DNA from: Streptomyces rimosus
Lineage (GTDB): Bacteria; Actinomycetota; Actinomycetes; Streptomycetales; Streptomycetaceae
DNA length: 64,000 nt
Direction: 5' to 3'
Assembly (NCBI RefSeq): GCF_008704655.1
Contig: NZ_CP023688.1
Span: forward strand, 5,943,501 to 6,007,500
The notes under the pieces: model-generated
Databases searched by the model: none
Told to the model about the DNA's origin: nothing
Seen by the model: the letters and a program-made list of their open reading frames with translations, nothing else
Made by a program: the position numbers and the translations under genes
Shown: one piece after another, positions 1 through 64,000 of the stretch
Numbering within the stretch: position 1 is the stretch's first letter
Layout of the letters: every line of letters begins with the position of its first letter

Positions 1-366
1 CTGGCCGCAGCGCAGCCCCAGCCGCCGGTCGCCGCCGAGCACCGCATGCAGCTGCTGATGGTGCAGCGCGCCGACGGCGGCCTGACGATCGGCGACACCC
101 ACGAGTACGCCACGCCCTTCGGGTTCGACGTGGTCGAGGACCCGTACGAGCACCTGACCTCGGTCGTCGAAGCGCTGCTCGGCCGCCCGCTGCCCGCCGT
201 GCGCCGCCGCTGGGCCGGGGTGTACGCGCAGTGCACCGACCCGTCCCGCGTCGTGCACCGGCAGCAGGTGCGGGAGGGCGTCTGGCTGGTCACCGGACCC
301 GGCGGACGCGGCATGACCTGCTCCCCGGCGCTGGCCGAGGACACCGCGAACGAACTGGGCTGGTGA
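1..366 (+). CDS. FAD-dependent oxidoreductase, phosphonate-cluster type (5' end cut off)
   Basis: Only the last 121 codons lie in the window; the frame is open from base 1, so the ATG at 46 is internal. The fragment has the look of the C-terminal part of a DAO/GlyA-type flavoprotein: a region with QLLMVQRADGGLTIGDTHEY, and near the end a conserved Gly-rich segment (GPGGRGMTCSPALAE) like the flavin-proximal loop of this superfamily. It is followed 5 bases later by a phosphonatase-like HAD gene and then by an AEP-type ABC transporter, which is the setting of the TIGR03364 family proposed to replace the AEP transaminase. Inferred role: oxidation of AEP or an N-substituted AEP to phosphonoacetaldehyde. 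The catalytic N-terminal half cannot be seen. Confidence 0.75.
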   Translation: MAAAQPQPPVAAEHRMQLLMVQRADGGLTIGDTHEYATPFGFDVVEDPYEHLTSVVEALLGRPLPAVRRRWAGVYAQCTDPSRVVHRQQVREGVWLVTGPGGRGMTCSPALAEDTANELGW

Positions 367-371
367 GGGCC

Positions 372-1094
372 ATGAACAGCGACTACCCGGAGGACGCGCC
401 GGTTTCCCTCGTCGTCCTCGACATGGCGGGGACCACGGTCGCCGACGGCGGGCTGGTGGAGCAGGCGTTCGGCGCCGCGGCCGGGCGGCTCGGCGTCGTA
501 CCGGGCAGCGCCGAGCACGCCGAACAGCTGGCGTACGTCCGCGCCACCATGGGCGAGTCCAAGATCTCCGTCTTCCGGCACCTCTACGGGGACGAACAGC
601 GGGCCCGCCGTGCCAACGCCGCCTTCGAGGAGGCGTACGGGGAACTGGTCGACGGCGGGCGGATAGCGCCCGTGCCCGGCGCCCGGGAGGCCATCGAGGC
701 CCTGCGGGACGCGGGCCGCACGGTCGTGCTGACCACCGGCTTCGCCCGGGTCACCCAGGACGCGATCCTGGACGCGCTCGGCTGGCGGGACCTGGCGGCG
801 CTGACCCTGTGCCCGGCCGACGCGGGCGGGCGCGGACGCCCGTACCCGGACCTGGTGCTGACGGCGCTGCTGCGCACCGGCGCCGCCGACTCCGTACGGC
901 AGGTCGCGGTGGTCGGGGACACCTCGTACGACATGCTCTCCGGGCGCCGCGCCGGCGCCTCCGTCGTCGCCGGGGTGCTGACCGGCGCCCACGACGAGGC
1001 GGCGCTGCGCGCGGCGGGCGCCACCCACGTCCTCGGTTCGGTGGCCGAACTGCCCGCCCTGCTCGAAGGACCGCGCCCGGAGCGCCCCTCATGA
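372..1094 (+). CDS. Phosphonatase-like HAD hydrolase
   Basis: A 240-residue HAD enzyme. Motif I is DMAGTT with Asp17 as nucleophile and Ala where most HAD phosphatases have the second Asp; this mirrors DWAGTT of phosphonoacetaldehyde hydrolase (PhnX). Lys64 in the MGESK segment sits where PhnX has its Schiff-base lysine, and the acidic motif IV is VVGDTSYD. It would cleave phosphonoacetaldehyde or a relative into an aldehyde and phosphate. The ATG at 372 was chosen over the longer reading from 231 because it follows the upstream stop by 5 bases; the longer form would run through the neighbour. Its stop overlaps the next start (ATGA). The substrate is inferred from motifs and context. Confidence 0.85.
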   Translation: MNSDYPEDAPVSLVVLDMAGTTVADGGLVEQAFGAAAGRLGVVPGSAEHAEQLAYVRATMGESKISVFRHLYGDEQRARRANAAFEEAYGELVDGGRIAPVPGAREAIEALRDAGRTVVLTTGFARVTQDAILDALGWRDLAALTLCPADAGGRGRPYPDLVLTALLRTGAADSVRQVAVVGDTSYDMLSGRRAGASVVAGVLTGAHDEAALRAAGATHVLGSVAELPALLEGPRPERPS

Positions 1095-2215
1095 GCGCGC
1101 CCGCCGAAACGATCCGCCCCGCCGCCCCCGCCCCCACCACCCCCTCCGGCATCCGCTTCGACAACGTCTCCGTCGCCTACGGCGAGCACGTCGTCCTGGA
1201 GTCCTTCGACCTGACCGTCGAACCGGGCGAGGTGATGGCGCTGCTCGGCCCTTCCGGGTCGGGCAAGACCACCGCGCTGCGGGCGGTCGCCGGATTCGTC
1301 CGGCCGTGTGCCGGGCGGGTGCTGATCGGCGGCCGGGACGTGACCGGGCTGCCCCCGTACCGGCGCGGCATCGGCATGGTCGTCCAGCAGTACGCGCTCT
1401 TCCCGCACCTGCGCGTCGAGGACAACGTCGCCTTCGGCCTCAAGGCGCGGCGCGGGCGCACCGCGTCGCGCGCCGAGACCGCGGTCCGGGTGGCCGAGGT
1501 GCTGGAGATGACCGGCATGGCCGCGTACGCCCGTCGCTACCCGCGCGAACTGTCCGGCGGGCAGCAGCAGCGGGTCGCCATCGCGCGGGCGCTGGCCATC
1601 CGCCCCGGCGTGCTCCTCCTGGACGAGCCGCTGTCCGCCCTCGACGCCCGGCTGCGCTCCGGCATGCTCGCCGAACTGGCGCGTCTGCACCGCGAGTTGC
1701 CCGACGTGTCGATCCTGTACGTCACCCACGACCAGATGGAGGCGCTGACGCTGGCGGACCGGATCGCCGTCATGGACCGCGCGCGGCTGCGCGACTGCGG
1801 CACCCCGCAGGACCTCTACCGCCGTCCGCGCACCGAGTTCACCGCCTCCTTCGTGGGCAACGCCAACCTCCTCCCGGTGACCGTCGGCCCGGACGGCACC
1901 GCCGACTTCGCCGGTACCCGGCTGACCGTCACGCCCGCCGAGGGCCCCGCACCCGGCGCGTCCGCCACGCTCTGCGTACGCCCGCACCTGGTCGGCCTCG
2001 GCGACGGCCCCAACGCGCTGCACGGCCGCGTCACCGAGGTGCAGTGGCGCGGCGCGACGCACCGGGTGTACGCGGACGTGGCCGGGCACCGCGTCATGGC
2101 CGACCTGCGCGAACTGCGGACCACACCGGAGCCGGGCAGCGAGATCGTCCTGCACTTCGCCGCCGAGGACGCGGTGCTGCTGCCGGCCGGAGCGGGGAGC
2201 AGGGACGATGAGTAG
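1091..2215 (+). CDS. phnT: ABC transporter ATP-binding protein, 2-aminoethylphosphonate type
   Basis: A 374-residue importer ATPase. Walker A is GPSGSGKTT, the Q-loop is QQYALFPH, the signature is LSGGQQQR, Walker B is VLLLDEP and the switch His is in YVTHD. The C-terminal third (about residue 250 onward) is a TOBE-like domain, as in the spermidine/iron/phosphonate (PotA/FbpC/PhnT) group. The start at 1091 gives the ATGA overlap with the HAD gene; longer readings upstream are in a shadow frame. The last codons overlap the permease start at 2208. It would energise the two permeases that follow. Assignment to AEP rests on the flanking phosphonate enzymes; a polyamine or Fe(III) importer has a similar ATPase. 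Confidence 0.85.
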   Translation: MSAPAETIRPAAPAPTTPSGIRFDNVSVAYGEHVVLESFDLTVEPGEVMALLGPSGSGKTTALRAVAGFVRPCAGRVLIGGRDVTGLPPYRRGIGMVVQQYALFPHLRVEDNVAFGLKARRGRTASRAETAVRVAEVLEMTGMAAYARRYPRELSGGQQQRVAIARALAIRPGVLLLDEPLSALDARLRSGMLAELARLHRELPDVSILYVTHDQMEALTLADRIAVMDRARLRDCGTPQDLYRRPRTEFTASFVGNANLLPVTVGPDGTADFAGTRLTVTPAEGPAPGASATLCVRPHLVGLGDGPNALHGRVTEVQWRGATHRVYADVAGHRVMADLRELRTTPEPGSEIVLHFAAEDAVLLPAGAGSRDDE

Positions 2216-3179
2216 GCCGGGCACGCTCACGCCGCATACGGCCGGAGAGCGGCACCGGACGGCCGGAGAGCGTGACCGACCGGCCGGGACGCGGCACGAA
2301 GGCGGTCGGCGGCGGGCCTCGTCGGCCCTGTGGGCCCTTCCGCCGCTCCTCGCCCTCGGGCTCGTCTTCCTCTACCCGCTGGCCCTGGTCGTACGGCAGT
2401 CCTTCACGCAGGACGAGGGCGGCCCGCCGTCCACCGCCCCGTACGCGCAGGTCTTCGCCGAAGCGTCCTTCCGGGACGCGCTCGGGAACACCGTGCTGCT
2501 CGCCCTCGGCGCGACCGCCGGGTGCCTGCTGCTCGGCTTCGCCCTCGCCCTGGTGATCGCGTTCGTGCCGTTCCCCGGCAGCCGGGCGCTCGGCCGCTTC
2601 ATCGACGTCTTCCTCGCCTTCCCGTCCTTCCTGATCACCCTCGCGCTGCTCTTCGTCTACGGAACGGCCGGGCTCGCCAACGGCCTGTGGACGGACGCCA
2701 CCGGCGCCGCGAGCGGGCCCTTCGACTTCCTGCGCACCCCCTGGGGCGTGCTGCTCGCCGAGATCACCTACTTCACGCCCTTCGTGATGCGCCCGCTGCT
2801 CGCCGCCTTCTCCCAGATCGAGACCGGACAGCTGGAGGCCGCCGCCTCGCTCGGCGCCCGGCCGGCCCGGGTCGTACGGAAGGTGATCTGGCCCGAGGCG
2901 CTGCCGTCGCTGGCGGCGGGCGGGGCCCTCGTGCTGGTGCTGACGCTCAACGAGTTCGGGATCGTGCTGTTCACCGGCGCCAAGGACGTGGTCACCCTGC
3001 CGGTGCTCGTCTACACGAAGGCCATCCTCGACGGCGACTACACGGGGGCGTGCGTCGTCGCCGTCGTCAACATCGTGCTGTCCCTGGCCCTTTACGCCCT
3101 GTACCGGACCGTGGCCGCACGGGCGGGCGGGGCGCGTACGCCGTCCACGGGAGGTGACGAGCACCGTGCTCGTGCATAG
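2208..3179 (+). CDS. phnU: ABC transporter permease, 2-aminoethylphosphonate type (first)
   Basis: A 323-residue permease with about six membrane segments after a polar N-terminal stretch rich in Arg, Thr and Gly (about 40 residues). The first segment is LPPLLALGLVFLYPLALVV. The cytoplasmic EAA-type loop (LEAAASLGARPARVVRKVIW) that contacts the ATPase is clear. It overlaps the ATPase stop by 8 bases and runs 26 bases into the second permease, so the genes are translationally coupled. It belongs to the PotB/PhnU binding-protein-dependent transport family; the substrate is inferred from context. Confidence 0.82.
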   Translation: MSRPGTLTPHTAGERHRTAGERDRPAGTRHEGGRRRASSALWALPPLLALGLVFLYPLALVVRQSFTQDEGGPPSTAPYAQVFAEASFRDALGNTVLLALGATAGCLLLGFALALVIAFVPFPGSRALGRFIDVFLAFPSFLITLALLFVYGTAGLANGLWTDATGAASGPFDFLRTPWGVLLAEITYFTPFVMRPLLAAFSQIETGQLEAAASLGARPARVVRKVIWPEALPSLAAGGALVLVLTLNEFGIVLFTGAKDVVTLPVLVYTKAILDGDYTGACVVAVVNIVLSLALYALYRTVAARAGGARTPSTGGDEHRARA

Positions 3180-3963
3180 CAAGGGCGCCCGCCGGGCCGT
3201 CCGGGCCCTGTTCCTCGTCCTGTTCCTGCCGCTCTTCGCACTGCCGCTGCTGGTGATCGTCGCGGCGTCCTTCGCGAGCAGCTGGAGCGGCGCGCTGCCG
3301 TCCGGCCCCACGCTCGCGCACTACCGGGACCTCGCCCAGGGCGACTCCCTCCGGGCGCTGGTCACCAGCCTGGTCACGGCCGTCACCGCCAGCCTGCTCG
3401 CGCTGGCCGCCGGCACCTGGGCCGCGCTGGCCGCACAACGGCTGCGGCCCCGCGCCCGCAAGGTGCTCGACGCGCTCTTCATGCTGCCGGTCGCGGTGCC
3501 GTCCGTCGTCGTGGGCCTGTCGCTGCTGGTCGCCTTCTCGCAGCCGCCGCTGCTGCTGAACGGCACCCCACAGATCGTCGTCATCGCGCACACGGTCCTG
3601 GTCACCGCCTTCGCCCACCAGTCCGTCACGGCCGCGCTAACCCGCCTGGACCCGGCGTACGAACAGAGCGCCGCCAGCCTCGGCGCGCGCCCCGCCCACG
3701 TCCTGTGGCGCGTGAAACTGCCCCTCCTGCTGCCGTCCCTGACCGCCGCCGCGGGCCTGTGCTTCGCCCTGTCCATGGGCGAACTGAGCGCCACGATGAT
3801 GATCTACCCGCCGGACTGGCTACCGCTGCCGGTACGGGTCTTCGCCACCACCGACCGGGGCGCGCTGTTCGCGGGCGCCGCGCTCGCGGTGGCGCTGATG
3901 GCCGCCACGCTGCTCGTCCTGCTCGCCGTCTCCCGCATCCGTACCAAAGCCTCGTACCGCTGA
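3154..3963 (+). CDS. phnV: ABC transporter permease, 2-aminoethylphosphonate type (second)
   Basis: A 269-residue integral membrane protein with about six predicted segments and an EAA loop (QSAASLGARPAHVLWRVKLP) typical of binding-protein-dependent permeases. The chosen start is GTG at 3154, preceded by GGGAGG and overlapping the first permease by 26 bases. It pairs with the preceding permease to form the channel. A separate solute-binding gene follows after 41 bases. Family assignment is firm; the AEP substrate is inferred from the cluster. Confidence 0.82.
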   Translation: MTSTVLVHSKGARRAVRALFLVLFLPLFALPLLVIVAASFASSWSGALPSGPTLAHYRDLAQGDSLRALVTSLVTAVTASLLALAAGTWAALAAQRLRPRARKVLDALFMLPVAVPSVVVGLSLLVAFSQPPLLLNGTPQIVVIAHTVLVTAFAHQSVTAALTRLDPAYEQSAASLGARPAHVLWRVKLPLLLPSLTAAAGLCFALSMGELSATMMIYPPDWLPLPVRVFATTDRGALFAGAALAVALMAATLLVLLAVSRIRTKASYR

Positions 3964-4004
3964 CGCACCCCGCCCTGCCCTCCATCAAGGAGTGACGCCA
4001 CGCC

Positions 4005-5069
4005 ATGCGCACCCCCCTCAAGCCGTCCGCCGCCCTCTGCGGCGCTCTGCTCCTCGCCGCCGCCCTGACCGGCTGCGGCGGCGCCTCCCGCGCCGACGCC
4101 GACGCCAAGGAGATCACCGTCTACAGCGCCGACGGCCTGCGCGGCGAGCGGGGCGACGGCTTCTACGACCGGGTCTTCAAGGACTACGAGAAGAAGACCG
4201 GCGTCAAGATCAACCTGGTCGAGAGCGGGTCCGGCGCCGCCGTGCAGCGGCTGGCCCGCGAGAAGGCCAACACCAAGGCCGACATCGTCGTCACCCTGCC
4301 GCCGTTCATCCAGCAGGCCGACGGCAAGGGCCTGCTGGAGACCTACCGCCCCAAGGGCTCCGAACAGGTCGCCGCCGCGGACAAGGACCCGGGCGGCAGG
4401 TGGACCGCCGTCGTCAACAACTACTTCTGCTTCATCTACAACAAGCAGCAGCTCAAGGAGCCGCCCCGCACCTGGCAGGACCTGACGGACGCCCGCTTCA
4501 AGAACAAGCTCCAGTACTCCACACCGGGCGTCGCCGGGGACGGCACCGCCGTCGTCGTCCAGGCCCTCCACGACTTCGGCGGCCAGGGCCCGGCCATGGC
4601 CTTCCTCAAGAAACTCCAGGCCAACAACGTCGGCCCGTCCTCCTCCACCGGCCAGCTCGCCCCCAAGACGGACAAGGGCGAACTCCTCGTCGCCAACGGC
4701 GACGTGCAGATGAACTACGCCAACATGAAGTCCATGCCGAACCAGGGCATCTTCTTCCCGGCGGCCAAGCCCGGCGCCAAGCCGTCCACCTTCGCGCTCC
4801 CGTACGCGGCCGGCCTGGTCAAAAACGCCCCCCACGCGACCCAGGCCAAGAAGTTCCTCGACCACCTCCTCTCCCCCGAGGTACAACGCCAGGTCTCCGA
4901 AGCCGGCGGCGGCTTCACCGCCCGCACGGACATCAGGCCCACCGACCACAACGCCACCGAACTCGCCCGGATCATGCAGGGCGTCGAGGTCTTCCACCCG
5001 GACTGGAATGACATCGACAAGAATCTGTCCGCTTATCTGGACGCCTGGAAGGAGGCGACGGGGAGCTGA
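4005..5069 (+). CDS. phnS: ABC transporter substrate-binding lipoprotein, 2-aminoethylphosphonate type
   Basis: A 354-residue extracellular binding protein. It has a short basic start, a hydrophobic core and a lipobox LTGC with Cys24 as the lipidated residue. The mature part begins with the KEITVYSADG segment typical of the Fe(III)/thiamine/phosphonate (PotD/FbpA/PhnS) class. It captures the ligand outside the membrane and hands it to the two permeases. It has its own AAGGAG ribosome site about 13 bases upstream. The next gene (5121) is convergent, so this closes the operon. Confidence 0.85.
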   Translation: MRTPLKPSAALCGALLLAAALTGCGGASRADADAKEITVYSADGLRGERGDGFYDRVFKDYEKKTGVKINLVESGSGAAVQRLAREKANTKADIVVTLPPFIQQADGKGLLETYRPKGSEQVAAADKDPGGRWTAVVNNYFCFIYNKQQLKEPPRTWQDLTDARFKNKLQYSTPGVAGDGTAVVVQALHDFGGQGPAMAFLKKLQANNVGPSSSTGQLAPKTDKGELLVANGDVQMNYANMKSMPNQGIFFPAAKPGAKPSTFALPYAAGLVKNAPHATQAKKFLDHLLSPEVQRQVSEAGGGFTARTDIRPTDHNATELARIMQGVEVFHPDWNDIDKNLSAYLDAWKEATGS

Positions 5070-5120
5070 CGGGGGCTTCGGGCGCGCCCGCCCGGGCACC
5101 CGCCCATGGCGGGCCCTGGA

Positions 5121-5900
5121 TCAGATGAGGTCCACCAGGTCGGCGATCGAGTCCACGACCTTCGTCGGCCGGTAGGGGTACTGGTCGATGTCATCCTGCG
5201 ACGTCAGGCCGGTGAGGACGAGGAACGTCTCCATACCGGCCTCCAGCCCGGCGAGCACATCGGTGTCCATCCGGTCACCGATCATGGCCGAGGACTCGCT
5301 GTGGGCGCCGATCACGTTCAGCCCGGTCCGCATCATCAGAGGATTCGGCTTGCCGACGAAGTACGGCTTCTTCCCCGTGGCCTTCGTGATCAATGCCGCC
5401 ACCGAGCCGGTCGCGGGCAGCACCCCCTCCGGCGACGGCCCGGTGTTGTCGGGGTTGGTGGCGATGAAGCGGGCGCCGTCGTTGATCAGCCGGATGGCCT
5501 TCGTCAGCGCCTCGAACGAGTAGGTCCGGGTCTCACCCAAGATCACGAAGTCGGGGTCGGCGTCGGTCATCACATAGCCCGCGTCGTGCAGCGCGGTGGT
5601 CAGGCCGGCCTCACCGATGACGTACGCGGTGCCGCCGGGGTGCTGGGTATCCAGAAACTTCGCGGTGGCCAGGGCCGAGGTCCAGATGTTCTCCACCGGT
5701 ACCTCGAGCCCGATCCGGTTCAGCCGGGCGTGCAGGTCGCGGGCCGTGTAGATCGAGTTGTTGGTGAGGACCAGAAACGGCCGCCCGGACTCGCGGAGCT
5801 TCTTGATGAAGGAGTCCGCGCCAGGAACCGGGACCCCCTCGTGCATCAGCACCCCATCCATGTCGGTGAGCCATGATTCGATGGGCTTGCGCTCTGTCAT
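5121..5900 (-). CDS. HAD-IIA family sugar-phosphatase (NagD-like)
   Basis: A 259-residue cytoplasmic phosphatase of normal length for NagD proteins (about 250). Motif I is DMDGVL (Asp13 nucleophile, Asp15 acid/base), motif II is LTNNS, motif III is the Lys in VGKPNP, and motif IV is IGDRMDTD. Substrates in this class are sugar or nucleoside monophosphates; the specific one cannot be told here. It is convergent with the phosphonate operon and does not appear to belong to it, since its cap and motif I differ from PhnX. It starts at ATG 5900 with a GGGGAGGA ribosome site. The 272 bases upstream separate it from the recombinase gene on the same strand. Confidence 0.9.
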   Translation of the reverse strand: MTERKPIESWLTDMDGVLMHEGVPVPGADSFIKKLRESGRPFLVLTNNSIYTARDLHARLNRIGLEVPVENIWTSALATAKFLDTQHPGGTAYVIGEAGLTTALHDAGYVMTDADPDFVILGETRTYSFEALTKAIRLINDGARFIATNPDNTGPSPEGVLPATGSVAALITKATGKKPYFVGKPNPLMMRTGLNVIGAHSESSAMIGDRMDTDVLAGLEAGMETFLVLTGLTSQDDIDQYPYRPTKVVDSIADLVDLI

Positions 5901-6172
5901 GGGGAGGACTCCTGCCGTCGGTGGGCCATGGAACGCCCATGCTATTCATAGAAGGAAAACGCAGGCGTCGACGATGCGGGCCGCTCCGACCCGCACCCCG
6001 ATGACCGAGGCCATCATGATTCAGGCCGGGAAGGCGGACAAGCGGAAGGACGCCTGTTTCGACCGGGCCATGGGTATCGGAACGGCCGAGGCCGGGCCGA
6101 CTCCTGCGGCGGGCTCGTACAGTGCGCAAAGGCAACGGGGGCGCGACGCCGGCGCGGCATCGGGGTGTTCGG

Positions 6173-7678
6173 TTACTTCCACACGATCTCGATCAAATCG
6201 GGTCGGAAAATCCCGCGCTGGGCCCCTCCTTTGCCGGCGGGTGCGACGACCACCGCTTCGATACTGCGCCCCATCTCCCGGCGTTTCATGTCCACCGTGT
6301 ACGCGTTCCATTCGCGGACAATGCGGGCCGCGGCGGAACGGGGCCGCGCCGACGGGGTGGCAAGGGCGGGAACCGTTTCCCTCGTCACCTTCTCCGCTTT
6401 CTCGAGGCGGCACATCTCGCGAGCGAACTCGGCCAGCGACAGCAGGCCGTCGGCCCGGAGCCGGCGGGCCTCCGCCTTGTCCTCCTCGATCCGCTTCAGG
6501 GTCCCCATCGAGCTGATGGATCCGGGATCCGCCGCCTCGGCGGACTTCGCGTCGCGAGCTTGCTTCATCAGGTGATCGAGCAGGGCTTTCTCCACGTGGT
6601 CCTCCAGCGGGGGACCACTGCGGGAGAGCTTTCCACACCCACCGTCCGCGGCACGGCAGTAGTAGTAATACCCGTGCTTTCCGAAGCTGGCAGTACCTCG
6701 CTGGTACATCCCGGAGGCCAGGCCGGTGCCGCACCTCGCGCAGCGCGCAATTCCCGTCAGCAGCCGCTTGGTGACCGTGGTACCCGCCCTCCGGCCCTTC
6801 TCCTTGCCCTTGCGGGAGTCGAGCTCGTCCACCAGCTCCCGCCACTCGCCGGGTGTCAGAATGGTTTCCCACCGTCCTGTCACCGGGGTACCGTCCGTGC
6901 GCTCGACCAGGTACTCGACAGGGTCCACCCGCCCCGACCGTTCGCGGATCTCCTGGGGAACGTAGGCGCGGTATCCGCAAAGCCGTGGATTCCGGAGCAC
7001 ATACAGCACGCTGCTGTAACCGATCGTCTTACCCGGTGGTGTCTGCGGCCCCCGCACCCCCAGCGCCACCCATTCGCGGTGGACCGTGGCAACGCTCTTG
7101 CCCGTCAATACGTCCTGGCGCGCCTTCTTGATGAGCGCGGCTTCCCCCTCGGCGATGTGCTCGGCATCTTTCCAGCCGAAGGCGCGCCGGCCCCTGTGCG
7201 GCTTTCCCTCCGTAGCCTCGGCGAGCTTCTGCCGTGCGACGCGTCGCGCCGCGTCGGAGGAGAACTTGTTGGCGACGGTCACATGGATACGGGCTTGGAA
7301 GCGACCGTCCGCGGTGGTGAGGTCGTAGTCACCGGCGGTGGTGGCGAAGAGCATCGGCCGGCGGCTCTGCTCGTAGATGTCGATGAGACGTTCGAGGTCC
7401 TGAGGCCGGCGGGCGACGCGGTCGATGTCGTGCGCGAGCATGCCGCTGATCACGCCGCGCTCAAGGTCGAGGACCATCTCCTCGAAGCCCTCGCGCCGCA
7501 CGCGACGTTTGAAGGCCGAGGTGTCGTTGTCCTCGTAGACACGGTGGATGGTGCAGCCCTTGGTCCGGGCGAGGTCGTACACGTCCGCGCGCTGCCGGAC
7601 CACGCCTTCACGGCCGTCCCGGTCGTCACCCGTCCTGCCACGGTCGGAAATGCGGACGTAGCCGCCTGCCTTGAGCAT
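6173..7678 (-). CDS. Large serine recombinase (integrase-type)
   Basis: A 501-residue site-specific recombinase. The N-terminal resolvase domain opens with GGYVRISD, where Ser11 should be the nucleophile, and continues with the conserved DNDTSAF and HDIDRVARR segments. A recombinase domain follows (about 160-260), then a zinc ribbon with CARCG and YYYYC...GGCG (about 330-370) and a Lys/Glu-rich C-terminal helical region. The start at 7678 was chosen because GGGGGA lies 6 bases upstream; the longer reading from 7813 has no support. No excisionase, replication or transfer genes adjoin it, so it may be the remnant of an integrative element or phage. Composition is somewhat less GC-rich than the neighbours. 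Confidence 0.9.
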   Translation of the reverse strand: MLKAGGYVRISDRGRTGDDRDGREGVVRQRADVYDLARTKGCTIHRVYEDNDTSAFKRRVRREGFEEMVLDLERGVISGMLAHDIDRVARRPQDLERLIDIYEQSRRPMLFATTAGDYDLTTADGRFQARIHVTVANKFSSDAARRVARQKLAEATEGKPHRGRRAFGWKDAEHIAEGEAALIKKARQDVLTGKSVATVHREWVALGVRGPQTPPGKTIGYSSVLYVLRNPRLCGYRAYVPQEIRERSGRVDPVEYLVERTDGTPVTGRWETILTPGEWRELVDELDSRKGKEKGRRAGTTVTKRLLTGIARCARCGTGLASGMYQRGTASFGKHGYYYYCRAADGGCGKLSRSGPPLEDHVEKALLDHLMKQARDAKSAEAADPGSISSMGTLKRIEEDKAEARRLRADGLLSLAEFAREMCRLEKAEKVTRETVPALATPSARPRSAAARIVREWNAYTVDMKRREMGRSIEAVVVAPAGKGGAQRGIFRPDLIEIVWK

Positions 7679-7893
7679 GTCTTCCCCCGTCGTTGTCACT
7701 GTCACGGCCCTGCTGGCGATCCGCTTCCCGGAGGCGCGGAGAGAGCCCGGACCTACAACTCCGAAATTAGGCGCAGCCGTGGCGTGTCCCGACCCGCGGC
7801 CCCCGCCGCTCACCCGAACGGCGTACTCACGGCCCCCACCGGATGCGGGATCCTCCCCCCGGGCGGACCTTCGGAAGTGTTCGGAGGTTCACC

Positions 7894-8598
7894 ATGCGCT
7901 CACCGGGATTCACTCTCTGTGCCGCCCTCGCGGTCGCGGTGCTCTCTCCGGGGTCCGCGCTCGCGTTCGCGGCCCGGGCGCCGGGTGTCGCGGGCGGTGC
8001 GGTCGCGGTCACTCCGTCGGCCGTCGTGCCGGGCACCGATACGGCCCTTCAGGTCAGCGGCTGTACGGGGCGTACGGGGAGCGCCACCTCGGACGCCTTT
8101 GTCGACGTGGTGCCGCTGGCGCGGGTCGCCGCGGGGCTGGTGGGTGACGCGCGGGTGCGTTCCACCGCGGATCCCGGCGCGTACACCGTCTCCGTCCGGT
8201 GTGACGGTCAGGATGCGCGGGCCGCGGGTTCGTTCGAGGTCGTACCGGCTCCGGCGCGCGCCACGGGGGATGAGGCGGCGGAAGGCGGCGGGGACCTCGC
8301 GGCCGCGCCGCTCGCCGCCCCGGAATCCGGGACCTCCGCGGAGCGGCCCGCCTCGCCGTCCGCGCCTGTACGGGCCGGAGGCGGCGGTACGGCCGGGCAC
8401 CGGGCCGCGCCGCCCGTGCAGGAGTCGCGGGCCGCGCTGGTGCGGACGGCGGCCGTGCGGACGGCCGCGAGCCATGAGGGCGACGGCATCTACGCGGTGG
8501 GACTGGTGCTGGCAGGGGGCGCGGCGCTCGCGCTCACCGGACAGGTGCTGCGGATGCGGCGCCGGCGCAAGGGATCGGACGATGGCGATGCCGGATGA
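7894..8598 (+). CDS. Exported membrane-anchored protein paired with a sortase
   Basis: A 234-residue protein of unknown function. It has a Sec signal peptide (residues 1 to about 27), a globular part with two Cys (about 50-105), a Pro/Ala/Gly/Glu-rich linker, and a C-terminal membrane segment (VGLVLAGGAALALTG) followed by RMRRRRK. This layout is that of a sortase substrate, but there is no LPXTG or LAXTG before the membrane segment. The ribosome site GGAGG is 6 bases before ATG 7894. It overlaps the sortase gene by 17 bases, so the two are coupled. It could be a sortase substrate with an unusual signal or simply a membrane-anchored partner. Confidence 0.75.
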   Translation: MRSPGFTLCAALAVAVLSPGSALAFAARAPGVAGGAVAVTPSAVVPGTDTALQVSGCTGRTGSATSDAFVDVVPLARVAAGLVGDARVRSTADPGAYTVSVRCDGQDARAAGSFEVVPAPARATGDEAAEGGGDLAAAPLAAPESGTSAERPASPSAPVRAGGGGTAGHRAAPPVQESRAALVRTAAVRTAASHEGDGIYAVGLVLAGGAALALTGQVLRMRRRRKGSDDGDAG

Positions 8599-9301
8599 CG
8601 ACCACCCGGTGGCGAGCCGCCGCCCCCCGCTCGGGCCGGGACACGGCCGGATGGCCGCCGGCGTGGCCTGGGCGGCGCTGCTGCTGGGCCTGTGGCTGTG
8701 GGGGCGGGACCTGACCGACGGCGGCGCCCTGGCGAAGGGGCCGACGACCGGCGACGTGGCGGCCGTCGGCCGCCCGCTCGAACAGGACCTGCCCGCCGCG
8801 CACGCCCCGCTGGCCACCTCGCCGGAGGGCCGCCCCGCCGAGGTCGCGATCGGCGCCCTGGGTGTACGGGCCGGTGTGGTGAAGACCGGGCTGGACGCGA
8901 CCGGCGCGGTGGACGCGCCCTCGTACCGCACCCCGGGGCTCGTCGGCTGGTACGCCAAGGGGCCGCAACCGGGCACGGCGGGCGCCGCCGTGCTGGTCGG
9001 CCATGTCGACACGGCCGACCGGCGGGCGGTCTTCCACCGCCTCGGCAGCCTCAAGCCGGGGCAGCCGGTGGACGTGCGCAGGGCCGACGGCGGCACCGCC
9101 CGGTTCACGGTCGAGGACGTGAAGATCTACGACCGGCGGCGGTTCGCGCCGCGGAAGGTCTACGGCGCGCAGGTGCCGGGGCGCGCGGAACTGCGCCTGA
9201 TCACCTGCGCGGGCGCCTACGACCGGGAGCGGGACGCCTACACCGCCAACGTCGTCGTGTACGCGTATCTCACCAAGGTCACGCCCGCACCGGAGGGCTG
9301 A
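8582..9301 (+). CDS. Class F-like sortase
   Basis: A 239-residue transpeptidase with one N-terminal membrane segment (about 25-42) and an extracellular sortase domain. The catalytic residues are visible: His141 in VGHVDT, Cys209 in LITCAG and an Arg at 216 or 218 in YDRERDAYT. This arrangement matches the actinobacterial class F group, whose substrates are poorly known. Translation could begin at 8582 or at the in-frame ATG 8588; both overlap the upstream exported-protein gene, which points to joint function. No other pilin or LPXTG gene is near. Confidence 0.88.
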   Translation: MAMPDDDHPVASRRPPLGPGHGRMAAGVAWAALLLGLWLWGRDLTDGGALAKGPTTGDVAAVGRPLEQDLPAAHAPLATSPEGRPAEVAIGALGVRAGVVKTGLDATGAVDAPSYRTPGLVGWYAKGPQPGTAGAAVLVGHVDTADRRAVFHRLGSLKPGQPVDVRRADGGTARFTVEDVKIYDRRRFAPRKVYGAQVPGRAELRLITCAGAYDRERDAYTANVVVYAYLTKVTPAPEG

Positions 9302-9704
9302 GGGCCCGGGCGGGGGATGGAGCCCGGGTTCCCGACCGTTCCCGGCCGGCGGCTCGCTCCCCCTGAACCGCCGACCGGCCGGTCCTCGACCGCCGGGGTG
9401 TCAGGACTGCGGGAGTTGCCCTGCCGCCGGCGGGAGGTGCGTGGGCGCCCGAACTCAAGGCGCGTGCACGGGCCCGACCAGGGGCTGGGGCCAGGTGACC
9501 AACGTTGAAGCTCACACTGGGGTTCACTGTAGAACGACTGCACCGCGTCGCCTAGGGGGAGTTGGGCACCGAACCGTGCCGCGCGGCAGTTTTCGGCCCG
9601 GGCGGCCGGGGCGTAACAGGTTGTCCACAGGCTCACCTGTGGCTGAAGGGCATGTGCCAGGATGGATTGGACCGGTCTTGTCCCGTGCTCCGAGGGGGGA
9701 GTGG
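9302..9704. other. Intergenic region upstream of the GH6 lipoprotein gene
   Basis: About 400 bases without a convincing gene; short readings here are GC-bias shadows. The right half should hold the promoter of the GH6 gene and contains an inverted repeat at 9625-9642. No terminator with a T-run is evident after the sortase gene. Confidence 0.5.
9625..9642. promoter_or_regulatory. Inverted repeat upstream of the GH6 gene
   Basis: CCACAGG and CCTGTGG form a perfect 7-base inverted repeat with a 4-base centre, 63 bases before the GH6 start codon. The position suits an operator or the leader of the message. No known regulator motif is recognised. Confidence 0.35.
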
Positions 9705-10772
9705 ATGTACGGCAACGTGCGGGGGTCCGGGGGTGGCCCCCCGGGTGAGCGCCGCGCCGCCCGCCGGCGCGGCGCGTTCGGCGCGGCATCGGCGCTGGGG
9801 GCGCTGCTGCTGGTGTCCGGGTGCTTCTCGTCGTCCGACGACGGCGAGGGAGACGGGAAGGCCGGGGCGGAGCCCGGACAGCAGCCGAAGTCCACGGTGC
9901 CGTACTGGGTCAACCCGGACGGCAAGGCGGCCCGGCAGGCCGCCGCGTACGCCAAGGACGGCAAGAACGACGAGGCGCGCGAGATCGACAAGATCGCGGC
10001 GCAGCCGGTGGCCGAATGGATCGGCGTGGAGGACCCGCAGGGGGAGGCCCGCGGCTTCACGGAAGCAGCCGCGAAGGCCGACCGCGAGGCCCTGCTCGTC
10101 CTGTACAACATTCCGCACCGCGACTGCGGCAGCTATTCCAAGGGCGGCGCCGCGGACGGCAACGCGTACCGCGCCTGGCTGGACGGCGTGCTCAAGGGCA
10201 TCGGCGACCGCCCGACCACCGTCGTCCTGGAGCCGGACGCGCTGCCGCACATCGAGGACAAGTGCACCCCCGAGCAGTTCCACGAGGAGCGCTACGCTCT
10301 GCTGACGGAGGCCGTCGGCAAGCTCAAGGCCCTGCCGCACACCAAGGTCTACCTCGACGCCGGCAACCCGCACTGGATCAAGGACCCGGGCCGCATGGTC
10401 GAGCCGCTGAAGCGGGCCGGCATCGAAAAGGCCGACGGCTTCGCGCTGAACATCTCCAACTTCCAGACCACCGAGGAGAACAAGAAGTACGGCAAGCAGC
10501 TGTCCTCGATGGTCGGCGGCAAGCACTTCGTCATCGACACCAGCCGCAACGGCAACGGCCCGGCCCCCGGCGGCGACGATCCCGAGAACTGGTGCAACCC
10601 GAGCGGCCGCGCCCTGGGCGCCACCCCCACCACCCGCACCGGCGACCCCCTCGTGGACGCCTACCTGTGGATCAAGCGGCCCGGCGAGTCGGACGGCACG
10701 TGCAAGGGCGGCCCCAAGGCGGGCGACTGGTGGCCTAGTTACGCGCTGGACCTGGCCCGTAATACGAAGTAG
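9705..10772 (+). CDS. cslZ: Glycoside hydrolase family 6 lipoprotein, CslZ-like
   Basis: A 355-residue GH6 enzyme. A lipobox LVSGC (Cys40) follows a hydrophobic stretch, so it should be tethered outside the membrane. Both family signatures are present: IPHRDCGS with the conserved Asp, and VVLEPDALP. GH6 enzymes cleave beta-1,4-glucan by inversion. ATG 9705 follows a GAGGGGGGAG ribosome site. It converges on glxA with only 60 bases between stops; the same three genes sit together in S. coelicolor/lividans, where cslA-glxA-cslZ act in making a glycan at hyphal tips. The symbol is by synteny; a plain endoglucanase role is the alternative. Confidence 0.85.
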   Translation: MYGNVRGSGGGPPGERRAARRRGAFGAASALGALLLVSGCFSSSDDGEGDGKAGAEPGQQPKSTVPYWVNPDGKAARQAAAYAKDGKNDEAREIDKIAAQPVAEWIGVEDPQGEARGFTEAAAKADREALLVLYNIPHRDCGSYSKGGAADGNAYRAWLDGVLKGIGDRPTTVVLEPDALPHIEDKCTPEQFHEERYALLTEAVGKLKALPHTKVYLDAGNPHWIKDPGRMVEPLKRAGIEKADGFALNISNFQTTEENKKYGKQLSSMVGGKHFVIDTSRNGNGPAPGGDDPENWCNPSGRALGATPTTRTGDPLVDAYLWIKRPGESDGTCKGGPKAGDWWPSYALDLARNTK

Positions 10773-10791
10773 CCGTGGCAGCGACCTGATC

Positions 10792-10825
10792 GCGGGGTGC
10801 TCCGGGAAACCCCGGGACACCCCGC
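10792..10825. terminator. Bidirectional hairpin between cslZ and glxA
   Basis: A near-perfect inverted repeat (GCGGGGTG...CCGGG, loop AAA, CCCGGG...CACCCCGC, with one mismatch) sits between two convergent stop codons. It lacks a T-run, as is common for Streptomyces terminators. Confidence 0.65.
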
Positions 10826-10832
10826 AGCAGGT

Positions 10833-12806
10833 TCAGTTCAGGCCCAGCCCCTTCAGCTGTGCCTTGGTCGCCGTCGGGACCTTCACCCAGACCGCCTTGG
10901 AGGGCGTGCCCTGGTCGTCCACGGCGTTGAGCATGTACCAGCCGGGCGGCACCAGCGTCGGGTCCTTCGGCAGGGTGACCGTGACACCGTCCTTCGTCGC
11001 CTTGAAGTCCAGCGCGATCGATCGCTGTTCGATGTTGGTGACGTGTGTGAACGAACCTGGCCGCATCAGGCGCATCTTCTTGATGGCGGAGGCGTGCTTG
11101 GTCCGGTACGTGGCCGTGCCGCCCAGCTGTACCGTCTTCGGCCCCGGATCCGTCAGCTCCGGCCGGGAGTCCCGGTAGAGGTACGGCGGCGTCCAGATGT
11201 CGATCTGCTGCTGGAAGACGCCGGGCTTGGTGTTGTCCTTGTCGGCGAAGAGCGAGTCGGAGCCGAACGTCATCACCCGGCCGTCCGGCAGCAGCAGCGC
11301 GCCGGAGTGGTAGTTGCGCCCCACCAGCGGATCGGCCACCGGCCGGGAGGTGTTGGCCTTCGGGTCGTACAGCTCGGCCTTGAGGATGTTGCTGTCGCTG
11401 CGTCCGCGGTAGTCGCCCGAGCCGTTGGTGGTCAGGACCGTGTCGTCGGGCAGGATCACGCTGCTCGGGTAGCGCGCCTTCGCGTACAGCGGCGGCCCGT
11501 CCTTGAAGCGCGGCTGGGCGGCGTGCAGATCCACCAGCCGCGTCTTGTCGGTCGCCTTCGGGTCCTCGCCGACCCCGCCGCCGCCCAGGACCATGTACCG
11601 CTGGTCCTGCGCGGGCGGCAGCAGTACGGACATCGAGGTCTCCAGTACGTCCGGGTCGCTCATGCCGGGGATGACCTGGAACTTGTTGGTCTTCAGGTCC
11701 CAGATGCCGGGGGTGCGCCCGATGTTGTCGGGACCGTATCCGGCGTTGGAGCCGGTGTAGAGCAGCCGCCCCTTGTCGGTGAGGAACAGCGTGGGGTAGG
11801 TCGGGAAGAAGCGCTGCTTGGGCAGGTAGGTCCACTTCTTCGTCTTCGGGTCGTAGATCTCCTGCTTGCCCGGGACGACCTGCCCGATCTCGTCGAGCCC
11901 GGAGGTGGACAGCACCTTGCCGTCCTCCAGGCTGGTCAGCGTCGGGTACCAGCGGGCCTCGTTCATCGGGTCGACGGGGATGTAGCGCTCGGCCACCGGG
12001 TCGAACTCGAACGAGTCCTTGATCCCCTGGAAGTCCTTCTTGTCGAAGGACAGCTTCTGCGCGATGCCGTAGAAGTTCCGGGCGTCGGCGCCGGTCAGGC
12101 CGTGGATACGGTAGTTGTCCTGGGCGCCGGTGGAGTACTGGCGGCCCTCCTTGAGTGCCTCCACGTAAACCCGGGCCTCGCTGTGGGTGACCGTGACCTT
12201 GCCGGTCTTCGGGTCCGCCTTCTTCTTGGCGCGCGGCACCACCAGCGGGTCCTTGGAGACGAAGGTCTTGCCGTTCTGCTTGCCGGTGAACAGCGTCCCG
12301 GCCGGGAAGGTCTTCGGCGCGTCCGGACTCTCGTTGTAGACGATCATCAGCCCGCCGGCCTTCTTCACGTCGCCGCCGAGCTTCTCGTAGCGCTGGGTGC
12401 CGCCGGCCACCAGCAGCTTGCCGTCCGGCAGCTGGGTGTGGCCGGAGCAGAAGAGGTCCTTCGGGGTGGGGATGTTCTTGAAGGTGTTCCTCACCGGGTC
12501 CCACAGGACCGTACGGAACGACTTCGCCGCGAAGTTCTTGGCGTTGTTCCCCGACCCGGCGACCAGCAGCACCTTGCCGGTGTGCAGCAGCGCGGCGTGA
12601 ATCGTGTTGATCTTGTACTCGGGCGGTACGTCGACCACGTCCCAGTGGCCGTTGGCCGCCTTGTACTCCGGTTGGTTGATCTTGTACTGGTGGTACTGCT
12701 CCGAGGCGAACCCGATCAGGGCCGGCCCGTTCATCCCCGCCAGTGCGAGCACCACCGCCGCACCGATCGCGACTCTGCGGGTGCGCCGGCTCGGACGGTA
12801 TTTCAT
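10833..12806 (-). CDS. glxA: GlxA: secreted mono-copper radical oxidase
   Basis: A 657-residue galactose-oxidase-like protein with an N-terminal signal/anchor (about 8-33), a kelch beta-propeller with repeated LPDGK/LEDGK turns, and a C-terminal immunoglobulin-like domain (about 540-657) of the DUF1929 type. Cys120 in LFCSGH is the expected partner of the Tyr-Cys cofactor. Trp286-Tyr287 in ARWYPT matches the stacking Trp and cross-linked Tyr of GlxA. In Streptomyces GlxA acts with CslA on the nascent tip glycan and needs copper for maturation. Its start overlaps the cslA stop (ATGA), so it is translationally coupled to the synthase. Confidence 0.93.
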   Translation of the reverse strand: MKYRPSRRTRRVAIGAAVVLALAGMNGPALIGFASEQYHQYKINQPEYKAANGHWDVVDVPPEYKINTIHAALLHTGKVLLVAGSGNNAKNFAAKSFRTVLWDPVRNTFKNIPTPKDLFCSGHTQLPDGKLLVAGGTQRYEKLGGDVKKAGGLMIVYNESPDAPKTFPAGTLFTGKQNGKTFVSKDPLVVPRAKKKADPKTGKVTVTHSEARVYVEALKEGRQYSTGAQDNYRIHGLTGADARNFYGIAQKLSFDKKDFQGIKDSFEFDPVAERYIPVDPMNEARWYPTLTSLEDGKVLSTSGLDEIGQVVPGKQEIYDPKTKKWTYLPKQRFFPTYPTLFLTDKGRLLYTGSNAGYGPDNIGRTPGIWDLKTNKFQVIPGMSDPDVLETSMSVLLPPAQDQRYMVLGGGGVGEDPKATDKTRLVDLHAAQPRFKDGPPLYAKARYPSSVILPDDTVLTTNGSGDYRGRSDSNILKAELYDPKANTSRPVADPLVGRNYHSGALLLPDGRVMTFGSDSLFADKDNTKPGVFQQQIDIWTPPYLYRDSRPELTDPGPKTVQLGGTATYRTKHASAIKKMRLMRPGSFTHVTNIEQRSIALDFKATKDGVTVTLPKDPTLVPPGWYMLNAVDDQGTPSKAVWVKVPTATKAQLKGLGLN

Positions 12807-14761
12807 GGGTGACGTCCCCCAAGGGCGATCTGGGCGGTCTGGTCGGCGGCGGTACGGTGGCCCGGCTCGGCAAGGGCTTCGCGGCCGGGCGCCGCCCAGC
12901 CGGGCTGCCGCTGCAGATGCGGCGCCTGCGGCGGCCCGCCGTCCGGCCCCGCGGCGTCCCCGCCGGACTTCTTCCGCCGCTCCTGCCGGATGCCCCAGCG
13001 CCAGGCGAAGATCGGCGCCGCGGTGATCAGCAGCGCCAGCGAGGCCCAGGTGACCATGGCCGGGTGGCTGTGCCCGAAGTAGAACGAGGCGCCCAGCGAG
13101 CCGCCGAAGGTGAGGATGAAGAAGAGGTGCACCCTGAACGTGCCGAAGAGGGTGTCCGGGCTGGAGGAGTCGCCCTTCGGCGTCACCACGAACTTGCTCT
13201 TGCGGCGCAGCGCCGCGTCGAACAGTGAGCGGGCGTAGATCGGCGCGGACAGCGCGGACATCACCATGCCGGCCACGCCGCCGGAGCCCTCCGGCTCGTG
13301 CGGCGAGACGTTGTGCCGACGGTTCCAGACGTACAGCCCGATCTGCAGCGCCGAGGCGTTGCCGTACAGCATCATCCACACCGACGGGTCGATCTGCACG
13401 CCCGAGGCGCCCAGGCCCAGGAACAGCGCGCAGCTGAGCGCCGCCAGGATCCAGTTCATGGCGGACATCGGATAGAAGATGATCATCATGGTGTAGTTGA
13501 AGAACTTGCCCGGCGGCAGCGTGAAGGGCGCCTTCCAGAACTGCTTGAGGATGGTCTCGTACGTCCCGCGCGACCAGCGCAGCTGCTGGGTGAAGAAGTC
13601 CGTCCAGGCGGACGGGCCCTCGCCGACCGCGAGCACGTCCGGGGTGTAGACCGAGCGCCACTTCTTGCCGGTCTCCGGGTTGCGGTGGCGGTGCATCTCG
13701 AAGCCCGTCGCCATGTCCTCGGTGATCGAGTCGTACAGGCCGCCGATCTGCTGCAGGGCCTTGATGCGTACGGCGTTGGAGGTGCCGACGAACATGGGCG
13801 CGCCGTAGCGGTTGCCGGCCCGCTGGATCAGCGCGTGGAAGAGGAACTGCTGCGACTCGGCCGCCTTGGTGACGAACGTGTCGTAATTGCCGTACACCTG
13901 CGGCCCGATGACGAAGCCGACGTCCGGGTCGCGGAAGAAACCGAGCATCCGCTCAAGGTAGTTGGGCAGCGGCACATGGTCGGTGTCGACGGAGGCGAAG
14001 AAGTCGTAGGAGTCGCCGTGCGCCTGGAGCCAGGCGTTGTAGTTGCCGTGCTTGGTCTTGGCGCGGTGCGGGCCCTTCTTCTGGTTCCACTGCGGGATGC
14101 CCTTGCGGGTGAAGTGGTGGACGCCCAGGCGCTCGCAGACCTCCTTGACCGCCGGGTCGTCGCCCTCGTCGAGGAGCCAGACGTGCAACAGGCCGCGGTG
14201 GCGCACTTTGACGGCCGCCTCCAGCGTCTTGGTCACCATCCCCAGCGGTTCCTTGCCGGGCACGAAGGAGGTCAGGAAGGCGACACGGGTGCCGTGTTCG
14301 GGGACGACCGGGATGGGGTCGCGGGCCACCAGGGTGGCGTGGGCGTTGGACAGCACGTTCATGCAGCGGAAGAACTCGATCAGCCCGATCGAGACCAGCA
14401 TGACGATGTCCAGGGCGGGCAGGAAGTCGTAGGCGGGGTAGTCGCGTTCGGTCCAGTGGGCCGGCTGCATCAGCCAGGCGAGCAGGCCGAGCGAGAGCAG
14501 GGGAGCGGCGCCGAGCAGCAACGCCGCGCGTATTCGGTGCGGTTCGTCCGCCAGCAGGCTGCGGTAGCGCACCTTGTAGGGCTTGTCCGGGTCCGGCTGG
14601 GTGAGCGGGCCGGCGAGGCGGCTGTAGTGCTCGTAGTCGTAGCGCGGCAGCGGCTTGCGCTGCGGTCTGCGCGTCCAGTGCTGGCGCGGCACGCGCAGGC
14701 GCGTGGTCGCGGACGGGTCGTACTGGTGCTCCTGCCGGGCGCCGGTAGGCGGCGACGTCAT
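12803..14761 (-). CDS. cslA: CslA: cellulose synthase-like GT2 glycosyltransferase
   Basis: A 652-residue processive beta-glycosyltransferase. Two membrane segments (about 80-150) precede the cytoplasmic GT-A domain, with DEGDD (first Asp), VDTDH (DxD-type), TEDMA (catalytic Asp) and QQLRW, followed by about four more membrane segments and a polar tail. It makes the beta-glycan laid down at hyphal tips; the exact polymer (cellulose-like or glucosamine-containing) is not readable from sequence. ATG 14761 is preceded by GGGGGGATGG; a reading from 14809 has no better support. It is the first gene of the pair with glxA. Confidence 0.93.
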   Translation of the reverse strand: MTSPPTGARQEHQYDPSATTRLRVPRQHWTRRPQRKPLPRYDYEHYSRLAGPLTQPDPDKPYKVRYRSLLADEPHRIRAALLLGAAPLLSLGLLAWLMQPAHWTERDYPAYDFLPALDIVMLVSIGLIEFFRCMNVLSNAHATLVARDPIPVVPEHGTRVAFLTSFVPGKEPLGMVTKTLEAAVKVRHRGLLHVWLLDEGDDPAVKEVCERLGVHHFTRKGIPQWNQKKGPHRAKTKHGNYNAWLQAHGDSYDFFASVDTDHVPLPNYLERMLGFFRDPDVGFVIGPQVYGNYDTFVTKAAESQQFLFHALIQRAGNRYGAPMFVGTSNAVRIKALQQIGGLYDSITEDMATGFEMHRHRNPETGKKWRSVYTPDVLAVGEGPSAWTDFFTQQLRWSRGTYETILKQFWKAPFTLPPGKFFNYTMMIIFYPMSAMNWILAALSCALFLGLGASGVQIDPSVWMMLYGNASALQIGLYVWNRRHNVSPHEPEGSGGVAGMVMSALSAPIYARSLFDAALRRKSKFVVTPKGDSSSPDTLFGTFRVHLFFILTFGGSLGASFYFGHSHPAMVTWASLALLITAAPIFAWRWGIRQERRKKSGGDAAGPDGGPPQAPHLQRQPGWAAPGREALAEPGHRTAADQTAQIALGGRHP

Positions 14762-15112
14762 GAGTCCATCCCCCCGGCACGCATGCTGGCTGCGTGCCCG
14801 TCTTCTCATGGCCCGAGACCTCGGTCCCCCTCGACCGACCCGGGCGCAAATGGTGTCGGCCGCCTACGACATGGACGTAGGACGGCCGTCTTCCGGTTGC
14901 ATGATTCCCGTTTGCATTCGCATTTCATGCAGCGGGGTCCCCACTCCCACACTCATCGCAACCGGTGTGTCACCCAACTTGAGCGTGCACAGGCCCAGTT
15001 GGGCTCCAGTATCCCGTCAGGGTCCCGGACCTCAATCTTGATCGCAAGGGTGAAACGAGGTGTTTACCGGGCATGTGAGTGCATTGATGGACGGGTTGGG
15101 TCGCAGGGGGCA
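14762..15112. other. Intergenic region upstream of cslA
   Basis: About 350 bases holding the promoter of cslA (leftward) and the 3' flank of the GntR gene. It is lower in GC than its surroundings, with stretches such as GTTTGCATTCGCATTTCATG around 14910-14930. No gene, tRNA or recognised operator is seen. Confidence 0.5.
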
Positions 15113-15808
15113 TTATTTCGGTCCCGAACTGCTCAGCCGCTGCCGGATGTTGTCGAAATGACGGCGTACGGCCTGCTCCGCGCGCCGCGCGTCACCGCCC
15201 CGTACCGCCTCAAGGATGTCCGCGTGCTGGCGGTGGGTGACCCGGGGATCGGCCCCCAGTCCGGCCAGATCCGTACGGACCCGGTGGAACGCCTCCCAGA
15301 AGGCGTCCAGCACCTCGCTCAGCAGCCGGTTGCCGAGCCCCCGGTAGAGCGCCGCGTGAAAGGCCCGGTCGGTGTCGGCGCGCACCGCGCCGTCCGCCGC
15401 CTCCGCCGCCATCCGCGCCACCAGCTCGTCCAGCTCCGCGAGGTCCGCCTCGGGCACCTGGCCCGCCAGCCGCGCGACCAGTCCGGTCTCCACCGCCTCG
15501 CGCAGCTCCAGCAGCTGGAGCAGGCTGTCCTCGCCGCGGTAGTGGCCGGCCACCGTACGAAAGGCCAGTCCCTCGGTCACCGGGGCCATCGACATCGGCC
15601 CGACGTAGGTGCCGAAGCCGTGCCGGATCTCCACGATGCCCATCGCCTGCAACGCCTTGAGCGCCTCGCGCACGGAGTTCCGGCTGACCCCGAGCAGCGT
15701 CATCAGTTCCGTCTCGGTGGGCAGCGGGGCGCCGGGGGCCAGCCGCCGGTCGATGATGAGTTTCTTGATCCGCTCCTGGATGTCGCGCGCCATTGTGCGA
15801 CTGTGCAC
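15113..15808 (-). CDS. GntR-family transcriptional regulator, FadR type
   Basis: A 231-residue regulator. The winged helix-turn-helix covers about residues 8-70 (PLPTETELMTLLGVSRNSVREAL). The C-terminal all-helical FCD ligand domain (about 90-220) has the Asp/His metal-site pattern seen in FadR/GntR proteins (DRAFHAAL, and HRQHADILEAV near the end). The start is GTG at 15808 with GGGGACC upstream; ATG 15793 is the alternative. Such proteins usually repress carbon-acid or sugar-acid catabolism genes. No obvious target adjoins it, so it may act on cslA-glxA or at a distance. Confidence 0.88.
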   Translation of the reverse strand: MHSRTMARDIQERIKKLIIDRRLAPGAPLPTETELMTLLGVSRNSVREALKALQAMGIVEIRHGFGTYVGPMSMAPVTEGLAFRTVAGHYRGEDSLLQLLELREAVETGLVARLAGQVPEADLAELDELVARMAAEAADGAVRADTDRAFHAALYRGLGNRLLSEVLDAFWEAFHRVRTDLAGLGADPRVTHRQHADILEAVRGGDARRAEQAVRRHFDNIRQRLSSSGPK

Positions 15809-15879
15809 CCCGGTCCCCGTTTTGACCAGCGAGCCACTGGGCCCGGCGCCGGAAAGACGAGGCGGGCCGCAAAAGCGCC

Positions 15880-15907
15880 GAGGCCCCTCGCAGCTGCGAG
15901 GGGCCTC
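15880..15907. terminator. Perfect 14-base-pair hairpin behind tRNA-Lys copy 1
   Basis: GAGGCCCCTCGCAG is followed at once by its exact reverse complement. Reading leftward out of the tRNA, the stem is followed a few bases later by TTTT. It would terminate the tRNA transcript. Confidence 0.8.
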
Positions 15908-15915
15908 GGTGGACG

Positions 15916-15989
15916 TGCGCCGCCAGGGACTCGAACCCCGGACCCGCTGATTAAGAGTCAGCTGCTCTAACCAACTGAGCTAGCGGCGC
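15916..15989 (-). tRNA. tRNA-Lys(CTT), copy 1
   Basis: The cloverleaf reads on the minus strand: acceptor GCGCCGC pairs with GCGGCGC, the D arm begins GCTCAGTTGG, the anticodon loop is CTCTTAA with anticodon CTT, the T arm has GGTTCGAGTCC, and the discriminator is A. The 3' CCA is not encoded. Two more copies with the same sequence lie at 23106 and 37575. Confidence 0.96.
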
Positions 15990-16320
15990 GCGCTGACGAA
16001 GAAAACTTTACACGAACTCCGGGGGTGCTCCCGACCACCTGCCCGGCCGCCCGGACCGGCCGAATGTGTGACCTGTGTCACCGTCTTTCCGGGGGATTCG
16101 GGGCTGTGGCCACCGGGCCGGAATTCCCCGGACGGCCGGGGCGAAAGTCCCGCGATCTCGGGACCTTCGCCGTTTCGCGTGCCCGTTTTGGTCTGTGAGT
16201 ATCGATTCGTGGTACAAGATCATCAGTTGCCCCGTCAACATGCGGTATCTCCTGCCAGTTGAGAAGCTGTGACAGGTGCGAAGGCGAACGGGAACGGAAC
16301 GGGCCTGGAGGGGAACTGAA
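15990..16320. other. Promoter/leader region of the first NlpC-type gene and of tRNA-Lys copy 1
   Basis: About 330 bases between the tRNA start and ATG 16321. The left edge carries the leftward tRNA promoter (AT-rich GAAGAAAACTTTACAC). A Crp-like palindrome lies at 16068-16081. Several GC-rich hairpins follow, which suggests a structured leader, and the region ends with the GGAGGGGA ribosome site. I could not match the leader to the c-di-AMP (ydaO) riboswitch that precedes some Streptomyces wall hydrolases. Confidence 0.5.
16068..16081. promoter_or_regulatory. Candidate Crp-binding palindrome
   Basis: GTGACCTGTGTCAC fits the Streptomyces Crp pattern GTG-N6-GNCAC exactly. It lies 240 bases upstream of the wall-hydrolase gene at 16321 and about 80 bases from the divergent tRNA-Lys. 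The match is short and untested. Confidence 0.45.
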
Positions 16321-17637
16321 ATGGCAGTGCCGGTATTCGTGGAATTCGACCCCGCGGACAGCTGCTCCTGCGGCGGCTGCGTCCAGCGGCGGCGGACGCT
16401 CCAGCACGCCCGGGCCGTCCGGGACGGCGGGCACCCCGGCGCGCACGGCGCCCGCCGCGCGCTGGTCCTGGTCGCGACCGCCGGCACCGTCCTGAGCAGC
16501 GGCGTTTCCGGTACCGGGCTCGCCGTGGCGCTCGACGGCGGCGGCGTCGCGGGCCCGGCCGGCACTCCCGCACCGGCCGACGTGATCTCCGCCACAACCC
16601 CGCAGGGCCAGGTCAGCGGGCTGTACGGAGGGACGGGCAGTGGGCACGGCATCGTCACGGCGGCGCGCACCACCCGGACCCTCACCCGGGACCAGATCAT
16701 CGCGCGGGCCCAGCGCTGGATCAGCTCCCAGGTCCCGTACAACATGCATCGCTACTGGTCGGACGGCTACCGCCAGGACTGCTCCGGCTTCATCTCGATG
16801 GCCTGGAACCTCGGCGGCAACCAGTGGACCGGAAGCCTCGCCCAGTACGGCGTCCGCATACCGAAGAGCGAATTGCGGCCCGGCGACATGCTGCTGTTCC
16901 ACAACCCGGCGAATCCGGGGGCGGGCTCCCACGTCACCCTCTTCGGCGGCTGGACCGATTCCTCCCGTACGCGCTACATCGCGTACGAGCAGACCCGGCC
17001 GCACACGGTGAAACGGCCGACCCCGTACGCCTACTGGAGCAATTCCACGCGCTACGTCGCCTATCGCTACCGCGGGCTGGCCGACGGTGGCACTCCGGGC
17101 GGCGGAACGGACACCGGGACGGCGGCATTTCCCGGGGCCGGGTATTTCGGTCCTGGCGCGGACAACGCGTATGTCACCCGGCTCGGCCGGATGCTCGTGG
17201 AACGCGGCGGCGGCCGGTTCTACACCTCGGGACCGGGGCCGCGCTGGACCGCGGCGGACCGCCGGGCCACCGAGGCGTTCCAGCGGGCCCAGGGCTGGAC
17301 CGGCGCCGAGGCGGACGGCATCCCGGGCCCGTCGACCTGGTCGTACCTGGTCAACGGCGTGGGCCGGGACATCGGCGGCAGCCCGTCCGGCGGTGGCGGC
17401 ACGGCCTTCCCGGGCACCGGCTGGTTCCGGCCCGGCCAGTCCAGCGGTTATGTCACCAGCCTCGGGAAGCGGCTGGTGGCCAAAGGTTTCGGCAGGTACT
17501 ACACCTCCGGCCCCGGACCCCGGTGGACGGAGGCGGACCGCCGCAACGTCGAGGCGTTCCAGCGGGCCCAGGGCTGGACCGGCCGGGACGCCGACGGCTA
17601 CCCCGGCCCCGAGACATGGCGGCGACTCTTCCGATGA
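16321..17637 (+). CDS. Membrane-anchored NlpC/P60-type wall hydrolase with two peptidoglycan-binding repeats
   Basis: A 438-residue envelope protein. The N-terminus has a cysteine cluster C15-x-C17-x2-C20, then one membrane/signal segment (about 47-68). The NlpC/CHAP-like peptidase domain (about 120-250) has catalytic Cys154 in QDCSGF and His204 in GSHVTLF. Two tandem repeats of about 75 residues follow (FPGAGYFGPG... and FPGTGWFRPG...), each ending with EAFQRAQGW and a PGP-W motif; they belong to a wall-binding module common in Streptomyces. ATG 16321 follows GGAGGGGA. The stop overlaps the SPFH gene start (ATGA), so the two are coupled. Confidence 0.87.
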   Translation: MAVPVFVEFDPADSCSCGGCVQRRRTLQHARAVRDGGHPGAHGARRALVLVATAGTVLSSGVSGTGLAVALDGGGVAGPAGTPAPADVISATTPQGQVSGLYGGTGSGHGIVTAARTTRTLTRDQIIARAQRWISSQVPYNMHRYWSDGYRQDCSGFISMAWNLGGNQWTGSLAQYGVRIPKSELRPGDMLLFHNPANPGAGSHVTLFGGWTDSSRTRYIAYEQTRPHTVKRPTPYAYWSNSTRYVAYRYRGLADGGTPGGGTDTGTAAFPGAGYFGPGADNAYVTRLGRMLVERGGGRFYTSGPGPRWTAADRRATEAFQRAQGWTGAEADGIPGPSTWSYLVNGVGRDIGGSPSGGGGTAFPGTGWFRPGQSSGYVTSLGKRLVAKGFGRYYTSGPGPRWTEADRRNVEAFQRAQGWTGRDADGYPGPETWRRLFR

Positions 17638-19301
17638 CGGAGCGCACGATGGCGACGAAGACCACGACAGCGGACACGAAGAACGGGACGGCGGGCGGGG
17701 CGCGGAACGAGCCGGCGGACGGGCCGGACGGGCCGGTGCGCGAGGTGGGGGAGGGCGGGGGCGCGGGGGAGACGGAAACGCGCGCCGGTGCGCCGGCGGC
17801 GGGGCCGGAGAGCGGTTCCGGGGCGGGGGAACAGGCTGCTGATACGGACTCAGGTACGCCCGCCCAGCCATCTCCTGACCAGGACTCAGGCGCGGCCGTG
17901 AAGCGCCCCTCCGCGGCCCAGCCCTCCCTCTGGACCGCGCGCGCCCGCTCCGCGCGGTACGGCGACGGCATCCCCATGGACATGCTCTTCCGGGCCGAGC
18001 CGGAGGAGGGCACGGGGGCGACGGCGGCGGCCAAGGCGGCGGGCGGCCCGCCCGGCGCGAAGCCCGCGGCCGACGCGGCGTCCGACGACCCCGACGACAC
18101 CGACACCGCCGAGCAGCCGCCGGTACGCGCTCCGCTCGCGTCCCCGGAGCCCGCCCGGGCGACCCCGGCGGACGCCGCCGTGGCCGGGATCACCGCCGCG
18201 ACCGGCCTGCTGGACACCGCGGAACGCGCCGTGCTCGACGGCGCCCTCGGCGTGGTCGACGCGGGCAGCCGGTTCCGTACCGACGGCGGGCCCGCCTCCG
18301 GCGGCGACCGGAAAGCGGACCCCGGCACGGCGGACGGCCGCCCCGCGTGGTTCCGGGAATTCCCCGGGCCCGCCGAGCGCCGCGCCCCCCACGTGGACAC
18401 CGGCGTGGCCGAGCGCCGCGGCTTCTCCCTGTCCGGCTGGCTGGCCGTGTTCGCCGGCCTGGTCGCGATCGCCGCGTCGGTGGCGTTCCTGTGGTGGCGC
18501 GGCATACTGCCCGCCTCCGTCGTACGGGCCCTCGGCCTGAAGATCGACATCAGCCCGGCCCCGCAGCCGTGGGAGTGGGCCGTGGCCGCACTCGGCGGCG
18601 TGCTCGCGCTGTGCGCGTTCGGCGGGCTGGCCCGCGGGCGGGTCGGCAGCGCCTGGGTGCTCAGCCTCTTCGGGCGCTACCGCGGCAGTGTCCGCCGTAC
18701 CGGACTGGTGTGGATCAGCCCGCTGGTGCTGCGCCGCCGGGTGGACGTACGGCTGCGGCACTGGCGGAGCGAGGCGATGCCCGCGGTCGACGCGCAGGGC
18801 ATCCAGCTGCTGGTCGTGGTGCTCGTCGTCTGGCGGGTCAGGGACACCGCCCGTGCGCTGCTCGCCGTCCGGGACCACACCGCCTACCTGCGCGAACAGG
18901 TGGAGGCGGCGATGGCCCGGGTGCTCTCCCAACTGCCCGCCGACGCCTTCCACGAGGAGACGCCGACCCTGCGTAACGCCGAGGCGGTCGGCGAGGCCCT
19001 CACCCGGGCCCTGTCGGCGGACTGCCGCCCGGTCGGCATCGAGGTGTTCTCCGTACAGCCGACCCGGATCGAGTACGCGCCGGAGGTGGCGGCCGCGATG
19101 CAGCGGCGGCAGATCGCGGCGCTCGACGCCAAGCACCGCGACAGCGTGCTGACCTCGGTCGTGGACGCGGTCGACGACACCGTGCACCGGCTGACCAGCA
19201 GAGGGCTGGTCGAACTGGACGACTACGAGCGAAAAGCCCTGGTCAAAGACCTGACCGTGGCGTTCTACACGGCGCGCGGCAGCGCCGCCGCCAAGAGCTG
19301 A
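17634..19301 (+). CDS. SPFH/band-7 domain membrane protein
   Basis: A 555-residue protein. The first 230 residues are low-complexity Ala/Gly/Pro/Glu/Asp sequence. Two membrane segments follow (about 267-290 and 305-325), then an SPFH (stomatin/prohibitin/flotillin) domain from about 340 to 555, with RTGLVWISPLVLRRRVDVRL and the helical LREQVEAAMARVLSQLP and RIEYAPEVAAAMQRRQIAA segments. Proteins of this kind build oligomeric membrane scaffolds and often control proteases or wall enzymes. ATG 17634 overlaps the stop of the wall hydrolase; another ATG at 17649 is possible. Position between two wall peptidase genes suggests a scaffold for cell-wall hydrolysis (inference). Confidence 0.85.
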   Translation: MTERTMATKTTTADTKNGTAGGARNEPADGPDGPVREVGEGGGAGETETRAGAPAAGPESGSGAGEQAADTDSGTPAQPSPDQDSGAAVKRPSAAQPSLWTARARSARYGDGIPMDMLFRAEPEEGTGATAAAKAAGGPPGAKPAADAASDDPDDTDTAEQPPVRAPLASPEPARATPADAAVAGITAATGLLDTAERAVLDGALGVVDAGSRFRTDGGPASGGDRKADPGTADGRPAWFREFPGPAERRAPHVDTGVAERRGFSLSGWLAVFAGLVAIAASVAFLWWRGILPASVVRALGLKIDISPAPQPWEWAVAALGGVLALCAFGGLARGRVGSAWVLSLFGRYRGSVRRTGLVWISPLVLRRRVDVRLRHWRSEAMPAVDAQGIQLLVVVLVVWRVRDTARALLAVRDHTAYLREQVEAAMARVLSQLPADAFHEETPTLRNAEAVGEALTRALSADCRPVGIEVFSVQPTRIEYAPEVAAAMQRRQIAALDAKHRDSVLTSVVDAVDDTVHRLTSRGLVELDDYERKALVKDLTVAFYTARGSAAAKS

Positions 19302-19336
19302 ACGAGAGCGGACGAGAGCGGAGAGGCAGGCAGGAC

Positions 19337-20263
19337 ATGCGGACACCGGAGTTCGTCGAAGACATAACGGATGGGTGCGGGTGCGCCTTCTGCGCCGGGG
19401 CCGCGGTCGAGTCCGCCGCGCGCAACGGCGGCAGCCGGCCGCGGTGCACGGTGCGCGGCGCGGTCGCGGCGGCGGTGGGCGCGGCGACGCTGGTCGGCGC
19501 CGCGGCCGGGGCGGCGAGCGCCGAACCGGCGCCCCGCCACGCGGGCTGGGACGGTTCCAAGTACTGGTACAAGGACGCCACCGGCTGGTGGCGGTGGACC
19601 AGCCACTACGAGAAGTACCAGCGGTACGCGGGCGGTTCGGGCGGCGGTTCCGGGGCGGCGGTCGGCTCGCAAGGGTCCTCCGCCGCGCCCGCGCGTGGCC
19701 ACAACCCCAATCCCACCTTCCGCGGCCGGTCCGGCTGGGACGCGACCGACCGGGTGTACTGGTACCGGCAGAACGGCAGCTGGTGGTGGACCAGCCACCG
19801 GGACCGCTACGAAGCCCGTACCGGCATGTCGGGCGGGACGGGCGGCGCGCAGCCCCGTACGCAGCAGAGGTCGGGCAGCAGCCACAGCGGCCCCACCCGG
19901 TTCGGCACCGAGGCAGCCGTCCAGTGGGCGATGGCCCAGCTCGGCAAGCCCTACGCGTGGGGCGGCAACGGCCCGTCCGCCTTCGACTGCTCCGGCCTGG
20001 TCCAGCAGGCGTACCAGCGAGCGGGCATCTCCCTGCCGCGGGTCGCCGACGCCCAGTACCGCGCCTCCACACCCCTCACCCGCGACCAGCTGCGCCGCGG
20101 CGACCTGGTGTTCTGGTCCTCCAACGGCTCCGCGTCCGGCGTCCACCACGTGGCGGTCTACCTCGGCGGCGGCCAGTACCTGGAGGCGCCCCGGCCCGGG
20201 CGGTCGGTCCGGATCTCGTCCTTCGACGTCTACCGCCCCACCTTGTACGGGCGGGTCGGCTGA
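19337..20263 (+). CDS. NlpC/P60 (C40) peptidase with two aromatic repeats
   Basis: A 308-residue envelope peptidase. N-terminal cysteines C14-x-C16-x2-C19 have the same spacing as in the protein at 16321, and a membrane/signal segment follows (about 41-62). Two copies of an aromatic repeat (about 71-96 and 133-160; YWY...GWW/SWW...TSH...Y) are separated by a Gly/Ser linker. The C-terminal NlpC/P60 domain (about 188-308) has Cys218 in FDCSGL and His271 in VHHVAVY. It would cut peptide bonds in peptidoglycan stems. It starts 35 bases after the SPFH gene, with GGCAGG upstream, and is probably part of the same operon. Confidence 0.9.
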   Translation: MRTPEFVEDITDGCGCAFCAGAAVESAARNGGSRPRCTVRGAVAAAVGAATLVGAAAGAASAEPAPRHAGWDGSKYWYKDATGWWRWTSHYEKYQRYAGGSGGGSGAAVGSQGSSAAPARGHNPNPTFRGRSGWDATDRVYWYRQNGSWWWTSHRDRYEARTGMSGGTGGAQPRTQQRSGSSHSGPTRFGTEAAVQWAMAQLGKPYAWGGNGPSAFDCSGLVQQAYQRAGISLPRVADAQYRASTPLTRDQLRRGDLVFWSSNGSASGVHHVAVYLGGGQYLEAPRPGRSVRISSFDVYRPTLYGRVG

Positions 20264-20306
20264 TCCCGCCGCAAGCGCAGCCCCGCCCCTGAAGAAAGGC
20301 CACGTC

Positions 20307-21425
20307 ATGGCGCCGACCGCCCTCACCACCTTTCCGGCCCCGTCCGCCGAACCGCCCGCGGACCCCGCCGCGGACATACCCGAGCCGATATCCGACCCGC
20401 AGGCCCATGGCTTCCTGCCCGCCCGGCCACCCGTACGGACCATGGCCGGGACCTGGGGGTGGCTGAGCGAGCTGGCCGGGGCGGTCGCCACCGCCCCGGA
20501 CCGGGACACCGCCCGCGCCCTGGTGGCCCATGGGGCGCGGCAGGGCGACCTGACGGCGCTGCGGCAGCGCGTCTCCCGCCTGTCGCCGCGCAACGCCGAC
20601 GCCGCCTCCCTGAGGGTGGCGGTGATCGCGGCGGCCTGCGGCTGGAGCGCCCTGGATCCGCTCGCGCCCGTGTCCCGGCGCGCCGCCGACCCCGCGTTCC
20701 TCGACCTGTGGTCGGCCGTCGCGCACCGCGTCGGCCACCAGCAGTTCGTGGCGCTGCCCACGCTCGCGCTGCTGAACTGGTCGCCCGAGCGCAAGCCGCG
20801 CCGTGCCCTGCCCATCGACCAGCTCGCCCGTACGGAACCCCTCGTCCCCGTCGTGCGCTGGTCGCCGGAAGGGCAGCCGCTCGGCCCGCTGGACCGGCTG
20901 ATGCTGGCCACCACCCGGCTGGAGGCGCACGGCATCTGGCTGTTGCGACTGGCCGGGACACTCGCCGGGCGGGACCCGGCGGACGCTTCCACCGCGACGG
21001 CGCTGCGCCGGCTGATCCGGGTGCAGCACGCGTTGCGCGCCCAGCTCCAGTCGGAGGCGGCTGAGCTGCGGGCGGCTCCTGAACCGGCGTGGCAGGGCGC
21101 GGTGCTCATCGAACTCGCCGGGCTGGGGGCGCTGGAACCGCCGGTCTTCCAGGCGGCGGACGCGGTGCTCGGCACGGGCGGACGCCGGGCGGGCGACACC
21201 GGCCGCCACCAGCTGCGCCGCCATCTGCCGCCCCGGCACCGCGCCTGGCTCAGCGCGCTGGACCGGCACTGCGCGCCCGTACGCACCCTCGCCCACCAGG
21301 GCGGCCCGGATGCCGCCGTCTTCCGGGAGGCACGGGAATCGCTGATCGCGCTGCGGCGTACGTACGCGGGCCTGGTGCGGTGCGCCGCCCGTCCGGCCGG
21401 GGGAGGGCTGACGGCCGTGGCCTGA
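20307..21425 (+). CDS. Conserved helical protein of unknown function
   Basis: A 372-residue cytoplasmic protein with no signal peptide or membrane segment. It is predicted to be mostly alpha-helical and rich in Ala, Leu and Arg. Recurrent features are many His residues in the second half (RVQHALRAQL, RHQLRRHLPPRHRAWL, DRHCAPVRTLAHQ) that could hold a cofactor, in a layout faintly like the IDO/PrnB haem superfamily; I do not consider that established. It is 43 bases downstream of the NlpC gene with GAAAGG upstream, so it is probably the last gene of the envelope operon. Confidence 0.7.
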   Translation: MAPTALTTFPAPSAEPPADPAADIPEPISDPQAHGFLPARPPVRTMAGTWGWLSELAGAVATAPDRDTARALVAHGARQGDLTALRQRVSRLSPRNADAASLRVAVIAAACGWSALDPLAPVSRRAADPAFLDLWSAVAHRVGHQQFVALPTLALLNWSPERKPRRALPIDQLARTEPLVPVVRWSPEGQPLGPLDRLMLATTRLEAHGIWLLRLAGTLAGRDPADASTATALRRLIRVQHALRAQLQSEAAELRAAPEPAWQGAVLIELAGLGALEPPVFQAADAVLGTGGRRAGDTGRHQLRRHLPPRHRAWLSALDRHCAPVRTLAHQGGPDAAVFREARESLIALRRTYAGLVRCAARPAGGGLTAVA

Positions 21426-21561
21426 TCAGAGGAACCGAGAGGGGTGTTCCGGCCACGGGCGACCGGCCGGGCCGTGGCGCGATCAGGCTCCTGCGGCGGG
21501 CCCGTACGCGGGTGACCGTTGGGGTGGCCGTCCGCAACCGTAAACCGACCGTCCGCTTGTT

Positions 21562-21577
21562 ATTGGTCTGGACATGT
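21562..21577. promoter_or_regulatory. Degenerate DasR-type (dre) site
   Basis: ATTGGTCTGGACATGT aligns with the dre consensus ACTGGTCTAGACCACT with five mismatches, keeping the TGGTCT-GA core. It lies 40 bases left of a better site and may be a second, weaker binding position. Confidence 0.45.
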
Positions 21578-21601
21578 CCATGCGGCGTCACTACTCTTCC
21601 C

Positions 21602-21617
21602 GTTGGTCTAGACCGCA
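21602..21617. promoter_or_regulatory. DasR-type (dre) operator of the first LPMO gene
   Basis: GTTGGTCTAGACCGCA contains the full TGGTCTAGACC core of the dre element bound by the GlcNAc-responsive repressor DasR. It ends 55 bases before ATG 21673, a position suited to repression. Confidence 0.8.
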
Positions 21618-21672
21618 CAGCACGCAAGTCAGCAGCTCATGGAACACCCCCCTCGTTCTTCAGGAGCCAAGC

Positions 21673-22266
21673 ATGCGCAAAAAGCTCAGCGCTGCCGTGG
21701 TCGGTCTCGGCGTCGTCGGAGTCTCCCTGTTCGCCACCAGCAGTGCGTCCAGCCACGGCTACAGCGACCAGCCCCCCAGCCGGCAGGCCCTCTGCGCCAA
21801 GGGCACGGTCAAGAACTGCGGCGCGATCCAGTACGAACCGCAGAGCGTCGAGGGCCCCAAGGGCTTCCCGGCCGCCGGCCCCGCCGACGGCAAGATATGT
21901 TCCGGCGGCAACAGCGGGTTCAAGGAGCTGGACGACCCGCGCGGCGGCCAGTGGCCCGCCACCAACCTCAAGGGCGGCCAGGGCTACACCTTCCAGTGGC
22001 GGCTGACCGCGCGGCACGCCACCACGGACTTCCGCTACTACATCACCAAGGACGGCTACGACCCGAGCAAGCCCCTCACCCGGGCCGACCTCGAACCCGA
22101 GCCGTTCGTGACGGTGCCGATGGGCGGGCGGCAGCCGGCCGCGACCGTGCAGCACCAGGGCACGGTGCCCACCCAGAAGCACGGCCACCACATCATCCTG
22201 GGTGTCTGGAACATCGCCGACACCGGTAACGCGTTCTACGCCTGCTCCGACGTCAACCTCTCGTAA
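21673..22266 (+). CDS. AA10 lytic polysaccharide monooxygenase (first copy)
   Basis: A 197-residue secreted copper enzyme. The signal peptide ends before His28 (SASS|HGY), which would be the mature N-terminus and first ligand of the histidine brace; His115 in TARHATTDF is the second. The axial Phe is in NAFYACSDV, and Cys pairs fit a single AA10 domain without a binding module. It would oxidatively cleave chitin or cellulose. S. coelicolor has one such gene (lpmP) near cslA. A dre operator upstream suggests induction by GlcNAc. Start at 21673 with GGAG about 6 bases upstream; the upstream in-frame ATG at 21574 would put the operator inside the gene. Confidence 0.93.
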   Translation: MRKKLSAAVVGLGVVGVSLFATSSASSHGYSDQPPSRQALCAKGTVKNCGAIQYEPQSVEGPKGFPAAGPADGKICSGGNSGFKELDDPRGGQWPATNLKGGQGYTFQWRLTARHATTDFRYYITKDGYDPSKPLTRADLEPEPFVTVPMGGRQPAATVQHQGTVPTQKHGHHIILGVWNIADTGNAFYACSDVNLS

Positions 22267-22283
22267 CCGGCGCCGGAGCCCCC

Positions 22284-22321
22284 GACGGGCCTCCCTGTCC
22301 TTCCCCCGGGGAGGCCCCGTC
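22284..22321. terminator. Hairpin after the first LPMO gene
   Basis: GACGGGCCTCCC and GGGGAGGCCCCGTC form a stem with one bulged base around a T/C-rich loop, starting 18 bases after the stop codon. It separates the two LPMO genes into two transcripts, matching the presence of a second operator. Confidence 0.65.
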
Positions 22322-22375
22322 CATCCGCCCGCTCCGCTCCCCTAGGCAGCACCCGTGGGCGGGAATATTCTGCTG

Positions 22376-22391
22376 GTTGGTCTGGACCGCA
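22376..22391. promoter_or_regulatory. DasR-type (dre) operator of the second LPMO gene
   Basis: GTTGGTCTGGACCGCA matches the site before the first LPMO gene except for one central base. It ends 45 bases before ATG 22437. Confidence 0.75.
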
Positions 22392-22436
22392 GTGCACTCG
22401 GCTCGCAGGAAACCCCCCTCATTCCGGGAGCGAAGC

Positions 22437-23024
22437 ATGCGCAAAAGGATCAGCGCGGCCGTCGTCGGACTGGGCATCATCGGCGCGACGGTCCTGTCGA
22501 CCGGTGGCGCCGGCAGCCACGGCTACACCGACGCCCCCATCAGCAGACAGAAACTGTGCGCCAACGGCACGGTGAAGAACTGCGGCGCCATCCAGTGGGA
22601 GCCGCAGAGCGTCGAAGGCCCCAAGGGCTTCCCGAACGGCGGACCCGCCGACGGCCGGATCTGCGCCGGCGGCAACGCCCGGTTCGCGGAACTGGACGAC
22701 CCGCGCGGCGGCCAGTGGCCCGCCACCAAGGTGAGCGCGGGCTCGTACACCTTCCGCTGGCGCTTCACCGCCCCGCACCGCACGACGGACTTCCGCTACT
22801 ACATCACCAAGAACGGCTGGAACCCCAGCCGCCCCGTGACCAGGGCGGACCTGGAGCCCACCCCGTTCCTGACCGTCCCCTACAACGGTCAGCAGCCGCC
22901 GACCACCTACACCCACCAGGGCACGCTGCCCGGCGGGAAGAGCGGCAGGCACCTGATCGTCGGCGTCTGGACGATCGCCGACACCGCCAACGCGTTCTAC
23001 GCCTGCTCGGACGTGGAGTACTGA
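22437..23024 (+). CDS. AA10 lytic polysaccharide monooxygenase (second copy)
   Basis: A 195-residue secreted copper enzyme, closely related to its neighbour at 21673 throughout. His28 (GAGS|HGY) is the predicted mature N-terminus and His114 in TAPHRTTDF the second ligand; the axial Phe is in NAFYACSDV. No carbohydrate-binding module is present. Gene body, leader and operator are all duplicated, so this is a tandem duplication that kept its regulation. Main differences lie in the signal peptide and the loop around residues 97-105. Substrate preference (chitin or cellulose) cannot be settled by eye. Confidence 0.93.
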   Translation: MRKRISAAVVGLGIIGATVLSTGGAGSHGYTDAPISRQKLCANGTVKNCGAIQWEPQSVEGPKGFPNGGPADGRICAGGNARFAELDDPRGGQWPATKVSAGSYTFRWRFTAPHRTTDFRYYITKNGWNPSRPVTRADLEPTPFLTVPYNGQQPPTTYTHQGTLPGGKSGRHLIVGVWTIADTANAFYACSDVEY

Positions 23025-23062
23025 ACGGGACGGCAGGCAGGTGACCGGCCCGGGAAAGCATG

Positions 23063-23099
23063 AAGGGGCCTCTCGAAGCTGTGCTCCGAGAGGCCCCTT
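23063..23099. terminator. Bidirectional hairpin between LPMO 2 and tRNA-Lys copy 2
   Basis: AAGGGGCCTCTCG pairs perfectly with CGAGAGGCCCCTT around an 11-base loop. It lies between convergent transcripts (LPMO rightward, tRNA leftward) and can serve both. Confidence 0.85.
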
Positions 23100-23105
23100 C
23101 TCAGG

Positions 23106-23179
23106 TGCGCCGCCAGGGACTCGAACCCCGGACCCGCTGATTAAGAGTCAGCTGCTCTAACCAACTGAGCTAGCGGCGC
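23106..23179 (-). tRNA. tRNA-Lys(CTT), copy 2
   Basis: Same 74-base sequence as copies at 15916 and 37575, with anticodon CTT in loop CTCTTAA and no encoded CCA. The upstream flank (CGCTGACGAAGTAAATACTAC on the plus strand) resembles that of copy 1, so the promoter is duplicated too. Confidence 0.96.
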
Positions 23180-23278
23180 TCGCTGACGAAGTAAATACTA
23201 CCTGGTCCCGAGGGGTGCTGGTGACCACCTCCGGTCCGGGTGCCCCGAAGGCCCGCTCCCGGGCCCCGCCGCCCGGGA

Positions 23279-24037
23279 TCAGAGGGACAGTGACAGCAGG
23301 ACCGGAGCCGCCCGCCGGTTCAGCGCGTCGGCGGCCTGTCGCAGCCGGTGGGCGTGCTCCAGCGGCATGGACAGGGCCAGACAGCCGACCGTGGCGCCCG
23401 CCGTGATCGGTACGGCCGCGCAGACCGTGCCGACGGCGTACTCCTGGAGGTCCAGCATCGGGACCGTGGGCGGCTGGCTGTCCAGCTTGTGGAAGAGCAC
23501 CTTCTCGTTGGTGATCGTCCGGGAGGTGAGCCGGGCGGTCTTGTGGCGGGAGAGGTGGTCCATCCGGCCGTCGTGGTCCAGCTGCGCCAGCAGGCACTTC
23601 CCGACCGCGCTGGCATGTGCCGTACGGCGGAATTCGGCCCACTCGTTGACCTTGGGGGCGCGGGGGCCGTCGGCGTAGTGGAGGATCTTGACCTCGCCGT
23701 CGATGTAGCGGCTGATGTAGACGGCGGCGCCGACGGAGTCGCGCAGCTCGACGAGCGTGCGCTGGAGCTTGTCCCGCAGCGCCGCCTCGCGGTCGCCGCC
23801 CGAACCGAGCAGTATGAGGGACTCGCCGACGACGTACGTACCGTCGGCGACTTGCGCGACATAGCCCTCGCGGCGCAGCATCGCCAGCATGTGGGCGAGG
23901 TGTCCGGTCGGCAGGCCGGTCTCGCGGGCGATCTGCACGTCCGTCACGCCGTCGGCGTGCCGGGCGATGGTTTCGAGCACGCGGAGGGCGTACTGCACCG
24001 AGTGGAACGGCGCGGTCGGCTCGGGCTTCAGCGCCAC
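23279..24037 (-). CDS. IclR-family transcriptional regulator
   Basis: A 252-residue regulator with an N-terminal winged helix-turn-helix (about 10-70; SVQYALRVLETIARHADGV and AHMLAMLRREGY) and a C-terminal GAF-like effector domain (about 85-250; ASAVGKCLLAQL is the usual IclR segment). GTG 24037 is preceded by AGGGGGA. IclR proteins normally control a nearby catabolic set and answer to an aromatic or carboxylic-acid ligand. It lies just downstream of, and in the same direction as, the ehu-type transporter, and is its likely regulator (inference). Confidence 0.9.
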   Translation of the reverse strand: MALKPEPTAPFHSVQYALRVLETIARHADGVTDVQIARETGLPTGHLAHMLAMLRREGYVAQVADGTYVVGESLILLGSGGDREAALRDKLQRTLVELRDSVGAAVYISRYIDGEVKILHYADGPRAPKVNEWAEFRRTAHASAVGKCLLAQLDHDGRMDHLSRHKTARLTSRTITNEKVLFHKLDSQPPTVPMLDLQEYAVGTVCAAVPITAGATVGCLALSMPLEHAHRLRQAADALNRRAAPVLLSLSL

Positions 24038-24339
24038 GGTGTCCCCCTAGCAGGTTGTGACCGTTTGCGTCGCTGCCGTCGCTGGCGGTCACGGTCGGCG
24101 AGCATTACCGGCCGATCGCGGGCAGCGGGGCACGTACCACGATAGCGGCCAAAGCCATCCGCAGGAGGGGGTCTTGACCGAAAAGGGGGCCCTGCCGTTC
24201 GTCTGTACAGGAGCGCGTCCCGCTGGCATATGCCCTGGTCATTCCGGACGGGTCGGATGCCCGGAAACGCGCCGCCCGGCGGGTGCCCGGAGGACGGCCG
24301 CGGCCGTGACCGGGCACCGCACCGCGGCGCATTCGCTCC
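24038..24339. other. Intergenic region between the IclR gene and ehuA
   Basis: About 300 bases, lower in GC near the IclR start, where its own promoter should be. No T-tailed hairpin after ehuA and no gene is evident. Confidence 0.45.
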
Positions 24340-25155
24340 TCAGAGGACCGCGCTCAGGAACTCGCGCGTGCGGTCGTTCTCCGGCTCACTGAAGATCTTC
24401 TCCGGCGTCCCGAATTCGATCACCCGTCCCTGGTCGAACATCATCACGCAGTCGGAGATGTCCCGCGCGAAGTTCATCTCGTGGGTGACGATGAGCATCG
24501 TGATGTCGGTGGTGTGCGCGATGTCGCGCAGGACGTCCAGGACACCGGCCACCAGCTCCGGGTCGAGCGCGCTGGTCACCTCGTCCAGCAGCAGCACCTG
24601 CGGCCGCATCGCCAGGGCGCGCGCGATGGCCACCCGCTGCTGCTGGCCGCCGGAGAGCTGGGACGGGTACTTGTCGATGTGCTGCGTCAGCCCCACCAGG
24701 TCCAGCAGCCCGCGGGCCCGCTCCTCGGCGGCCGCCTTGTCCAGGCCCAGGACGTGCACCGGCGCCTCGGTGATGTTGCGCAGCACCTTCATGTTGGGGA
24801 ACAGGTTGAACTGCTGGAAGACCATGCCGATGTTCTTGCGGACCTCCCGGCAGTGCTTCTCGCCCGCCGGCACCAGCTCGCCGTTCTTCTCCTCGTGGGT
24901 CAGATAGGCGTCCCCGACCTTGATCGTGCCCTCGTCCGGCTTCAGCAGCGTCATCAGCAGACGCAGGATCGTCGTCTTGCCGGACCCGGAGGGGCCGATC
25001 AGCGTGACGTGCTTGCCGGAGTAGACCGTCATGTCCAGCGAGTCCAGGACGGTGTGCGCGCCGAAGCGCTTGCTGACCCGGTCGAAACGGACCAGCTCGG
25101 GTCCGTCCTCCGCGGTGCCGACGGTGGCCTTCTTGGGAGTGCTGTCATCGGACAA
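24340..25155 (-). CDS. ehuA: ABC transporter ATP-binding protein, polar amino acid/ectoine (EhuA) type
   Basis: A 271-residue importer ATPase: Walker A is GPSGSGKTT, signature is LSGGQQQR, Walker B is VLLLDEV and the switch His is in IVTHEM. Length and the lack of a C-terminal TOBE domain fit the GlnQ/EhuA group. The start appears to be TTG at 25155, with GGAGCG about 5 bases upstream and an 11-base overlap with ehuD. It is the last gene of ehuB-C-D-A. Ectoine is the name-giving substrate of the closest family, but the adjoining enzymes suggest another nitrogen compound. Confidence 0.88.
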   Translation of the reverse strand: MSDDSTPKKATVGTAEDGPELVRFDRVSKRFGAHTVLDSLDMTVYSGKHVTLIGPSGSGKTTILRLLMTLLKPDEGTIKVGDAYLTHEEKNGELVPAGEKHCREVRKNIGMVFQQFNLFPNMKVLRNITEAPVHVLGLDKAAAEERARGLLDLVGLTQHIDKYPSQLSGGQQQRVAIARALAMRPQVLLLDEVTSALDPELVAGVLDVLRDIAHTTDITMLIVTHEMNFARDISDCVMMFDQGRVIEFGTPEKIFSEPENDRTREFLSAVL

Positions 25156-25798
25156 GGCGACGCTCCAAGGCTCGCAGGAGAAGGGAGGTGGGGTAGGAGA
25201 TCACGACGAACAGGACGCCGACGACCGTGATCGGCTCCATGTAGTCGAAGGTGGTCGCGCCGATGCTGTTCGCCCGGAAGAGCATTTCCGCGACGGTGAT
25301 CGCGGCCAGCATCGGGGTGTCCTTGAACATCGCGATGACGTAGTTGCCGAGCGCCGGGACCACCCGGCGGAACGCCTGCGGCAGGATCACCGAGGTCCAG
25401 GTGCGCCGCCGCGACAGACTGAGCGCGGTCGCCGCCTCCCACTGGCCCTCCGGTACGCCGTCGATGCCCGCGCGGTAGACCTCGGCGGTGTACGTCGAGT
25501 AGTGCAGCCCGAGCCCGATGACGCCGGTGGCCAGCGCCGGGAACGTCAGCCCCCAGCCCGGCAGCACGAAGAAGAGGAAGAACAGCTGCACCAGCAGCGG
25601 CGTGTTGCGGATGAACTCCACGACGATGCTGACCGGCCAGGTCACCCAGCGGCTGGGCGAGCGCAGCAGCAGCGCCCACACCAGGCCGAGCGCGAACGCC
25701 ACCAGCGAGCCGTACAGCGTCGCCTGCACGGTGATCCACAGCCCCTGGAGCAGGTCGGGCAGGATGTCGCCGACGTACTCCCACGACCAGTTGTTCAC
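25145..25798 (-). CDS. ehuD: ABC transporter permease, EhuD type
   Basis: A 217-residue permease of the polar amino acid (HisMQ/GltJK) family with about five membrane segments. It includes an RNTPLLVQLFFLFFVLPG segment and an EAATALSLSRRRTWTSVILP loop that contacts the ATPase. The start is GTG at 25798, overlapping the end of ehuC (GTGA). It pairs with EhuC in the membrane. Confidence 0.88.
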   Translation of the reverse strand: MNNWSWEYVGDILPDLLQGLWITVQATLYGSLVAFALGLVWALLLRSPSRWVTWPVSIVVEFIRNTPLLVQLFFLFFVLPGWGLTFPALATGVIGLGLHYSTYTAEVYRAGIDGVPEGQWEAATALSLSRRRTWTSVILPQAFRRVVPALGNYVIAMFKDTPMLAAITVAEMLFRANSIGATTFDYMEPITVVGVLFVVISYPTSLLLRALERRLVR

Positions 25799-26526
25799 GG
25801 CTTACCTCCGGGGGCGGTGATCACCTGGGGGCCCTGCCTGTCGATCGGCAGCCGGCGCGAGAACCAGCCGGACTTCTCCGGCGCGCGGCCGATCGACGCC
25901 TTGGCCCGGCGCTCCAGGAGGCGCATGATCCGGGTCACCACGAACGCGATCACGAAGTAGAGGACCAGGATGATCCCGTAGACCTGGGCGCTCTGGCCCG
26001 TGGAGAGCCGGGCCAGCTTGGCCTGGAAGGTCAGCTCGCCGATCGACAGCAGCGAGGCCAGGGCCGTGCCCTTGAGCAGCTCGATCAGCAGGTTGTTGAA
26101 CGGCGGCAGCATCTCCGGCACGGCCTGCGGCAGTATCACCTTGCGCATCCGCTGCCAGGGCGTGAAGCTCAGCGCGATGGCCGCCTCACGCTGGGCGGGC
26201 GCCACCGCCTGGATGGAGCCGCGCACGACCTCGGAGCCGTACGCCCCGTACGACAGGCCGAGGGCCAGGGTGCCCGCCCACATGCCGGCGAGCTGCCAGC
26301 CCAGCAGCGGCAGCGCGAAGAACAGCCAGAACATCAGGACCAGCGCCGAGGTGCCGCGGAAGAACTCCACGTAGACGCCGGACAGGAAGCGCACGATCCA
26401 CAGCCGGGACGTGCGGGCCATGCCGATGCCGAAGGCGACGACGGCGGCCAGCGCTGCGCTGTAGACCATCAGCTGGACGGTGATCCACACGCCTTTGAAG
26501 AACAGTTCCCACAACGCTCCGGTCAC
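25795..26526 (-). CDS. ehuC: ABC transporter permease, EhuC type
   Basis: A 243-residue permease of the polar amino acid family. It has about five membrane segments, an RGTSALVLMFWLFFALP segment and an EAAIALSFTPWQRMRKVILP coupling loop. The start is GTG at 26526 and overlaps the ehuB stop (GTGA); the end overlaps ehuD in the same manner, so the operon is tightly coupled. Confidence 0.88.
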   Translation of the reverse strand: MTGALWELFFKGVWITVQLMVYSAALAAVVAFGIGMARTSRLWIVRFLSGVYVEFFRGTSALVLMFWLFFALPLLGWQLAGMWAGTLALGLSYGAYGSEVVRGSIQAVAPAQREAAIALSFTPWQRMRKVILPQAVPEMLPPFNNLLIELLKGTALASLLSIGELTFQAKLARLSTGQSAQVYGIILVLYFVIAFVVTRIMRLLERRAKASIGRAPEKSGWFSRRLPIDRQGPQVITAPGGKP

Positions 26527-27455
26527 CGGGCACAGAGCTCCTTCGCCGTGAGGTCGGTCATGAACTCCTCGGTGAACCCGAAGGGCCGGGCAATGCGCAG
26601 GAGTTCGCCGCTCTTCTTCATCTGATGCAGCTCACGGTTGAAGGCGTCGCGCAGCTTGGTCTCGCCGATCCGGAAGCCGTAACCGCCGCCGTCCCGCTGG
26701 GGTTTGCCGTCCACCTCCGGGGTGAAGGGGTGGGTCATCTCCACCTTGGGGTGCTTGCCGGTCTTCAGCGCCTCCATCATCGTCAGCGCGGTGCCGGCGA
26801 AGCAGTCGATGCGGTCCGCCTCCAGCGCCTCCATGCCGGCGATCTGGTCGCCGTACGTCTGGATCTTCCCCTTGGCGACGCCGTTGCCGACCGCGTAGTC
26901 GATCTCCGCGTACCCGATGCCGGTGCCCATCCGCAGGCCGCCCCTGGCCACGTCCCGGTAGGAGGCGATCTTCTTCGGGTTGCCCTTCGGCACGAGGAAG
27001 CCGTCCTTCGACTCGTAGTCCGGGTCGGAGAACAGTACGGCCTGGCAGCGCGCCTTGTTGATGAACATGCCGGCCACGATCACGTCGTACTGGAAGGAGT
27101 GGAGGCCGGGCACCAGCGCGCCGAACTCGACGGGTACCGGCTCGAAGCGCTCCACCCCCAGCCGCTGGAAGATCGTCTTGGCGACGGCGGGCGCCTCGCC
27201 GGTCAGCTCGCCCTGGCTGTTGATCGACGCGTACGGCGGCTCGCTGGCGATACCCATCCGTACGACTTTCCTGCTACGAAGATCATCGAGTAGGTGCCCC
27301 CCGTCCGTAGCCCCGGTGATGTCCACACGCGAGCAACCGGTGGCGGCCGCTCCGAATGCCCCTGTCAAACCCAGCGCCGCCGCTCCTGCAAGCAGTGAGC
27401 GGCGGCGGAACCCTGATGCGTTTCTTCCTGAGCTGTTCCCCTGTGGTGGAGCCAT
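26523..27455 (-). CDS. ehuB: ABC transporter substrate-binding lipoprotein, EhuB type
   Basis: A 310-residue family-3 (SBP_bac_3) binding protein. The N-terminus has a twin-arginine motif FRRRSLL and then a lipobox ending ATGC, so it looks like a Tat-exported lipoprotein. The mature part has the VRMGIASEPPYASIN opening of amino-acid binding proteins and the Asp/Arg ligand residues (FSDPDYESKDG, GLRMGTGIGYAE). It is the first gene of the transporter operon and is divergent from the DUF3830 gene across a 257-base shared promoter region. Ligand is uncertain: ectoine, an amino acid or an amide. Confidence 0.87.
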   Translation of the reverse strand: MAPPQGNSSGRNASGFRRRSLLAGAAALGLTGAFGAAATGCSRVDITGATDGGHLLDDLRSRKVVRMGIASEPPYASINSQGELTGEAPAVAKTIFQRLGVERFEPVPVEFGALVPGLHSFQYDVIVAGMFINKARCQAVLFSDPDYESKDGFLVPKGNPKKIASYRDVARGGLRMGTGIGYAEIDYAVGNGVAKGKIQTYGDQIAGMEALEADRIDCFAGTALTMMEALKTGKHPKVEMTHPFTPEVDGKPQRDGGGYGFRIGETKLRDAFNRELHQMKKSGELLRIARPFGFTEEFMTDLTAKELCAR

Positions 27456-27712
27456 GGGCGCGCGATTACCCGAACTCGTTGAAGATATGCCTATCGTTTC
27501 CGGCCCTTGACGGAAGCGGTGCGGGACCGTGCCACATGTCGGTCATGCGTGCATACGACACCCGTTCGGAAGCGGTAACTCCCGTATATCAGTGGCTCGT
27601 TCGCGACGGGCGGCATGTCCCGTACATGCGCGTCCGGCGCGCCGCCGCCCTGGTGTGCATCGCGCCGTCCCCTGGTCCACCATGGGTCCGCAAAGCACCG
27701 TTAGGAGGCAAA

Positions 27713-28213
27713 ATGGTCGACCGTTTCATCGAAGTCTCCCTCGACAAGCGGGGCGTGAGCTGCACGGCCAAGCTGCTCGACGACCGCGCGCCGGTCACCT
27801 GCAAAGCCGTCTGGGACGCGCTGCCGCTCGGCGGCGACGTCTACCACGCCAAGTACGCCCGCAACGAGATCTACGCCCTCGTCCCGCCGTTCGCCCCGGA
27901 GGAACCCCCTCTGGAGAACCCGACCATCACCCCCATCCCCGGCGACCTCTGCTACTTCACCTTCAGCGACACGCAGTTGGGCACCGCCTCGTACGGATAC
28001 GAGCGGCAGGCCAAGCACCAGGGCCGCGCCACCGTCGTCGACCTCGCGCTCTTCTACGAACGCAACAACCTGCTGATCAACGGTGACGCGGGCTGGGTGC
28101 CGGGCATCGTGTGGGGCTCGGTGGTGGACGGCCTGGACCGGATGGCCGACGCCTGCCAGGACCTGTGGCGCGCAGGAGCGCTGGGGGAAACCCTCAACTT
28201 CCGCCGGGCATAG
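27713..28213 (+). CDS. DUF3830 family protein (cyclophilin-like fold)
   Basis: A 166-residue cytoplasmic protein. It begins RFIEVSLDKRGVSCTAKLLDD, like small cyclophilin-fold proteins, with APVTCKAVWDALPL and GDLCYFTF later, as in the DUF3830 family, for which no biochemical role is known to me. ATG 27713 follows AGGAGG at a normal distance, which rules out the much longer upstream reading. It faces away from ehuB and converges on the amidase with a 20-base overlap of coding ends. Genomic company with maleate isomerase-like and amidase genes is a recurrent actinobacterial association, so it may act on the imported compound. Confidence 0.8.
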   Translation: MVDRFIEVSLDKRGVSCTAKLLDDRAPVTCKAVWDALPLGGDVYHAKYARNEIYALVPPFAPEEPPLENPTITPIPGDLCYFTFSDTQLGTASYGYERQAKHQGRATVVDLALFYERNNLLINGDAGWVPGIVWGSVVDGLDRMADACQDLWRAGALGETLNFRRA

Positions 28214-29618
28214 GAAGAGCCGGCAGCTCCGCGGCCCCCGAGGAATAGAGGGCGTGCGCGGCGCGCAGGACCAGCGCGTCGGCGTGCCGTGCGCCCACCA
28301 GCTGCACCCCGATCGGCAGCCCGTCCCCGTCCACGCCGCACGGCACGGTCGCGGCGGGCTGCTGCGTCATGTTGAACGGGTACGTGAACGGCGTCCAGCC
28401 CGTCCAGCGCGTGTGCCCCGACCCGGCCGGCACCTCGGCCCCCGCCTCGAAGGCGGTGATCGGCTCGGTCGGCGTGACCAGCAGGTCGTACGTGCTGTGG
28501 AAGCGGCCCATCGCCAGGCCCAGCGCCATCCGCACGTCCACCGCCGCCAGATAGTCCAGCGCGCTGCGCCGCGCGCCCTCCGCGCAGATCTCCTTCAGGC
28601 CCGGGTCGAGCAGCTCGCGCTGCGCGTGGCTCAGGTGCTGGACCACCCGGGCCGCGCCACTGAACCACAGCGTGTGGAACTCCTCTACCGGGTCCGCGAT
28701 GCCCGGGTCGGCCTCCTCGACCTCGGCGCCCAGCTCGGCGAGCCGGTCCACGGCGCGCCGTACCGCCGCGGTGATCTCCGGCCGTACGGGAACGTCCCAG
28801 CCCAGCGAGGGGCTGTAGGCCACCCGCAGCCCGGCCACCGGCCGCGTCAGCTCCTCCCGGAAGGAGCCGGCGGGCGGCGCGAGCTGCGACCAGTCCCGCC
28901 AGTCCGAGCCGGTGATCACATCCATCAGCAGGGCGGCGTCCGCCGCGTCCCGGGTCATCGGCCCGACGTGCGCCAGCGTCCCGAACGGGCTCGCCGGGAA
29001 CAGCGGCACCCGCCCGTACGTCGGCTTCAGCGCGAAGATCCCGCAGAAGGAGCCGGGGATACGGACCGAGCCGCCGCCGTCCGTGCCCAGGCTCAGCGGC
29101 CCGGCGCCGAGCGCCACGGCCGCCGCGCTGCCGCCGCTGGACCCGCCCGCGGTCCGGGACGGATCGTACGGATTGCCCGTCACCCCGTGCCGCGGACTGT
29201 CCGTGACGCCCTTCCACCCGAACTCGGGCGTGGTCGTCTTGCCCACGAAGACCGCGCCGTGCTCCCGCAGCCGCGCCACCGACGGCGCGTCCGCGTCCCA
29301 GACCATCCCCTGCTCGCGCACCGTGCGCGACCCGCGCAGCGTCGGCGTGCCGCGGGTCAGGATCAGGTCCTTGACCGTGACCGGCACGCCGTCCACCAGC
29401 CCGGCGGGCCGCCCCGACCGCCAGCGCTCCGCGGACTCCTTCGCCGCGGTCAGCGCCTCGTCCGCGTCGATCCGGGTGAAGGCGTTCACCCGCTCCTGGG
29501 CCCACCGGGCCCGCTCGATCACCGCCTGTACCGCCTCGACCGGCGAGAACTCGCCCGCCGCGTACCCCGCGACCAGCCGCTCCGCCGAGCAGTCGGCCAG
29601 ATCCGTCGCTTCAGCCAT
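28194..29618 (-). CDS. Amidase (amidase signature family)
   Basis: A 474-residue Ser-Ser-Lys amidase. The catalytic Lys is in VTVKD, the cis-Ser and nucleophile lie in AGGSSGGSAAA and GTDGGGSVRIP, and length fits the family. It would hydrolyse an amide to a carboxylate and ammonia. GGGAGG is 5 bases before ATG 29618. It lies 45 bases downstream of the dehydrogenase gene on the same strand, so those two form an operon. The substrate is unknown. Confidence 0.9.
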   Translation of the reverse strand: MAEATDLADCSAERLVAGYAAGEFSPVEAVQAVIERARWAQERVNAFTRIDADEALTAAKESAERWRSGRPAGLVDGVPVTVKDLILTRGTPTLRGSRTVREQGMVWDADAPSVARLREHGAVFVGKTTTPEFGWKGVTDSPRHGVTGNPYDPSRTAGGSSGGSAAAVALGAGPLSLGTDGGGSVRIPGSFCGIFALKPTYGRVPLFPASPFGTLAHVGPMTRDAADAALLMDVITGSDWRDWSQLAPPAGSFREELTRPVAGLRVAYSPSLGWDVPVRPEITAAVRRAVDRLAELGAEVEEADPGIADPVEEFHTLWFSGAARVVQHLSHAQRELLDPGLKEICAEGARRSALDYLAAVDVRMALGLAMGRFHSTYDLLVTPTEPITAFEAGAEVPAGSGHTRWTGWTPFTYPFNMTQQPAATVPCGVDGDGLPIGVQLVGARHADALVLRAAHALYSSGAAELPALPMPGGS

Positions 29619-29663
29619 CCCGACCTCCCTTCACGAACGCTCCGCCTCCACGGTCCCGGAAGA

Positions 29664-30629
29664 TCAGGAGCCCGGTACGTAGCCCAGCCGCTTGTCCACC
29701 ACATTGGCGAGCGGCTCGCCCGCCGCCCACCGGTCGAAGTTGTCCGCGAACTGCTCGGCCAGCGCGTCCCGCCAGCCCAGCGTGTCGCCGCTCATGTGCG
29801 GCGAGACGATCAGGTGCGGCACGTCCCACAGGGGGCTGTCCGCGGTCAGCGGCTCGTGCTCGAAGACGTCCAGCGCCGCCGCCGCGATCCGCCACTCGCG
29901 CAGCGCGGCCACCAGGTCGTCCTCGACGACGAGCGGGCCTCGGCCCACGTTGATGAACCGGGCCCGCTGCCGCATCCGGCCGAACGCGGCCCGGTCGAAC
30001 ATGCCGCGCGTCTCCTCCGTCAGCGGCGCCGCGCACACCACCCAGTCGGCCGTGCCCAGCAGCCCGTTCAGGGCAGCGCTCGGGTGCACCCGGCCGAAGT
30101 CCGGATCGTCCGTACGCTCCCGCCGCCCGACCAGCTCCACCCTGACACCCAGTGCCAGCAGCGTCCGGCCGATGGCCCGGCCGATCGGCCCGGCGCCCAC
30201 CACGACGGCGCGGCTGCCCGCCACCCGCAATGTCTCCCGGTGCCGCCAGCGCCGCTGCCGCTGGAGCTCCCAACTTCCGTAGAAGTCCTTGGCCATGGCG
30301 ATCACCAGCCCGGCGACGTACTCGGCGATCGGCTGCTCGAAGACGCCGCGCGCGTTGGTCACCAGGGTCGTATCGGCGATCAGCTCCGGGCACATCAGCC
30401 GGTCCACGCCCGCGCTCGCGGTGTGCACCCAAACGGGTCGCGGGCCGCTCCCCGGCCAGGCGTCCCGGATCGCGTCGGAGGTGAAATCCCAGGCCAACAC
30501 CACGTCGGCGGCCGGAAGTTGTGCGGCGAGGGTCTCGTCGTCGGCGTACACCAGCCGGGCGCGGCCGGTGAGCCGGTCGAGCTTCGGAGGCGGGTCGGAG
30601 CCAAGGACAAGGACGGTGCTTTCGGACAT
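29664..30629 (-). CDS. D-2-hydroxyacid dehydrogenase
   Basis: A 321-residue NAD(P)-dependent oxidoreductase of the 2-hydroxyacid dehydrogenase superfamily. The Rossmann motif is GAGPIGRAIGR and is followed by a VGRR turn that could favour NADP. The catalytic trio is visible: Arg in INVGRGPLV, Glu in FEHEPL and His in SPHMSGD. It interconverts a 2-keto acid and a D-2-hydroxyacid. It is transcribed with the amidase and is divergent from the first maleate isomerase-like gene. The specific acid is unknown. Confidence 0.9.
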   Translation of the reverse strand: MSESTVLVLGSDPPPKLDRLTGRARLVYADDETLAAQLPAADVVLAWDFTSDAIRDAWPGSGPRPVWVHTASAGVDRLMCPELIADTTLVTNARGVFEQPIAEYVAGLVIAMAKDFYGSWELQRQRRWRHRETLRVAGSRAVVVGAGPIGRAIGRTLLALGVRVELVGRRERTDDPDFGRVHPSAALNGLLGTADWVVCAAPLTEETRGMFDRAAFGRMRQRARFINVGRGPLVVEDDLVAALREWRIAAAALDVFEHEPLTADSPLWDVPHLIVSPHMSGDTLGWRDALAEQFADNFDRWAAGEPLANVVDKRLGYVPGS

Positions 30630-30836
30630 AGGCCAGAAACCGTTCTGAAACGTAAGCCCCTTTAACTGACAAGAGGCGCCGACAGATGCCTGAGATGCGA
30701 GGATTGACCACGCTAAGAAGTCGTAACTACCGTGTCAACAACGGCTCTGTCCCGACGTCCCCGGCTTGTGCCGGTCGCACCAAACCCCTGGCCAATGGCC
30801 TTGCCCTTGCCCGCCCTTCGCTCTTCTGGGGGCATC

Positions 30837-31766
30837 ATGGACGTCTCATTTCTGGGGGGACCGAAGCCTCAGCTCGGTGTGGGTGTCGTCGCTCCGTTCG
30901 ACTTCGCCCTGGACCGCGAGCTGTGGCGCTGGGTCCCCGACGATGTGTCCCTCCACCTCACCCGAACCCCTTTCGTACCGGTCGAGGTGAGCCTCGACCT
31001 GGCCCGCCTCGTCAGTGAACACGAAACCCTGCACGCCGCCGTCCAGGCGCTGTGCGCCGTATCTCCGCAGGTCGTCTCGTACGCCTGTACCTCCGGCAGC
31101 TTCGTCGGCGGCATGGCGGGCGAGCGCGCCATGTGTGCCGCCATGACCCAGGCGGGGGAGCGACTCCCCGCGCTCACCACCTCCGGCGCGCTCCTCCAGG
31201 CGCTCTGCGAGATCGGCGCGCGGCGGATCGCCGTCGTCACCCCCTACACCAAATCGGTGACCGACTCCCTGGAGGAGTATCTGCGCGAGGCCGGCGTCAC
31301 CGTCACCGGCCGCGCCTACCTGGGTCTGACCCGGCACATCTGGAAGGTGCCGTACCGGGACGTCGTCGACATGGCCCGCCAGGCCGTCGTCGGCGCCGCC
31401 GACGCCCTGTTCATCAGCTGTACGAACCTGCCGACGTACGACGTCATCCCGCAGTTGGAGGCCGAGCTGCGGATGCCGGTCCTGTCGGCCAACCAGGTCA
31501 CGATGTGGGCCTCGCTGCGGGCCATCGGGGCCGACGCGATCGGCCCGTACCAGGCGCTGGTGGACCCGGTCGCCAGACGCGGACCGGCCGCCATGACCGC
31601 CTCCTGGGCCCCCGAGGACGGGGCCGGTATACCGAGGCGCGGTGCCCCTCCCGAGGCGGCGTTCGCCGGGTCGGCGATCCCCTCGCCGGAGGACGGGCCG
31701 GCCGACGTACGGGACGCGGCGCCCTTTCACCCTCCGGAGGAACCCGGCCCGGCGGCGCCGGTCTGA
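30837..31766 (+). CDS. Maleate isomerase / Asp-Glu racemase superfamily protein, two catalytic cysteines
   Basis: A 309-residue enzyme. The first Cys is in YACTSGSFVGG and the second in ISCTNLPTYDVI, the two-cysteine arrangement of maleate cis-trans isomerase and Asp/Glu racemases. The last 50 residues are Pro/Ala-rich and disordered. ATG 30837 (MDVSFLGG) follows a GGGGG stretch; the reading from 30732 lacks a ribosome site. It is divergent from the dehydrogenase gene. Possible reactions: maleate to fumarate, racemisation of an acidic amino acid, or decarboxylation of a malonate. Confidence 0.85.
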   Translation: MDVSFLGGPKPQLGVGVVAPFDFALDRELWRWVPDDVSLHLTRTPFVPVEVSLDLARLVSEHETLHAAVQALCAVSPQVVSYACTSGSFVGGMAGERAMCAAMTQAGERLPALTTSGALLQALCEIGARRIAVVTPYTKSVTDSLEEYLREAGVTVTGRAYLGLTRHIWKVPYRDVVDMARQAVVGAADALFISCTNLPTYDVIPQLEAELRMPVLSANQVTMWASLRAIGADAIGPYQALVDPVARRGPAAMTASWAPEDGAGIPRRGAPPEAAFAGSAIPSPEDGPADVRDAAPFHPPEEPGPAAPV

Positions 31767-31905
31767 GGCGTACGGACGGCGCCCCGCCGGGCGCCGCGCC
31801 CCTCATGCGCCCCTGGCGCCCCGGCGCGCGTGAGCCCGTAACGGCGCGCGCACCGCAGCACCCACCCTCACCCGCACCCGCGGACCCCTCAGTCAGGAGA
31901 TCTGC

Positions 31906-32646
31906 ATGGCATCCACGGTCGGCTTCCTCTACCCCGGCCACTCCGCCGAGGACGACTACCCCCGGCTCGAAACCCTCCTCGGCAACGGCCTGAGCCTGCC
32001 GCTCGTCCACACCGACATCGGCGAGGACGCCCACCGTGTCGACGCCCTGCTGGAGATGGGCTCCGCCGCCCGCCTCGCCGCCGGCGTCGCCGAACTGAAG
32101 GCGCGCGGCGCCGAGGCCGTCGTCTGGGCCTGCACCAGCGCCAGCTTCGTCTTCGGCTGGGAGGGCGCCCACGAGCAGGTACGCGAATTGTCGGCCACCG
32201 CCGGGCTGCCGGCGTCCAGTACGTCCTTCGCCTTCGCGCACGCCGTCCGGGCCCTGGGCGCCGAACGGGTGGCCATCGCCGCCACCTACCCCGACGACGT
32301 GGCTGAGTGCTTCCGCGCCTTCCTGAAATCCGCGGGTACGGAAGTCGTCTCGACGCGCGGCAGCGGGGTCATCACCGCCGCCGAGGTCGGCACCTGGGGC
32401 CTCGAAGAGGTCCTGCTGCTCGCCCGTACGGGGGATCACCCCGACGCCGAGGCGGTGCTGCTCCCCGACACCGCCCTGCACACCGCCGCCTATCTCCCCG
32501 ACGTCGAGGCGGCGCTGGGCAAGCCGGTGCTCACAGCCAACCAGGTCACCGCCTGGGAGGGCTTGCGGCTGCTGGACCGTACGGTCGCGTGTCCGGCGCT
32601 GGGCACGCTGTTCGCCGGGGCATCGGCGCCGTCCGCCGTGGGGTGA
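31906..32646 (+). CDS. Maleate isomerase-like protein lacking the second cysteine
   Basis: A 246-residue member of the same superfamily as the gene at 30837. The first Cys is kept (WACTSASFVFG) but the second position reads LLPDTALHT, with Asp in place of Cys. Superfamily members with one Cys (for example arylmalonate decarboxylase) catalyse decarboxylation rather than racemisation, although there the retained Cys is on the other side. AGGAGA precedes ATG 31906. It follows the first paralogue by 139 bases, probably in one transcript. Confidence 0.83.
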   Translation: MASTVGFLYPGHSAEDDYPRLETLLGNGLSLPLVHTDIGEDAHRVDALLEMGSAARLAAGVAELKARGAEAVVWACTSASFVFGWEGAHEQVRELSATAGLPASSTSFAFAHAVRALGAERVAIAATYPDDVAECFRAFLKSAGTEVVSTRGSGVITAAEVGTWGLEEVLLLARTGDHPDAEAVLLPDTALHTAAYLPDVEAALGKPVLTANQVTAWEGLRLLDRTVACPALGTLFAGASAPSAVG

Positions 32647-32660
32647 CGGCGGCCGGTCCA

Positions 32661-32741
32661 GGGCCCTCTTCGCGTACCCGGGAATAACCGGAGAAGTGCT
32701 CCGGTTGTTCTCGCGGCAGACCAGCGACGCGAGGAGGGCCC
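32661..32741 (+). promoter_or_regulatory. Two-stem leader that buries the ribosome site of the LLM gene
   Basis: A 14-base-pair outer stem pairs 32661-32674 with 32728-32741 (one G-U). An inner perfect 8-base hairpin pairs AACCGGAG (32686-32693) with CTCCGGTT (32699-32706) around loop AAGTG. The right outer arm includes GAGGAGG, the ribosome site of GTG 32747. It starts 14 bases after the preceding stop, so it could also act as a terminator or attenuator. Confidence 0.6.
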
Positions 32742-32746
32742 GCACC

Positions 32747-33892
32747 GTGAGCGGCGACCACGACGAGATCCGGGGCACCGACGAGAACCGGGGGACCGGG
32801 GGAGTACCGGGCGACGGCATCCGGGGCACCGCCCGCGGCACCGCGCCGGTGCCGCTGTCCGTCCTCGACCTGGTGACCGTGGGCGCCGGGCACACCGCCT
32901 CCCAGGCCGTACGCACCGCCGTCGGCATCGCCCGCACGGCCGAGCGCCGCGGCTTCCACCGCTACTGGGTCGCCGAGCACCACTCGATGCCCGGCGTGGC
33001 CTCCTCGTCCCCCGCGGTGCTGCTGGCCCACCTCGCCGCGCACACCGACCGCATCCGGCTGGGCTCCGGCGGCGTCATGCTGCCCAACCACGCGCCGCTG
33101 ATGATCGCGGAACAGTTCGGCACGCTCGAAGCGATGGCCCCCGGCCGGGTGGACCTGGGCCTCGGCCGGGCGCCCGGCACGGACGGCGCCACGGCGGCCG
33201 CCCTGCGTCGTACGGACCGCCTCCGCGAGGGAGCCGACGAGTTCCCGCAGCAGCTCGCCGAACTGACCCGTTTCCTGGACGACGACTTCCCGGACGGCCA
33301 CCCGTACAGCCGCATCCACGCGGTGCCGGGCCCCGTCCAGGCCACGTCCCCCGGCGGGGTCCAGTCCCCGCACCGGCCGCCGCTGTGGCTGCTCGGCTCC
33401 TCCGGCTTCAGCGCCCAGCTGGCCGGCCGCCTGGGCCTGCCCTTCGCTTTCGCCCACCACTTCTCCGCGGCGAACACCGTCCCCGCGCTGGACCTGTACC
33501 GCGAGTCCTTCCGCCCCTCGGCGGTCCTGGACGCCCCGTACGCCCTGATCGGCGTCGGCGCGCTCGCCGCCGAGGACGAGAAGGAAGCACGCCGCCAGGT
33601 CCTCACCGGCGCGCTGTCCATGATCCGGCTGCGCACCGGGCGACCGGGGCTGATCCCCAGCCCGGAGGAGGCCGAGGCGTACACCTTCAGCGAGATGGAG
33701 CGCGACTTCGTCGACAGCTGGCTGTCCAACGTCATCTATGGCACCCCCGACGCGGTACGCACCGGCCTGGACGCCCTGGCCAAGCGCACCGGCGCCGACG
33801 AGCTGATGATCACCGCCAACGCGCACGGCGGGGACGCGCGGCTGCGCTCGTACGAGCTGATCGCGGACGCTTACGGGCTGCCGGAGGAGTAA
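32747..33892 (+). CDS. Luciferase-like (LLM) flavin-dependent monooxygenase
   Basis: A 381-residue member of the bacterial luciferase-like superfamily. Typical segments are PLSVLDLVTVG near the start, RYWVAEHHSMPG, RIRLGSGGVMLPNHAPL, the flavin-site SPHRPPLWLLGSSG, and the C-terminal ELMITANAH. The start at GTG 32747 is preferred because GAGGAGG lies 9 bases upstream; a GTG at 32696 would sit in the loop of the leader hairpin. It probably uses reduced FMN from elsewhere. It ends the rightward catabolic set, although the leader structure suggests separate control. Confidence 0.85.
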   Translation: MSGDHDEIRGTDENRGTGGVPGDGIRGTARGTAPVPLSVLDLVTVGAGHTASQAVRTAVGIARTAERRGFHRYWVAEHHSMPGVASSSPAVLLAHLAAHTDRIRLGSGGVMLPNHAPLMIAEQFGTLEAMAPGRVDLGLGRAPGTDGATAAALRRTDRLREGADEFPQQLAELTRFLDDDFPDGHPYSRIHAVPGPVQATSPGGVQSPHRPPLWLLGSSGFSAQLAGRLGLPFAFAHHFSAANTVPALDLYRESFRPSAVLDAPYALIGVGALAAEDEKEARRQVLTGALSMIRLRTGRPGLIPSPEEAEAYTFSEMERDFVDSWLSNVIYGTPDAVRTGLDALAKRTGADELMITANAHGGDARLRSYELIADAYGLPEE

Positions 33893-33923
33893 GAGGGGCC
33901 GCCGTACGGGCGGGCGTGCCGGA

Positions 33924-33979
33924 GCGGGGGCGGATGCGTCGGAGCGGGCGGGGGAGCGCGCTGGTCCGCCCGCCCCCGC
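33924..33979. terminator. Possible terminator between the LLM gene and cdgA
   Basis: GCGGGGGCGG (33924-33933) and CCGCCCCCGC (33970-33979) are exact complements with a 36-base GC-rich loop, between convergent stop codons. The long loop makes this uncertain. Confidence 0.35.
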
Positions 33980-33987
33980 GGGCGCCG

Positions 33988-35967
33988 CTACGCGCCCGGC
34001 CGCGCCGCCTCCAACAGATCGCATACGCGGTCCGGGGGCACCGGGCGGGAGTACAGCCACCCCTGCCCGGTGTCGCAGCCGATACGGCGCAACCGTTCCG
34101 CCTGTTCGGCGCTTTCCACGCATTCCGCTGTGACCGTCAGGCCCAGCCGGTGTGCCAGGGACACCAGGGCCTCGACGATGGTCTCGTCCGCCGGGTTCGG
34201 GTGTTCCTGTGAGCGGAAGCCGCGGACGAAGGAGCCGTCCAGCTTCAGGACGGAGACCGGCAGCCGGCTGAGGTAGGCGAGGTTGGAGTAGCCGGTACCG
34301 AAGTCGTCGATGGCGATCCGTACGCCCATCTCGCTCAGCGCCTGGAGCGCCTGGAGCGGGCGGCCGGCCGAGCCCATCACGGCCGACTCGGTCAGCTCCA
34401 GCTGGAGCAGGGCCGGCGGCAGGCCGGTCTCGGCGAGGATGCCCGCCACGTCGGCGACCAGGTCGGAGTCCCACACCTGCCGTACGGCGACGTTCACGCT
34501 GACGAACAGCGGTTCGTCGCCGGGGCGGGCCAGCTGCCAGGCGCGGGCCTGATGGCAGGCGCGGGCCAGCACCCAGCGGCCGAGCTCGACGATCGAGCCG
34601 TTCTCCTCCGCCAATCCGATGAACCGATTCGGCGACAGTGTGCCGAACTGCGGATGCCGCCAGCGCACCAGCGCCTCGACGCCCTTCGCGCGCCCGTCGC
34701 CGAGCCCGACCAGCGGCTGGTACTCCAGCGTGAACTCGCCGCGGTCCACCGCCGGGCGCAGCGTGCTGGACAGGGCCTGGCGGGTCATCCGGTGGGCGTT
34801 GCGCTCGGGGTCGAAGAGCGTCCAGCGGGCCTTGCCGTCCTCCTTCGCCCAGTACAGCGTGGTGTCCGCGGCCTGCATCAGACCGGTGGCGGTGGTGCCG
34901 GTCGCCGCGCGCTCCACGACGCCGATGCTCGCGGAGACCGACAGCCGCTGCCCGGCCAGGTCGAACGGCCGCTGCAGCGCGTCCAGCACCCGCTGCGCCA
35001 GCTCGGCGAGCTGCTCGGTGCCGGCCGAGTCCTCCACCAGCAGCGCGAACTCGTCACCGCCGAGCCGCGCCACCAGATGCCCGCTGCCGCCGCGCGCCGC
35101 GCCGCGCCCGTCCAGGGTCTCGGCGCAGTGCGTCAGGCGCTGGGCCACCGCGCACAGCAGCCGGTCGCCGACCCGGTGGCCGAGGGTGTCGTTGACGGCC
35201 TTGAAGCCGTCCAGGTCGAGGTAGCACAGGCCGACCCGGCCCGTACCGTGCTGTTCGAAGGCGGCCGACTCCAGCGCGCCCGCCAGCCGCTCGAAGAACA
35301 GCGCGCGGTTGGGCAGCCGGGTCACCGGGTCGTGCATCTGGAGGTGGCGCAGCCGGGCCAGCAGGTCATGCCGGTCGCTGATGTCCGACACGGACAGCAG
35401 GACGCAGTCCTCGTCCGGCAGCGGTTCGACCGTCACCTCGGCCCACAGGAACTGCCCGTCGGGATGTTTCAGTCGTCGTGTGCAGCGCAGCCGGTCGCTG
35501 TGCCCGCACAGCACCTCCCGGTAGGCGGCCCAGATACGCGGGTCGGTGCCCAGTTCGGCCAGGTCGGCGGCGGTCGCCGCGACCAGGTCGTCCGGTGCCG
35601 CGCCGACCAGTTCGCCGAAGGCGGGGTTGGCGGCGAGGACCAGGCCGTCGCGGTTCAGTACGGCCAGGGGGACGCGGGCGGCCTGGAAGGCGGCGCGGTA
35701 GTCGCGCAGCGAGGCCGCCGAGCCGTCGCCGGCGTCCGGCTCGCCGCGGCCGGCCACGCGCGGCTCGTCGTGCGGGCCGGGCCGCCCGCCGGGCCGGGCG
35801 GGGCCGTCGGCCGTGTCGGTGCCGGTGGTGTGCGCGGGGCCGGAGGCGTCGTCCTGATCCCCGGCCGGTTCATTGGTCGGTTCATTACGCTCCGTCACCG
35901 CGGAGAGCGTCGTTCCGGGCGCGCGGCCCGTGCCGCCGGGGTATCCGCTCACTGCTCGCTCCCGCAT
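33988..35967 (-). CDS. cdgA: PAS-GGDEF-EAL cyclic di-GMP enzyme, CdgA-like
   Basis: A 659-residue soluble protein. After a disordered N-terminus (about 1-85), a PAS domain spans about 88-205, GGDEF about 215-380 with an intact GGDEF motif, and EAL about 390-655 with intact EALVRW, ELTESAVM and DDFGTGYS segments. Both active sites look complete, so it may make and break c-di-GMP. No membrane segments are seen. S. coelicolor cdgA has this architecture, sits in the corresponding region and is a BldD target; a BldD-type box lies 172 bases upstream here. It is convergent with the LLM gene. Confidence 0.88.
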   Translation of the reverse strand: MRERAVSGYPGGTGRAPGTTLSAVTERNEPTNEPAGDQDDASGPAHTTGTDTADGPARPGGRPGPHDEPRVAGRGEPDAGDGSAASLRDYRAAFQAARVPLAVLNRDGLVLAANPAFGELVGAAPDDLVAATAADLAELGTDPRIWAAYREVLCGHSDRLRCTRRLKHPDGQFLWAEVTVEPLPDEDCVLLSVSDISDRHDLLARLRHLQMHDPVTRLPNRALFFERLAGALESAAFEQHGTGRVGLCYLDLDGFKAVNDTLGHRVGDRLLCAVAQRLTHCAETLDGRGAARGGSGHLVARLGGDEFALLVEDSAGTEQLAELAQRVLDALQRPFDLAGQRLSVSASIGVVERAATGTTATGLMQAADTTLYWAKEDGKARWTLFDPERNAHRMTRQALSSTLRPAVDRGEFTLEYQPLVGLGDGRAKGVEALVRWRHPQFGTLSPNRFIGLAEENGSIVELGRWVLARACHQARAWQLARPGDEPLFVSVNVAVRQVWDSDLVADVAGILAETGLPPALLQLELTESAVMGSAGRPLQALQALSEMGVRIAIDDFGTGYSNLAYLSRLPVSVLKLDGSFVRGFRSQEHPNPADETIVEALVSLAHRLGLTVTAECVESAEQAERLRRIGCDTGQGWLYSRPVPPDRVCDLLEAARPGA

Positions 35968-36138
35968 GGCGCTTGTCTCGTGATGGAGGGGGGGGAATCC
36001 GCGCTGGAAAGTGTGGCGATCATAGAGGCTGCCGCAAGGGCCTATCCAGCGACGTAGCCGTGATCATCGGCACCCATGGCGGAACTTTGGCCATTTCCTT
36101 CCGGCTGTGTTCGTGCGTATCCGGTCAACGATCGATAG

Positions 36139-36151
36139 TGACTTTCCGTTA
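36139..36151. promoter_or_regulatory. BldD-type box in the cdgA upstream region
   Basis: TGACTTTCCGTTA fits the BldD consensus TNAC-N5-GTNA at every fixed position. It lies 172 bases before the cdgA start and 111 bases before the divergent M6 protease gene. BldD is the c-di-GMP-responsive developmental repressor, and cdgA is a known target in S. coelicolor. Confidence 0.65.
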
Positions 36152-36261
36152 CGGGCCAGGGAGTTGAGCCGGTCACTCGTCTGGGGCCCCGGAACAGGAC
36201 GGATAACGGCGAATCACCACAAAGTGGTGAAGGTGCCCCGAATCCGTACTGGGAGGTCGAT

Positions 36262-37512
36262 GTGCCGCGCGCCCAGCAACCTCCGGAGGTCGACCGCCAC
36301 GTGCTGCGCCGGGTGGCCGCGGTGGCCACCTCCCTCAGCGCGGTCATAGCCACCTCCGTCATCACGGGTCCCGCGACCGCGTCCGAGGGCTCCCCGCCCT
36401 GCGCGCTGGCCCGTACCGACGCCCACCACTCCGAGGGGCTGGACACCTGGAACCGGGCCTATCCGAAGCCCCTGCGCACCCTCGACGCCGTCATGGTCTT
36501 CCTGTCCTTCCCGGACTCCGAGCCGGTCGCCGACCCCGGCGAGCTGGCCGCCGACTACTTCCCCTCCACCTCCCGCTTCTTCGAGCGCGCCTCGTACGGC
36601 CGCTTCGCGCTGCGCCCCGACATCCAGCGCCGCTGGGTACGGATGCCGCAGGTCTCCGGCTCGTACGGCATACGACGGGACTGGGACGCCGCCCGCCGCG
36701 GCGCCTACCTGCGCGACGCCGTCGCCGCCGCCGACGGCGTGGTGGACTTCAGCCGCTACGACGTGGTCTACCTCGTCGCCGACCCGGACGCGCCGGGCGT
36801 CGACTCCGACGCCACCAAGGTCGTCAACCTCGACCGGCCGCTGCGCGCCGACGACGCGGACCTGAGCCGGTTCGTCACCGTCTTCGAGCAGAGCCCCCCG
36901 GACCGCAATGTGCTCGCCCACGAGACCGGCCACGTCTTCGACCTGCCGGACCTCTACCACCGGCCGCGGGACGGCAAGGGCGACTGGGACACGTACGTCG
37001 GCGACTGGGACCTCATGGGCAGCCAGTTCGGGCTGGCCCCCGACCCCTTCGGCTGGCACAAGTGGAAGCTCGGCTGGCTGCGCGGCCGCCAGGTGACATG
37101 CGTCTCCCTGACCAGTGAGCCGCGCGACGCCGTCCACACGCTGCGGCCGCTGGCGGCCCCCATGGAGCCGGGCGACGAGCGGCGGTCGCGGCTGCTGGTC
37201 GTACGCACCGGGCCGCGCAGCGCGCTGGCCGTCGAGGCGCGCGGCGCGGTGGGCAACGACCGCGACGTGTGCGCCGAGGGCGTGCTGGTCTACCGCGTAC
37301 GCAGCGAGACCGCGTCCGGGAGCGGTCCGGTGGAGGTCCTGGACGGCCACCCCGGTACCGAGGCGTGTTGGGGGACTTCCGTCTTCCCGCAGCTCGCTGA
37401 TGCGCCGCTCGGCGAGGGGGAGAGCCTGGATGTCGCGGAGGACGGGGTGCGGGTCCAGGTGTACGGGCGGTCGTCCGCGGGGGACTGGACGGTCAAGATC
37501 GGCCGGAGCTGA
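36262..37512 (+). CDS. Secreted M6-family-like zinc metalloprotease
   Basis: A 416-residue exported protein. A long signal peptide (about 1-40) ends around TASEG. The zinc motif is HETGH within LAHETGHVFDLPDLY, and GDWDLMGSQ downstream supplies the conserved Met-turn-like GWDLMG of M6 (immune inhibitor A-like) peptidases. The C-terminal part (about 280-416) is a beta-rich domain with three Cys. The start is GTG 36262 after GGGAGG. It is divergent from cdgA across a 294-base region with the BldD-type box. It is followed by a strong terminator. Confidence 0.85.
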   Translation: MPRAQQPPEVDRHVLRRVAAVATSLSAVIATSVITGPATASEGSPPCALARTDAHHSEGLDTWNRAYPKPLRTLDAVMVFLSFPDSEPVADPGELAADYFPSTSRFFERASYGRFALRPDIQRRWVRMPQVSGSYGIRRDWDAARRGAYLRDAVAAADGVVDFSRYDVVYLVADPDAPGVDSDATKVVNLDRPLRADDADLSRFVTVFEQSPPDRNVLAHETGHVFDLPDLYHRPRDGKGDWDTYVGDWDLMGSQFGLAPDPFGWHKWKLGWLRGRQVTCVSLTSEPRDAVHTLRPLAAPMEPGDERRSRLLVVRTGPRSALAVEARGAVGNDRDVCAEGVLVYRVRSETASGSGPVEVLDGHPGTEACWGTSVFPQLADAPLGEGESLDVAEDGVRVQVYGRSSAGDWTVKIGRS

Positions 37513-37534
37513 GACCGCGGCCCCGCGGGCGCAC

Positions 37535-37568
37535 GAAGAAGGCCCCCACCGAGGTGGGGGCCTTCTTC
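37535..37568. terminator. Bidirectional hairpin between the M6 protease and tRNA-Lys copy 3
   Basis: GAAGAAGGCCCCCAC pairs with GTGGGGGCCTTCTTC (15 base pairs, loop CGAG). The arms end in A-rich and T-rich bases, giving a classical two-way terminator between convergent transcripts. Confidence 0.92.
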
Positions 37569-37574
37569 TGTCGG

Positions 37575-37648
37575 TGCGCCGCCAGGGACTCGAACCCCGG
37601 ACCCGCTGATTAAGAGTCAGCTGCTCTAACCAACTGAGCTAGCGGCGC
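37575..37648 (-). tRNA. tRNA-Lys(CTT), copy 3
   Basis: Identical over the 74 bases to copies at 15916 and 23106: acceptor GCGCCGC/GCGGCGC, anticodon CTT, discriminator A, no encoded CCA. The upstream flank (GCTGACGTGGAAAACATTAG on the plus strand) again resembles the other copies. Confidence 0.96.
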
Positions 37649-37788
37649 CTGCTGACGTGGAAAACATTAGCATCCTGATCGGGTGGCGCAAAAATCGATT
37701 CCGCGGGGCCGGTCCCGCGGGGGTGTGAGCGGGTTGCGGCGGGCCCTCAGGGTGGTGCCGTGAGGCGTCGCGGTGGCGGTGGCGCTGG

Positions 37789-38481
37789 TCACAGGGCCGG
37801 CGCGGAGCTGCCGGGTGCGTCGGCCGCTGGTTCGGCTCCGCCGGTGTGGACGCGGCGGGCGGCGCGTATGCAGGCCCAGAGCAGCGTGCCGGGGCCGGGC
37901 AGCCACGGATGGCGTACGTCGGGGGCGACCAGCCAGCGGGAGGTGGCGTCCGGGCGGTCGGGCTCCGGGCGGTCGGGCTCCGGGCGGTCGGGCTCCGGGG
38001 TGGGCGCGTCGCCGGTGGGGGCGGTGGGGGTGCCGTACGGCGGGTCCGGCCGCGCCGGGCGGTGCGGGAAGAGGGGCGGGACGGTCACCGCGTCGCCGGT
38101 GCCGTGGCAGAGCAGCGGCGGTACGGAGCCGGACCACTCCTCCCAGCCGAGCAGGGCGGGCAGCCGCCGGGCCGTGCCGGGCTCGGCGAACAGCAGGATG
38201 CGGCCGCGGTGGGTGGCGACCGGCCCGGACCCGGGCCCCGCGGTCCATAACCGGTCCACCAGCTCGCGGCCGAAGAGCGCGGGCGCGTTGATCACGTCGA
38301 AGACGCTGCCGCACGGGAGCGTGCTCGGCGCGTCCGGACAGGCCGCCCACCGGGCGTGCACGCTCTCCGGGCAGGGGTCGGCGGAGGCGAGCCAGTCGGC
38401 GCCGGCGAGGGTGACGTACGACGCGGTGTGGAACGTGGCGGAGGCGGGACGGCGGGGGTGCTCGGAGGGCCAGTCGCTCAT
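37789..38481 (-). CDS. Small Prim-Pol-like (bifunctional primase/polymerase N-terminal type) protein
   Basis: A 230-residue cytoplasmic protein. The core (about 10-130; WAACPDAPSTLPCG, FDVINAPALFGRELVDRLW, GPVATHRGRILLFAEPG) resembles the short Streptomyces proteins annotated as primase/polymerase N-terminal domains. I do not see the acidic catalytic residues expected of an active primase. A linker with three PEPDRP-type repeats follows, coded by 15-base repeats, and then a C-terminal segment with WLVAPDVRHPWLPGPGTLLW. ATG 38481 was chosen as the first start after the upstream low-complexity reading. No replication gene is adjacent. Confidence 0.65.
   Translation of the reverse strand: MSDWPSEHPRRPASATFHTASYVTLAGADWLASADPCPESVHARWAACPDAPSTLPCGSVFDVINAPALFGRELVDRLWTAGPGSGPVATHRGRILLFAEPGTARRLPALLGWEEWSGSVPPLLCHGTGDAVTVPPLFPHRPARPDPPYGTPTAPTGDAPTPEPDRPEPDRPEPDRPDATSRWLVAPDVRHPWLPGPGTLLWACIRAARRVHTGGAEPAADAPGSSAPAL
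37951..37995. repeat. Three tandem 15-base repeats inside the Prim-Pol-like gene
   Basis: CGGGCGGTCGGGCTC occurs three times in a row, in frame, coding for a charged Pro/Asp/Arg-rich linker. Length variation among strains is likely. Confidence 0.9.
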
Positions 38482-38921
38482 GGGCCCAGGTGTACCGGTA
38501 GGCGGTGTTCCGTTTCTGCGGAATGGCCGAAATCGGGACAGGACGGGGCGGTGTGGGGTATGTTTCCGCGCCCGCATATGCCAGTGGCCCATGATCGGTT
38601 GGGGGGATCATGAGGTGGGGTGGTCGGGGGTGTGGGTTGGGGGCGGTTCGGGGTGCGCGGATCGGGGTCGGGATTCGGGGGTGGGGCGTCGGGTGCCTGC
38701 CGGTTTCGGTCCGCGCGGGTGCCGGTTCTTTGTGCCGGTCCCCGGCCCCGGCTCTAGGGCCCGGTCGGATACCGGTCCCCGGCCCCGGCTCTAGGTCCCG
38801 GCCGGATACCGGTCCCCGGCACCGGTTCCAGGGCCGGGTCGAGTGCCGGTCCCGGTCGGACACCGGCCCGCATCCCCGCCGACCCCGGCCCTCATCCCCG
38901 CCGACCCGCCGCCCCCGGGCC
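38482..38921. other. Repeat-rich intergenic region
   Basis: About 440 bases without a credible gene. The left 110 bases hold the promoter of the Prim-Pol-like gene; the right half is a 37-base tandem repeat array followed by two copies of CATCCCCGCCGACC-like sequence (38871-38907). Confidence 0.6.
38731..38850. repeat. 37-base tandem repeat, three full copies and a partial
   Basis: Units begin at about 38734, 38771 and 38808 with the core CCGGTCCCCGGC, followed by a variable CTCTAGG part; a shortened fourth unit follows. The third copy has diverged (ACCGGTTCCAGG). It sits downstream of the leftward gene at 38922 and upstream of the gene ending at 37789. Function unknown. Confidence 0.85.
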
Positions 38922-39308
38922 TCAGTCCCTGGGCTCCAGGCGGTTGTCGCCGCTGCTGCGCAGCAGGCCGCGGCCGAACTCGACCATCTTCGCGGCGTAG
39001 TCCTCGGTCCAGTCGGCGCGCTCCGCGATCACGGCGAGCGGCAGCCGGTCGAAGCGCTTGGGGTCGGCGAGCTGGGCCGCCGCCATCGCCTGGAACTCCG
39101 TGGCCCGGTCCGCCGCCGCGCGGAAGGCGAGCGTCAGCTCCGTGGCGCGGGCGAGCAGTTCCTTGGGGTCCTCGATGGACTCCAGGTCGAAGAAGTGCTC
39201 GGGGTCGGACGTGGCCTCCGGAGGCTCGAAGAGCAGCGGAGCCGGTTTCAGGCGCCGGGGCGCCGGGGCCGTCCCGCGCGGGTCGGGAGCCGGTTGCGGC
39301 TCGGACAT
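38922..39308 (-). CDS. Small conserved protein of unknown function next to the nuclease-helicase operon
   Basis: A 128-residue soluble protein. A Pro-rich N-terminus (about 1-30) is followed by an acidic helical core (PEHFFDLESIEDPKELLARA, then TEFQAMAAAQLADPKRFDRL and IAERADWTEDYAAKMVEFG). No known domain is recognised. ATG 39308 has a good AGGAGG 7 bases upstream. It lies 227 bases downstream of the helicase gene in the same direction, so it may be an accessory to the operon or independent. Confidence 0.72.
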   Translation of the reverse strand: MSEPQPAPDPRGTAPAPRRLKPAPLLFEPPEATSDPEHFFDLESIEDPKELLARATELTLAFRAAADRATEFQAMAAAQLADPKRFDRLPLAVIAERADWTEDYAAKMVEFGRGLLRSSGDNRLEPRD

Positions 39309-39535
39309 GTACGTACCTCCTGGATCGTGTGCCGCGTTCCATTGTCCCGCGCCGCGCAAGTGCGCCTGGGGGTGCGCCCGTCCGGCCGGGCAGGGCGCGT
39401 CACTCGGCGCGCGCCTGACGATGCGCCTCGCACTGCCACCGTACGACCGTACGCCGCGCGCGAGGGCGAAAGTGCGCCGCGCCGAGGGACGAGAGCCCCC
39501 GGGGACAAGCCCGCCACACAGAGGCTGGAGCGAAG

Positions 39536-40924
39536 TCAGGTGTGCCATGCCACCCGATGTTCGTTCAGGTGCGCGAGCACCGCATGGTTCGCTTCCCAGC
39601 CGTCCGGGAACTTGACCGTGACGCCCAGTTGGACCGGTTCCGCCGACGGGTGTTCGTCCAGCAGGTCGGCGACGCCCGCGCGGCAGACGACGATGCAGGC
39701 GTGCCGGTGGCGGGAGGCGAGGACGCACAGGCGGCCGGTTTCCAGGTGGAAGGCGGTCGCGTCGGGGCGGCCGGAGAGCGGGTGGAGGAAGACCGTGACG
39801 TCGAACTCCCGGCCCTGGAGGCGGTTGGCGGTGTCCACCGCCACGCCGCTGACGCCGAGCCCGGCCAGCGCGGTCCGTACCGCCGCCGCCTGGTCGCGGT
39901 GCGCCGTGCCGACCGCGATCCGGTCGGCGGTCAGCGGCGCGGGGGCGGGGGAGCGCTCGCTGGTCGCCGCGCCGCCCCGGTCCAGCAGCCGCCGTACCAC
40001 CTGCGCGATGGCGTGCACCGCCTCCGGGTCGGTGCGCGGGGTGTGCCGGGCGGGCAGTTCGAGCAGGCCCCAGCCGGACTCGGCGGCCTCGTCCAGGACG
40101 CGGTCCACGCCCGAACCGTCCGAGGGCACCCCGAAGGCGAGCCGGCGGTCACCGTGGTCGGTGCCGCTGCGGAACGGCGTGTACGGGTAGAACGCGTCGG
40201 AGACCAGCCGCGCGGCGGAGGCAGGCAGCCGCCACGACACCGGCAGCCGGTGCTGCGGCAGGCCGGGGTTGTGCGCCAGCAGGGTGGTCACGGCGCTGGC
40301 CGACGGGTCGTAGGCCAGCCCGGCCCACTGGTCGGCGCCCACCACGCTGAACGGGTCCAGCTGTCCCGGGTCGCCCACGAACAGCGCCCGCTCGAACAGC
40401 CCGCCGACGGCGAGCAGCGCGTCCGAGCGCATCTGGTACGCCTCGTCCACGATGGCGTGCTGCCACGGCTCGTCGACCTTCGTGTACGCCCATTTGGCGG
40501 CCGTCGAGACGACGATGTCCAGCCCGGCCAGGTCGGCGATCTTGGCGGACGTACGGACGGCGGGCAGCTCCGCGAGCGCCGGGTCGAAGGCGCCCGGCTC
40601 GCTGCTGTGCAGCCGCCCCACCGGCAGTTCCGGGTCCTTCTCGGCGATGCGCAGCACAAGATCGTCCACCTGCGCGTTGGTCTGCGCGACGATCATCAAC
40701 GGGCGTCCGGCGGCGGCCAGTTCGCGGGCCGCCCGCACCACCAGCGTGGACTTGCCCGCGCCGGGCGGCGAGTCCACGACGACGCCGCGGTGCGTGCCGT
40801 GCAGCGTGCTGTGCACGATCGCGTCGGTGGCCTCGGCCGCCGCCGCGCCGGGATCGAAGGGTGCCGCGCCGTCCGCCCGCCGGGCGGCGGGCACCTCGGG
40901 GGAGGCGGAAGGGGCCTCGGTCAC
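39536..40924 (-). CDS. Superfamily 1 helicase (Upf1/RecD-like), third gene of the nuclease-helicase operon
   Basis: A 462-residue P-loop helicase. Motif I is SPPGAGKST (52-60), motif II is IVDEAY, motif III is VGDPGQLDPF, motif V is DTANRLQGREFDV and motif VI is CVLASRHRHACIVV. These patterns place it in SF1B near Upf1/AAA_11-12 helicases. It is short for the family, with little beyond the two core domains. The start is GTG 40924, overlapping the stop of the middle gene by 3 bases (GTGA), so it is tightly coupled. Inferred task: unwinding or translocating DNA for the nuclease encoded at the operon head. Confidence 0.87.
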   Translation of the reverse strand: MTEAPSASPEVPAARRADGAAPFDPGAAAAEATDAIVHSTLHGTHRGVVVDSPPGAGKSTLVVRAARELAAAGRPLMIVAQTNAQVDDLVLRIAEKDPELPVGRLHSSEPGAFDPALAELPAVRTSAKIADLAGLDIVVSTAAKWAYTKVDEPWQHAIVDEAYQMRSDALLAVGGLFERALFVGDPGQLDPFSVVGADQWAGLAYDPSASAVTTLLAHNPGLPQHRLPVSWRLPASAARLVSDAFYPYTPFRSGTDHGDRRLAFGVPSDGSGVDRVLDEAAESGWGLLELPARHTPRTDPEAVHAIAQVVRRLLDRGGAATSERSPAPAPLTADRIAVGTAHRDQAAAVRTALAGLGVSGVAVDTANRLQGREFDVTVFLHPLSGRPDATAFHLETGRLCVLASRHRHACIVVCRAGVADLLDEHPSAEPVQLGVTVKFPDGWEANHAVLAHLNEHRVAWHT

Positions 40925-42468
40925 AGGAAGTCCTCCGCGGTGACGGGGTCGGGCAGGTCGACGGGCAGAGTGTCGGCGGCGGGCGGGCCGCCGTGCGTCC
41001 ACGGCGTGTCCTCGGGGTCGGGCAGCTCCGGACCGCCCCGTGGCTGGTGCTCGAACAGGGTCCAGCACACCCGGTCGCCGGGCTCGGGCACCGACCCGGG
41101 CTCCGGGGTCTTGCCGCGCCCCATCCCGCCGGTCAGCCGCACGACCAGACCGGACGGGCCGTCCGTCGTGTACGCGACAAACTCGGCGGGCTGGCTCTTC
41201 CCGTCCGGCAGCGGCCGGTACAGCTTGCCGCCCTCGGTCAGCTGCGGCCGGTCGTCCGTCCACAGCGTCACCAGCGGGCGCGGCATCGGCCGCTTGCCCT
41301 GCGAATACGCCATCTCGACCCCGGTCACCTCGCCCACCAGGGCCTCTCCGGCGAGCCGCCGCGCCGCCATGACCAGCGGGTCGTCGAGCGCCTCCTGCGC
41401 GTCCAGCTGCGCCTGGGCGGTCTCCCGGGAGGACAGTTTCTGCGCGGCCGTGATCGCGTCGTCCCGCTTGGGCTGCGGCGGCTCACCGGCCCGTACCCGG
41501 TCGCGGTGGGAGGTGTACGACCATCGGTCGCGCTTCCAGCGGTCGGCCACCCGGGCGCCCTCCGGCAGGGCCCGCAGCAGGTCGATGCCCCGCCACACGG
41601 CGTCCCAGGCGGGACGCAGCTGGCTCTCCACCAGGTCGCGGATCTCGTCCTCGGCACCGGGCAGCCCGGCGTCGTAACGGGCCATCGCCGGCGCGAGGCG
41701 CTTGTTGTCGAAGGCCGGGTCCGTGGCGGGACCGGCCGGCGGGCACAGCAGCTGGCCGGCCGCGTCCCGTGCGGTCTCGGCGCGCTCGGCGGCCGTCGCG
41801 CCGTGCTCGCCCTCCGGCGGGTCTATCCAGGCCAGCAGCGCGCCGAGGTGCTGGTCCTCCAGGTTGCTCTGGCCGGTCGCCCAGTGACGGGCGAGCAGCC
41901 CGGTCATCGGCAGCAGCAGGCTCGCGCCCGGCACCCGGGCCCGCTCGCCGAAGTGCGTGAACCAGCGCCCGAGCAGCGGCACATGGGGCGGCGCGGGATG
42001 CGGGGTGTCCGGCTCCTGCTCGGCGGTCCGCCGGAAGCGCATGGACCGGCCCAGCAGACGTACGTACTCCACGCCCGCCGCACTCGGCACGATCACCTGC
42101 GGCGCGTCCGCGCACAGCTCGACCTCGACCGGCACCTTCTTGCCGGTCTCCGGGTCGGTCTCCTTGCGCTCCTCCAGCTCGACGGTGTCCGCGTACCCGT
42201 CCACATACGGCAGGACGGTCTCGGCCAGCTCGGCGAGGAAGGCGAACCGCAGGTCACGGTCGCGCGGCTGCGGCACGGCGAGCAGCAGCGGCTTCTCGCG
42301 GTCCGTACCGACCAGCGCGCCCAGCGGCGCGCCCGCCTCACCCGCGGTCGTCAACGGGACGAAGACCAGCGGCCGTTCGGAGAGGTGACGGTGGCGGACC
42401 GTGGCCAGCGGCTGCGCGCGGCCCGCCGCCACGGCCTCCATCCTGGCGAGCACTTCGATCAACGACAT
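40921..42468 (-). CDS. Unknown 515-residue protein, middle gene of the nuclease-helicase operon
   Basis: No family is recognised. It is a soluble mixed alpha/beta protein. Distinct parts are an N-terminal half with RPLVFVPLTTAGEAG and FAFLAELAETVLPYVDGYAD, a central segment with MARYDAGLPGAEDEIRDLVE and many Trp (WDAVWRGID, WKRDRWSY), and a C-terminal part with GEVTGVEMAYSQG and GDRVCWTLFE that may be a small beta domain. It overlaps the nuclease gene by 10 bases and the helicase by a GTGA junction. A GGAGGAGG ribosome site precedes ATG 42468. Its fixed place between nuclease and helicase suggests a structural or DNA-binding subunit. Confidence 0.8.
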   Translation of the reverse strand: MSLIEVLARMEAVAAGRAQPLATVRHRHLSERPLVFVPLTTAGEAGAPLGALVGTDREKPLLLAVPQPRDRDLRFAFLAELAETVLPYVDGYADTVELEERKETDPETGKKVPVEVELCADAPQVIVPSAAGVEYVRLLGRSMRFRRTAEQEPDTPHPAPPHVPLLGRWFTHFGERARVPGASLLLPMTGLLARHWATGQSNLEDQHLGALLAWIDPPEGEHGATAAERAETARDAAGQLLCPPAGPATDPAFDNKRLAPAMARYDAGLPGAEDEIRDLVESQLRPAWDAVWRGIDLLRALPEGARVADRWKRDRWSYTSHRDRVRAGEPPQPKRDDAITAAQKLSSRETAQAQLDAQEALDDPLVMAARRLAGEALVGEVTGVEMAYSQGKRPMPRPLVTLWTDDRPQLTEGGKLYRPLPDGKSQPAEFVAYTTDGPSGLVVRLTGGMGRGKTPEPGSVPEPGDRVCWTLFEHQPRGGPELPDPEDTPWTHGGPPAADTLPVDLPDPVTAEDFL

Positions 42469-43907
42469 GGGGCCTCCTCCGCCTGTGCAGACGCCTGCGC
42501 ACGGCGCGCCGCGGCCAAGGCTTCGCTACGAAGTGCGGCCGCGCGGCGCAGGGCCTCGGTGGCGGGGGCGTCGGGGGAGAGGTCCGTATCCGGGTGGTCG
42601 TCCGCGCCTGCCCGGCCGTGCGGGAGCGTCGTGGCGTCCGTACGCGCCTGGTCGTCCGCGCCTGCCCCGCAGCCCGTACGCGCCCGGCTGCCCACGCCCG
42701 TACGGCCATCGCCCGCACGGCCGCCTCCCGTACCGTCCTCCGCACGCCCCGTACCCGCCGCCTCCAACACCTCCGCGACCGTACGCAGCCCGCCCAGCTC
42801 GCCGCGCACTCCGCGGCCCAGTGACTCCACCGCGCCCGCGGCGCGGGACCGGCCGCGGCAGTGGAAGGCCAGCTCGCAGGCGGCCAGGCACTCCGGCGCG
42901 TACGCCGCGTCGACCGCTTTCACCGCCTCGGCCAGCTCTTCGGCGGACCGCGTCACCGTCTTGCCGTCGTCCGCGAGCCGCAGGTCGAAGGTGGTGCCGG
43001 GCGGGAGCTGCCCGGCGATCTCCTCGACCTTCGTGAGGCGCTGCAACTGGCGTCTGGTCGTCGCCAGTTGCTTACGGACGTCGACGGCCTCGGCGGTGGG
43101 GAGGTTCGCGAAGTCCTTCGGGCAGACCAGCAGCACCCGGTCGCGCACCGGCACCGTACGGCCGGTGGCGGCGGCCACCTGGGCGGCCACCCGCTCCAGT
43201 GCCAGGACGTACACCGCGGCCTGCCGGGCGGCGGCGCCCACCTTGGCCGGGTCGGCGGCGCCGTCGATCATCGGGAAGGACTTGATCTCCACGACCGTCC
43301 AGCCGCCGTCCGGATGCACCACGACCGCGTCCGGCTCCAGATAGGCGGGCGACCCGGCCACCTCCAGGGTGAGCATCGGGTGGTCCAGGAGGGTCCAGCC
43401 GCCGGCGGTGGTGGCCTCGCGCAGCGCCAGGGCCGTACGGGCGGCACGCCCCTCGGGACCGGCGGCGGAGAGGTCGGGGACGGCGACCGCGCCGGGCTCG
43501 GGCGGCGCCGCGCCGGCGTCCATGCGCTCGTGCAGCAGGCGCATCAGGTCGGCGCCGTCGTCCGCCTTCACGCGGGCCTCGAACGAATTGCCCCGGGCCA
43601 GGGCGAACTGCGACTGCCCGAAGGGCGCGGGGGAACCGAGGGCGCCCGCGAGCGCCGCCTTGTCGACCCCGGCGCCGTCCAGCAGGGAGCGGCGGCGGCA
43701 GCCCGGGTTGGCGGCCAGCGCGGCGAGCGCCCGGGCGTCCAGCGGCCGCGGCCGCACGCCGGGGCCGCGCAGCTCACTGAGCCGCTGCCGCAGCCCCGTC
43801 GTCGGCTGCGGCAGCGGAGGCGGCTGCCGCGGCGGTCGGTCGGCCGCGGCGGGTCGGCTGTCGCGGAATACGTTCACCCGCGGAAGTCTCGCATCCGTCA
43901 CTGACAT
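42459..43907 (-). CDS. Cas4/RecB-like PD-(D/E)XK nuclease with probable Fe-S cluster
   Basis: A 482-residue protein. The nuclease core (about 100-250) shows GNSFE with Glu110, Asp193 in EPDAVVV, Glu207-x-Lys209 in VVEIKS, and the RecB-family QAAVY motif (Gln229-Tyr233). Four cysteines flank it: Cys70 in NPGCRRR, then Cys340, Cys344 and Cys350 (CLAACELAFHC). That is the layout of the 4Fe-4S staple in Cas4 and AddB. The last 100 residues are a low-complexity Ala/Gly/Asp/Arg tail. ATG 43907 lies inside the PAP2 gene and has a weak ribosome site; GTG 43877 is the alternative. It heads the three-gene operon. Confidence 0.85.
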   Translation of the reverse strand: MSVTDARLPRVNVFRDSRPAAADRPPRQPPPLPQPTTGLRQRLSELRGPGVRPRPLDARALAALAANPGCRRRSLLDGAGVDKAALAGALGSPAPFGQSQFALARGNSFEARVKADDGADLMRLLHERMDAGAAPPEPGAVAVPDLSAAGPEGRAARTALALREATTAGGWTLLDHPMLTLEVAGSPAYLEPDAVVVHPDGGWTVVEIKSFPMIDGAADPAKVGAAARQAAVYVLALERVAAQVAAATGRTVPVRDRVLLVCPKDFANLPTAEAVDVRKQLATTRRQLQRLTKVEEIAGQLPPGTTFDLRLADDGKTVTRSAEELAEAVKAVDAAYAPECLAACELAFHCRGRSRAAGAVESLGRGVRGELGGLRTVAEVLEAAGTGRAEDGTGGGRAGDGRTGVGSRARTGCGAGADDQARTDATTLPHGRAGADDHPDTDLSPDAPATEALRRAAALRSEALAAARRAQASAQAEEAPCR

Positions 43908-44826
43908 TCGCGGGTGTGCCCGCCGCCCCGGCCGCCACGGAACCGCCCACGGCCCCCGCCGCCCCGCCCGCCACGAGGCCGCTGACGCCGCCCGGAACGG
44001 AACTCACGCCAGGCCCCGCCGCGCCGGTCACCGTTCCGGAACCCACACCCGGCCGCGTCGCGCCCGCCGCCCCGCGCACCCGTTCCGCGAGCCGCAGCGC
44101 CGGGCGTGTCAGCAGCAGGCCCAGTCCCATCACGGCCGTACCGGCGAGCGCGTCGAGCAGGTAGTGGTTGGCCGTACCCATCACCACCAGCACGATGACC
44201 AGCGGATACGCCACCGCGAGGGCCCGCGTCGCCCGCGACCGGCCGTGCTTCCACAGGACCACCCCGCACCACAGCGCCCACCCCACGTGGAGGCTGGGCA
44301 TCGCCGCGAACTGGTTCGTCATGCCGCCGAGCCCGCGCGGCGCGCTCGCGTCGCCGCCCCACCAGCCGTACGAGGAGAACCGCGCCATGGTGTCCGCGAA
44401 CCCGCTGCCCGTGTCCAGCAGGCGCGGCGGCGCGGTCGGCAGCAGCGTGAAACCGATCAGCCCGATGAGCGTGGCCAGCATGAGCCATGTCCGCAGCGTC
44501 CGGTAGTGCGCGGGACGCCGGTGCCACAGCCATATCAGGACGGCGGGCGTGATCAGGTAGTGCAGCGAGGCGTACGCGAAGTCGGCGGGTATGCCGAGGG
44601 CGGGCGTGGCGGTGAAGAGACGGTTCAGCGCGCGCTCCGGATCGATCCGCAGCAGCTCCTCCCACCGCAGAATCGTCTCTCCGTGCCCGGCGGCGGCGTG
44701 CGCGTCACCCCGGGCCACGAGCCGGCCCGCGGAGTAGGCCGCGTACACGAGGGCGAGCAGTGGCAGTTCCGTCCACCACCGCGGCCGGCTGCCGGCTGCC
44801 GCGTGGCGGCGCGCTGCGGCGTCCAT
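43774..44826 (-). CDS. PAP2-superfamily membrane phosphatase/transferase
   Basis: A 350-residue protein with about six membrane segments (between about 15 and 240). The PAP2 motifs are [11 protein letters not shown] and [11 protein letters not shown], of the PSLH variety found in inositol-phosphorylceramide-synthase-like PAP2_3 proteins. A long Gly/Ala/Val-rich tail follows (about 255-350) ending in poly-Ala. The last 134 bases overlap the start of the nuclease gene in another frame, an unusually long overlap. ATG 44826 starts a region divergent from the histidine phosphatase. It probably acts on a lipid or polyprenyl phosphate outside the membrane. Confidence 0.83.
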
Positions 44827-45169
44827 CCTGGTCGTTCTCCAACGTGCGTGGCCCGTGGCGGAGCGGTCACCGGGCCTGGTGCGAGGGGTGCGCGGTGCGC
44901 TGCGGCACCCGCCGGCGCGAAAACGCCGACCCTCCACCGTACGCTGTATAGCTCGCTGCCGTGGAACGGGAGGGGCCGGGTCCGGCACCGCGGGCCGGTG
45001 CGCGATGATGGAACGGACGGACAGCGTCGGAAAACGACAGGAGCCGGGCATCGAGCGCGGCAAAAGTCGGTCACAAGCACGACAAGAGTCGGGCGACAGT
45101 CGAGCAAAACCGAGCTCCGATGGGGCTCCGAGCACGGAAGAGCCGAGCGATCGGCCAGAGGTATTCCCC
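44827..45169. other. Divergent promoter region between PAP2 and histidine phosphatase
   Basis: About 340 bases with no convincing gene; it serves two divergent transcripts. The right half is purine-rich and less GC-rich (GGAAAACGACAGGAGCC, GGCAAAAGTCGGTCACAAGC). No recognised operator is seen. Confidence 0.5.
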
Positions 45170-45763
45170 ATGGCACCGCGCATTCTGCTGGCCCGGCACG
45201 GGCAGACGGAGTGGTCCCTGTCCGGCAAGCACACCGGCCGTACGGACATTCCGCTCCTGGAGGAGGGCCGCCGCGGCGCCAAGCTCCTGGGCGAGCGGCT
45301 GCACCGCGCCCCGTGGAACGGCCTGCCGGACGTCGAGGTCCGTACCAGCCCCCTGGTGCGCGCCAAGGAGACCTGCGAGCTGGCCGGCTTCGACGACCGC
45401 GCGCAGGACTGGGACGCGCTGATGGAGGTCGACTACGGCGCGTACGAGGGCCTGACGCCCGCCGAGATCAAGGCGGGCCGCCCGGACTGGTTCATCTGGC
45501 GCGACGGCGTCCCCGAGGGCGAGACGCTGGCCGAGGTCGCGGCGCGCGCCGACGAGGTCGTGGCGTGGGCGCGCTCGGCCGACCGCGACGTGCTGGTCTT
45601 CGCGCACGGCCACATCCTGCGCTCCCTGGGCGCCCGCTGGCTCGGCCTGGACATCTCCTTCGCCGCCCGCATCCGCCTGGAGCCGACCTCCCTGTCGGTA
45701 CTGGGCTGGGCATACGGAGAACCGGCGATCGAGCGCTGGAACGACACCGGTCACCTGGGCTGA
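45170..45763 (+). CDS. Histidine phosphatase family protein
   Basis: A 197-residue cytoplasmic phosphatase. The catalytic RHG motif is [10 protein letters not shown] near the start, the second His is in FAHGHILR, and [15 protein letters not shown] carries the conserved acid. Length and the acid phosphatase/phosphoglycerate mutase-like (SixA/GpmB) pattern fit a small-molecule phosphatase. ATG 45170 was chosen because the RHG domain begins at once; the longer reading is low-complexity. It converges on the XRE regulator. Confidence 0.9.
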
Positions 45764-45879
45764 CCTGGTCGTCTGAGCCTGTCTGGTCGGCTGGGCCGGT
45801 CTGGTCGTTTGAGGCGTGGCCACCTGGGCCGATCGATCCTCCGGGGCGGGCCACGGCTGGGGCGGGCCCCACGGCCGGA

Positions 45880-45895
45880 CCGGCGCTTGCGCCGG
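45880..45895. terminator. Small GC hairpin between convergent genes
   Basis: CCGGCG-CTTG-CGCCGG is a perfect 6-base-pair stem with a 4-base loop between the histidine phosphatase and XRE stop codons. No T-run follows. Confidence 0.45.
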
Positions 45896-45942
45896 AGCGC
45901 GGCTGACGCAAGGGCGCGGCTGCTACGCCGTACGCCCCGCCC

Positions 45943-47490
45943 TCAAGCCGTGAACGCCCCGGCCGCACCATCCCCCCGCTGCTCCGGCAGCGCACCGCCC
46001 GCCCGCCGCGCCCCCTGCCGGCCCGGCTTCCGGGAAGCCTGCGGCCGGGCGGCCGCGTGCCGGTCCAGGAAGGCCGCCACCTGGTTGGCCGCGCTTCCCG
46101 TGCCGCCGCGGTACGGCCGCAGCGCCCGCGCCGTCGCGTCCAGCATCGTCCGGATACGGGCCGACCGTACGCCCTCCAGGAGCACCAGCACCCGCGTCCC
46201 GGCCGCCGCGGCCTCCTCGGGCGCCCGGCTGAGCGCGAGGTCGCCCGCCAGCTCCGCGGTGAACAGGGCGATGTTGCGCGTGAAGTGCGCGTCCTGGAGC
46301 GCCACCGCCCGGCGCGCGAGCGTCGCCGCGCGCTCCTGCTCGCCCAGCGCCGACCAGCACTGCGCCTCCAGGCCCGCCAGCTCCGCCTCCCCGTAGAACG
46401 ACATCCACTCGGGATCTTCGTCGGACGGCCCCTCGGCGAAGAGCCGCTGCGCCCGCAGCAGCGCCTGCTCACAGCTGCGGCGGTCGCCCAACCCTGCCCA
46501 GCCGCCCGCCTCGCGCAGCGCCAGGAGCGACCGCAGGCGCGGCGACCCGAGGCCCCGGGCGGCCAGTTGCCCGGCCTGCGCCGCGCGGACGGCCTCCCGG
46601 GGGCGGTGCGCGTCGCGCGCCAGGAAGGAGGTGTTGCAGAACGCGTGCGCCTCCAGGGCGGCGTCACCGGCGACCCGGGCGGTGGCCAGCGCTTCCGCGT
46701 AGTGCGACCGGGCGTCGCCGAACCGGCCCGAGTCGTGCGCCAGCCAGCCGACGGAGATGGCCAGCTCGCCCGCGCCCGCGTGCAGACGGTCGCTCACGGA
46801 CCGGCGGTGCACCTCGGCGTCCAGCAGTTCGTACGCGGTGCGCAGCGGCCGCGCCGCGCGCCGGTAGAGGCCCTCGCCGCCGTGCCGGTCGTCCAGCAGC
46901 CGGATGCGGCGCACCGCCTCCTCGACCGACGCGGCCTCGGCCTCACCGGCCCGCCCGGGCCCGTCCGCCGGGCGGGCGGCCGGTACGCGGCGGGGGACGG
47001 CGGCGGCCTCCGGGGCGAACGGGGGCAGCGCGGTGAGCCCCAGGGCGGCGGCCGGGCCGCCGGTGATGAACGTGCGACGCTGCACGTCGCTCTCCTTGCC
47101 GGTATCGGTGCACATATCGGGGGCGCCGGGTCCGGGCCCGGCACCTGAAGGGCCGCCGGACGCCGGTACGCCTGCGTCCGCTGCCGTACGGGCCCGCCGC
47201 CCGCGCACCGTCTCCCGCGGCGCGAACCCCAGGTCAGCGAGCGTGAGCCCGGGGAACATGTGGCGGAACACCCGCTCGTAGGCGTAGTTGGGGCAGCGGA
47301 TCTCCCCGGCCTCGACGCGGCCCACGTACCGGGCGTCACACGCGACCTGTTCCCCGATCTCGCGGGCGGCGCGGCGCACCGACGCCGCGAACTCGCCCGG
47401 TGAGAGCCGCCCGCGCAACTGCCGGAAGGCGTGGTTCGGCTGTGCGGGGACGTGCGGGGACGACGCTGGTCCCGCTGGCTGCGGCGCCAT
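45943..47490 (-). CDS. XRE-family regulator with TPR-like repeats (NsdA-like)
   Basis: A 515-residue protein. The N-terminal helix-turn-helix (about 23-85) includes EIGEQVACDARYVGRVEAGE, typical of actinobacterial XRE/TPR regulators such as NsdA and BldD-type relatives. A linker holds a hydrophobic stretch after VQRRTFITG (about 135-165) that looks like a twin-arginine signal but is internal. The remainder is a helical TPR-type domain (about 190-480; GRFGDARSHYAEALATAR and similar). Such proteins often repress development or antibiotic genes. It is divergent from the small gene at 47724. Confidence 0.83.
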   Translation of the reverse strand: MAPQPAGPASSPHVPAQPNHAFRQLRGRLSPGEFAASVRRAAREIGEQVACDARYVGRVEAGEIRCPNYAYERVFRHMFPGLTLADLGFAPRETVRGRRARTAADAGVPASGGPSGAGPGPGAPDMCTDTGKESDVQRRTFITGGPAAALGLTALPPFAPEAAAVPRRVPAARPADGPGRAGEAEAASVEEAVRRIRLLDDRHGGEGLYRRAARPLRTAYELLDAEVHRRSVSDRLHAGAGELAISVGWLAHDSGRFGDARSHYAEALATARVAGDAALEAHAFCNTSFLARDAHRPREAVRAAQAGQLAARGLGSPRLRSLLALREAGGWAGLGDRRSCEQALLRAQRLFAEGPSDEDPEWMSFYGEAELAGLEAQCWSALGEQERAATLARRAVALQDAHFTRNIALFTAELAGDLALSRAPEEAAAAGTRVLVLLEGVRSARIRTMLDATARALRPYRGGTGSAANQVAAFLDRHAAARPQASRKPGRQGARRAGGALPEQRGDGAAGAFTA

Positions 47491-47723
47491 GGCAGACCCT
47501 CCGTGCCATCTCCGTGGCGGGTGCCGCGGCCTGGCGGTGCGGCGGAACGAACCGTACTAGCTGTGACCTCGCCGACACGCAGAGTTTGGCTACAAACCGG
47601 ATATCTCACGCACGATCCGCCATGAAGTGCCATTCATTGCGGTGTCCTGCCGCCGTAGCCGTTGACGTGTCCGGACGTTGAACAGGACGTAAAGGGAGCG
47701 GCGTGTGCGGAGGAGGGGTTGGC

Positions 47724-48284
47724 GTGCGGGAGACCGGCGTGGCCAAGGTCAGGACTGCCGTGGGCGGCGAGCCGGGAGCCGCCGGTGCGGCGCACGGCGG
47801 CAGCGCGCGCTCCGGCCGCGCGGCGCACCCGAACGGCCGTGCGCCGGGGCACGGTTCACCCGCCGTGGACCGGCGCTGGCCCTCCGCGGAGCTCGGCCTG
47901 CTCCCCGAGGCGCCGCGGACCTGCGATCTGGTGACCGTGCCGGCCCGTCAGGGCCTGGAGGCGGTCGACATCCTGCGGCTGCGCGCCGGCGTCGGCCCGG
48001 TCCTGCACGACGGCGCGTGCGACACCCTCGGTTTCCTGGTGCCGCCGGGCACGGCCGACGGCTGGGACCTGCCGGGCAGCGCGTGTACGCAGACGTACGA
48101 GCGCGAGGTGCCCGCGGACGGCGCGCGGGCCGCCGACGGCGCCCCCGTCGAGCCGCCCGTCGCGGGCACCGACTGGCTGGTGTCCCCGGAAGGCGCGTGC
48201 GGCACGGCCACCGATCCCATCGTCCTGCGTGAGGCCCTCGGCGAGGCGGCCCGCACCATCGAGGCCGTCGACCGCTGCTGCTGA
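47724..48284 (+). CDS. Second small Prim-Pol-like protein
   Basis: A 186-residue protein. The core (CDLVTVPARQGLEAVDILRL, GVGPVLHDGACDTLGFLVPPG, TDWLVSP) resembles the short primase/polymerase N-terminal-like proteins of Streptomyces and, more weakly, the protein at 37789. Seven Cys are present, including the C-terminal CC. The start is GTG 47724 because AGGAGG lies 8 bases upstream; GTG 47703 lacks one. The first 50 residues are low-complexity. No acidic catalytic triad is obvious, so activity is doubtful. Confidence 0.68.
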   Translation: MRETGVAKVRTAVGGEPGAAGAAHGGSARSGRAAHPNGRAPGHGSPAVDRRWPSAELGLLPEAPRTCDLVTVPARQGLEAVDILRLRAGVGPVLHDGACDTLGFLVPPGTADGWDLPGSACTQTYEREVPADGARAADGAPVEPPVAGTDWLVSPEGACGTATDPIVLREALGEAARTIEAVDRCC

Positions 48285-48340
48285 GCCCACTGCCTCCACC
48301 GGGGCCGTCCTGACCTGCGGATACGCGGCATACTGGAGGC

Positions 48341-49207
48341 ATGGCGAAGAGCAGGCGCGGCCGGTCCCGTACGGGTCCCGAGCCCGTGGTGGAAACCGTG
48401 GACGGCGGCGTCGCCGAGCTGCGCCCCGACCGCGACCGGCCGCGCGGCTGGACGCTGCTCCTCGACGGCGCCCCGCAGTCGCACGTGGACCTGGACGATC
48501 CGACGTACCTGGACTTCGCGTACCAGCGCCGGCTCGGCCACATCGTCGACCTCGCCGCGCCGCCCGGCCGCCCCCTCCAGGTCGTGCACCTGGGCGGCGG
48601 CGCGCTGACCATGGCGCGCTACGTCGCGGCCACCCGCCCCCGCTCGACCCAGCAGGCCGTGGAGATCGACGCGCCGCTGGTCCAACTCGTCCGCCGTGAA
48701 CTGCCGCTGGACAGCGCGTGGCGGATCAGGGTGCGCGGCGCGGACGCCCGCGCGGGGCTCGCGAAGATCCCGGACGGCTGGGCGGACCTCGTGATCGCCG
48801 ACGTGTTCCGCGGCGCCCGCACCCCGGCGCATCTGACCAGCGTCGAGTTCGCGGCAGAGGTGGCGCGGGCGCTGCGGCCCGGCGGCTGGTACGCGGCCAA
48901 CCTCGCGGACGGCCCGCCGCTGGCCTTCGTACGGGCGCAGATCGCCACCGTCCGTACGGTCTTCCCCGAGCTGTGCCTGACCGCCGACCCGGCCGTCCTG
49001 CGAAGCAAACGATTCGGCAACGCCGTCCTGCTCGCCGCCACCGGGGAACTCCCCGTCGCCGAGCTGACGCGGCGCGCCGCGACCGACCCGCAGCAGGGCC
49101 GCGTCGAACACGGGCGCGCGCTGCTGGACTTCACCGGGGGAGCGCAGCCGGTGACGGATGCGACCGCAGTGGACTCACCGTCCCCGCCGCCCGCCGTCTT
49201 CAAGTAA
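48341..49207 (+). CDS. Spermidine synthase-like methyltransferase-fold protein
   Basis: A 288-residue cytoplasmic protein with a Rossmann-like fold. VVHLGGGALTMARYVAATRP is the AdoMet-type loop, VEIDAPLVQLV the acidic strand end, and RGADARAGL and DLVIADVF the later motifs, as in the SpeE-like family. Many actinobacterial members are not true spermidine synthases, and the substrate is unknown. GGAGG lies almost against ATG 48341, unusually close, so initiation may be leaderless or at a later codon. It follows the gene at 47724 by 56 bases. Confidence 0.82.
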   Translation: MAKSRRGRSRTGPEPVVETVDGGVAELRPDRDRPRGWTLLLDGAPQSHVDLDDPTYLDFAYQRRLGHIVDLAAPPGRPLQVVHLGGGALTMARYVAATRPRSTQQAVEIDAPLVQLVRRELPLDSAWRIRVRGADARAGLAKIPDGWADLVIADVFRGARTPAHLTSVEFAAEVARALRPGGWYAANLADGPPLAFVRAQIATVRTVFPELCLTADPAVLRSKRFGNAVLLAATGELPVAELTRRAATDPQQGRVEHGRALLDFTGGAQPVTDATAVDSPSPPPAVFK

Positions 49208-49247
49208 GCAAGCCTGCTCTACGAGTGCGGCCAACCTGCGGCACGGT

Positions 49248-49838
49248 TCAGGCGTGGGTGTCCGTCTGGACGAGCGGCGGGTGGCCGTTCCAGGTGCAGA
49301 AGACCGATGTACGCCCCGTGCCGCCGGTGAAGTCGACCCGGATCCACTCGTTCTGCTGCCATACCTGCATCTGCCAGCCCGAGTCCGGGGTGGCCGACAC
49401 CAGCTCGGCCGAGCGGGTGCCCATGTCGAGGACCACCCGGCCGCCGGCGGTGTCGAAGCTCTTGACCGTGCCGCTCGTGGTGGCCGGGGTGTCGCCGCCG
49501 GGCGGGTGCGGCCCGCTGCCCGTGCCTTTTCCGCCGCTTCCGGAACCGCTGCCGCCGGACTCCTTGGAGGGGGCGGTCGGTTTCCCGGACGATCCGGGGC
49601 GCGCGGAGGGCGAACCGGAGGGCTTGGGGCGGTGCGTGGAGGAGGCGCGGGGCGAGATCCCGCCGTCGGTTTCGGGGTGTGCGGACGGCGCGTGGTCGGA
49701 GAGCGGGAGCGCGCGCGGCGGATCGTACGCCGTACCGGCCAGCACGGTGTGCACGCCGAACCACGACAGCGTGACGGCGGCGCCCGTCGCCATCGTCCAG
49801 GCCGCCGTGTGAACCAGTCCTCTGTGCATCCGGCTCAT
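49248..49838 (-). CDS. Membrane-anchored protein of unknown function with a small C-terminal beta domain
   Basis: A 196-residue protein. One membrane segment near the N-terminus (about 8-35) is followed by a Ser/Gly/Pro/Lys-rich linker (about 45-120). The C-terminal domain of about 75 residues starts at SGTVKSFDTAGGRVVLDMG and has conserved Trp (SGWQMQVWQQNEWIRVDF), and would face outside. No family is recognised. ATG 49838 has no clear ribosome site; ATG 49829 is possible. It lies upstream of and divergent from the response regulator gene, so it might feed that two-component system (inference). Confidence 0.72.
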   Translation of the reverse strand: MSRMHRGLVHTAAWTMATGAAVTLSWFGVHTVLAGTAYDPPRALPLSDHAPSAHPETDGGISPRASSTHRPKPSGSPSARPGSSGKPTAPSKESGGSGSGSGGKGTGSGPHPPGGDTPATTSGTVKSFDTAGGRVVLDMGTRSAELVSATPDSGWQMQVWQQNEWIRVDFTGGTGRTSVFCTWNGHPPLVQTDTHA

Positions 49839-50026
49839 ATTGCACCACGTGCCGGAGGTGGTCAGGAGCAACGGCCCCCGTACGGACGGGACATAGCCGG
49901 TGCGGAGGGACGATCCGGGACGGTCCGGGGACAGTGGTCGAGACCCGTCGAAAGAGGGCCGGAGCGGCCGCCTTCCGCGTCAACCTCGCGTAAGGAAATG
50001 CCCGCTCATGGCGTACGGTGCCGCCC

Positions 50027-50719
50027 ATGGCAAGTGTGCTCGTGGTCGAGGACGACCAGTTCGTGCGCTCGGCCCTCATCCGCCATCTGACCGAGGCGTC
50101 CCACACGGTACGCAGCGTCGGTACGGCCCTTGAGGCGCTGCGCGAGGTGGCCCACGTCGGCTTCGACGTCGTCATCCTGGATCTCGGCCTGCCCGACCTG
50201 GACGGGGCCGAGGCCCTGAAGATGCTGCGCGGAATCACCGACGTACCCGTGATCATCGCGACGGCGCGGGACGACGAGGCCGAGATCGTCCGGCTGCTGA
50301 ACGACGGCGCCGACGACTACCTGACCAAGCCGTTCTCGGTGGAACACCTCTCCGCCCGGATGGCCGCCGTGCTGCGCCGCTCCCGGGGCGCCGCCGCGGG
50401 CGGCGAACCGCCCTCCCGGGTGCTCCAGGTGGGCGGCCTCAGCATCGACCCGCTGCGCCGGCAGGCCGAACTCGACGGGACGCCACTCGACCTGACGCGC
50501 CGCGAGTTCGACCTGCTCGCCTTCCTCGCGGGCCGCCCGGGCGTCGTCGTGCCCCGCAGGGAACTGCTCGCCGAGGTCTGGCAGCAGTCGTACGGCGACG
50601 ACCAGACCATCGACGTCCACCTCTCCTGGCTGCGCCGCAAACTGGGCGAAACGGCCGCACAGCCCCGGTACCTGCACACCCTGCGCGGGGTAGGCGTGAA
50701 ACTGGAGCCTCCGCTGTGA
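50027..50719 (+). CDS. OmpR/PhoB-type response regulator
   Basis: A 230-residue response regulator. The receiver domain (1 to about 115) has the acidic pair EDD, the phosphorylatable Asp in VILDLGLPD and Lys in LTKPF. The winged-helix DNA-binding domain (about 130-230) has the usual LTRREFDLLAFLA and YLHTLRGVGVKL. ATG 50027 lacks a ribosome site and may be leaderless; GTG 50018 is the alternative. The sensor kinase gene follows after about 94 bases. Target genes are unknown, but the chitinase gene lies just beyond. Confidence 0.9.
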   Translation: MASVLVVEDDQFVRSALIRHLTEASHTVRSVGTALEALREVAHVGFDVVILDLGLPDLDGAEALKMLRGITDVPVIIATARDDEAEIVRLLNDGADDYLTKPFSVEHLSARMAAVLRRSRGAAAGGEPPSRVLQVGGLSIDPLRRQAELDGTPLDLTRREFDLLAFLAGRPGVVVPRRELLAEVWQQSYGDDQTIDVHLSWLRRKLGETAAQPRYLHTLRGVGVKLEPPL

Positions 50720-50813
50720 CGCGCGCCCGGAGCGAGCGCGGAAGGACGGCGCACACGCCGGAGCCGCCCGCGCGGACCGGGGACTTCCCGGAGTGTTTCC
50801 CGGAGCCCGTGGC

Positions 50814-52265
50814 GTGAGATGGGCCCTGGTCAAGGTGTGTCTGGCGGTCACCGTGATGGTCGTGGTGGCGTTCGCCGTACCGCTCGGACTCGTCGTCAAG
50901 GAGATGGCCAAGGACCGCGCCTTCTCCAACGCCGAACGGCAGGCGGCCACCATCGGCCCCGTCCTGGCCATCACCACCGACCGCACACAGCTGGAACGTG
51001 CCGTCGCCAGCACGGAGAGCGGGCCCGGCGGGTACATCGGTGTACACGTACCGCCGGCCGAGAAGGGCGGCCGGCCTGCCGAGATCGGCTCCCGGCGGGC
51101 CCGGCCCGCGGACGTCGAGGCCGCCGTCGGCCTCGGCCGCGCCTCCATCGCGCCCGCGCCCGGCGGCTCCGTGCTGCTCCAGCCCACCGCCGTGGCCTCC
51201 GGCATCGCGGTGGTCGAGGTGTACGTGCCGGACGCCGCGCTCACCAACGGCGTCGGCACCTCCTGGGCGCTGCTCGCGGGCGTCGGCCTGGCGCTGATCG
51301 TCGGCTCGGTCGCCGTCGCCGACCGCCTGGGCACCCGTATGGTGCGGCCCGCCGAACGCCTCGCCGGTGCCGCCCACGACCTCGGCAAGGGCAAACTGGG
51401 CGTGCGCGTACGGGAGGACGGCCCCAGGGAACTGCGCTCGGCAGCCGCCGCGTTCAACGCGATGGCGGACCAGGTCGTCCAGCTCCTGGCCAACGAACGC
51501 GAGCTGGCCGCCGACCTCTCGCACCGCCTGCGGACGCCGCTGACCGTGCTGCGCCTGAACGCCGCCTCGCTCGGCGAGGGCCCGGCGGCCGAGCAGACCC
51601 GCGAGGCGGTCGCCCAGCTGGAGCGCGAGGTCGACCAGATCATCCGGACCGCGCGCCAGCAGCGGGCCCACGCCCAGCAGGCCGCCGCCGCGGCGGGCTG
51701 CGACGCGGCCGAGGTGATCCGGGAACGCATGGATTTCTGGTCGGCGCTCGCGGAGGACGAGGGGCGCACGGTGCGGGTCGCGGGCGCGGACCGGCCGGTA
51801 CGCGTCCCCGTCGCGCGCTCCGATCTGGCCGCCGCGCTGGACGCGATGCTCGGCAACGTCTTTCGCCACACCCCCGAGGGCACCGCTTTCGCGGTGGACG
51901 TGCACAACGCCGAGGACGCGGTGATCGTGCTGGTCTCGGACGCCGGGCCGGGCATCGCCGACCCGGACGCGGCCCTGCGGCGCGGCCACGGGGACGGCGG
52001 CGACGGGTCCACCGGGCTGGGCCTGGACATCGTGCGGCGGCTGGCGGAGTCGACCGGCGGGGACGTACGTCTCGGCCGGTCCGTACTGGGCGGCACGGAG
52101 GTACGGGTGTGGCTGGCGCTGGACGGCGCCCGGAGGGCGCGCGCGGGACGCCGGCGGCACACGGGGCACCGGCTGCGCCGTCGGCTGGGGCGGCGCCTGG
52201 GCCGCTCGCGGGGTCGCCGGGCGGCGGGGCGTGCGGGCGGTTCCGGCGGTTCCGGCACGGAGTGA
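50814..52265 (+). CDS. Sensor histidine kinase
   Basis: A 483-residue membrane kinase. Two membrane segments (about 3-25 and 145-167) frame an extracellular sensor of about 115 residues. A HAMP linker follows, then the H box DLSHRLRTPL (catalytic His), N box LGNVFRHTP, G1 DAGPGI and G2 GSTGLGLDIV. The C-terminus ends in a very Arg/Gly-rich tail. GTG 50814 is chosen over GTG 50793 because GGAG is 8 bases upstream. It partners the response regulator at 50027. Confidence 0.88.
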   Translation: MRWALVKVCLAVTVMVVVAFAVPLGLVVKEMAKDRAFSNAERQAATIGPVLAITTDRTQLERAVASTESGPGGYIGVHVPPAEKGGRPAEIGSRRARPADVEAAVGLGRASIAPAPGGSVLLQPTAVASGIAVVEVYVPDAALTNGVGTSWALLAGVGLALIVGSVAVADRLGTRMVRPAERLAGAAHDLGKGKLGVRVREDGPRELRSAAAAFNAMADQVVQLLANERELAADLSHRLRTPLTVLRLNAASLGEGPAAEQTREAVAQLEREVDQIIRTARQQRAHAQQAAAAAGCDAAEVIRERMDFWSALAEDEGRTVRVAGADRPVRVPVARSDLAAALDAMLGNVFRHTPEGTAFAVDVHNAEDAVIVLVSDAGPGIADPDAALRRGHGDGGDGSTGLGLDIVRRLAESTGGDVRLGRSVLGGTEVRVWLALDGARRARAGRRRHTGHRLRRRLGRRLGRSRGRRAAGRAGGSGGSGTE

Positions 52266-52453
52266 GGTGCCGGGGCCGGGCTGTTCCGCGACCGATCGGC
52301 CTTCGCGCTTAACCGTTCCCTTTCGGTCCCTTAAGAGCGTCATAAGCCTTTCATCTGCCGCGCCGTAACCGGCATTTGTCCGTTTCCTGATCGCTAGCGT
52401 GCGGGACGCACCACAGCACCTCCGTCCCCCCATGACGAACAGGCAGGCACGAC

Positions 52454-53500
52454 ATGAGTTCCTCGGCACACCGCCGTCGCAAGAGCCGCAAGGCCAAGCT
52501 GATCGGTACGGTCGCGGCGGCCGCACTGGCGGCGGGCGGCGGCTTCGCGGTCGCCGGCTCGGCGCTGGCCACCAAGGCCCCGGAAGCCGGCGCCGCGGCC
52601 AAGGCGGGCGCCGCCTTCTCGCCGTACATCGACACGTCCCTGTACCCGCCCTACGACATGGCCGACACCGCGAAGAAGACCGGGGTGAAGACCTTCAACC
52701 TGGCCTTCGTCACGTCCGGCGGCGGCTGTACCCCGAAGTGGGGCGGCTTCGGCGGGCTGGGTGACGACGCGGTGGCGAAGCAGATCCCCGCGCTGCGCAA
52801 GGCCGGCGGGGACGTGCGGGTCTCCTTCGGCGGCGCCAACGGCTCCGAGCTGGGAGTGGCCTGCAAGTCGGCGAACGAGCTGGCCGCCGCGTACGGCAAG
52901 GTCATCGACCAGTTCGCGCTGAAGAAGGTCGACTTCGACATCGAGGGCGGTGCGCTGCCCGACGCCGCCGCCAACACCCGCCGTGCGCAGGCCATCGCGC
53001 AGCTCCAGAAGAAGCACCCGGGCCTGGACGTCTCCTTCACGCTGCCGGTCATGCCCGAGGGCCTGACGCAGGACGGCGTGAACCTCGTCGCCGACGCCAA
53101 GAAGAACGGTGTGAAGATCTCCGCCGTCAACATCATGGCGATGGACTACGGCGCCTCCTACGACGGGGACATGGGCAAGTACGCCATCCAGGCCGCCACC
53201 GCCACCCAGCGCCAGCTCAAGAAGACCCTCGGCCTCGGGGACGCGGCCGCCTGGAAGGCCGTCGCCGTGACCCCGATGATCGGCGTCAACGACGTGCAGA
53301 AGGAAATCTTCAAGGTCGAGGACGCCAAGGAACTGGTCACGTTCGCTCAGTCCAAGCACCTCGCCTGGCTGTCGATGTGGTCCTCGACGCGGGACAAGGC
53401 GTGCCCGGGCGGCCCGCAGAACTCCGCGCAGCCGACGTGCAGTTCCGTCGCGCAGGGCCCGCTCGACTTCACCAAGGCGTTCGGCGCGTACCAGGGCTGA
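52454..53500 (+). CDS. Secreted GH18 chitinase-like protein
   Basis: A 348-residue exported enzyme. The signal peptide has a very basic start (HRRRKSRKAK) and ends near residue 40. The GH18 barrel starts at FSPYIDTSLYP; the catalytic DxDxE motif reads VDFDIEGG, with Glu as proton donor, and later strands carry VSFTLPVMP and INIMAMDYG. No chitin-binding module is attached, as in small Streptomyces chitinase C-like catalytic domains. The -10-like TAGCGT about 50 bases upstream is a likely promoter. No dre operator is visible upstream, unlike the LPMO genes. A strong hairpin follows. Confidence 0.88.
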   Translation: MSSSAHRRRKSRKAKLIGTVAAAALAAGGGFAVAGSALATKAPEAGAAAKAGAAFSPYIDTSLYPPYDMADTAKKTGVKTFNLAFVTSGGGCTPKWGGFGGLGDDAVAKQIPALRKAGGDVRVSFGGANGSELGVACKSANELAAAYGKVIDQFALKKVDFDIEGGALPDAAANTRRAQAIAQLQKKHPGLDVSFTLPVMPEGLTQDGVNLVADAKKNGVKISAVNIMAMDYGASYDGDMGKYAIQAATATQRQLKKTLGLGDAAAWKAVAVTPMIGVNDVQKEIFKVEDAKELVTFAQSKHLAWLSMWSSTRDKACPGGPQNSAQPTCSSVAQGPLDFTKAFGAYQG

Positions 53501-53526
53501 CCGGCGCACAACCGAGCCACCCCCCG

Positions 53527-53566
53527 GGCGGGACACAGCGGCCACCCCCCACCGCTGTGTCCCGCC
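53527..53566. terminator. Bidirectional hairpin between chitinase and bglC
   Basis: GGCGGGACACAGCGG pairs perfectly with CCGCTGTGTCCCGCC (15 base pairs, 10-base loop of C and A) between convergent genes. Confidence 0.88.
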
Positions 53567-53595
53567 GCTCCTATGGGGCGCTCGGTCTCGTCGCC

Positions 53596-55050
53596 TTACG
53601 GAGCGGCCACTCCAGGGCTCAGGGCGGGCAGTTCATTGGTGCGCGCCACGTTCGCGTACCAGTGGGCGCTCGCCTTGGGCGTGCGGGCCTGCGTCGTGAA
53701 GTCCACGTGCACCGCGCCGAAGCGCTTGCCGTAGCCGTACGCCCACTCGAAGTTGTCCATCAGCGACCACAGGAAGTACCCGCGCAGGTCGGCGCCCTCG
53801 GCCAGGGCACGGTGCGCGGCGGCGAGGTGGGCGTGCAGGTAGGCGATGCGCTCCGGGTCGTGCACCGCGCCCTCGGCGTCCGGCCGGTCCTCGTACGCCG
53901 CGCCGTTCTCGGTGATGTACAGGGGCAGGCCGGGGGCCTCCCGGTGCATCCGCATGAGCAGGTCGTACAGGCCCGTCGGATCCACGGACCAGCCCATCGC
54001 CGTGCGGTCGCCCGGCGGCTGGTGGAACGCCACCCGGTCGGCGCCCGGCCAGGGCGAATGCATACTGGCACCGTGCCCGTCGTGCCGCGGCGGCGGGGCG
54101 TTGTCAGTGCCGGCTGATACCACTGTGGGTGTGTAGTAGTTGATGCCCAGCGCGTCGAGGGGGTGCTTGATGACGGTGAGGTCACCATCGCGGACGAAGC
54201 TCCAGTCGGTGAGGTGCGCGGTGTCCGCGAGGAGATCGGCGGGGTACGCGCCGCGCAGCAGGGGCCCGGTGAAGATACGCGTCGCCAGCGCGTCGATCCG
54301 CCGCTGAGCCTCCAGGTCCTCGGGTGCGTCGGAACGGGCCCGCACGGCGGCCGGGTTGAGGCTGATCATCACCTGGCCACGGGCGGGCAGCGCGGCGCGC
54401 AGTGCCTGGGCGGCGAGCCCGTGCGCGAGGTTGAGGTGATGCGCGGCGCGCAGCGCGGCCACCGGGTCGCTGCGGCCCGGCGCGTGCACCCCTGATCCGT
54501 AACCGAGGAACGCGCTGCACCACGGCTCGTTGAGAGTGGTCCACCACTCGACGCGGTCGCCGAGCGCCTCCGCCACGATCGCCGCGTAGTCGGCGAAGCG
54601 CTGTGCGGTGTCCCGGTGCGGCCAGCCGCCTCCCGAGGCGGAGCCGCCGTGGATGTCGGCCTCCAGCTCCTGCGGCAGGTCCCAGTGGTAGAGCGTGAGC
54701 ACCGGCCGGATGCCGCGGGCGAGCAGGCCGTCGACGAGCCGGCGGTAGAAGTCGAGCCCGCGCTGTACGGCGGGCCCGCGGCCGGTCGGCTGCACCCGCG
54801 GCCAGGAGACGGAGAAGCGGTAGGCCCCGAGCCCGAGGGCCGCCATCAGCTCCAGGTCCTCGTGGCGCCGGTGGAAGTGGTCGACGGCGACGTCACCGGT
54901 GTCGCCGCCGGCGACCTTGCCGGGGGTGTGGCTGAAGGTGTCCCAGATCGACGGGGTGCGGCCGCCCTCCCGGGCGGCGCCCTCGACCTGGTAGGCGGAG
55001 GTGGCCGCGCCCCAGAGGAAGCCGGGCGGGAAACGAAGGGGGCAGGACAT
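53596..55050 (-). CDS. bglC: GH1 beta-glucosidase, BglC-like
   Basis: A 484-residue cytoplasmic family-1 glycosidase. It opens [18 protein letters not shown], the acid/base Glu is in TLNEPW and the nucleophile in YITENG; length is standard. It would split cellobiose and cello-oligosaccharides brought in by CebEFG. ATG 55050 with GGGAG upstream was chosen over a reading from 55122. It is the last gene of the ceb operon, 97 bases after cebG. In Streptomyces it both feeds on and ends the CebR inducer signal. Confidence 0.92.
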
Positions 55051-55147
55051 GGCGGTACTCCCGTTCACGAGGGCGCGGTGCACGGCACGGGCCGTGCGGA
55101 GCGCGTGGCGCGAGTGGTGCATGAGGTACGTGTGGTGCGGGCACCGG

Positions 55148-55990
55148 TCAGCCCTTGACCGCGCCCTGCATGATCCCCCCGACGATCTGCTTGCCGAACA
55201 GGACGAACGCGATGAGCAGCGGCAGCGTGCCGAGCAGCGCGCCCGCCATGATCACGGACTGGTCGGGGATGAAGCCGCGGCCCAGGCCGGTGAGCGCGAC
55301 CTGCACGGTCGGGCTGCCGTTCTGGGTGAGCGCGATGATCGGCCAGAAGAAGTCGTTCCACGCCTGGACGAAGGTGAGCAGCCCCAGGACGGCCATCGCC
55401 GGGCGGGCGGCCGGGAAGACGACGTGCCACACGACCCGCCAGCTGTTCGCGCCGTCCGTGCGCGCGGCCTCGATCAGCTCGGTGGGCAGCGCCCGGAGCA
55501 GATACTGCCGCATGAAGAAGACCCCGAAGGCGCTGACCAGCGTGGGCAGGATGACGGCCTGGAGGTGGTCGGTCCACTCCAGCTCCGCGATGGTCATGAA
55601 CAGCGGCACGACCCCGAGCTGCGGCGGCACCATCATCGTGCCGATGACGAGCAACAGCAGCAGCCGCTTCGCCCGGAAGCGCAGCTTGGCGAACGCGAAC
55701 CCGGCCACCGTCGAGAAGACCACCGTGCCCGCCGCGACCGTCGTCGCGACCACCGTGGTGTTCAGCAGCGCGGTGCCCATGTTGGCGTCGGTCCAGGCCG
55801 TACCGAGGTTCTTGAGCAGGTTCCCGCCGAACCAGAACGGCGGCGGCGTCTGGGCGAGCCGGGTGTTGTTGCGGGAGGCGGCGACGGCGGTCCACAGCAG
55901 CGGGAAGAGCGAGCCCGCGGTGAAAAGGATCAGCACCGCGTAGGTCACCTTGCCGCCGTGCAGCTGCCGGCCGGCGCGTCGGGCTGTCAT
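55148..55990 (-). CDS. cebG: CebG: cellobiose/cellotriose ABC transporter permease
   Basis: A 280-residue permease of the CUT1 family with six membrane segments. The coupling loop is [20 protein letters not shown]. It pairs with CebF; the ATPase (MsiK in Streptomyces) is not encoded here, as expected for CUT1 operons of the genus. It starts 9 bases after cebF. Confidence 0.92.
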
Positions 55991-55999
55991 GGCTCCTCC

Positions 56000-57055
56000 T
56001 CAGTCGCCCCGCCGCAGCCGGCGGGCGATCAGTGCGTTGACCGCGGCGACGACCAGCAGGATCAGGAACATCGTCCAGGCGATGGCCGAGGCCCGGCCGA
56101 GATGGAGGTTCACCCACCCCTGCTCGTACAGATAAAGCCCCAGCGTCTGGTACTGGTGATCCGCGCCGCCGGTGGCCCCGGCGCTGCCGCTGAACAGCAG
56201 CGGCTCGCCGAACAGCTGCATGGCACCGATCGTCGAGACGACGCAGGTGAACAGGATCGTCGGCCGCAGCGACGGCACGGTCACGTACCGGAACTGCTGC
56301 CACCGCGAGGCCCCGTCGAGCGCCGCGGACTCGTACAGGTCGTGCGGAATGGCCTGCATGGCGGCGAGGTAGATCAGCGCGTTGTAGCCCGTCCACCGCC
56401 AGATGACGATCGTGGAGACCGCCAGCTTGGCGCTCCACGAGCCGTTCTCCCAGTCCACGCCGTCCACGCCGATTGTGCTCAGCAGCCAGTTGACCAGCCC
56501 GTAGTCCCGCCCGAAGATCAGCACGAACACGAGCGTCGCGGCGGCCACCGAGGTCGCGTAGGGGGTGAGCAGCGCGACGCGGAAGAACGTGGAGCCGCGC
56601 AGCCGGTAGTTGAGCAGATGCGCCATGCCCAGCGCCATCAGCAGCTGCGGCACGGTGGAGATCACCCCGATGACGAAGGTGTTGCCCAGCGCGTTCCAGA
56701 AGAAGTCGTCGCCGAGCAGCCGGGTGAAGTTGCGCAGCCCGGCCCACTCCATGTCGGTGGGCGCGGTCAGCTCCACGCGGTGCAGCGCGGCCCACCCCGT
56801 GTAGAGCAGGGGGAAGAGCCCGAAGGCGGCGAAGAAGAGGAAGAAGGGGGCGATGAAGGCGTACGGACTCCAGCGCAGGTCCCGGCGATAGCGGCGGCTG
56901 CGCCGTGCGCGGGCGCGGTCGGCGGCGAGGCTGTCCGTGCCGCCCGTACGCCCAAGGCCGGAGGCGGCCCCGGTCCGGCCGGGCGAGCCGTTGGCCGCCG
57001 GGTCGGGGGCCGGTGCCGCGGCCGAGGACGCGGGGCGAGGGGTTCGGCCGGCCAC
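56000..57055 (-). CDS. cebF: CebF: cellobiose/cellotriose ABC transporter permease
   Basis: A 351-residue CUT1 permease. The first 60 residues are a disordered Ala/Pro/Arg-rich tail in the cytoplasm. Six membrane segments follow, starting YAFIAPFFLFFAAFGLFPLL, with the coupling loop YESAALDGASRWQQFRYVTV. The start is GTG 57055, only 3 bases after the cebE stop. It partners CebG. Confidence 0.92.
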   Translation of the reverse strand: MAGRTPRPASSAAAPAPDPAANGSPGRTGAASGLGRTGGTDSLAADRARARRSRRYRRDLRWSPYAFIAPFFLFFAAFGLFPLLYTGWAALHRVELTAPTDMEWAGLRNFTRLLGDDFFWNALGNTFVIGVISTVPQLLMALGMAHLLNYRLRGSTFFRVALLTPYATSVAAATLVFVLIFGRDYGLVNWLLSTIGVDGVDWENGSWSAKLAVSTIVIWRWTGYNALIYLAAMQAIPHDLYESAALDGASRWQQFRYVTVPSLRPTILFTCVVSTIGAMQLFGEPLLFSGSAGATGGADHQYQTLGLYLYEQGWVNLHLGRASAIAWTMFLILLVVAAVNALIARRLRRGD

Positions 57056-57058
57056 GGC

Positions 57059-58390
57059 TCACTGGTCCAGCGCGTTGTCGATCGACTCGACCGCGGCCCG
57101 CCAGCCCTGCTCGGGCGTCTTGCCCTGCTGGTCGACCTGGAGCACCCCGACATCGGTGATGTTCTGGTTGACGGTGAGGTCCTTCGGGCCGAGCACCTGG
57201 TTCGGGATGCCCTCGGCCGCCGCGGCGAAGATCTTGCCGATCGGCGCGTCACCGAAGTACGGGTGCTTGGCGCCCGCCACCGCCGGCAGGCCGTACGCCG
57301 CCCGCGCGCTCGGGAAGCTGGCCTGCTTGGTGAAGAGCTTCGCCTGCTGCTCGGGCGCGGTCAGCCAGGCCGCCAGCTTGACCGCCTCGCTCTTGTGCCG
57401 CCCCGCTTCCGGTACGGCCAGGAAGGAGCCGCCCCAGTTCCCCGGCTTGGGCGCGGCGGCCACGTCCCAGACGTCGCGGCCCTGGTCCCCGGACTTCTCC
57501 TTGATGTAGCCGAGCATCCACGGCGGGCAGGAGACCGTCGCGAAGCGGCCGTTGGCGTACGCCTGGTCCCAGGACTTCTGGAACTGCTGGAGCCGGGCGG
57601 TCAGTTTGCCCGTCGCCGCCCGCATCGCCGCGTCCCATGCCTGCCGTACCGACGGGCTGTCCTTGTAGACCAGCTTGCCGTCGCGGTCGTAATAGCGTTC
57701 TGCGCTGCTGGAGATCACCGCGTTGTAGACGCCGGAGGCGGAGTCCACGAAGGCCGTGCCCGCCGGAGCCTTGGCCTTGTAGCGCTCGCCCACGTCCAGG
57801 TACTTCCCCCAGTCGCCCGCCCAGAGCGCGGCCACCGCGTTGCGGTCGGTGGGCAGTCCGGCCTTGGCGAAGAGGTCCTTGCGGTAGCAGACCGCCATCG
57901 GCCCGATGTCCGTCCCCAGACCCACGGTCTTGCCACTCTTGTCCGTGGCCTGCGCCCACTTCCAAGGAATGAAGTCGGCCTTCCGCACACCCGGCGCCTT
58001 CGAGAGATCGACGAGCTTGCCCGCCTGCGTCGCGGTGACCTCGGCGATGTTGTTGACCTCGACCGCCTGGATGTCGGCCAGCCCGCTGCCCGTGCTCAGA
58101 TGGGTGAGCAGCTGCGGGTAGTAGTTCTCGTTCCGCTCGATCGAGGTCTCTTTGATCCGGATGTTCGGGTGCAGCTTCATGTACGCGTCGTAGAGCCCGG
58201 CCTGCTTGTATCCGAAGACGCCGAAGACACCGACCGTCAGGGTGGTCTTCCCGGCGTCCGCGCCCGGCGACCCGGCCGCGCCGGGCCGGTCGCTGTCCTC
58301 GGCACAGCCGCCGAGCAGTCCGGCTCCGAGTACGGCGGCGGCCAGCAGGGCCACCGCTCGGTGCCGGGTACCGCGAATCGTCGTGCGCAT
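57059..58390 (-). CDS. cebE: CebE: cellobiose/cellotriose-binding lipoprotein
   Basis: A 443-residue family-1 sugar-binding protein. The lipobox is LLGGC. The mature part has a Trp-rich ligand region (DFIPWKWAQA, SCPPWMLGY, GNWGGSFLAVPEAG) suited to stacking on glucose units. It is the first gene of the operon, with a perfect CebR box 60 bases upstream, and is divergent from cebR. Confidence 0.92.
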   Translation of the reverse strand: MRTTIRGTRHRAVALLAAAVLGAGLLGGCAEDSDRPGAAGSPGADAGKTTLTVGVFGVFGYKQAGLYDAYMKLHPNIRIKETSIERNENYYPQLLTHLSTGSGLADIQAVEVNNIAEVTATQAGKLVDLSKAPGVRKADFIPWKWAQATDKSGKTVGLGTDIGPMAVCYRKDLFAKAGLPTDRNAVAALWAGDWGKYLDVGERYKAKAPAGTAFVDSASGVYNAVISSSAERYYDRDGKLVYKDSPSVRQAWDAAMRAATGKLTARLQQFQKSWDQAYANGRFATVSCPPWMLGYIKEKSGDQGRDVWDVAAAPKPGNWGGSFLAVPEAGRHKSEAVKLAAWLTAPEQQAKLFTKQASFPSARAAYGLPAVAGAKHPYFGDAPIGKIFAAAAEGIPNQVLGPKDLTVNQNITDVGVLQVDQQGKTPEQGWRAAVESIDNALDQ

Positions 58391-58449
58391 GGCGTCTCCT
58401 CCTGGTGCCCTGCCGACCGTGCGTGCGGGATGTGGCGTGTCCAGTAGTG

Positions 58450-58463
58450 TGGGAGCGCTCCCA
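58450..58463. promoter_or_regulatory. CebR box upstream of cebE
   Basis: TGGGAGCGCTCCCA, the perfect palindrome known as the CebR operator. It lies 60 bases before cebE and 118 bases before cebR, so CebR can shut off the transporter operon and perhaps itself when cellobiose is absent. Confidence 0.93.
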
Positions 58464-58580
58464 GACGTGATGAGGTGAAGGGTCGCCGTTCCGCGGCGGG
58501 CGTGTCAAGGCATAGCGCACCAACGCCGGTCGCACGCCCCGTTGTTGAATGTACGGTCAGGGCGGCAGGGGGAGGCGGTC

Positions 58581-59639
58581 ATGACACCAGGCGGACGGCG
58601 CGGGGGCGGCCGGCCCACGCTCGAAGAGGTCGCCGCGCGCGCGGGCGTCGGCCGCGGCACGGTCTCCCGCGTGATCAACGGCTCGCCCCAGGTCAGCGAA
58701 CGCACCCGCACCCTGGTGCAGCAGGCCGTCGCCGACCTCGGCTACGTACCCGACCGCGCCGCCCGCGCCCTGGCGGGCCACCGCGCCGACACGGTCGCCC
58801 TGGTCATCCCGGAGACCGAGACCCGGCTCTTCGCCGAACCGTACTTCTCCGGCATCATCCGCGGCGTCAGCGCCGGACTCGCCGACCACGACATGCAGTT
58901 GCTGCTGACCCTCATCCGCACGTCCAAGGAGCGGCGCCGCTTCGCCGGCTACCTCGCGGCGCACCGCGTGGACGGCGTGCTCCTGGTCTCGGTGCACGGC
59001 GACGACCCGCTGCCCGACCTGCTGGAACGGATGGCAATCCCGACCGTCCTCAACGGCCGCCGCACGGCCGGGGAAACGGTCCCGTTCGTGGACTCCGACA
59101 ACACCGGCGGCGCACAGAGTGCGCTGGAGCACCTCATCGGCCGCGGCCGGCGCCAGGTCGCCACCATCGCCGGACCGCCCGACATGTACGTGGCCCACTG
59201 CCGCCTCGACGGCTACCGGCAAGCCGTACGCGCCGCCGGCCACCCCGCGGACGCCGGACTCGTCGCGCACGGCGACTTCACCGAGGAGGGCGGCCGCCGC
59301 GCCATGCGCGAACTCCTCGAACGCCGCCCCGCGCTGGACGCCGTCTTCTGCGCCTCGGACGTGATGGCCGCGGGCGCCCGGCACGAACTGCGCGCTGCGG
59401 GCCGCCGCATCCCGGACGACGTGGCCCTGGTCGGCTTCGACGACTCCGCCATCGCCCGCCACATGGACCCCGCGCTGACCAGCGTGCGCCAGCCGATCGA
59501 GGAGATGGGGCGGGCGATGGCACGGCTGCTGATGGAACAGATCACCGGGGGCGCGGGCGGCGGCGTACCGGGCCCGCGCGCCCCCTCCGGCGCCCACCTC
59601 GTACTCCCGACGGAGCTGGTGCGGCGGGCGTCGTCGTGA
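58581..59639 (+). CDS. cebR: CebR: LacI-family repressor of cellulose utilisation
   Basis: A 352-residue LacI/GalR repressor. The helix-turn-helix and hinge are at the N-terminus (TLEEVAARAGVGRGTVSRVINGSPQVSE), followed by a periplasmic-binding-protein-like effector domain (about 70-345) ending in the usual LPTELVRR strand. In Streptomyces its ligand is cellobiose/cellotriose. GGGGGAGG precedes ATG 58581, which rules out the upstream reading. It is divergent from cebE and followed by a two-way terminator. Confidence 0.94.
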   Translation: MTPGGRRGGGRPTLEEVAARAGVGRGTVSRVINGSPQVSERTRTLVQQAVADLGYVPDRAARALAGHRADTVALVIPETETRLFAEPYFSGIIRGVSAGLADHDMQLLLTLIRTSKERRRFAGYLAAHRVDGVLLVSVHGDDPLPDLLERMAIPTVLNGRRTAGETVPFVDSDNTGGAQSALEHLIGRGRRQVATIAGPPDMYVAHCRLDGYRQAVRAAGHPADAGLVAHGDFTEEGGRRAMRELLERRPALDAVFCASDVMAAGARHELRAAGRRIPDDVALVGFDDSAIARHMDPALTSVRQPIEEMGRAMARLLMEQITGGAGGGVPGPRAPSGAHLVLPTELVRRASS

Positions 59640-59641
59640 CT

Positions 59642-59696
59642 GCGGCGCAGGGCGGGGCGCCCGCGTACGGTTCCGTACGTACCCGCCCTGCGCCGC
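59642..59696. terminator. Bidirectional hairpin between cebR and the GH6 cellulase
   Basis: GCGGCGCAGGGCGGG pairs perfectly with CCCGCCCTGCGCCGC (15 base pairs), and the loop holds a second small stem (GTACGG/CCGTAC). It lies between convergent stops. Confidence 0.85.
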
Positions 59697-59703
59697 CCGG
59701 CGC

Positions 59704-61116
59704 CTACAGCGCCGGATGCGCGTTCTTCAGCAGCTCACGGAACTGGGCCGGGAACCAGTGCCCGGACAGGGGCGCATCGGGCAGCGCCCCCGAGCGGTGG
59801 TAGTTGTTGCGCGGATTGCCTTCATACGTCGGGTCGCACATCCGGTCGAAGCCCTTGCCCTCGTTGTTCGGGATCGCCGTGCTCGACCCGTCCGACTCGC
59901 CCGGCGGCTTCATCCACACGTACGCGTCGATCCCCGCCGCCGGTGCCGCCTTCGGGCGCTCGCCCAGCCCGGCCCCGGCCTGGTTGCACCAGTTGCCGAC
60001 GTGCAGACGGCGGTCGTACCGGCCCCCTTCCACGTATGTGTCCACGTTCGTGCGCGGCCCGGGACCGGTGGGCCGGGCGCTGCCGCCCCAGCCGTTGCGC
60101 GAGGTGTCGATCAGCATGCCCACGTCCGGGCGGAACCCGGCCCGCACCGCCTCCTCCCGGAACGCCTGGGCGAACGACAGCTCGTCGGTGTAGCGGTTCC
60201 AGTCCACCCACTTCGACTCCCGCACCGGCCGGCCCGCCACGGAGTCGCCGATCGCGAAGTTCTCCTCCTTGAGCGCGCTGTAGTTGGCGGTGTTGGTGAT
60301 GAACCCGTGCACCTTGTCGACCGTGCTGCCCTCGGCCGTCGCCGCCTGGTACAGCAGCCGCGCGGAGGCGCCGAAGTTGTCGTCCCAGCCGATCCAGCCG
60401 TGATGCCCGGCGTCCACATAGTTGTAGACGTTGGGGACCGCGCCCAGCTTGTTGAGGGCGTACCCGACGCCCTTGATGTAGTTGCCGTTGGCGAGCATGG
60501 TGTCGCACTGCGGGGTGGCGGTGGGGCGGCCGCCGGTGTTGGTGACGAGGTTGGGCAGCGAGTCGATCTCGACGGTCGTCACGATCCGCAGCGACGCGTA
60601 CTTCGGGTCGGCCAGGATGGCCGCGATCGGGTCGATGTAGCGGGTCTTGTACGCGTCGATCTCCGTCGGGCCCAGCTCACCGTTGGAGGCGAGTGCCGAG
60701 CAGTCCCGGCCCGGCAGGTTGTAGATCACCAGCTGGACGACGAACGGCTTGCCCGCCGCCTGCTGCAGGGCGGTGTCCAGGTGGCCGCGGAGCCCCATCG
60801 TGCCGCCGGTGCCGTTGATCGACGCGATCCGTTCGAGCCAGACGCCGGTCGGCTGCCCGGCGACCTTGCCGCCGCCCGGCTCGGCCGCGGCCTTCGCCGA
60901 CCACTCCGGGTTCACATAGACCCCGGCGCCCGCGTACGGGTTGTCGACGCGGGCGGTCGGCGCCGCGTGGGCGGTTCCGGGCGAGGTGCCGGCGGCCGCG
61001 GCGGCGACCAGCGCCGCACAGGCCGCGAGCGCGGCGGCACGGCCGCGGTGGCGTGCGGTCCGGGAGCGGTCGCGTCCGTGCGGTTGTACGGGGAGTTGTT
61101 CAGCGGTGCGTCTCAT
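59704..61116 (-). CDS. Secreted GH6 exoglucanase (cellobiohydrolase-like)
   Basis: A 470-residue secreted enzyme. The signal peptide ends near TAHAAPTA (about residue 60). GH6 signatures are LPGRDCSAL with the catalytic-loop Asp and VTTVEIDSLPN; WKPPGESDG-like sequence occurs near the end, as in the lipoprotein GH6 at 9705, but this protein is longer and has no lipobox. The longer loops suggest a cellobiohydrolase-type tunnel. No carbohydrate-binding module is seen. It lies downstream of the GH5 gene, separated by three 21-base repeats, and probably shares its CebR-controlled transcript. Confidence 0.88.
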   Translation of the reverse strand: MRRTAEQLPVQPHGRDRSRTARHRGRAAALAACAALVAAAAAGTSPGTAHAAPTARVDNPYAGAGVYVNPEWSAKAAAEPGGGKVAGQPTGVWLERIASINGTGGTMGLRGHLDTALQQAAGKPFVVQLVIYNLPGRDCSALASNGELGPTEIDAYKTRYIDPIAAILADPKYASLRIVTTVEIDSLPNLVTNTGGRPTATPQCDTMLANGNYIKGVGYALNKLGAVPNVYNYVDAGHHGWIGWDDNFGASARLLYQAATAEGSTVDKVHGFITNTANYSALKEENFAIGDSVAGRPVRESKWVDWNRYTDELSFAQAFREEAVRAGFRPDVGMLIDTSRNGWGGSARPTGPGPRTNVDTYVEGGRYDRRLHVGNWCNQAGAGLGERPKAAPAAGIDAYVWMKPPGESDGSSTAIPNNEGKGFDRMCDPTYEGNPRNNYHRSGALPDAPLSGHWFPAQFRELLKNAHPAL

Positions 61117-61133
61117 GTGAGGGTCGTCCTTTC

Positions 61134-61196
61134 TCGGTGGGGAGGCGACGTGCCTCGGTGGCGAGGCGACGTGCCTCGGTGGAGAGGTGATGTGCC
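61134..61196. repeat. Three tandem 21-base repeats between the GH6 and GH5 genes
   Basis: TCGGTGG-GAGGCGACGTGCC-type units start at 61134, 61155 and 61176; the third has three substitutions. They fill nearly the entire gap between the two cellulase genes. Confidence 0.92.
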
Positions 61197-61204
61197 GTGC
61201 CGGT

Positions 61205-62359
61205 TCAGGAAGCCGCGTGCCGGCCGAGCGCCCGCAAGTGATCCCGCAGCCCGGCCCCATACGCGGTCGGCGTCCCCCCGTAATCCCGGATCAGCGCGGG
61301 TCCCGCGGCGCAGTCCCAGGTGTTCCAGGTCCAGCCCAGGTACGACGCGCCGCGGCCGTCCAGCCAGCGCATGACGCGGTCGGAGAAGGCGTGGGCGCAG
61401 GTGTTCTCGCCGATCTCGCCCGCGACCAGCGGTACGCGGTCGGCGACCGGCCCCAGCGTGCGCGACCAGCAGCCCTCGTCGGCGCAGGCGTTGAAGTTGT
61501 ACGCGTGCCAGGCGGCGGCGAGGTTGCCCGCCGGGTCCTTCGGGGCGTACGCGGTCCAGCGGTCGAGGTCGTTGGCGTACGCCAGGCCGCCCGCCAGGAC
61601 GGGGTTGCGGGCGCCGGCGGCCCGTACGGCGTCCACCAGGGTCTGCATGCCGGCGACCTCGTAGCCGATGCCGGGGCAGGTCCCGCCGTCCCGCCAGCAG
61701 GCCCAGGCCCGCTCGGTGTCCGGCGTCGCCCGGTCCGGGTACGGCTCGTTGAACAGGTCGAAGATCACCTCGGGCGTGTTCTTGAAGGTGGCGGCGACCG
61801 AGGACCAGAAGGCGGGGGAGTAGCGCCGGTCCGGCATGGGTTTCTGGCAGCTCGCGTGCTCGTCGGCGCAGCCGGCCGAGGGGCCGGTGTAGCGGCCGTT
61901 GCTCCAGTGCAGTTCGAGGACCGGCGTCAAGCCGTGGGCGGTCAGCCGCCGGACGTAGTCGCGGATCGCGGAGGTGTAGTTGGCGCCCCCGTACCGCGGG
62001 TCGATGTTGGACGTGCCCAGCCAGCACTCCTCGTTCAGCGGGACGCGGACGGCGTTGGCCCGCCAGGACGCGATGGCCGCGACGGAGGCGTCGTCCGCCG
62101 GGCCGTCGAAGATGCCGTGGCCCTGTACGCACGCGAACTCGGCGCCGGAACGGTTCACCCCGAGCAGGCGGTGCGCCGCGCCGTCACGGTCGACGAGGCG
62201 GTTGCCCGCGACGTGCAGCTGTGGCGCCGCCGCCACGGGAGCGGCGGCCGGGGCCGCGGTGGGCGGCGACGCGCCCGGAAGGGCGAACACCGCGGCCACC
62301 GCCAGGGCGTAAAGGCGTAAGCGCCGGCGTGCGAAGCCCGGCTCGTACGGTCTGCGCAT
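61205..62359 (-). CDS. Secreted GH5-type endoglucanase/beta-glycosidase
   Basis: A 384-residue secreted barrel enzyme. The signal peptide ends around residue 45. The acid/base Glu is in FDLFNEPYP, the nucleophile in LVAGEIGEN, and LHVAGNRLVDRDG plus LLGVNRSGAEF open the mature part as in GH5 endoglucanases. Several Cys pairs are present (VQGHG region, CADEHASCQ, ACADEGC). No binding module is attached. ATG 62359 has CebR-type boxes about 53 and 194 bases upstream, so it should be induced with the cellobiose system. Confidence 0.87.
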   Translation of the reverse strand: MRRPYEPGFARRRLRLYALAVAAVFALPGASPPTAAPAAAPVAAAPQLHVAGNRLVDRDGAAHRLLGVNRSGAEFACVQGHGIFDGPADDASVAAIASWRANAVRVPLNEECWLGTSNIDPRYGGANYTSAIRDYVRRLTAHGLTPVLELHWSNGRYTGPSAGCADEHASCQKPMPDRRYSPAFWSSVAATFKNTPEVIFDLFNEPYPDRATPDTERAWACWRDGGTCPGIGYEVAGMQTLVDAVRAAGARNPVLAGGLAYANDLDRWTAYAPKDPAGNLAAAWHAYNFNACADEGCWSRTLGPVADRVPLVAGEIGENTCAHAFSDRVMRWLDGRGASYLGWTWNTWDCAAGPALIRDYGGTPTAYGAGLRDHLRALGRHAAS

Positions 62360-62411
62360 GAGCGACTCCTCGGATACGTACGCGGAGGCCGCCCACGCGG
62401 CCCGCGACGAA

Positions 62412-62425
62412 TGGAATCGCTCCCA
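62412..62425. promoter_or_regulatory. Imperfect CebR box upstream of the GH5 gene
   Basis: TGGAATCGCTCCCA differs from the CebR palindrome at two bases in the left half. It lies 53 bases before the GH5 start codon, and its right half continues CTGGT as in the perfect box at 62553. Confidence 0.65.
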
Positions 62426-62552
62426 CTGGTTTGTCGGAGGCTAGTGTCAACTGCCCATGATTCACAACGTAGTTGCGAAATCTCCTCTCTCAATTGCCGC
62501 GTCGGCCGCGTGGACTCCGCCTCTTGACGGCGCGCCCGTCCGCCCCAATCCT

Positions 62553-62566
62553 TGGGAGCGCTCCCA
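62553..62566. promoter_or_regulatory. Perfect CebR box upstream of the GH5 gene
   Basis: TGGGAGCGCTCCCA, identical to the operator before cebE. It lies 194 bases upstream of the GH5 gene and 51 bases past the end of the AraC gene. Confidence 0.88.
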
Positions 62567-62616
62567 CTGGTCCCCCTGACACGCCCCCTCCGGCCCGGCG
62601 TATCCGTTCCCCCTGG

Positions 62617-63582
62617 TCACGCCGGGCCGCGTACCTCCGTACGGAAGGAGATCGGCGTACTGCCCGTGCGGTGCTGGAAGAACTTGGCGAAGTTCGCGGC
62701 GTCGGCGAAGCCGAGGCGGACGGCGATACGCGCGGCGGTCTGGTCGCCGTGCGCCAGCAGCCGCTTGGCCTCCAGCACGACGCGGCGGTCGATGAACTCC
62801 TTCGCGCCCACGCCGGTGGCGGCGGCCGTCGCGCGCGAGAGGGTGCGGGGCGAGTAGCCGAGCTGCCGCGCGTAGTCCTCGACGCGGCGGCTGCGGGTGA
62901 AGCCGCGCTCCACCGCGTCGCGGAAGCGCAGGAACGTCTCGCTCGCCTCGCAGACGCCGTCCCCGTCGGGCGCCCGGCCGTCGCCTTCACCCTGTACGGC
63001 CCCGGCGCCGCCCCGCGCCTCGCCGCCCCCGGCAGGCGCGGACATCCGGGAGGCCCGCAGGACCAGCACGGCCAGCAGGTGCCGCAGCACCTCGATGTGC
63101 ATCTCCAGAGGCAGCCCCGGCAGCGCCCCGAATTCCTCATGGAGGTGACGCAGCGCACAGTCCACCGCGCGCGCCTGTTCGCCCTCCGGGTGGTGGACCG
63201 CCGGGCCGAACCAGTCCTCCAGGCGGGCCGCGGCCGCCGTCGCCGGATCGAGGAAGCCGGATTCGAACAGCACCAGCCGGCCCTCTACCCCGGACAGGTT
63301 GCCGAAGTGATGCACCTGCCCTGGACGCACCCACATCCAGTCATTCACCGACAGCTCATACTTTCGGAAGTCCACCGTGTGCCGGAGCCGCCCCTCGTCC
63401 ACCACGAGGAGGTGGTGGAAGTCCGGACGGTGCGGTACGGCGAGGGCGCAGGCGTCGGCGCGCTCGCGCAGCTCGGCGAGCGTCAGCACCTCCACGCCGG
63501 CGGGCCGCCCGGCCGGCGCCGCGAACGCGACCGCCGGGATGCTCTCCCCGGCGTCCTGTGCAGTGTGTCGTTTTTTCACCAT
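62617..63582 (-). CDS. AraC-family transcriptional regulator
   Basis: A 321-residue regulator. An N-terminal cupin-like domain (about 30-160; RPDFHHLLVVDEG, WMWVRPGQVHHFG) is joined by a Gly/Ala-rich linker to two helix-turn-helix motifs at the C-terminus (about 225-321; YARQLGYSPRTLSRATAA and IAVRLGFADAANFAKFFQ). ATG 63582 is read with GGGA upstream. It is divergent from the oxidoreductase at 63707 and is likely to control it. The CebR boxes downstream concern the next operon rather than this gene. Confidence 0.9.
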   Translation of the reverse strand: MVKKRHTAQDAGESIPAVAFAAPAGRPAGVEVLTLAELRERADACALAVPHRPDFHHLLVVDEGRLRHTVDFRKYELSVNDWMWVRPGQVHHFGNLSGVEGRLVLFESGFLDPATAAAARLEDWFGPAVHHPEGEQARAVDCALRHLHEEFGALPGLPLEMHIEVLRHLLAVLVLRASRMSAPAGGGEARGGAGAVQGEGDGRAPDGDGVCEASETFLRFRDAVERGFTRSRRVEDYARQLGYSPRTLSRATAAATGVGAKEFIDRRVVLEAKRLLAHGDQTAARIAVRLGFADAANFAKFFQHRTGSTPISFRTEVRGPA

Positions 63583-63706
63583 CGGCGGTCCCGTGCCTAC
63601 CCCGGTATGTCCTGCTAATACCCCTAGCGTAGAAGACGTCAGCGCGGCTGATGACGGAAAAAGAAAAGCCACAGCAGGCCCCGCAGGGGCACAGGGAGTA
63701 CCGCTA

Positions 63707-64000
63707 TGTCCAAGATCGCCATTTTCGGAGCCAACGGCACCATCGGCAGCCGCGTCCTCGACGAGGCGCTGCGCCGCGGCCACCAGGTCACCGCCGTCGT
63801 CCGGGACCCCGCGAAGATCACCAAGACCGACCCGAACCTGGCCGTGACCACCGGCGACATCCTCGACCCCGCCTCCGTCGCGGCCGCGGCCCAGGGCCAG
63901 GACGTGCTGGTCAGCGCGGTGGGCGGGGGCGACGGCCCCGGCCACATCGCCACGATCAAGCCCGCCGCCGAGTCCCTGGTGGCCGGGCTGCGCACCCTCG
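63707..64000 (+). CDS. NAD(P)-binding oxidoreductase, NmrA/SDR-like (3' end cut off)
   Basis: The first 98 codons of an atypical short-chain dehydrogenase. KIAIFGANGTIGSRVLDEAL is the Rossmann GxxGxxG start, followed by VTAVVRDPAKI and the TTGDILDPASV turn usual in NAD(P)H-binding NmrA-like and YwnB-like proteins. The catalytic part is beyond the window. GGGAG lies about 9 bases upstream of ATG 63707. It is divergent from the AraC regulator across 124 bases. Confidence 0.88.

Follow-up and report, generated by a model that had tools for sequence, protein, structure and literature searches.

A coupled three-gene operon of Streptomyces encodes a putative Dna2-like nuclease-helicase

Results

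The window analysed here, a stretch of 64,000 nucleotides from Streptomyces rimosus (contig NZ_CP023688.1), carries on its minus strand three overlapping genes, N, M and H, with a gene for a small protein, S, behind them. A sequence-only reading had described the trio as coupled by 10-base and GTGA overlaps, and coordinates, strand and overlaps all agree with that description. The features are as follows.

42459-43907, minus: N, RecB/Cas4-type nuclease, 482 aa
40921-42468, minus: M, middle protein, 515 aa
39536-40924, minus: H, SF1B (Upf1/Dna2-type) helicase, 462 aa, GTG start
38922-39308, minus: S, small protein P0004, 128 aa, after H
42459-42468, minus: N/M overlap, 10 bases
40921-40924, minus: M/H overlap, GTGA
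43698-43700, minus: Cys70 of N, first of four conserved cysteines (119/119 rows, 3 gaps)
42858-42890, minus: Cys340-x3-Cys344-x5-Cys350 of N (122/122 rows each)
43281-43331, minus: Asp193, Glu207 and Lys209 of N (119/120, 116/120 and 118/120 rows)
40745-40771, minus: Walker A of H, SPPGAGKST (G57 and K58 in 104/104 rows)
41038-41475, minus: M residues 332-477, predicted stalk helix and beta-barrel, Ighmbp2/Senataxin/Upf1-like

The first 134 bases of N are shared with the open frame of a PAP2 gene, and the conserved part of N begins at about residue 41.

The sequence-only reading had proposed a survey of co-occurrence, and this placed N, M and H in an identical set of genomes (70 of 394 actinomycetes). 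In all 104 mapped loci that hold the three genes, N is followed by M and then by H, all on one strand. Because the genomes and the order are shared in this way, the trio is not a chance association. It was present in 39 of the 40 Streptomyces genomes, and the flanks of the window were common to 14/14 mapped Streptomyces core loci, a count in which two loci match on one side only, namely L084 and L022, the latter truncated by its contig. The window copy looks like a core locus, syntenic in the mapped Streptomyces loci. The small protein S, for which no family match was found in Pfam, NCBIfam, PADLOC or PHROG, had been called conserved; this holds for 13 of the 14 Streptomyces core loci, but S is absent from all 108 other mapped loci.

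N possesses a RecB-family nuclease domain, and its AlphaFold model has a Cas4/EXO5-like nuclease fold. Conservation was assessed in an alignment of 122 rows, namely the window's protein and those of 121 loci, four of which are duplicates. The residues Asp193, Glu207 and Lys209, which we take to be those of the RecB motif, were present as previously read, each in 116-119 of 120 rows. The four cysteines, which together with the modelled fold give N both features of Cas4, are likewise conserved; however, the layout claimed as Cas4/AddB-like is not exact, since the spacing in N is Cx3Cx5C and that in Cas4, Dna2 and AddB is Cx2Cx5C. We infer that N carries an Fe-S cluster at these cysteines. N had no match in NCBIfam or in PADLOC 2.0.0. 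It differs from Cas4, EXO5 and MGME1 in being coupled to M and H. No cas match was found among the window neighbours scanned (eight with Pfam, ten with PADLOC).

H has all the SF1 helicase motifs in only 462 residues, as the sequence-only reading stated, and its type can now be given as SF1B of the Upf1/Dna2 kind. Of 14 motif positions compared in 104 rows, 11 were invariant, the others being Ser59 (100 Ser, 4 Thr), Arg372 (99) and Glu373 (103). Its Pfam matches are AAA_11 and AAA_12, and the best match among solved structures was Dna2 (5eax, E 2.5e-10). These results bear on whether N-M-H is a divergent recombination enzyme of the AddAB/AdnAB type. AddAB, AdnAB and RecBCD share with the trio the nuclease fold and the joining of nuclease and helicase in one unit, but they differ in helicase family, sizes and gene number. 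Such an enzyme needs a SF1A helicase of the UvrD/RecB type with about 1000 residues, whereas the sole helicase here is H, whose match to UvrD-helicase (PF00580) was at E 0.41 only, below cut-off. Nor does a second helicase-nuclease subunit of about 1000 residues adjoin the trio. Helicase type and gene sizes therefore largely refute this explanation, which we regard as very improbable, and the earlier view that the trio fits neither AddAB nor RecBCD is upheld.

M was said to match nothing known. The family libraries bear this out, with no match at E <= 1 in Pfam, NCBIfam, PADLOC or PHROG. The AlphaFold model that had been suggested as a check had pLDDT 90.0 and pTM 0.87, and at its end a stalk helix and beta-barrel can be seen, the top structural match of which is the stalk-barrel of Ighmbp2. 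M is not wholly unknown, since a stalk-barrel, the module that lies between nuclease and helicase in Dna2, is predicted for its final ~145 residues. Structural scores were modest, and our suggestion that the barrel is homologous to the Ighmbp2-type stalk-barrel is equally modest. M may also hold an RNase H-like domain. A protein joining such a domain to a barrel, next to a helicase of the Upf1/Senataxin type, would suit a processor of R-loops or RNA/DNA hybrids acting at transcription-linked DNA, a role that we consider improbable.

Discussion

Among named enzymes, the trio is best matched by eukaryotic Dna2 and by the TIGR03491 (RecB-like nuclease) proteins, which are single chains. In an account of Dna2 (PMC4716839), a RecB-type Fe-S nuclease is followed by a stalk-barrel and a SF1B Upf1-like helicase of ~450 residues. 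N has the first of these features, a RecB-type nuclease with a four-cysteine layout, and H has the Upf1-like SF1B helicase domain of the Dna2 type; with the putative barrel of M, the order would equal that in Dna2 (5eax/5eaw). In contrast to Dna2, however, N-M-H consists of three polypeptides, M has ~330 additional residues ahead of the stalk, the N model is without an OB-like domain preceding the nuclease, the cysteine spacing is Cx3Cx5C, and accessory loci have Z (see below) and SbcCD or Wadjet neighbours. The TIGR03491 proteins have RNase_H_2 and then AAA_11/AAA_12 in all three scanned, with PDDEXK_1 at the front in two. Their helicase half aligns with H (E 7.6e-22) and the cysteine pattern appears similar on reading, but they are single chains (scanned open frames of 1131-1145 aa) and show no significant profile likeness to N or M. 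None of the three proteins passed the curated cut-off of the TIGR03491 model, N and M having no NCBIfam match and H matching other models, all below cut-off; the window's genome has no TIGR03491 match.

Taken together, we think it fairly probable that the three proteins form a single Dna2-like nuclease-helicase that acts on DNA ends, with N, M and H as its subunits; a single chain found elsewhere would here be split into three overlapping genes with the order kept. We predict that H would use ATP hydrolysis to translocate 5' to 3' on single-stranded DNA. M, through its terminal stalk-barrel, would anchor H to N and extend the DNA channel, and N, its channel held by the predicted four-cysteine Fe-S cluster, would cleave the threaded strand.

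The sequence-only reading had left undecided whether the trio serves repair or defence. The window copy is core, but elsewhere, in other genomes and on plasmids, a number of accessory copies stand beside SbcCD, Wadjet, pPIWI-RE-associated or restriction genes. SbcD and SbcC (Mre11-Rad50) adjoin the trio at 13 distinct loci. Many families also have a fourth gene, Z, ahead of the three. Dna2 is reportedly the partner of Mre11-Rad50 in end resection. At SbcD-SbcC loci, Mre11-Rad50 may open or trim duplex ends and pass them to N-M-H, with Z, where found, as an extra conserved partner.

Other neighbours could point to dedicated defence everywhere, the Streptomyces core copy included, with N-M-H and Z acting against phages or plasmids. 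Beside L057 lies a gene whose domains are pPIWI_RE_Y and pPIWI_RE_REase, and a near-identical one is found in L015, these two loci being closely related and hence not independent. JetC2, DUF2397 and DUF2398 adjoin L075/L087, and on two Streptomyces plasmids with Z-N-M-H, JetD-type Wadjet genes are colinear behind H. The accessory set of Streptomyces sp. NBC_01244 comprises SbcCD, Z-N-M-H and Jet genes. In L094, M and H are separated by a GmrSD_N gene; in L095 the gene at this place resembles it on reading, and HsdM follows H. H itself matches NCBIfam PLuB_AAA (E 1.9e-14, far below that model's cut-off) and, in partial matches only, the PADLOC helicase models MkoC (E 5e-8) and MkoA (1e-7) of Mokosh and GajB (0.008). 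Nevertheless, no PADLOC 2.0.0 defence model matches N, M or H over most of its length, and a trio in nearly every genome of the genus, with flanks common to the mapped core loci, speaks against defence everywhere; near-universal presence within a genus is atypical of most defence genes. Just two of ten window neighbours had PADLOC matches, both to generic enzyme folds and none specific to defence, and neither SbcCD nor Wadjet genes adjoin the window copy as they do some accessory copies. Profile A5 gave no confirmed viral contig, and the accessory M of L016 matched no phage record. We hold dedicated defence everywhere to be rather unlikely.

Within the Dna2-like reading, the accessory copies are probably used, alongside Wadjet, pPIWI-RE or restriction systems, to degrade foreign DNA, and the window copy probably serves as a core processor of DNA ends, kin of the copies used in defence. 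It may act as a housekeeping processor of DNA ends or flaps in Streptomyces. More tentatively, the three-subunit Dna2 with Z and SbcCD could be a bacterial counterpart of Mre11-Rad50 and Dna2 resection, coupled to Wadjet on mobile elements and domesticated on the Streptomyces chromosome as a nearly universal processor of DNA ends, or recruited thence to defence.

In conclusion, filamentous actinomycetes have large and often linear chromosomes, and an unnamed nuclease-helicase this widespread in the genus would represent a component hitherto missing from their DNA-end metabolism. The presence of the same genes beside SbcCD and Wadjet elsewhere suggests one machine for both repair and the destruction of foreign DNA, and the trio offers a testable link between bacterial Mre11-Rad50 and a Dna2-like enzyme.

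Organization and conservation of the operon

The trio and the small gene that follows it share one strand of the window:

42459-43907, minus strand: N, RecB/Cas4-type nuclease gene (482 aa)
40921-42468, minus strand: M, middle protein gene (515 aa)
39536-40924, minus strand: H, helicase gene (462 aa, GTG start)
38922-39308, minus strand: S, small protein gene (128 aa)

These coordinates bear out the sequence-only reading, in which the three genes were joined by overlaps of 10 bases (N-M) and GTGA (M-H) and followed by a small protein; S lies 227 bases past H. The true start of N is uncertain because its conserved portion begins at about residue 41 and its first 134 bases coincide with an upstream PAP2 frame, which ends at 43774. 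Directly past S are GC-rich near-repeats (38700-38870), and S adjoins a protein (37789-38481) conserved in several Streptomyces at about 50-56% identity, with no Pfam matches.

The nuclease alignment comprised 122 rows (the window and 121 loci, 4 rows being duplicates). The RecB-type residues proposed for N were retained at Asp193 (119/120), Glu207 (116/120) and Lys209 (118/120), and its proposed four-cysteine layout was found at Cys340, Cys344 and Cys350 in 122/122 rows and at Cys70 in all 119 readable rows. By alignment, catalytic residues were lost in L074 and L155 (Glu), L142 (Asp), and L015 and L057 (Glu207 and Lys209). The last two loci lie near pPIWI-RE-type genes and keep all four cysteines, as if a structural or DNA-binding role alone had been retained. 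The SF1 motifs ascribed to H also held, with 11 of 14 motif positions invariant across 104 rows; the variable ones were Ser59 (100 S and 4 T), Arg372 (conserved in 99) and Glu373 (103).

Distribution and gene order

Profile searches for N, M and H, each over the same 394 class genomes (H threshold E <= 1e-40), matched 71, 70 and 71 genomes, respectively. All three genes, previously read as one coupled unit, were common to the same 70. The additional matches were weak: G446 for N (E 2.5e-4) and G592 for H (E 4e-44), the latter genome holding a lone H relative (G592:C39:144314-145471, 151 bits) with N and M not found. Within Streptomyces, 39 of 40 genomes carried the trio; profile search found none of the three in G504. 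A single-sequence search found M in 11/296 drawn phylum genomes. The 80 named loci listed of 557 confirmed were all Actinobacteria by record title, including Actinomadura, Micromonospora, Nonomuraea, Nocardia, Frankia and Amycolatopsis. Three pattern matches in viral contigs gave none confirmed, and a search of phage records with the L016 accessory M found nothing. Of the three matching records in the plasmid collection, two are Streptomyces plasmids and the third is a Nonomuraea record of 11.85 Mb. Distances among N, M and H correlate at 0.93-0.94 (99 loci), values inflated by sequence relatedness.

Gene order was taken from six-frame profile maps of 122 loci, several cut by contig ends and four of them duplicates. 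The one-strand order N-M-H was present in 104/104 loci holding all three genes. Z, a fourth gene, preceded the trio (Z-N-M-H) at 61 loci, with one more having Z in two pieces; N-M-H stood at 13, N-M-H-S at 10 (and at three further loci in which M or H is split in two) and N-M alone at 16. Divergent SbcC-SbcD (Rad50 and Mre11 counterparts) lay ahead of Z-N-M-H at nine loci, and SbcD-SbcC behind H at four, of which one (L125) had no Z found and weak Sbc scores. The last five were cut or fragmented (ZNM, MH, NMHH, NMMMH, NMMH). The 13 mapped SbcCD loci represent 12 distinct ones, and plasmid NZ_CP108489.1 supplies a 13th. SbcD and SbcC were assigned with profiles built for this analysis; Pfam, run on three candidates, gave Metallophos in L016 and L122 and SbcC_Walker_B in L075. 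On plasmid NZ_CP027023.1 (L198) SbcD and SbcC occur only in pieces near the record end, as matches in several short frames (13843-15901) beside an otherwise complete Z-N-M-H, and look broken or cut. Overlaps were seen in 74/117 (N-M) and 76/99 (M-H) measurable cases, with the nearest start chosen, which favours overlap. Z is about 190-300 aa long, and the two members run against Pfam were without matches. It was present in 1/8 genomes searched and not found in the window's genome. S was found in 13/14 Streptomyces core loci and 0/108 other mapped loci.

Fifteen Micromonosporaceae loci (L017, L058, L105, L115, L116, L118, L121, L124, L126, L136, L138, L150, L161, L162 and L165) have the N-M pair near a GGDEF-EAL gene with 41-44% identity to the PAS-GGDEF-EAL gene near the Streptomyces trio (window 33988-35898). 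In the two such genomes checked (G204, G466), the helicase lies about 36-49 kb from the pair.

Core and accessory copies

Flanking genes match those of the window in 14/14 fetched Streptomyces core loci; for L022, which meets its contig end, and for L084 the match covers a single flank. PADLOC, run on ten window neighbours, matched an oxidoreductase (C3a156, E 2e-7) and a methyltransferase-like protein (mad2, E 8e-9); the other eight had no match. Elsewhere in the window, a 501-aa frame (6173-7678) reads as a site-specific serine recombinase, possibly an integrated-element remnant.

True second copies occurred in 5/39 Streptomyces genomes (G182, G246, G469, G513, G618); double matches in G193 and G555 were single genes in pieces. 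The accessory neighbourhoods described here are chosen examples, not a census, with L073, L074 and most other loci outside the defence-gene scan. Among the Streptomyces second copies, SbcCD adjoins those of L016, with an ImmA/IrrE-like regulator (by reading), L059 and L060; the L060 copy is some 15 kb short of a contig end, in a contig of 8.9 Mb. One gene beside L057 has pPIWI_RE_Y and pPIWI_RE_REase domains, and a near-identical gene adjoins L015, a close relative of L057; the pPIWI gene itself was not seen in the stretches examined. Around L015 were a PDDEXK_1 protein and an SNF2/NOV_C helicase, and around L057 a methyltransferase resembling type III enzymes and a UvrD-like helicase. The Actinokineospora copy (L075/L087) neighbours JetC2 (E 1e-120), DUF2397 and DUF2398, and two Streptomyces plasmids on which profiles detect all of Z, N, M and H have DUF3375, DUF4194, ATPase and JetD annotated immediately behind H. 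Micromonospora accessory operons (L091, L094, L095) carry an extra gene, of the RhuM family or GmrSD-like restriction type, between M and H: RhuM in L091 and GmrSD_N in L094. HsdM lies behind H in L095, and an SMC-type ATPase is divergent and upstream in L094 and L095.

A quick M tree (115 rows) united the Streptomyces core copies and the window in one set (13 rows, SH-aLRT 100) and placed it beside a very long branch, L076, a kind of join of which the tree program warns. The SbcCD label (12 rows) required four changes on this tree, three forced by starred branches, against a shuffled mean of 11.6. A careful 42-row tree instead made the core copies neighbours of Z-bearing ones from another family (support 96/95), a placement consistent with Z having been lost in Streptomyces.

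Family relationships and predicted function

N, M and S had no matches at E <= 1 in Pfam, NCBIfam, PADLOC or PHROGs, in keeping with the earlier remark that the 515-residue protein resembles no recognisable family. H matched AAA_11 and AAA_12 in Pfam and, under cut-off, PLuB_AAA (E 1.9e-14) and TIGR00376 (E 7e-7) in NCBIfam, phrog_25411 of unknown function (E 4e-14), and, partially, PADLOC MkoC and MkoA (E about 1e-7). Among solved structures Dna2 was best (E 3e-7 with the single sequence, 2.5e-10 with a 5-row profile), then Upf1 and SMUBP-2/Ighmbp2; in the profile the first RecA half scores alone, and the second is aligned and weak alone. H is therefore an SF1B helicase of Upf1/Dna2 type and does not belong to the UvrD type found in AddAB (UvrD-helicase only E 0.41), in agreement with the suspected misfit to AddAB.

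The single-chain TIGR03491 nuclease-helicases contain RNase_H_2 and AAA_11/AAA_12 in 3/3 scanned, with PDDEXK_1 in front in 2/3. Their helicase half aligns with H at E 7.6e-22, whereas N (0.05) and M (0.35) align weakly and, after cutting into domains, were not clearly separated from reversed controls; a relationship to Dna2 and TIGR03491 is thus supported by sequence for H alone. TIGR03491 was above cut-off in 16/149 phylum genomes, with no match in the window's genome. N-M-H may function as a divided counterpart of Dna2 or of the TIGR03491 enzymes. With moderate confidence, we predict that N-M-H forms a heteromeric nuclease-helicase of Dna2-like kind that works on DNA ends, of which the window copy would serve a Streptomyces core function and the accessory copies would be associated with genes for SbcCD, Wadjet and restriction.
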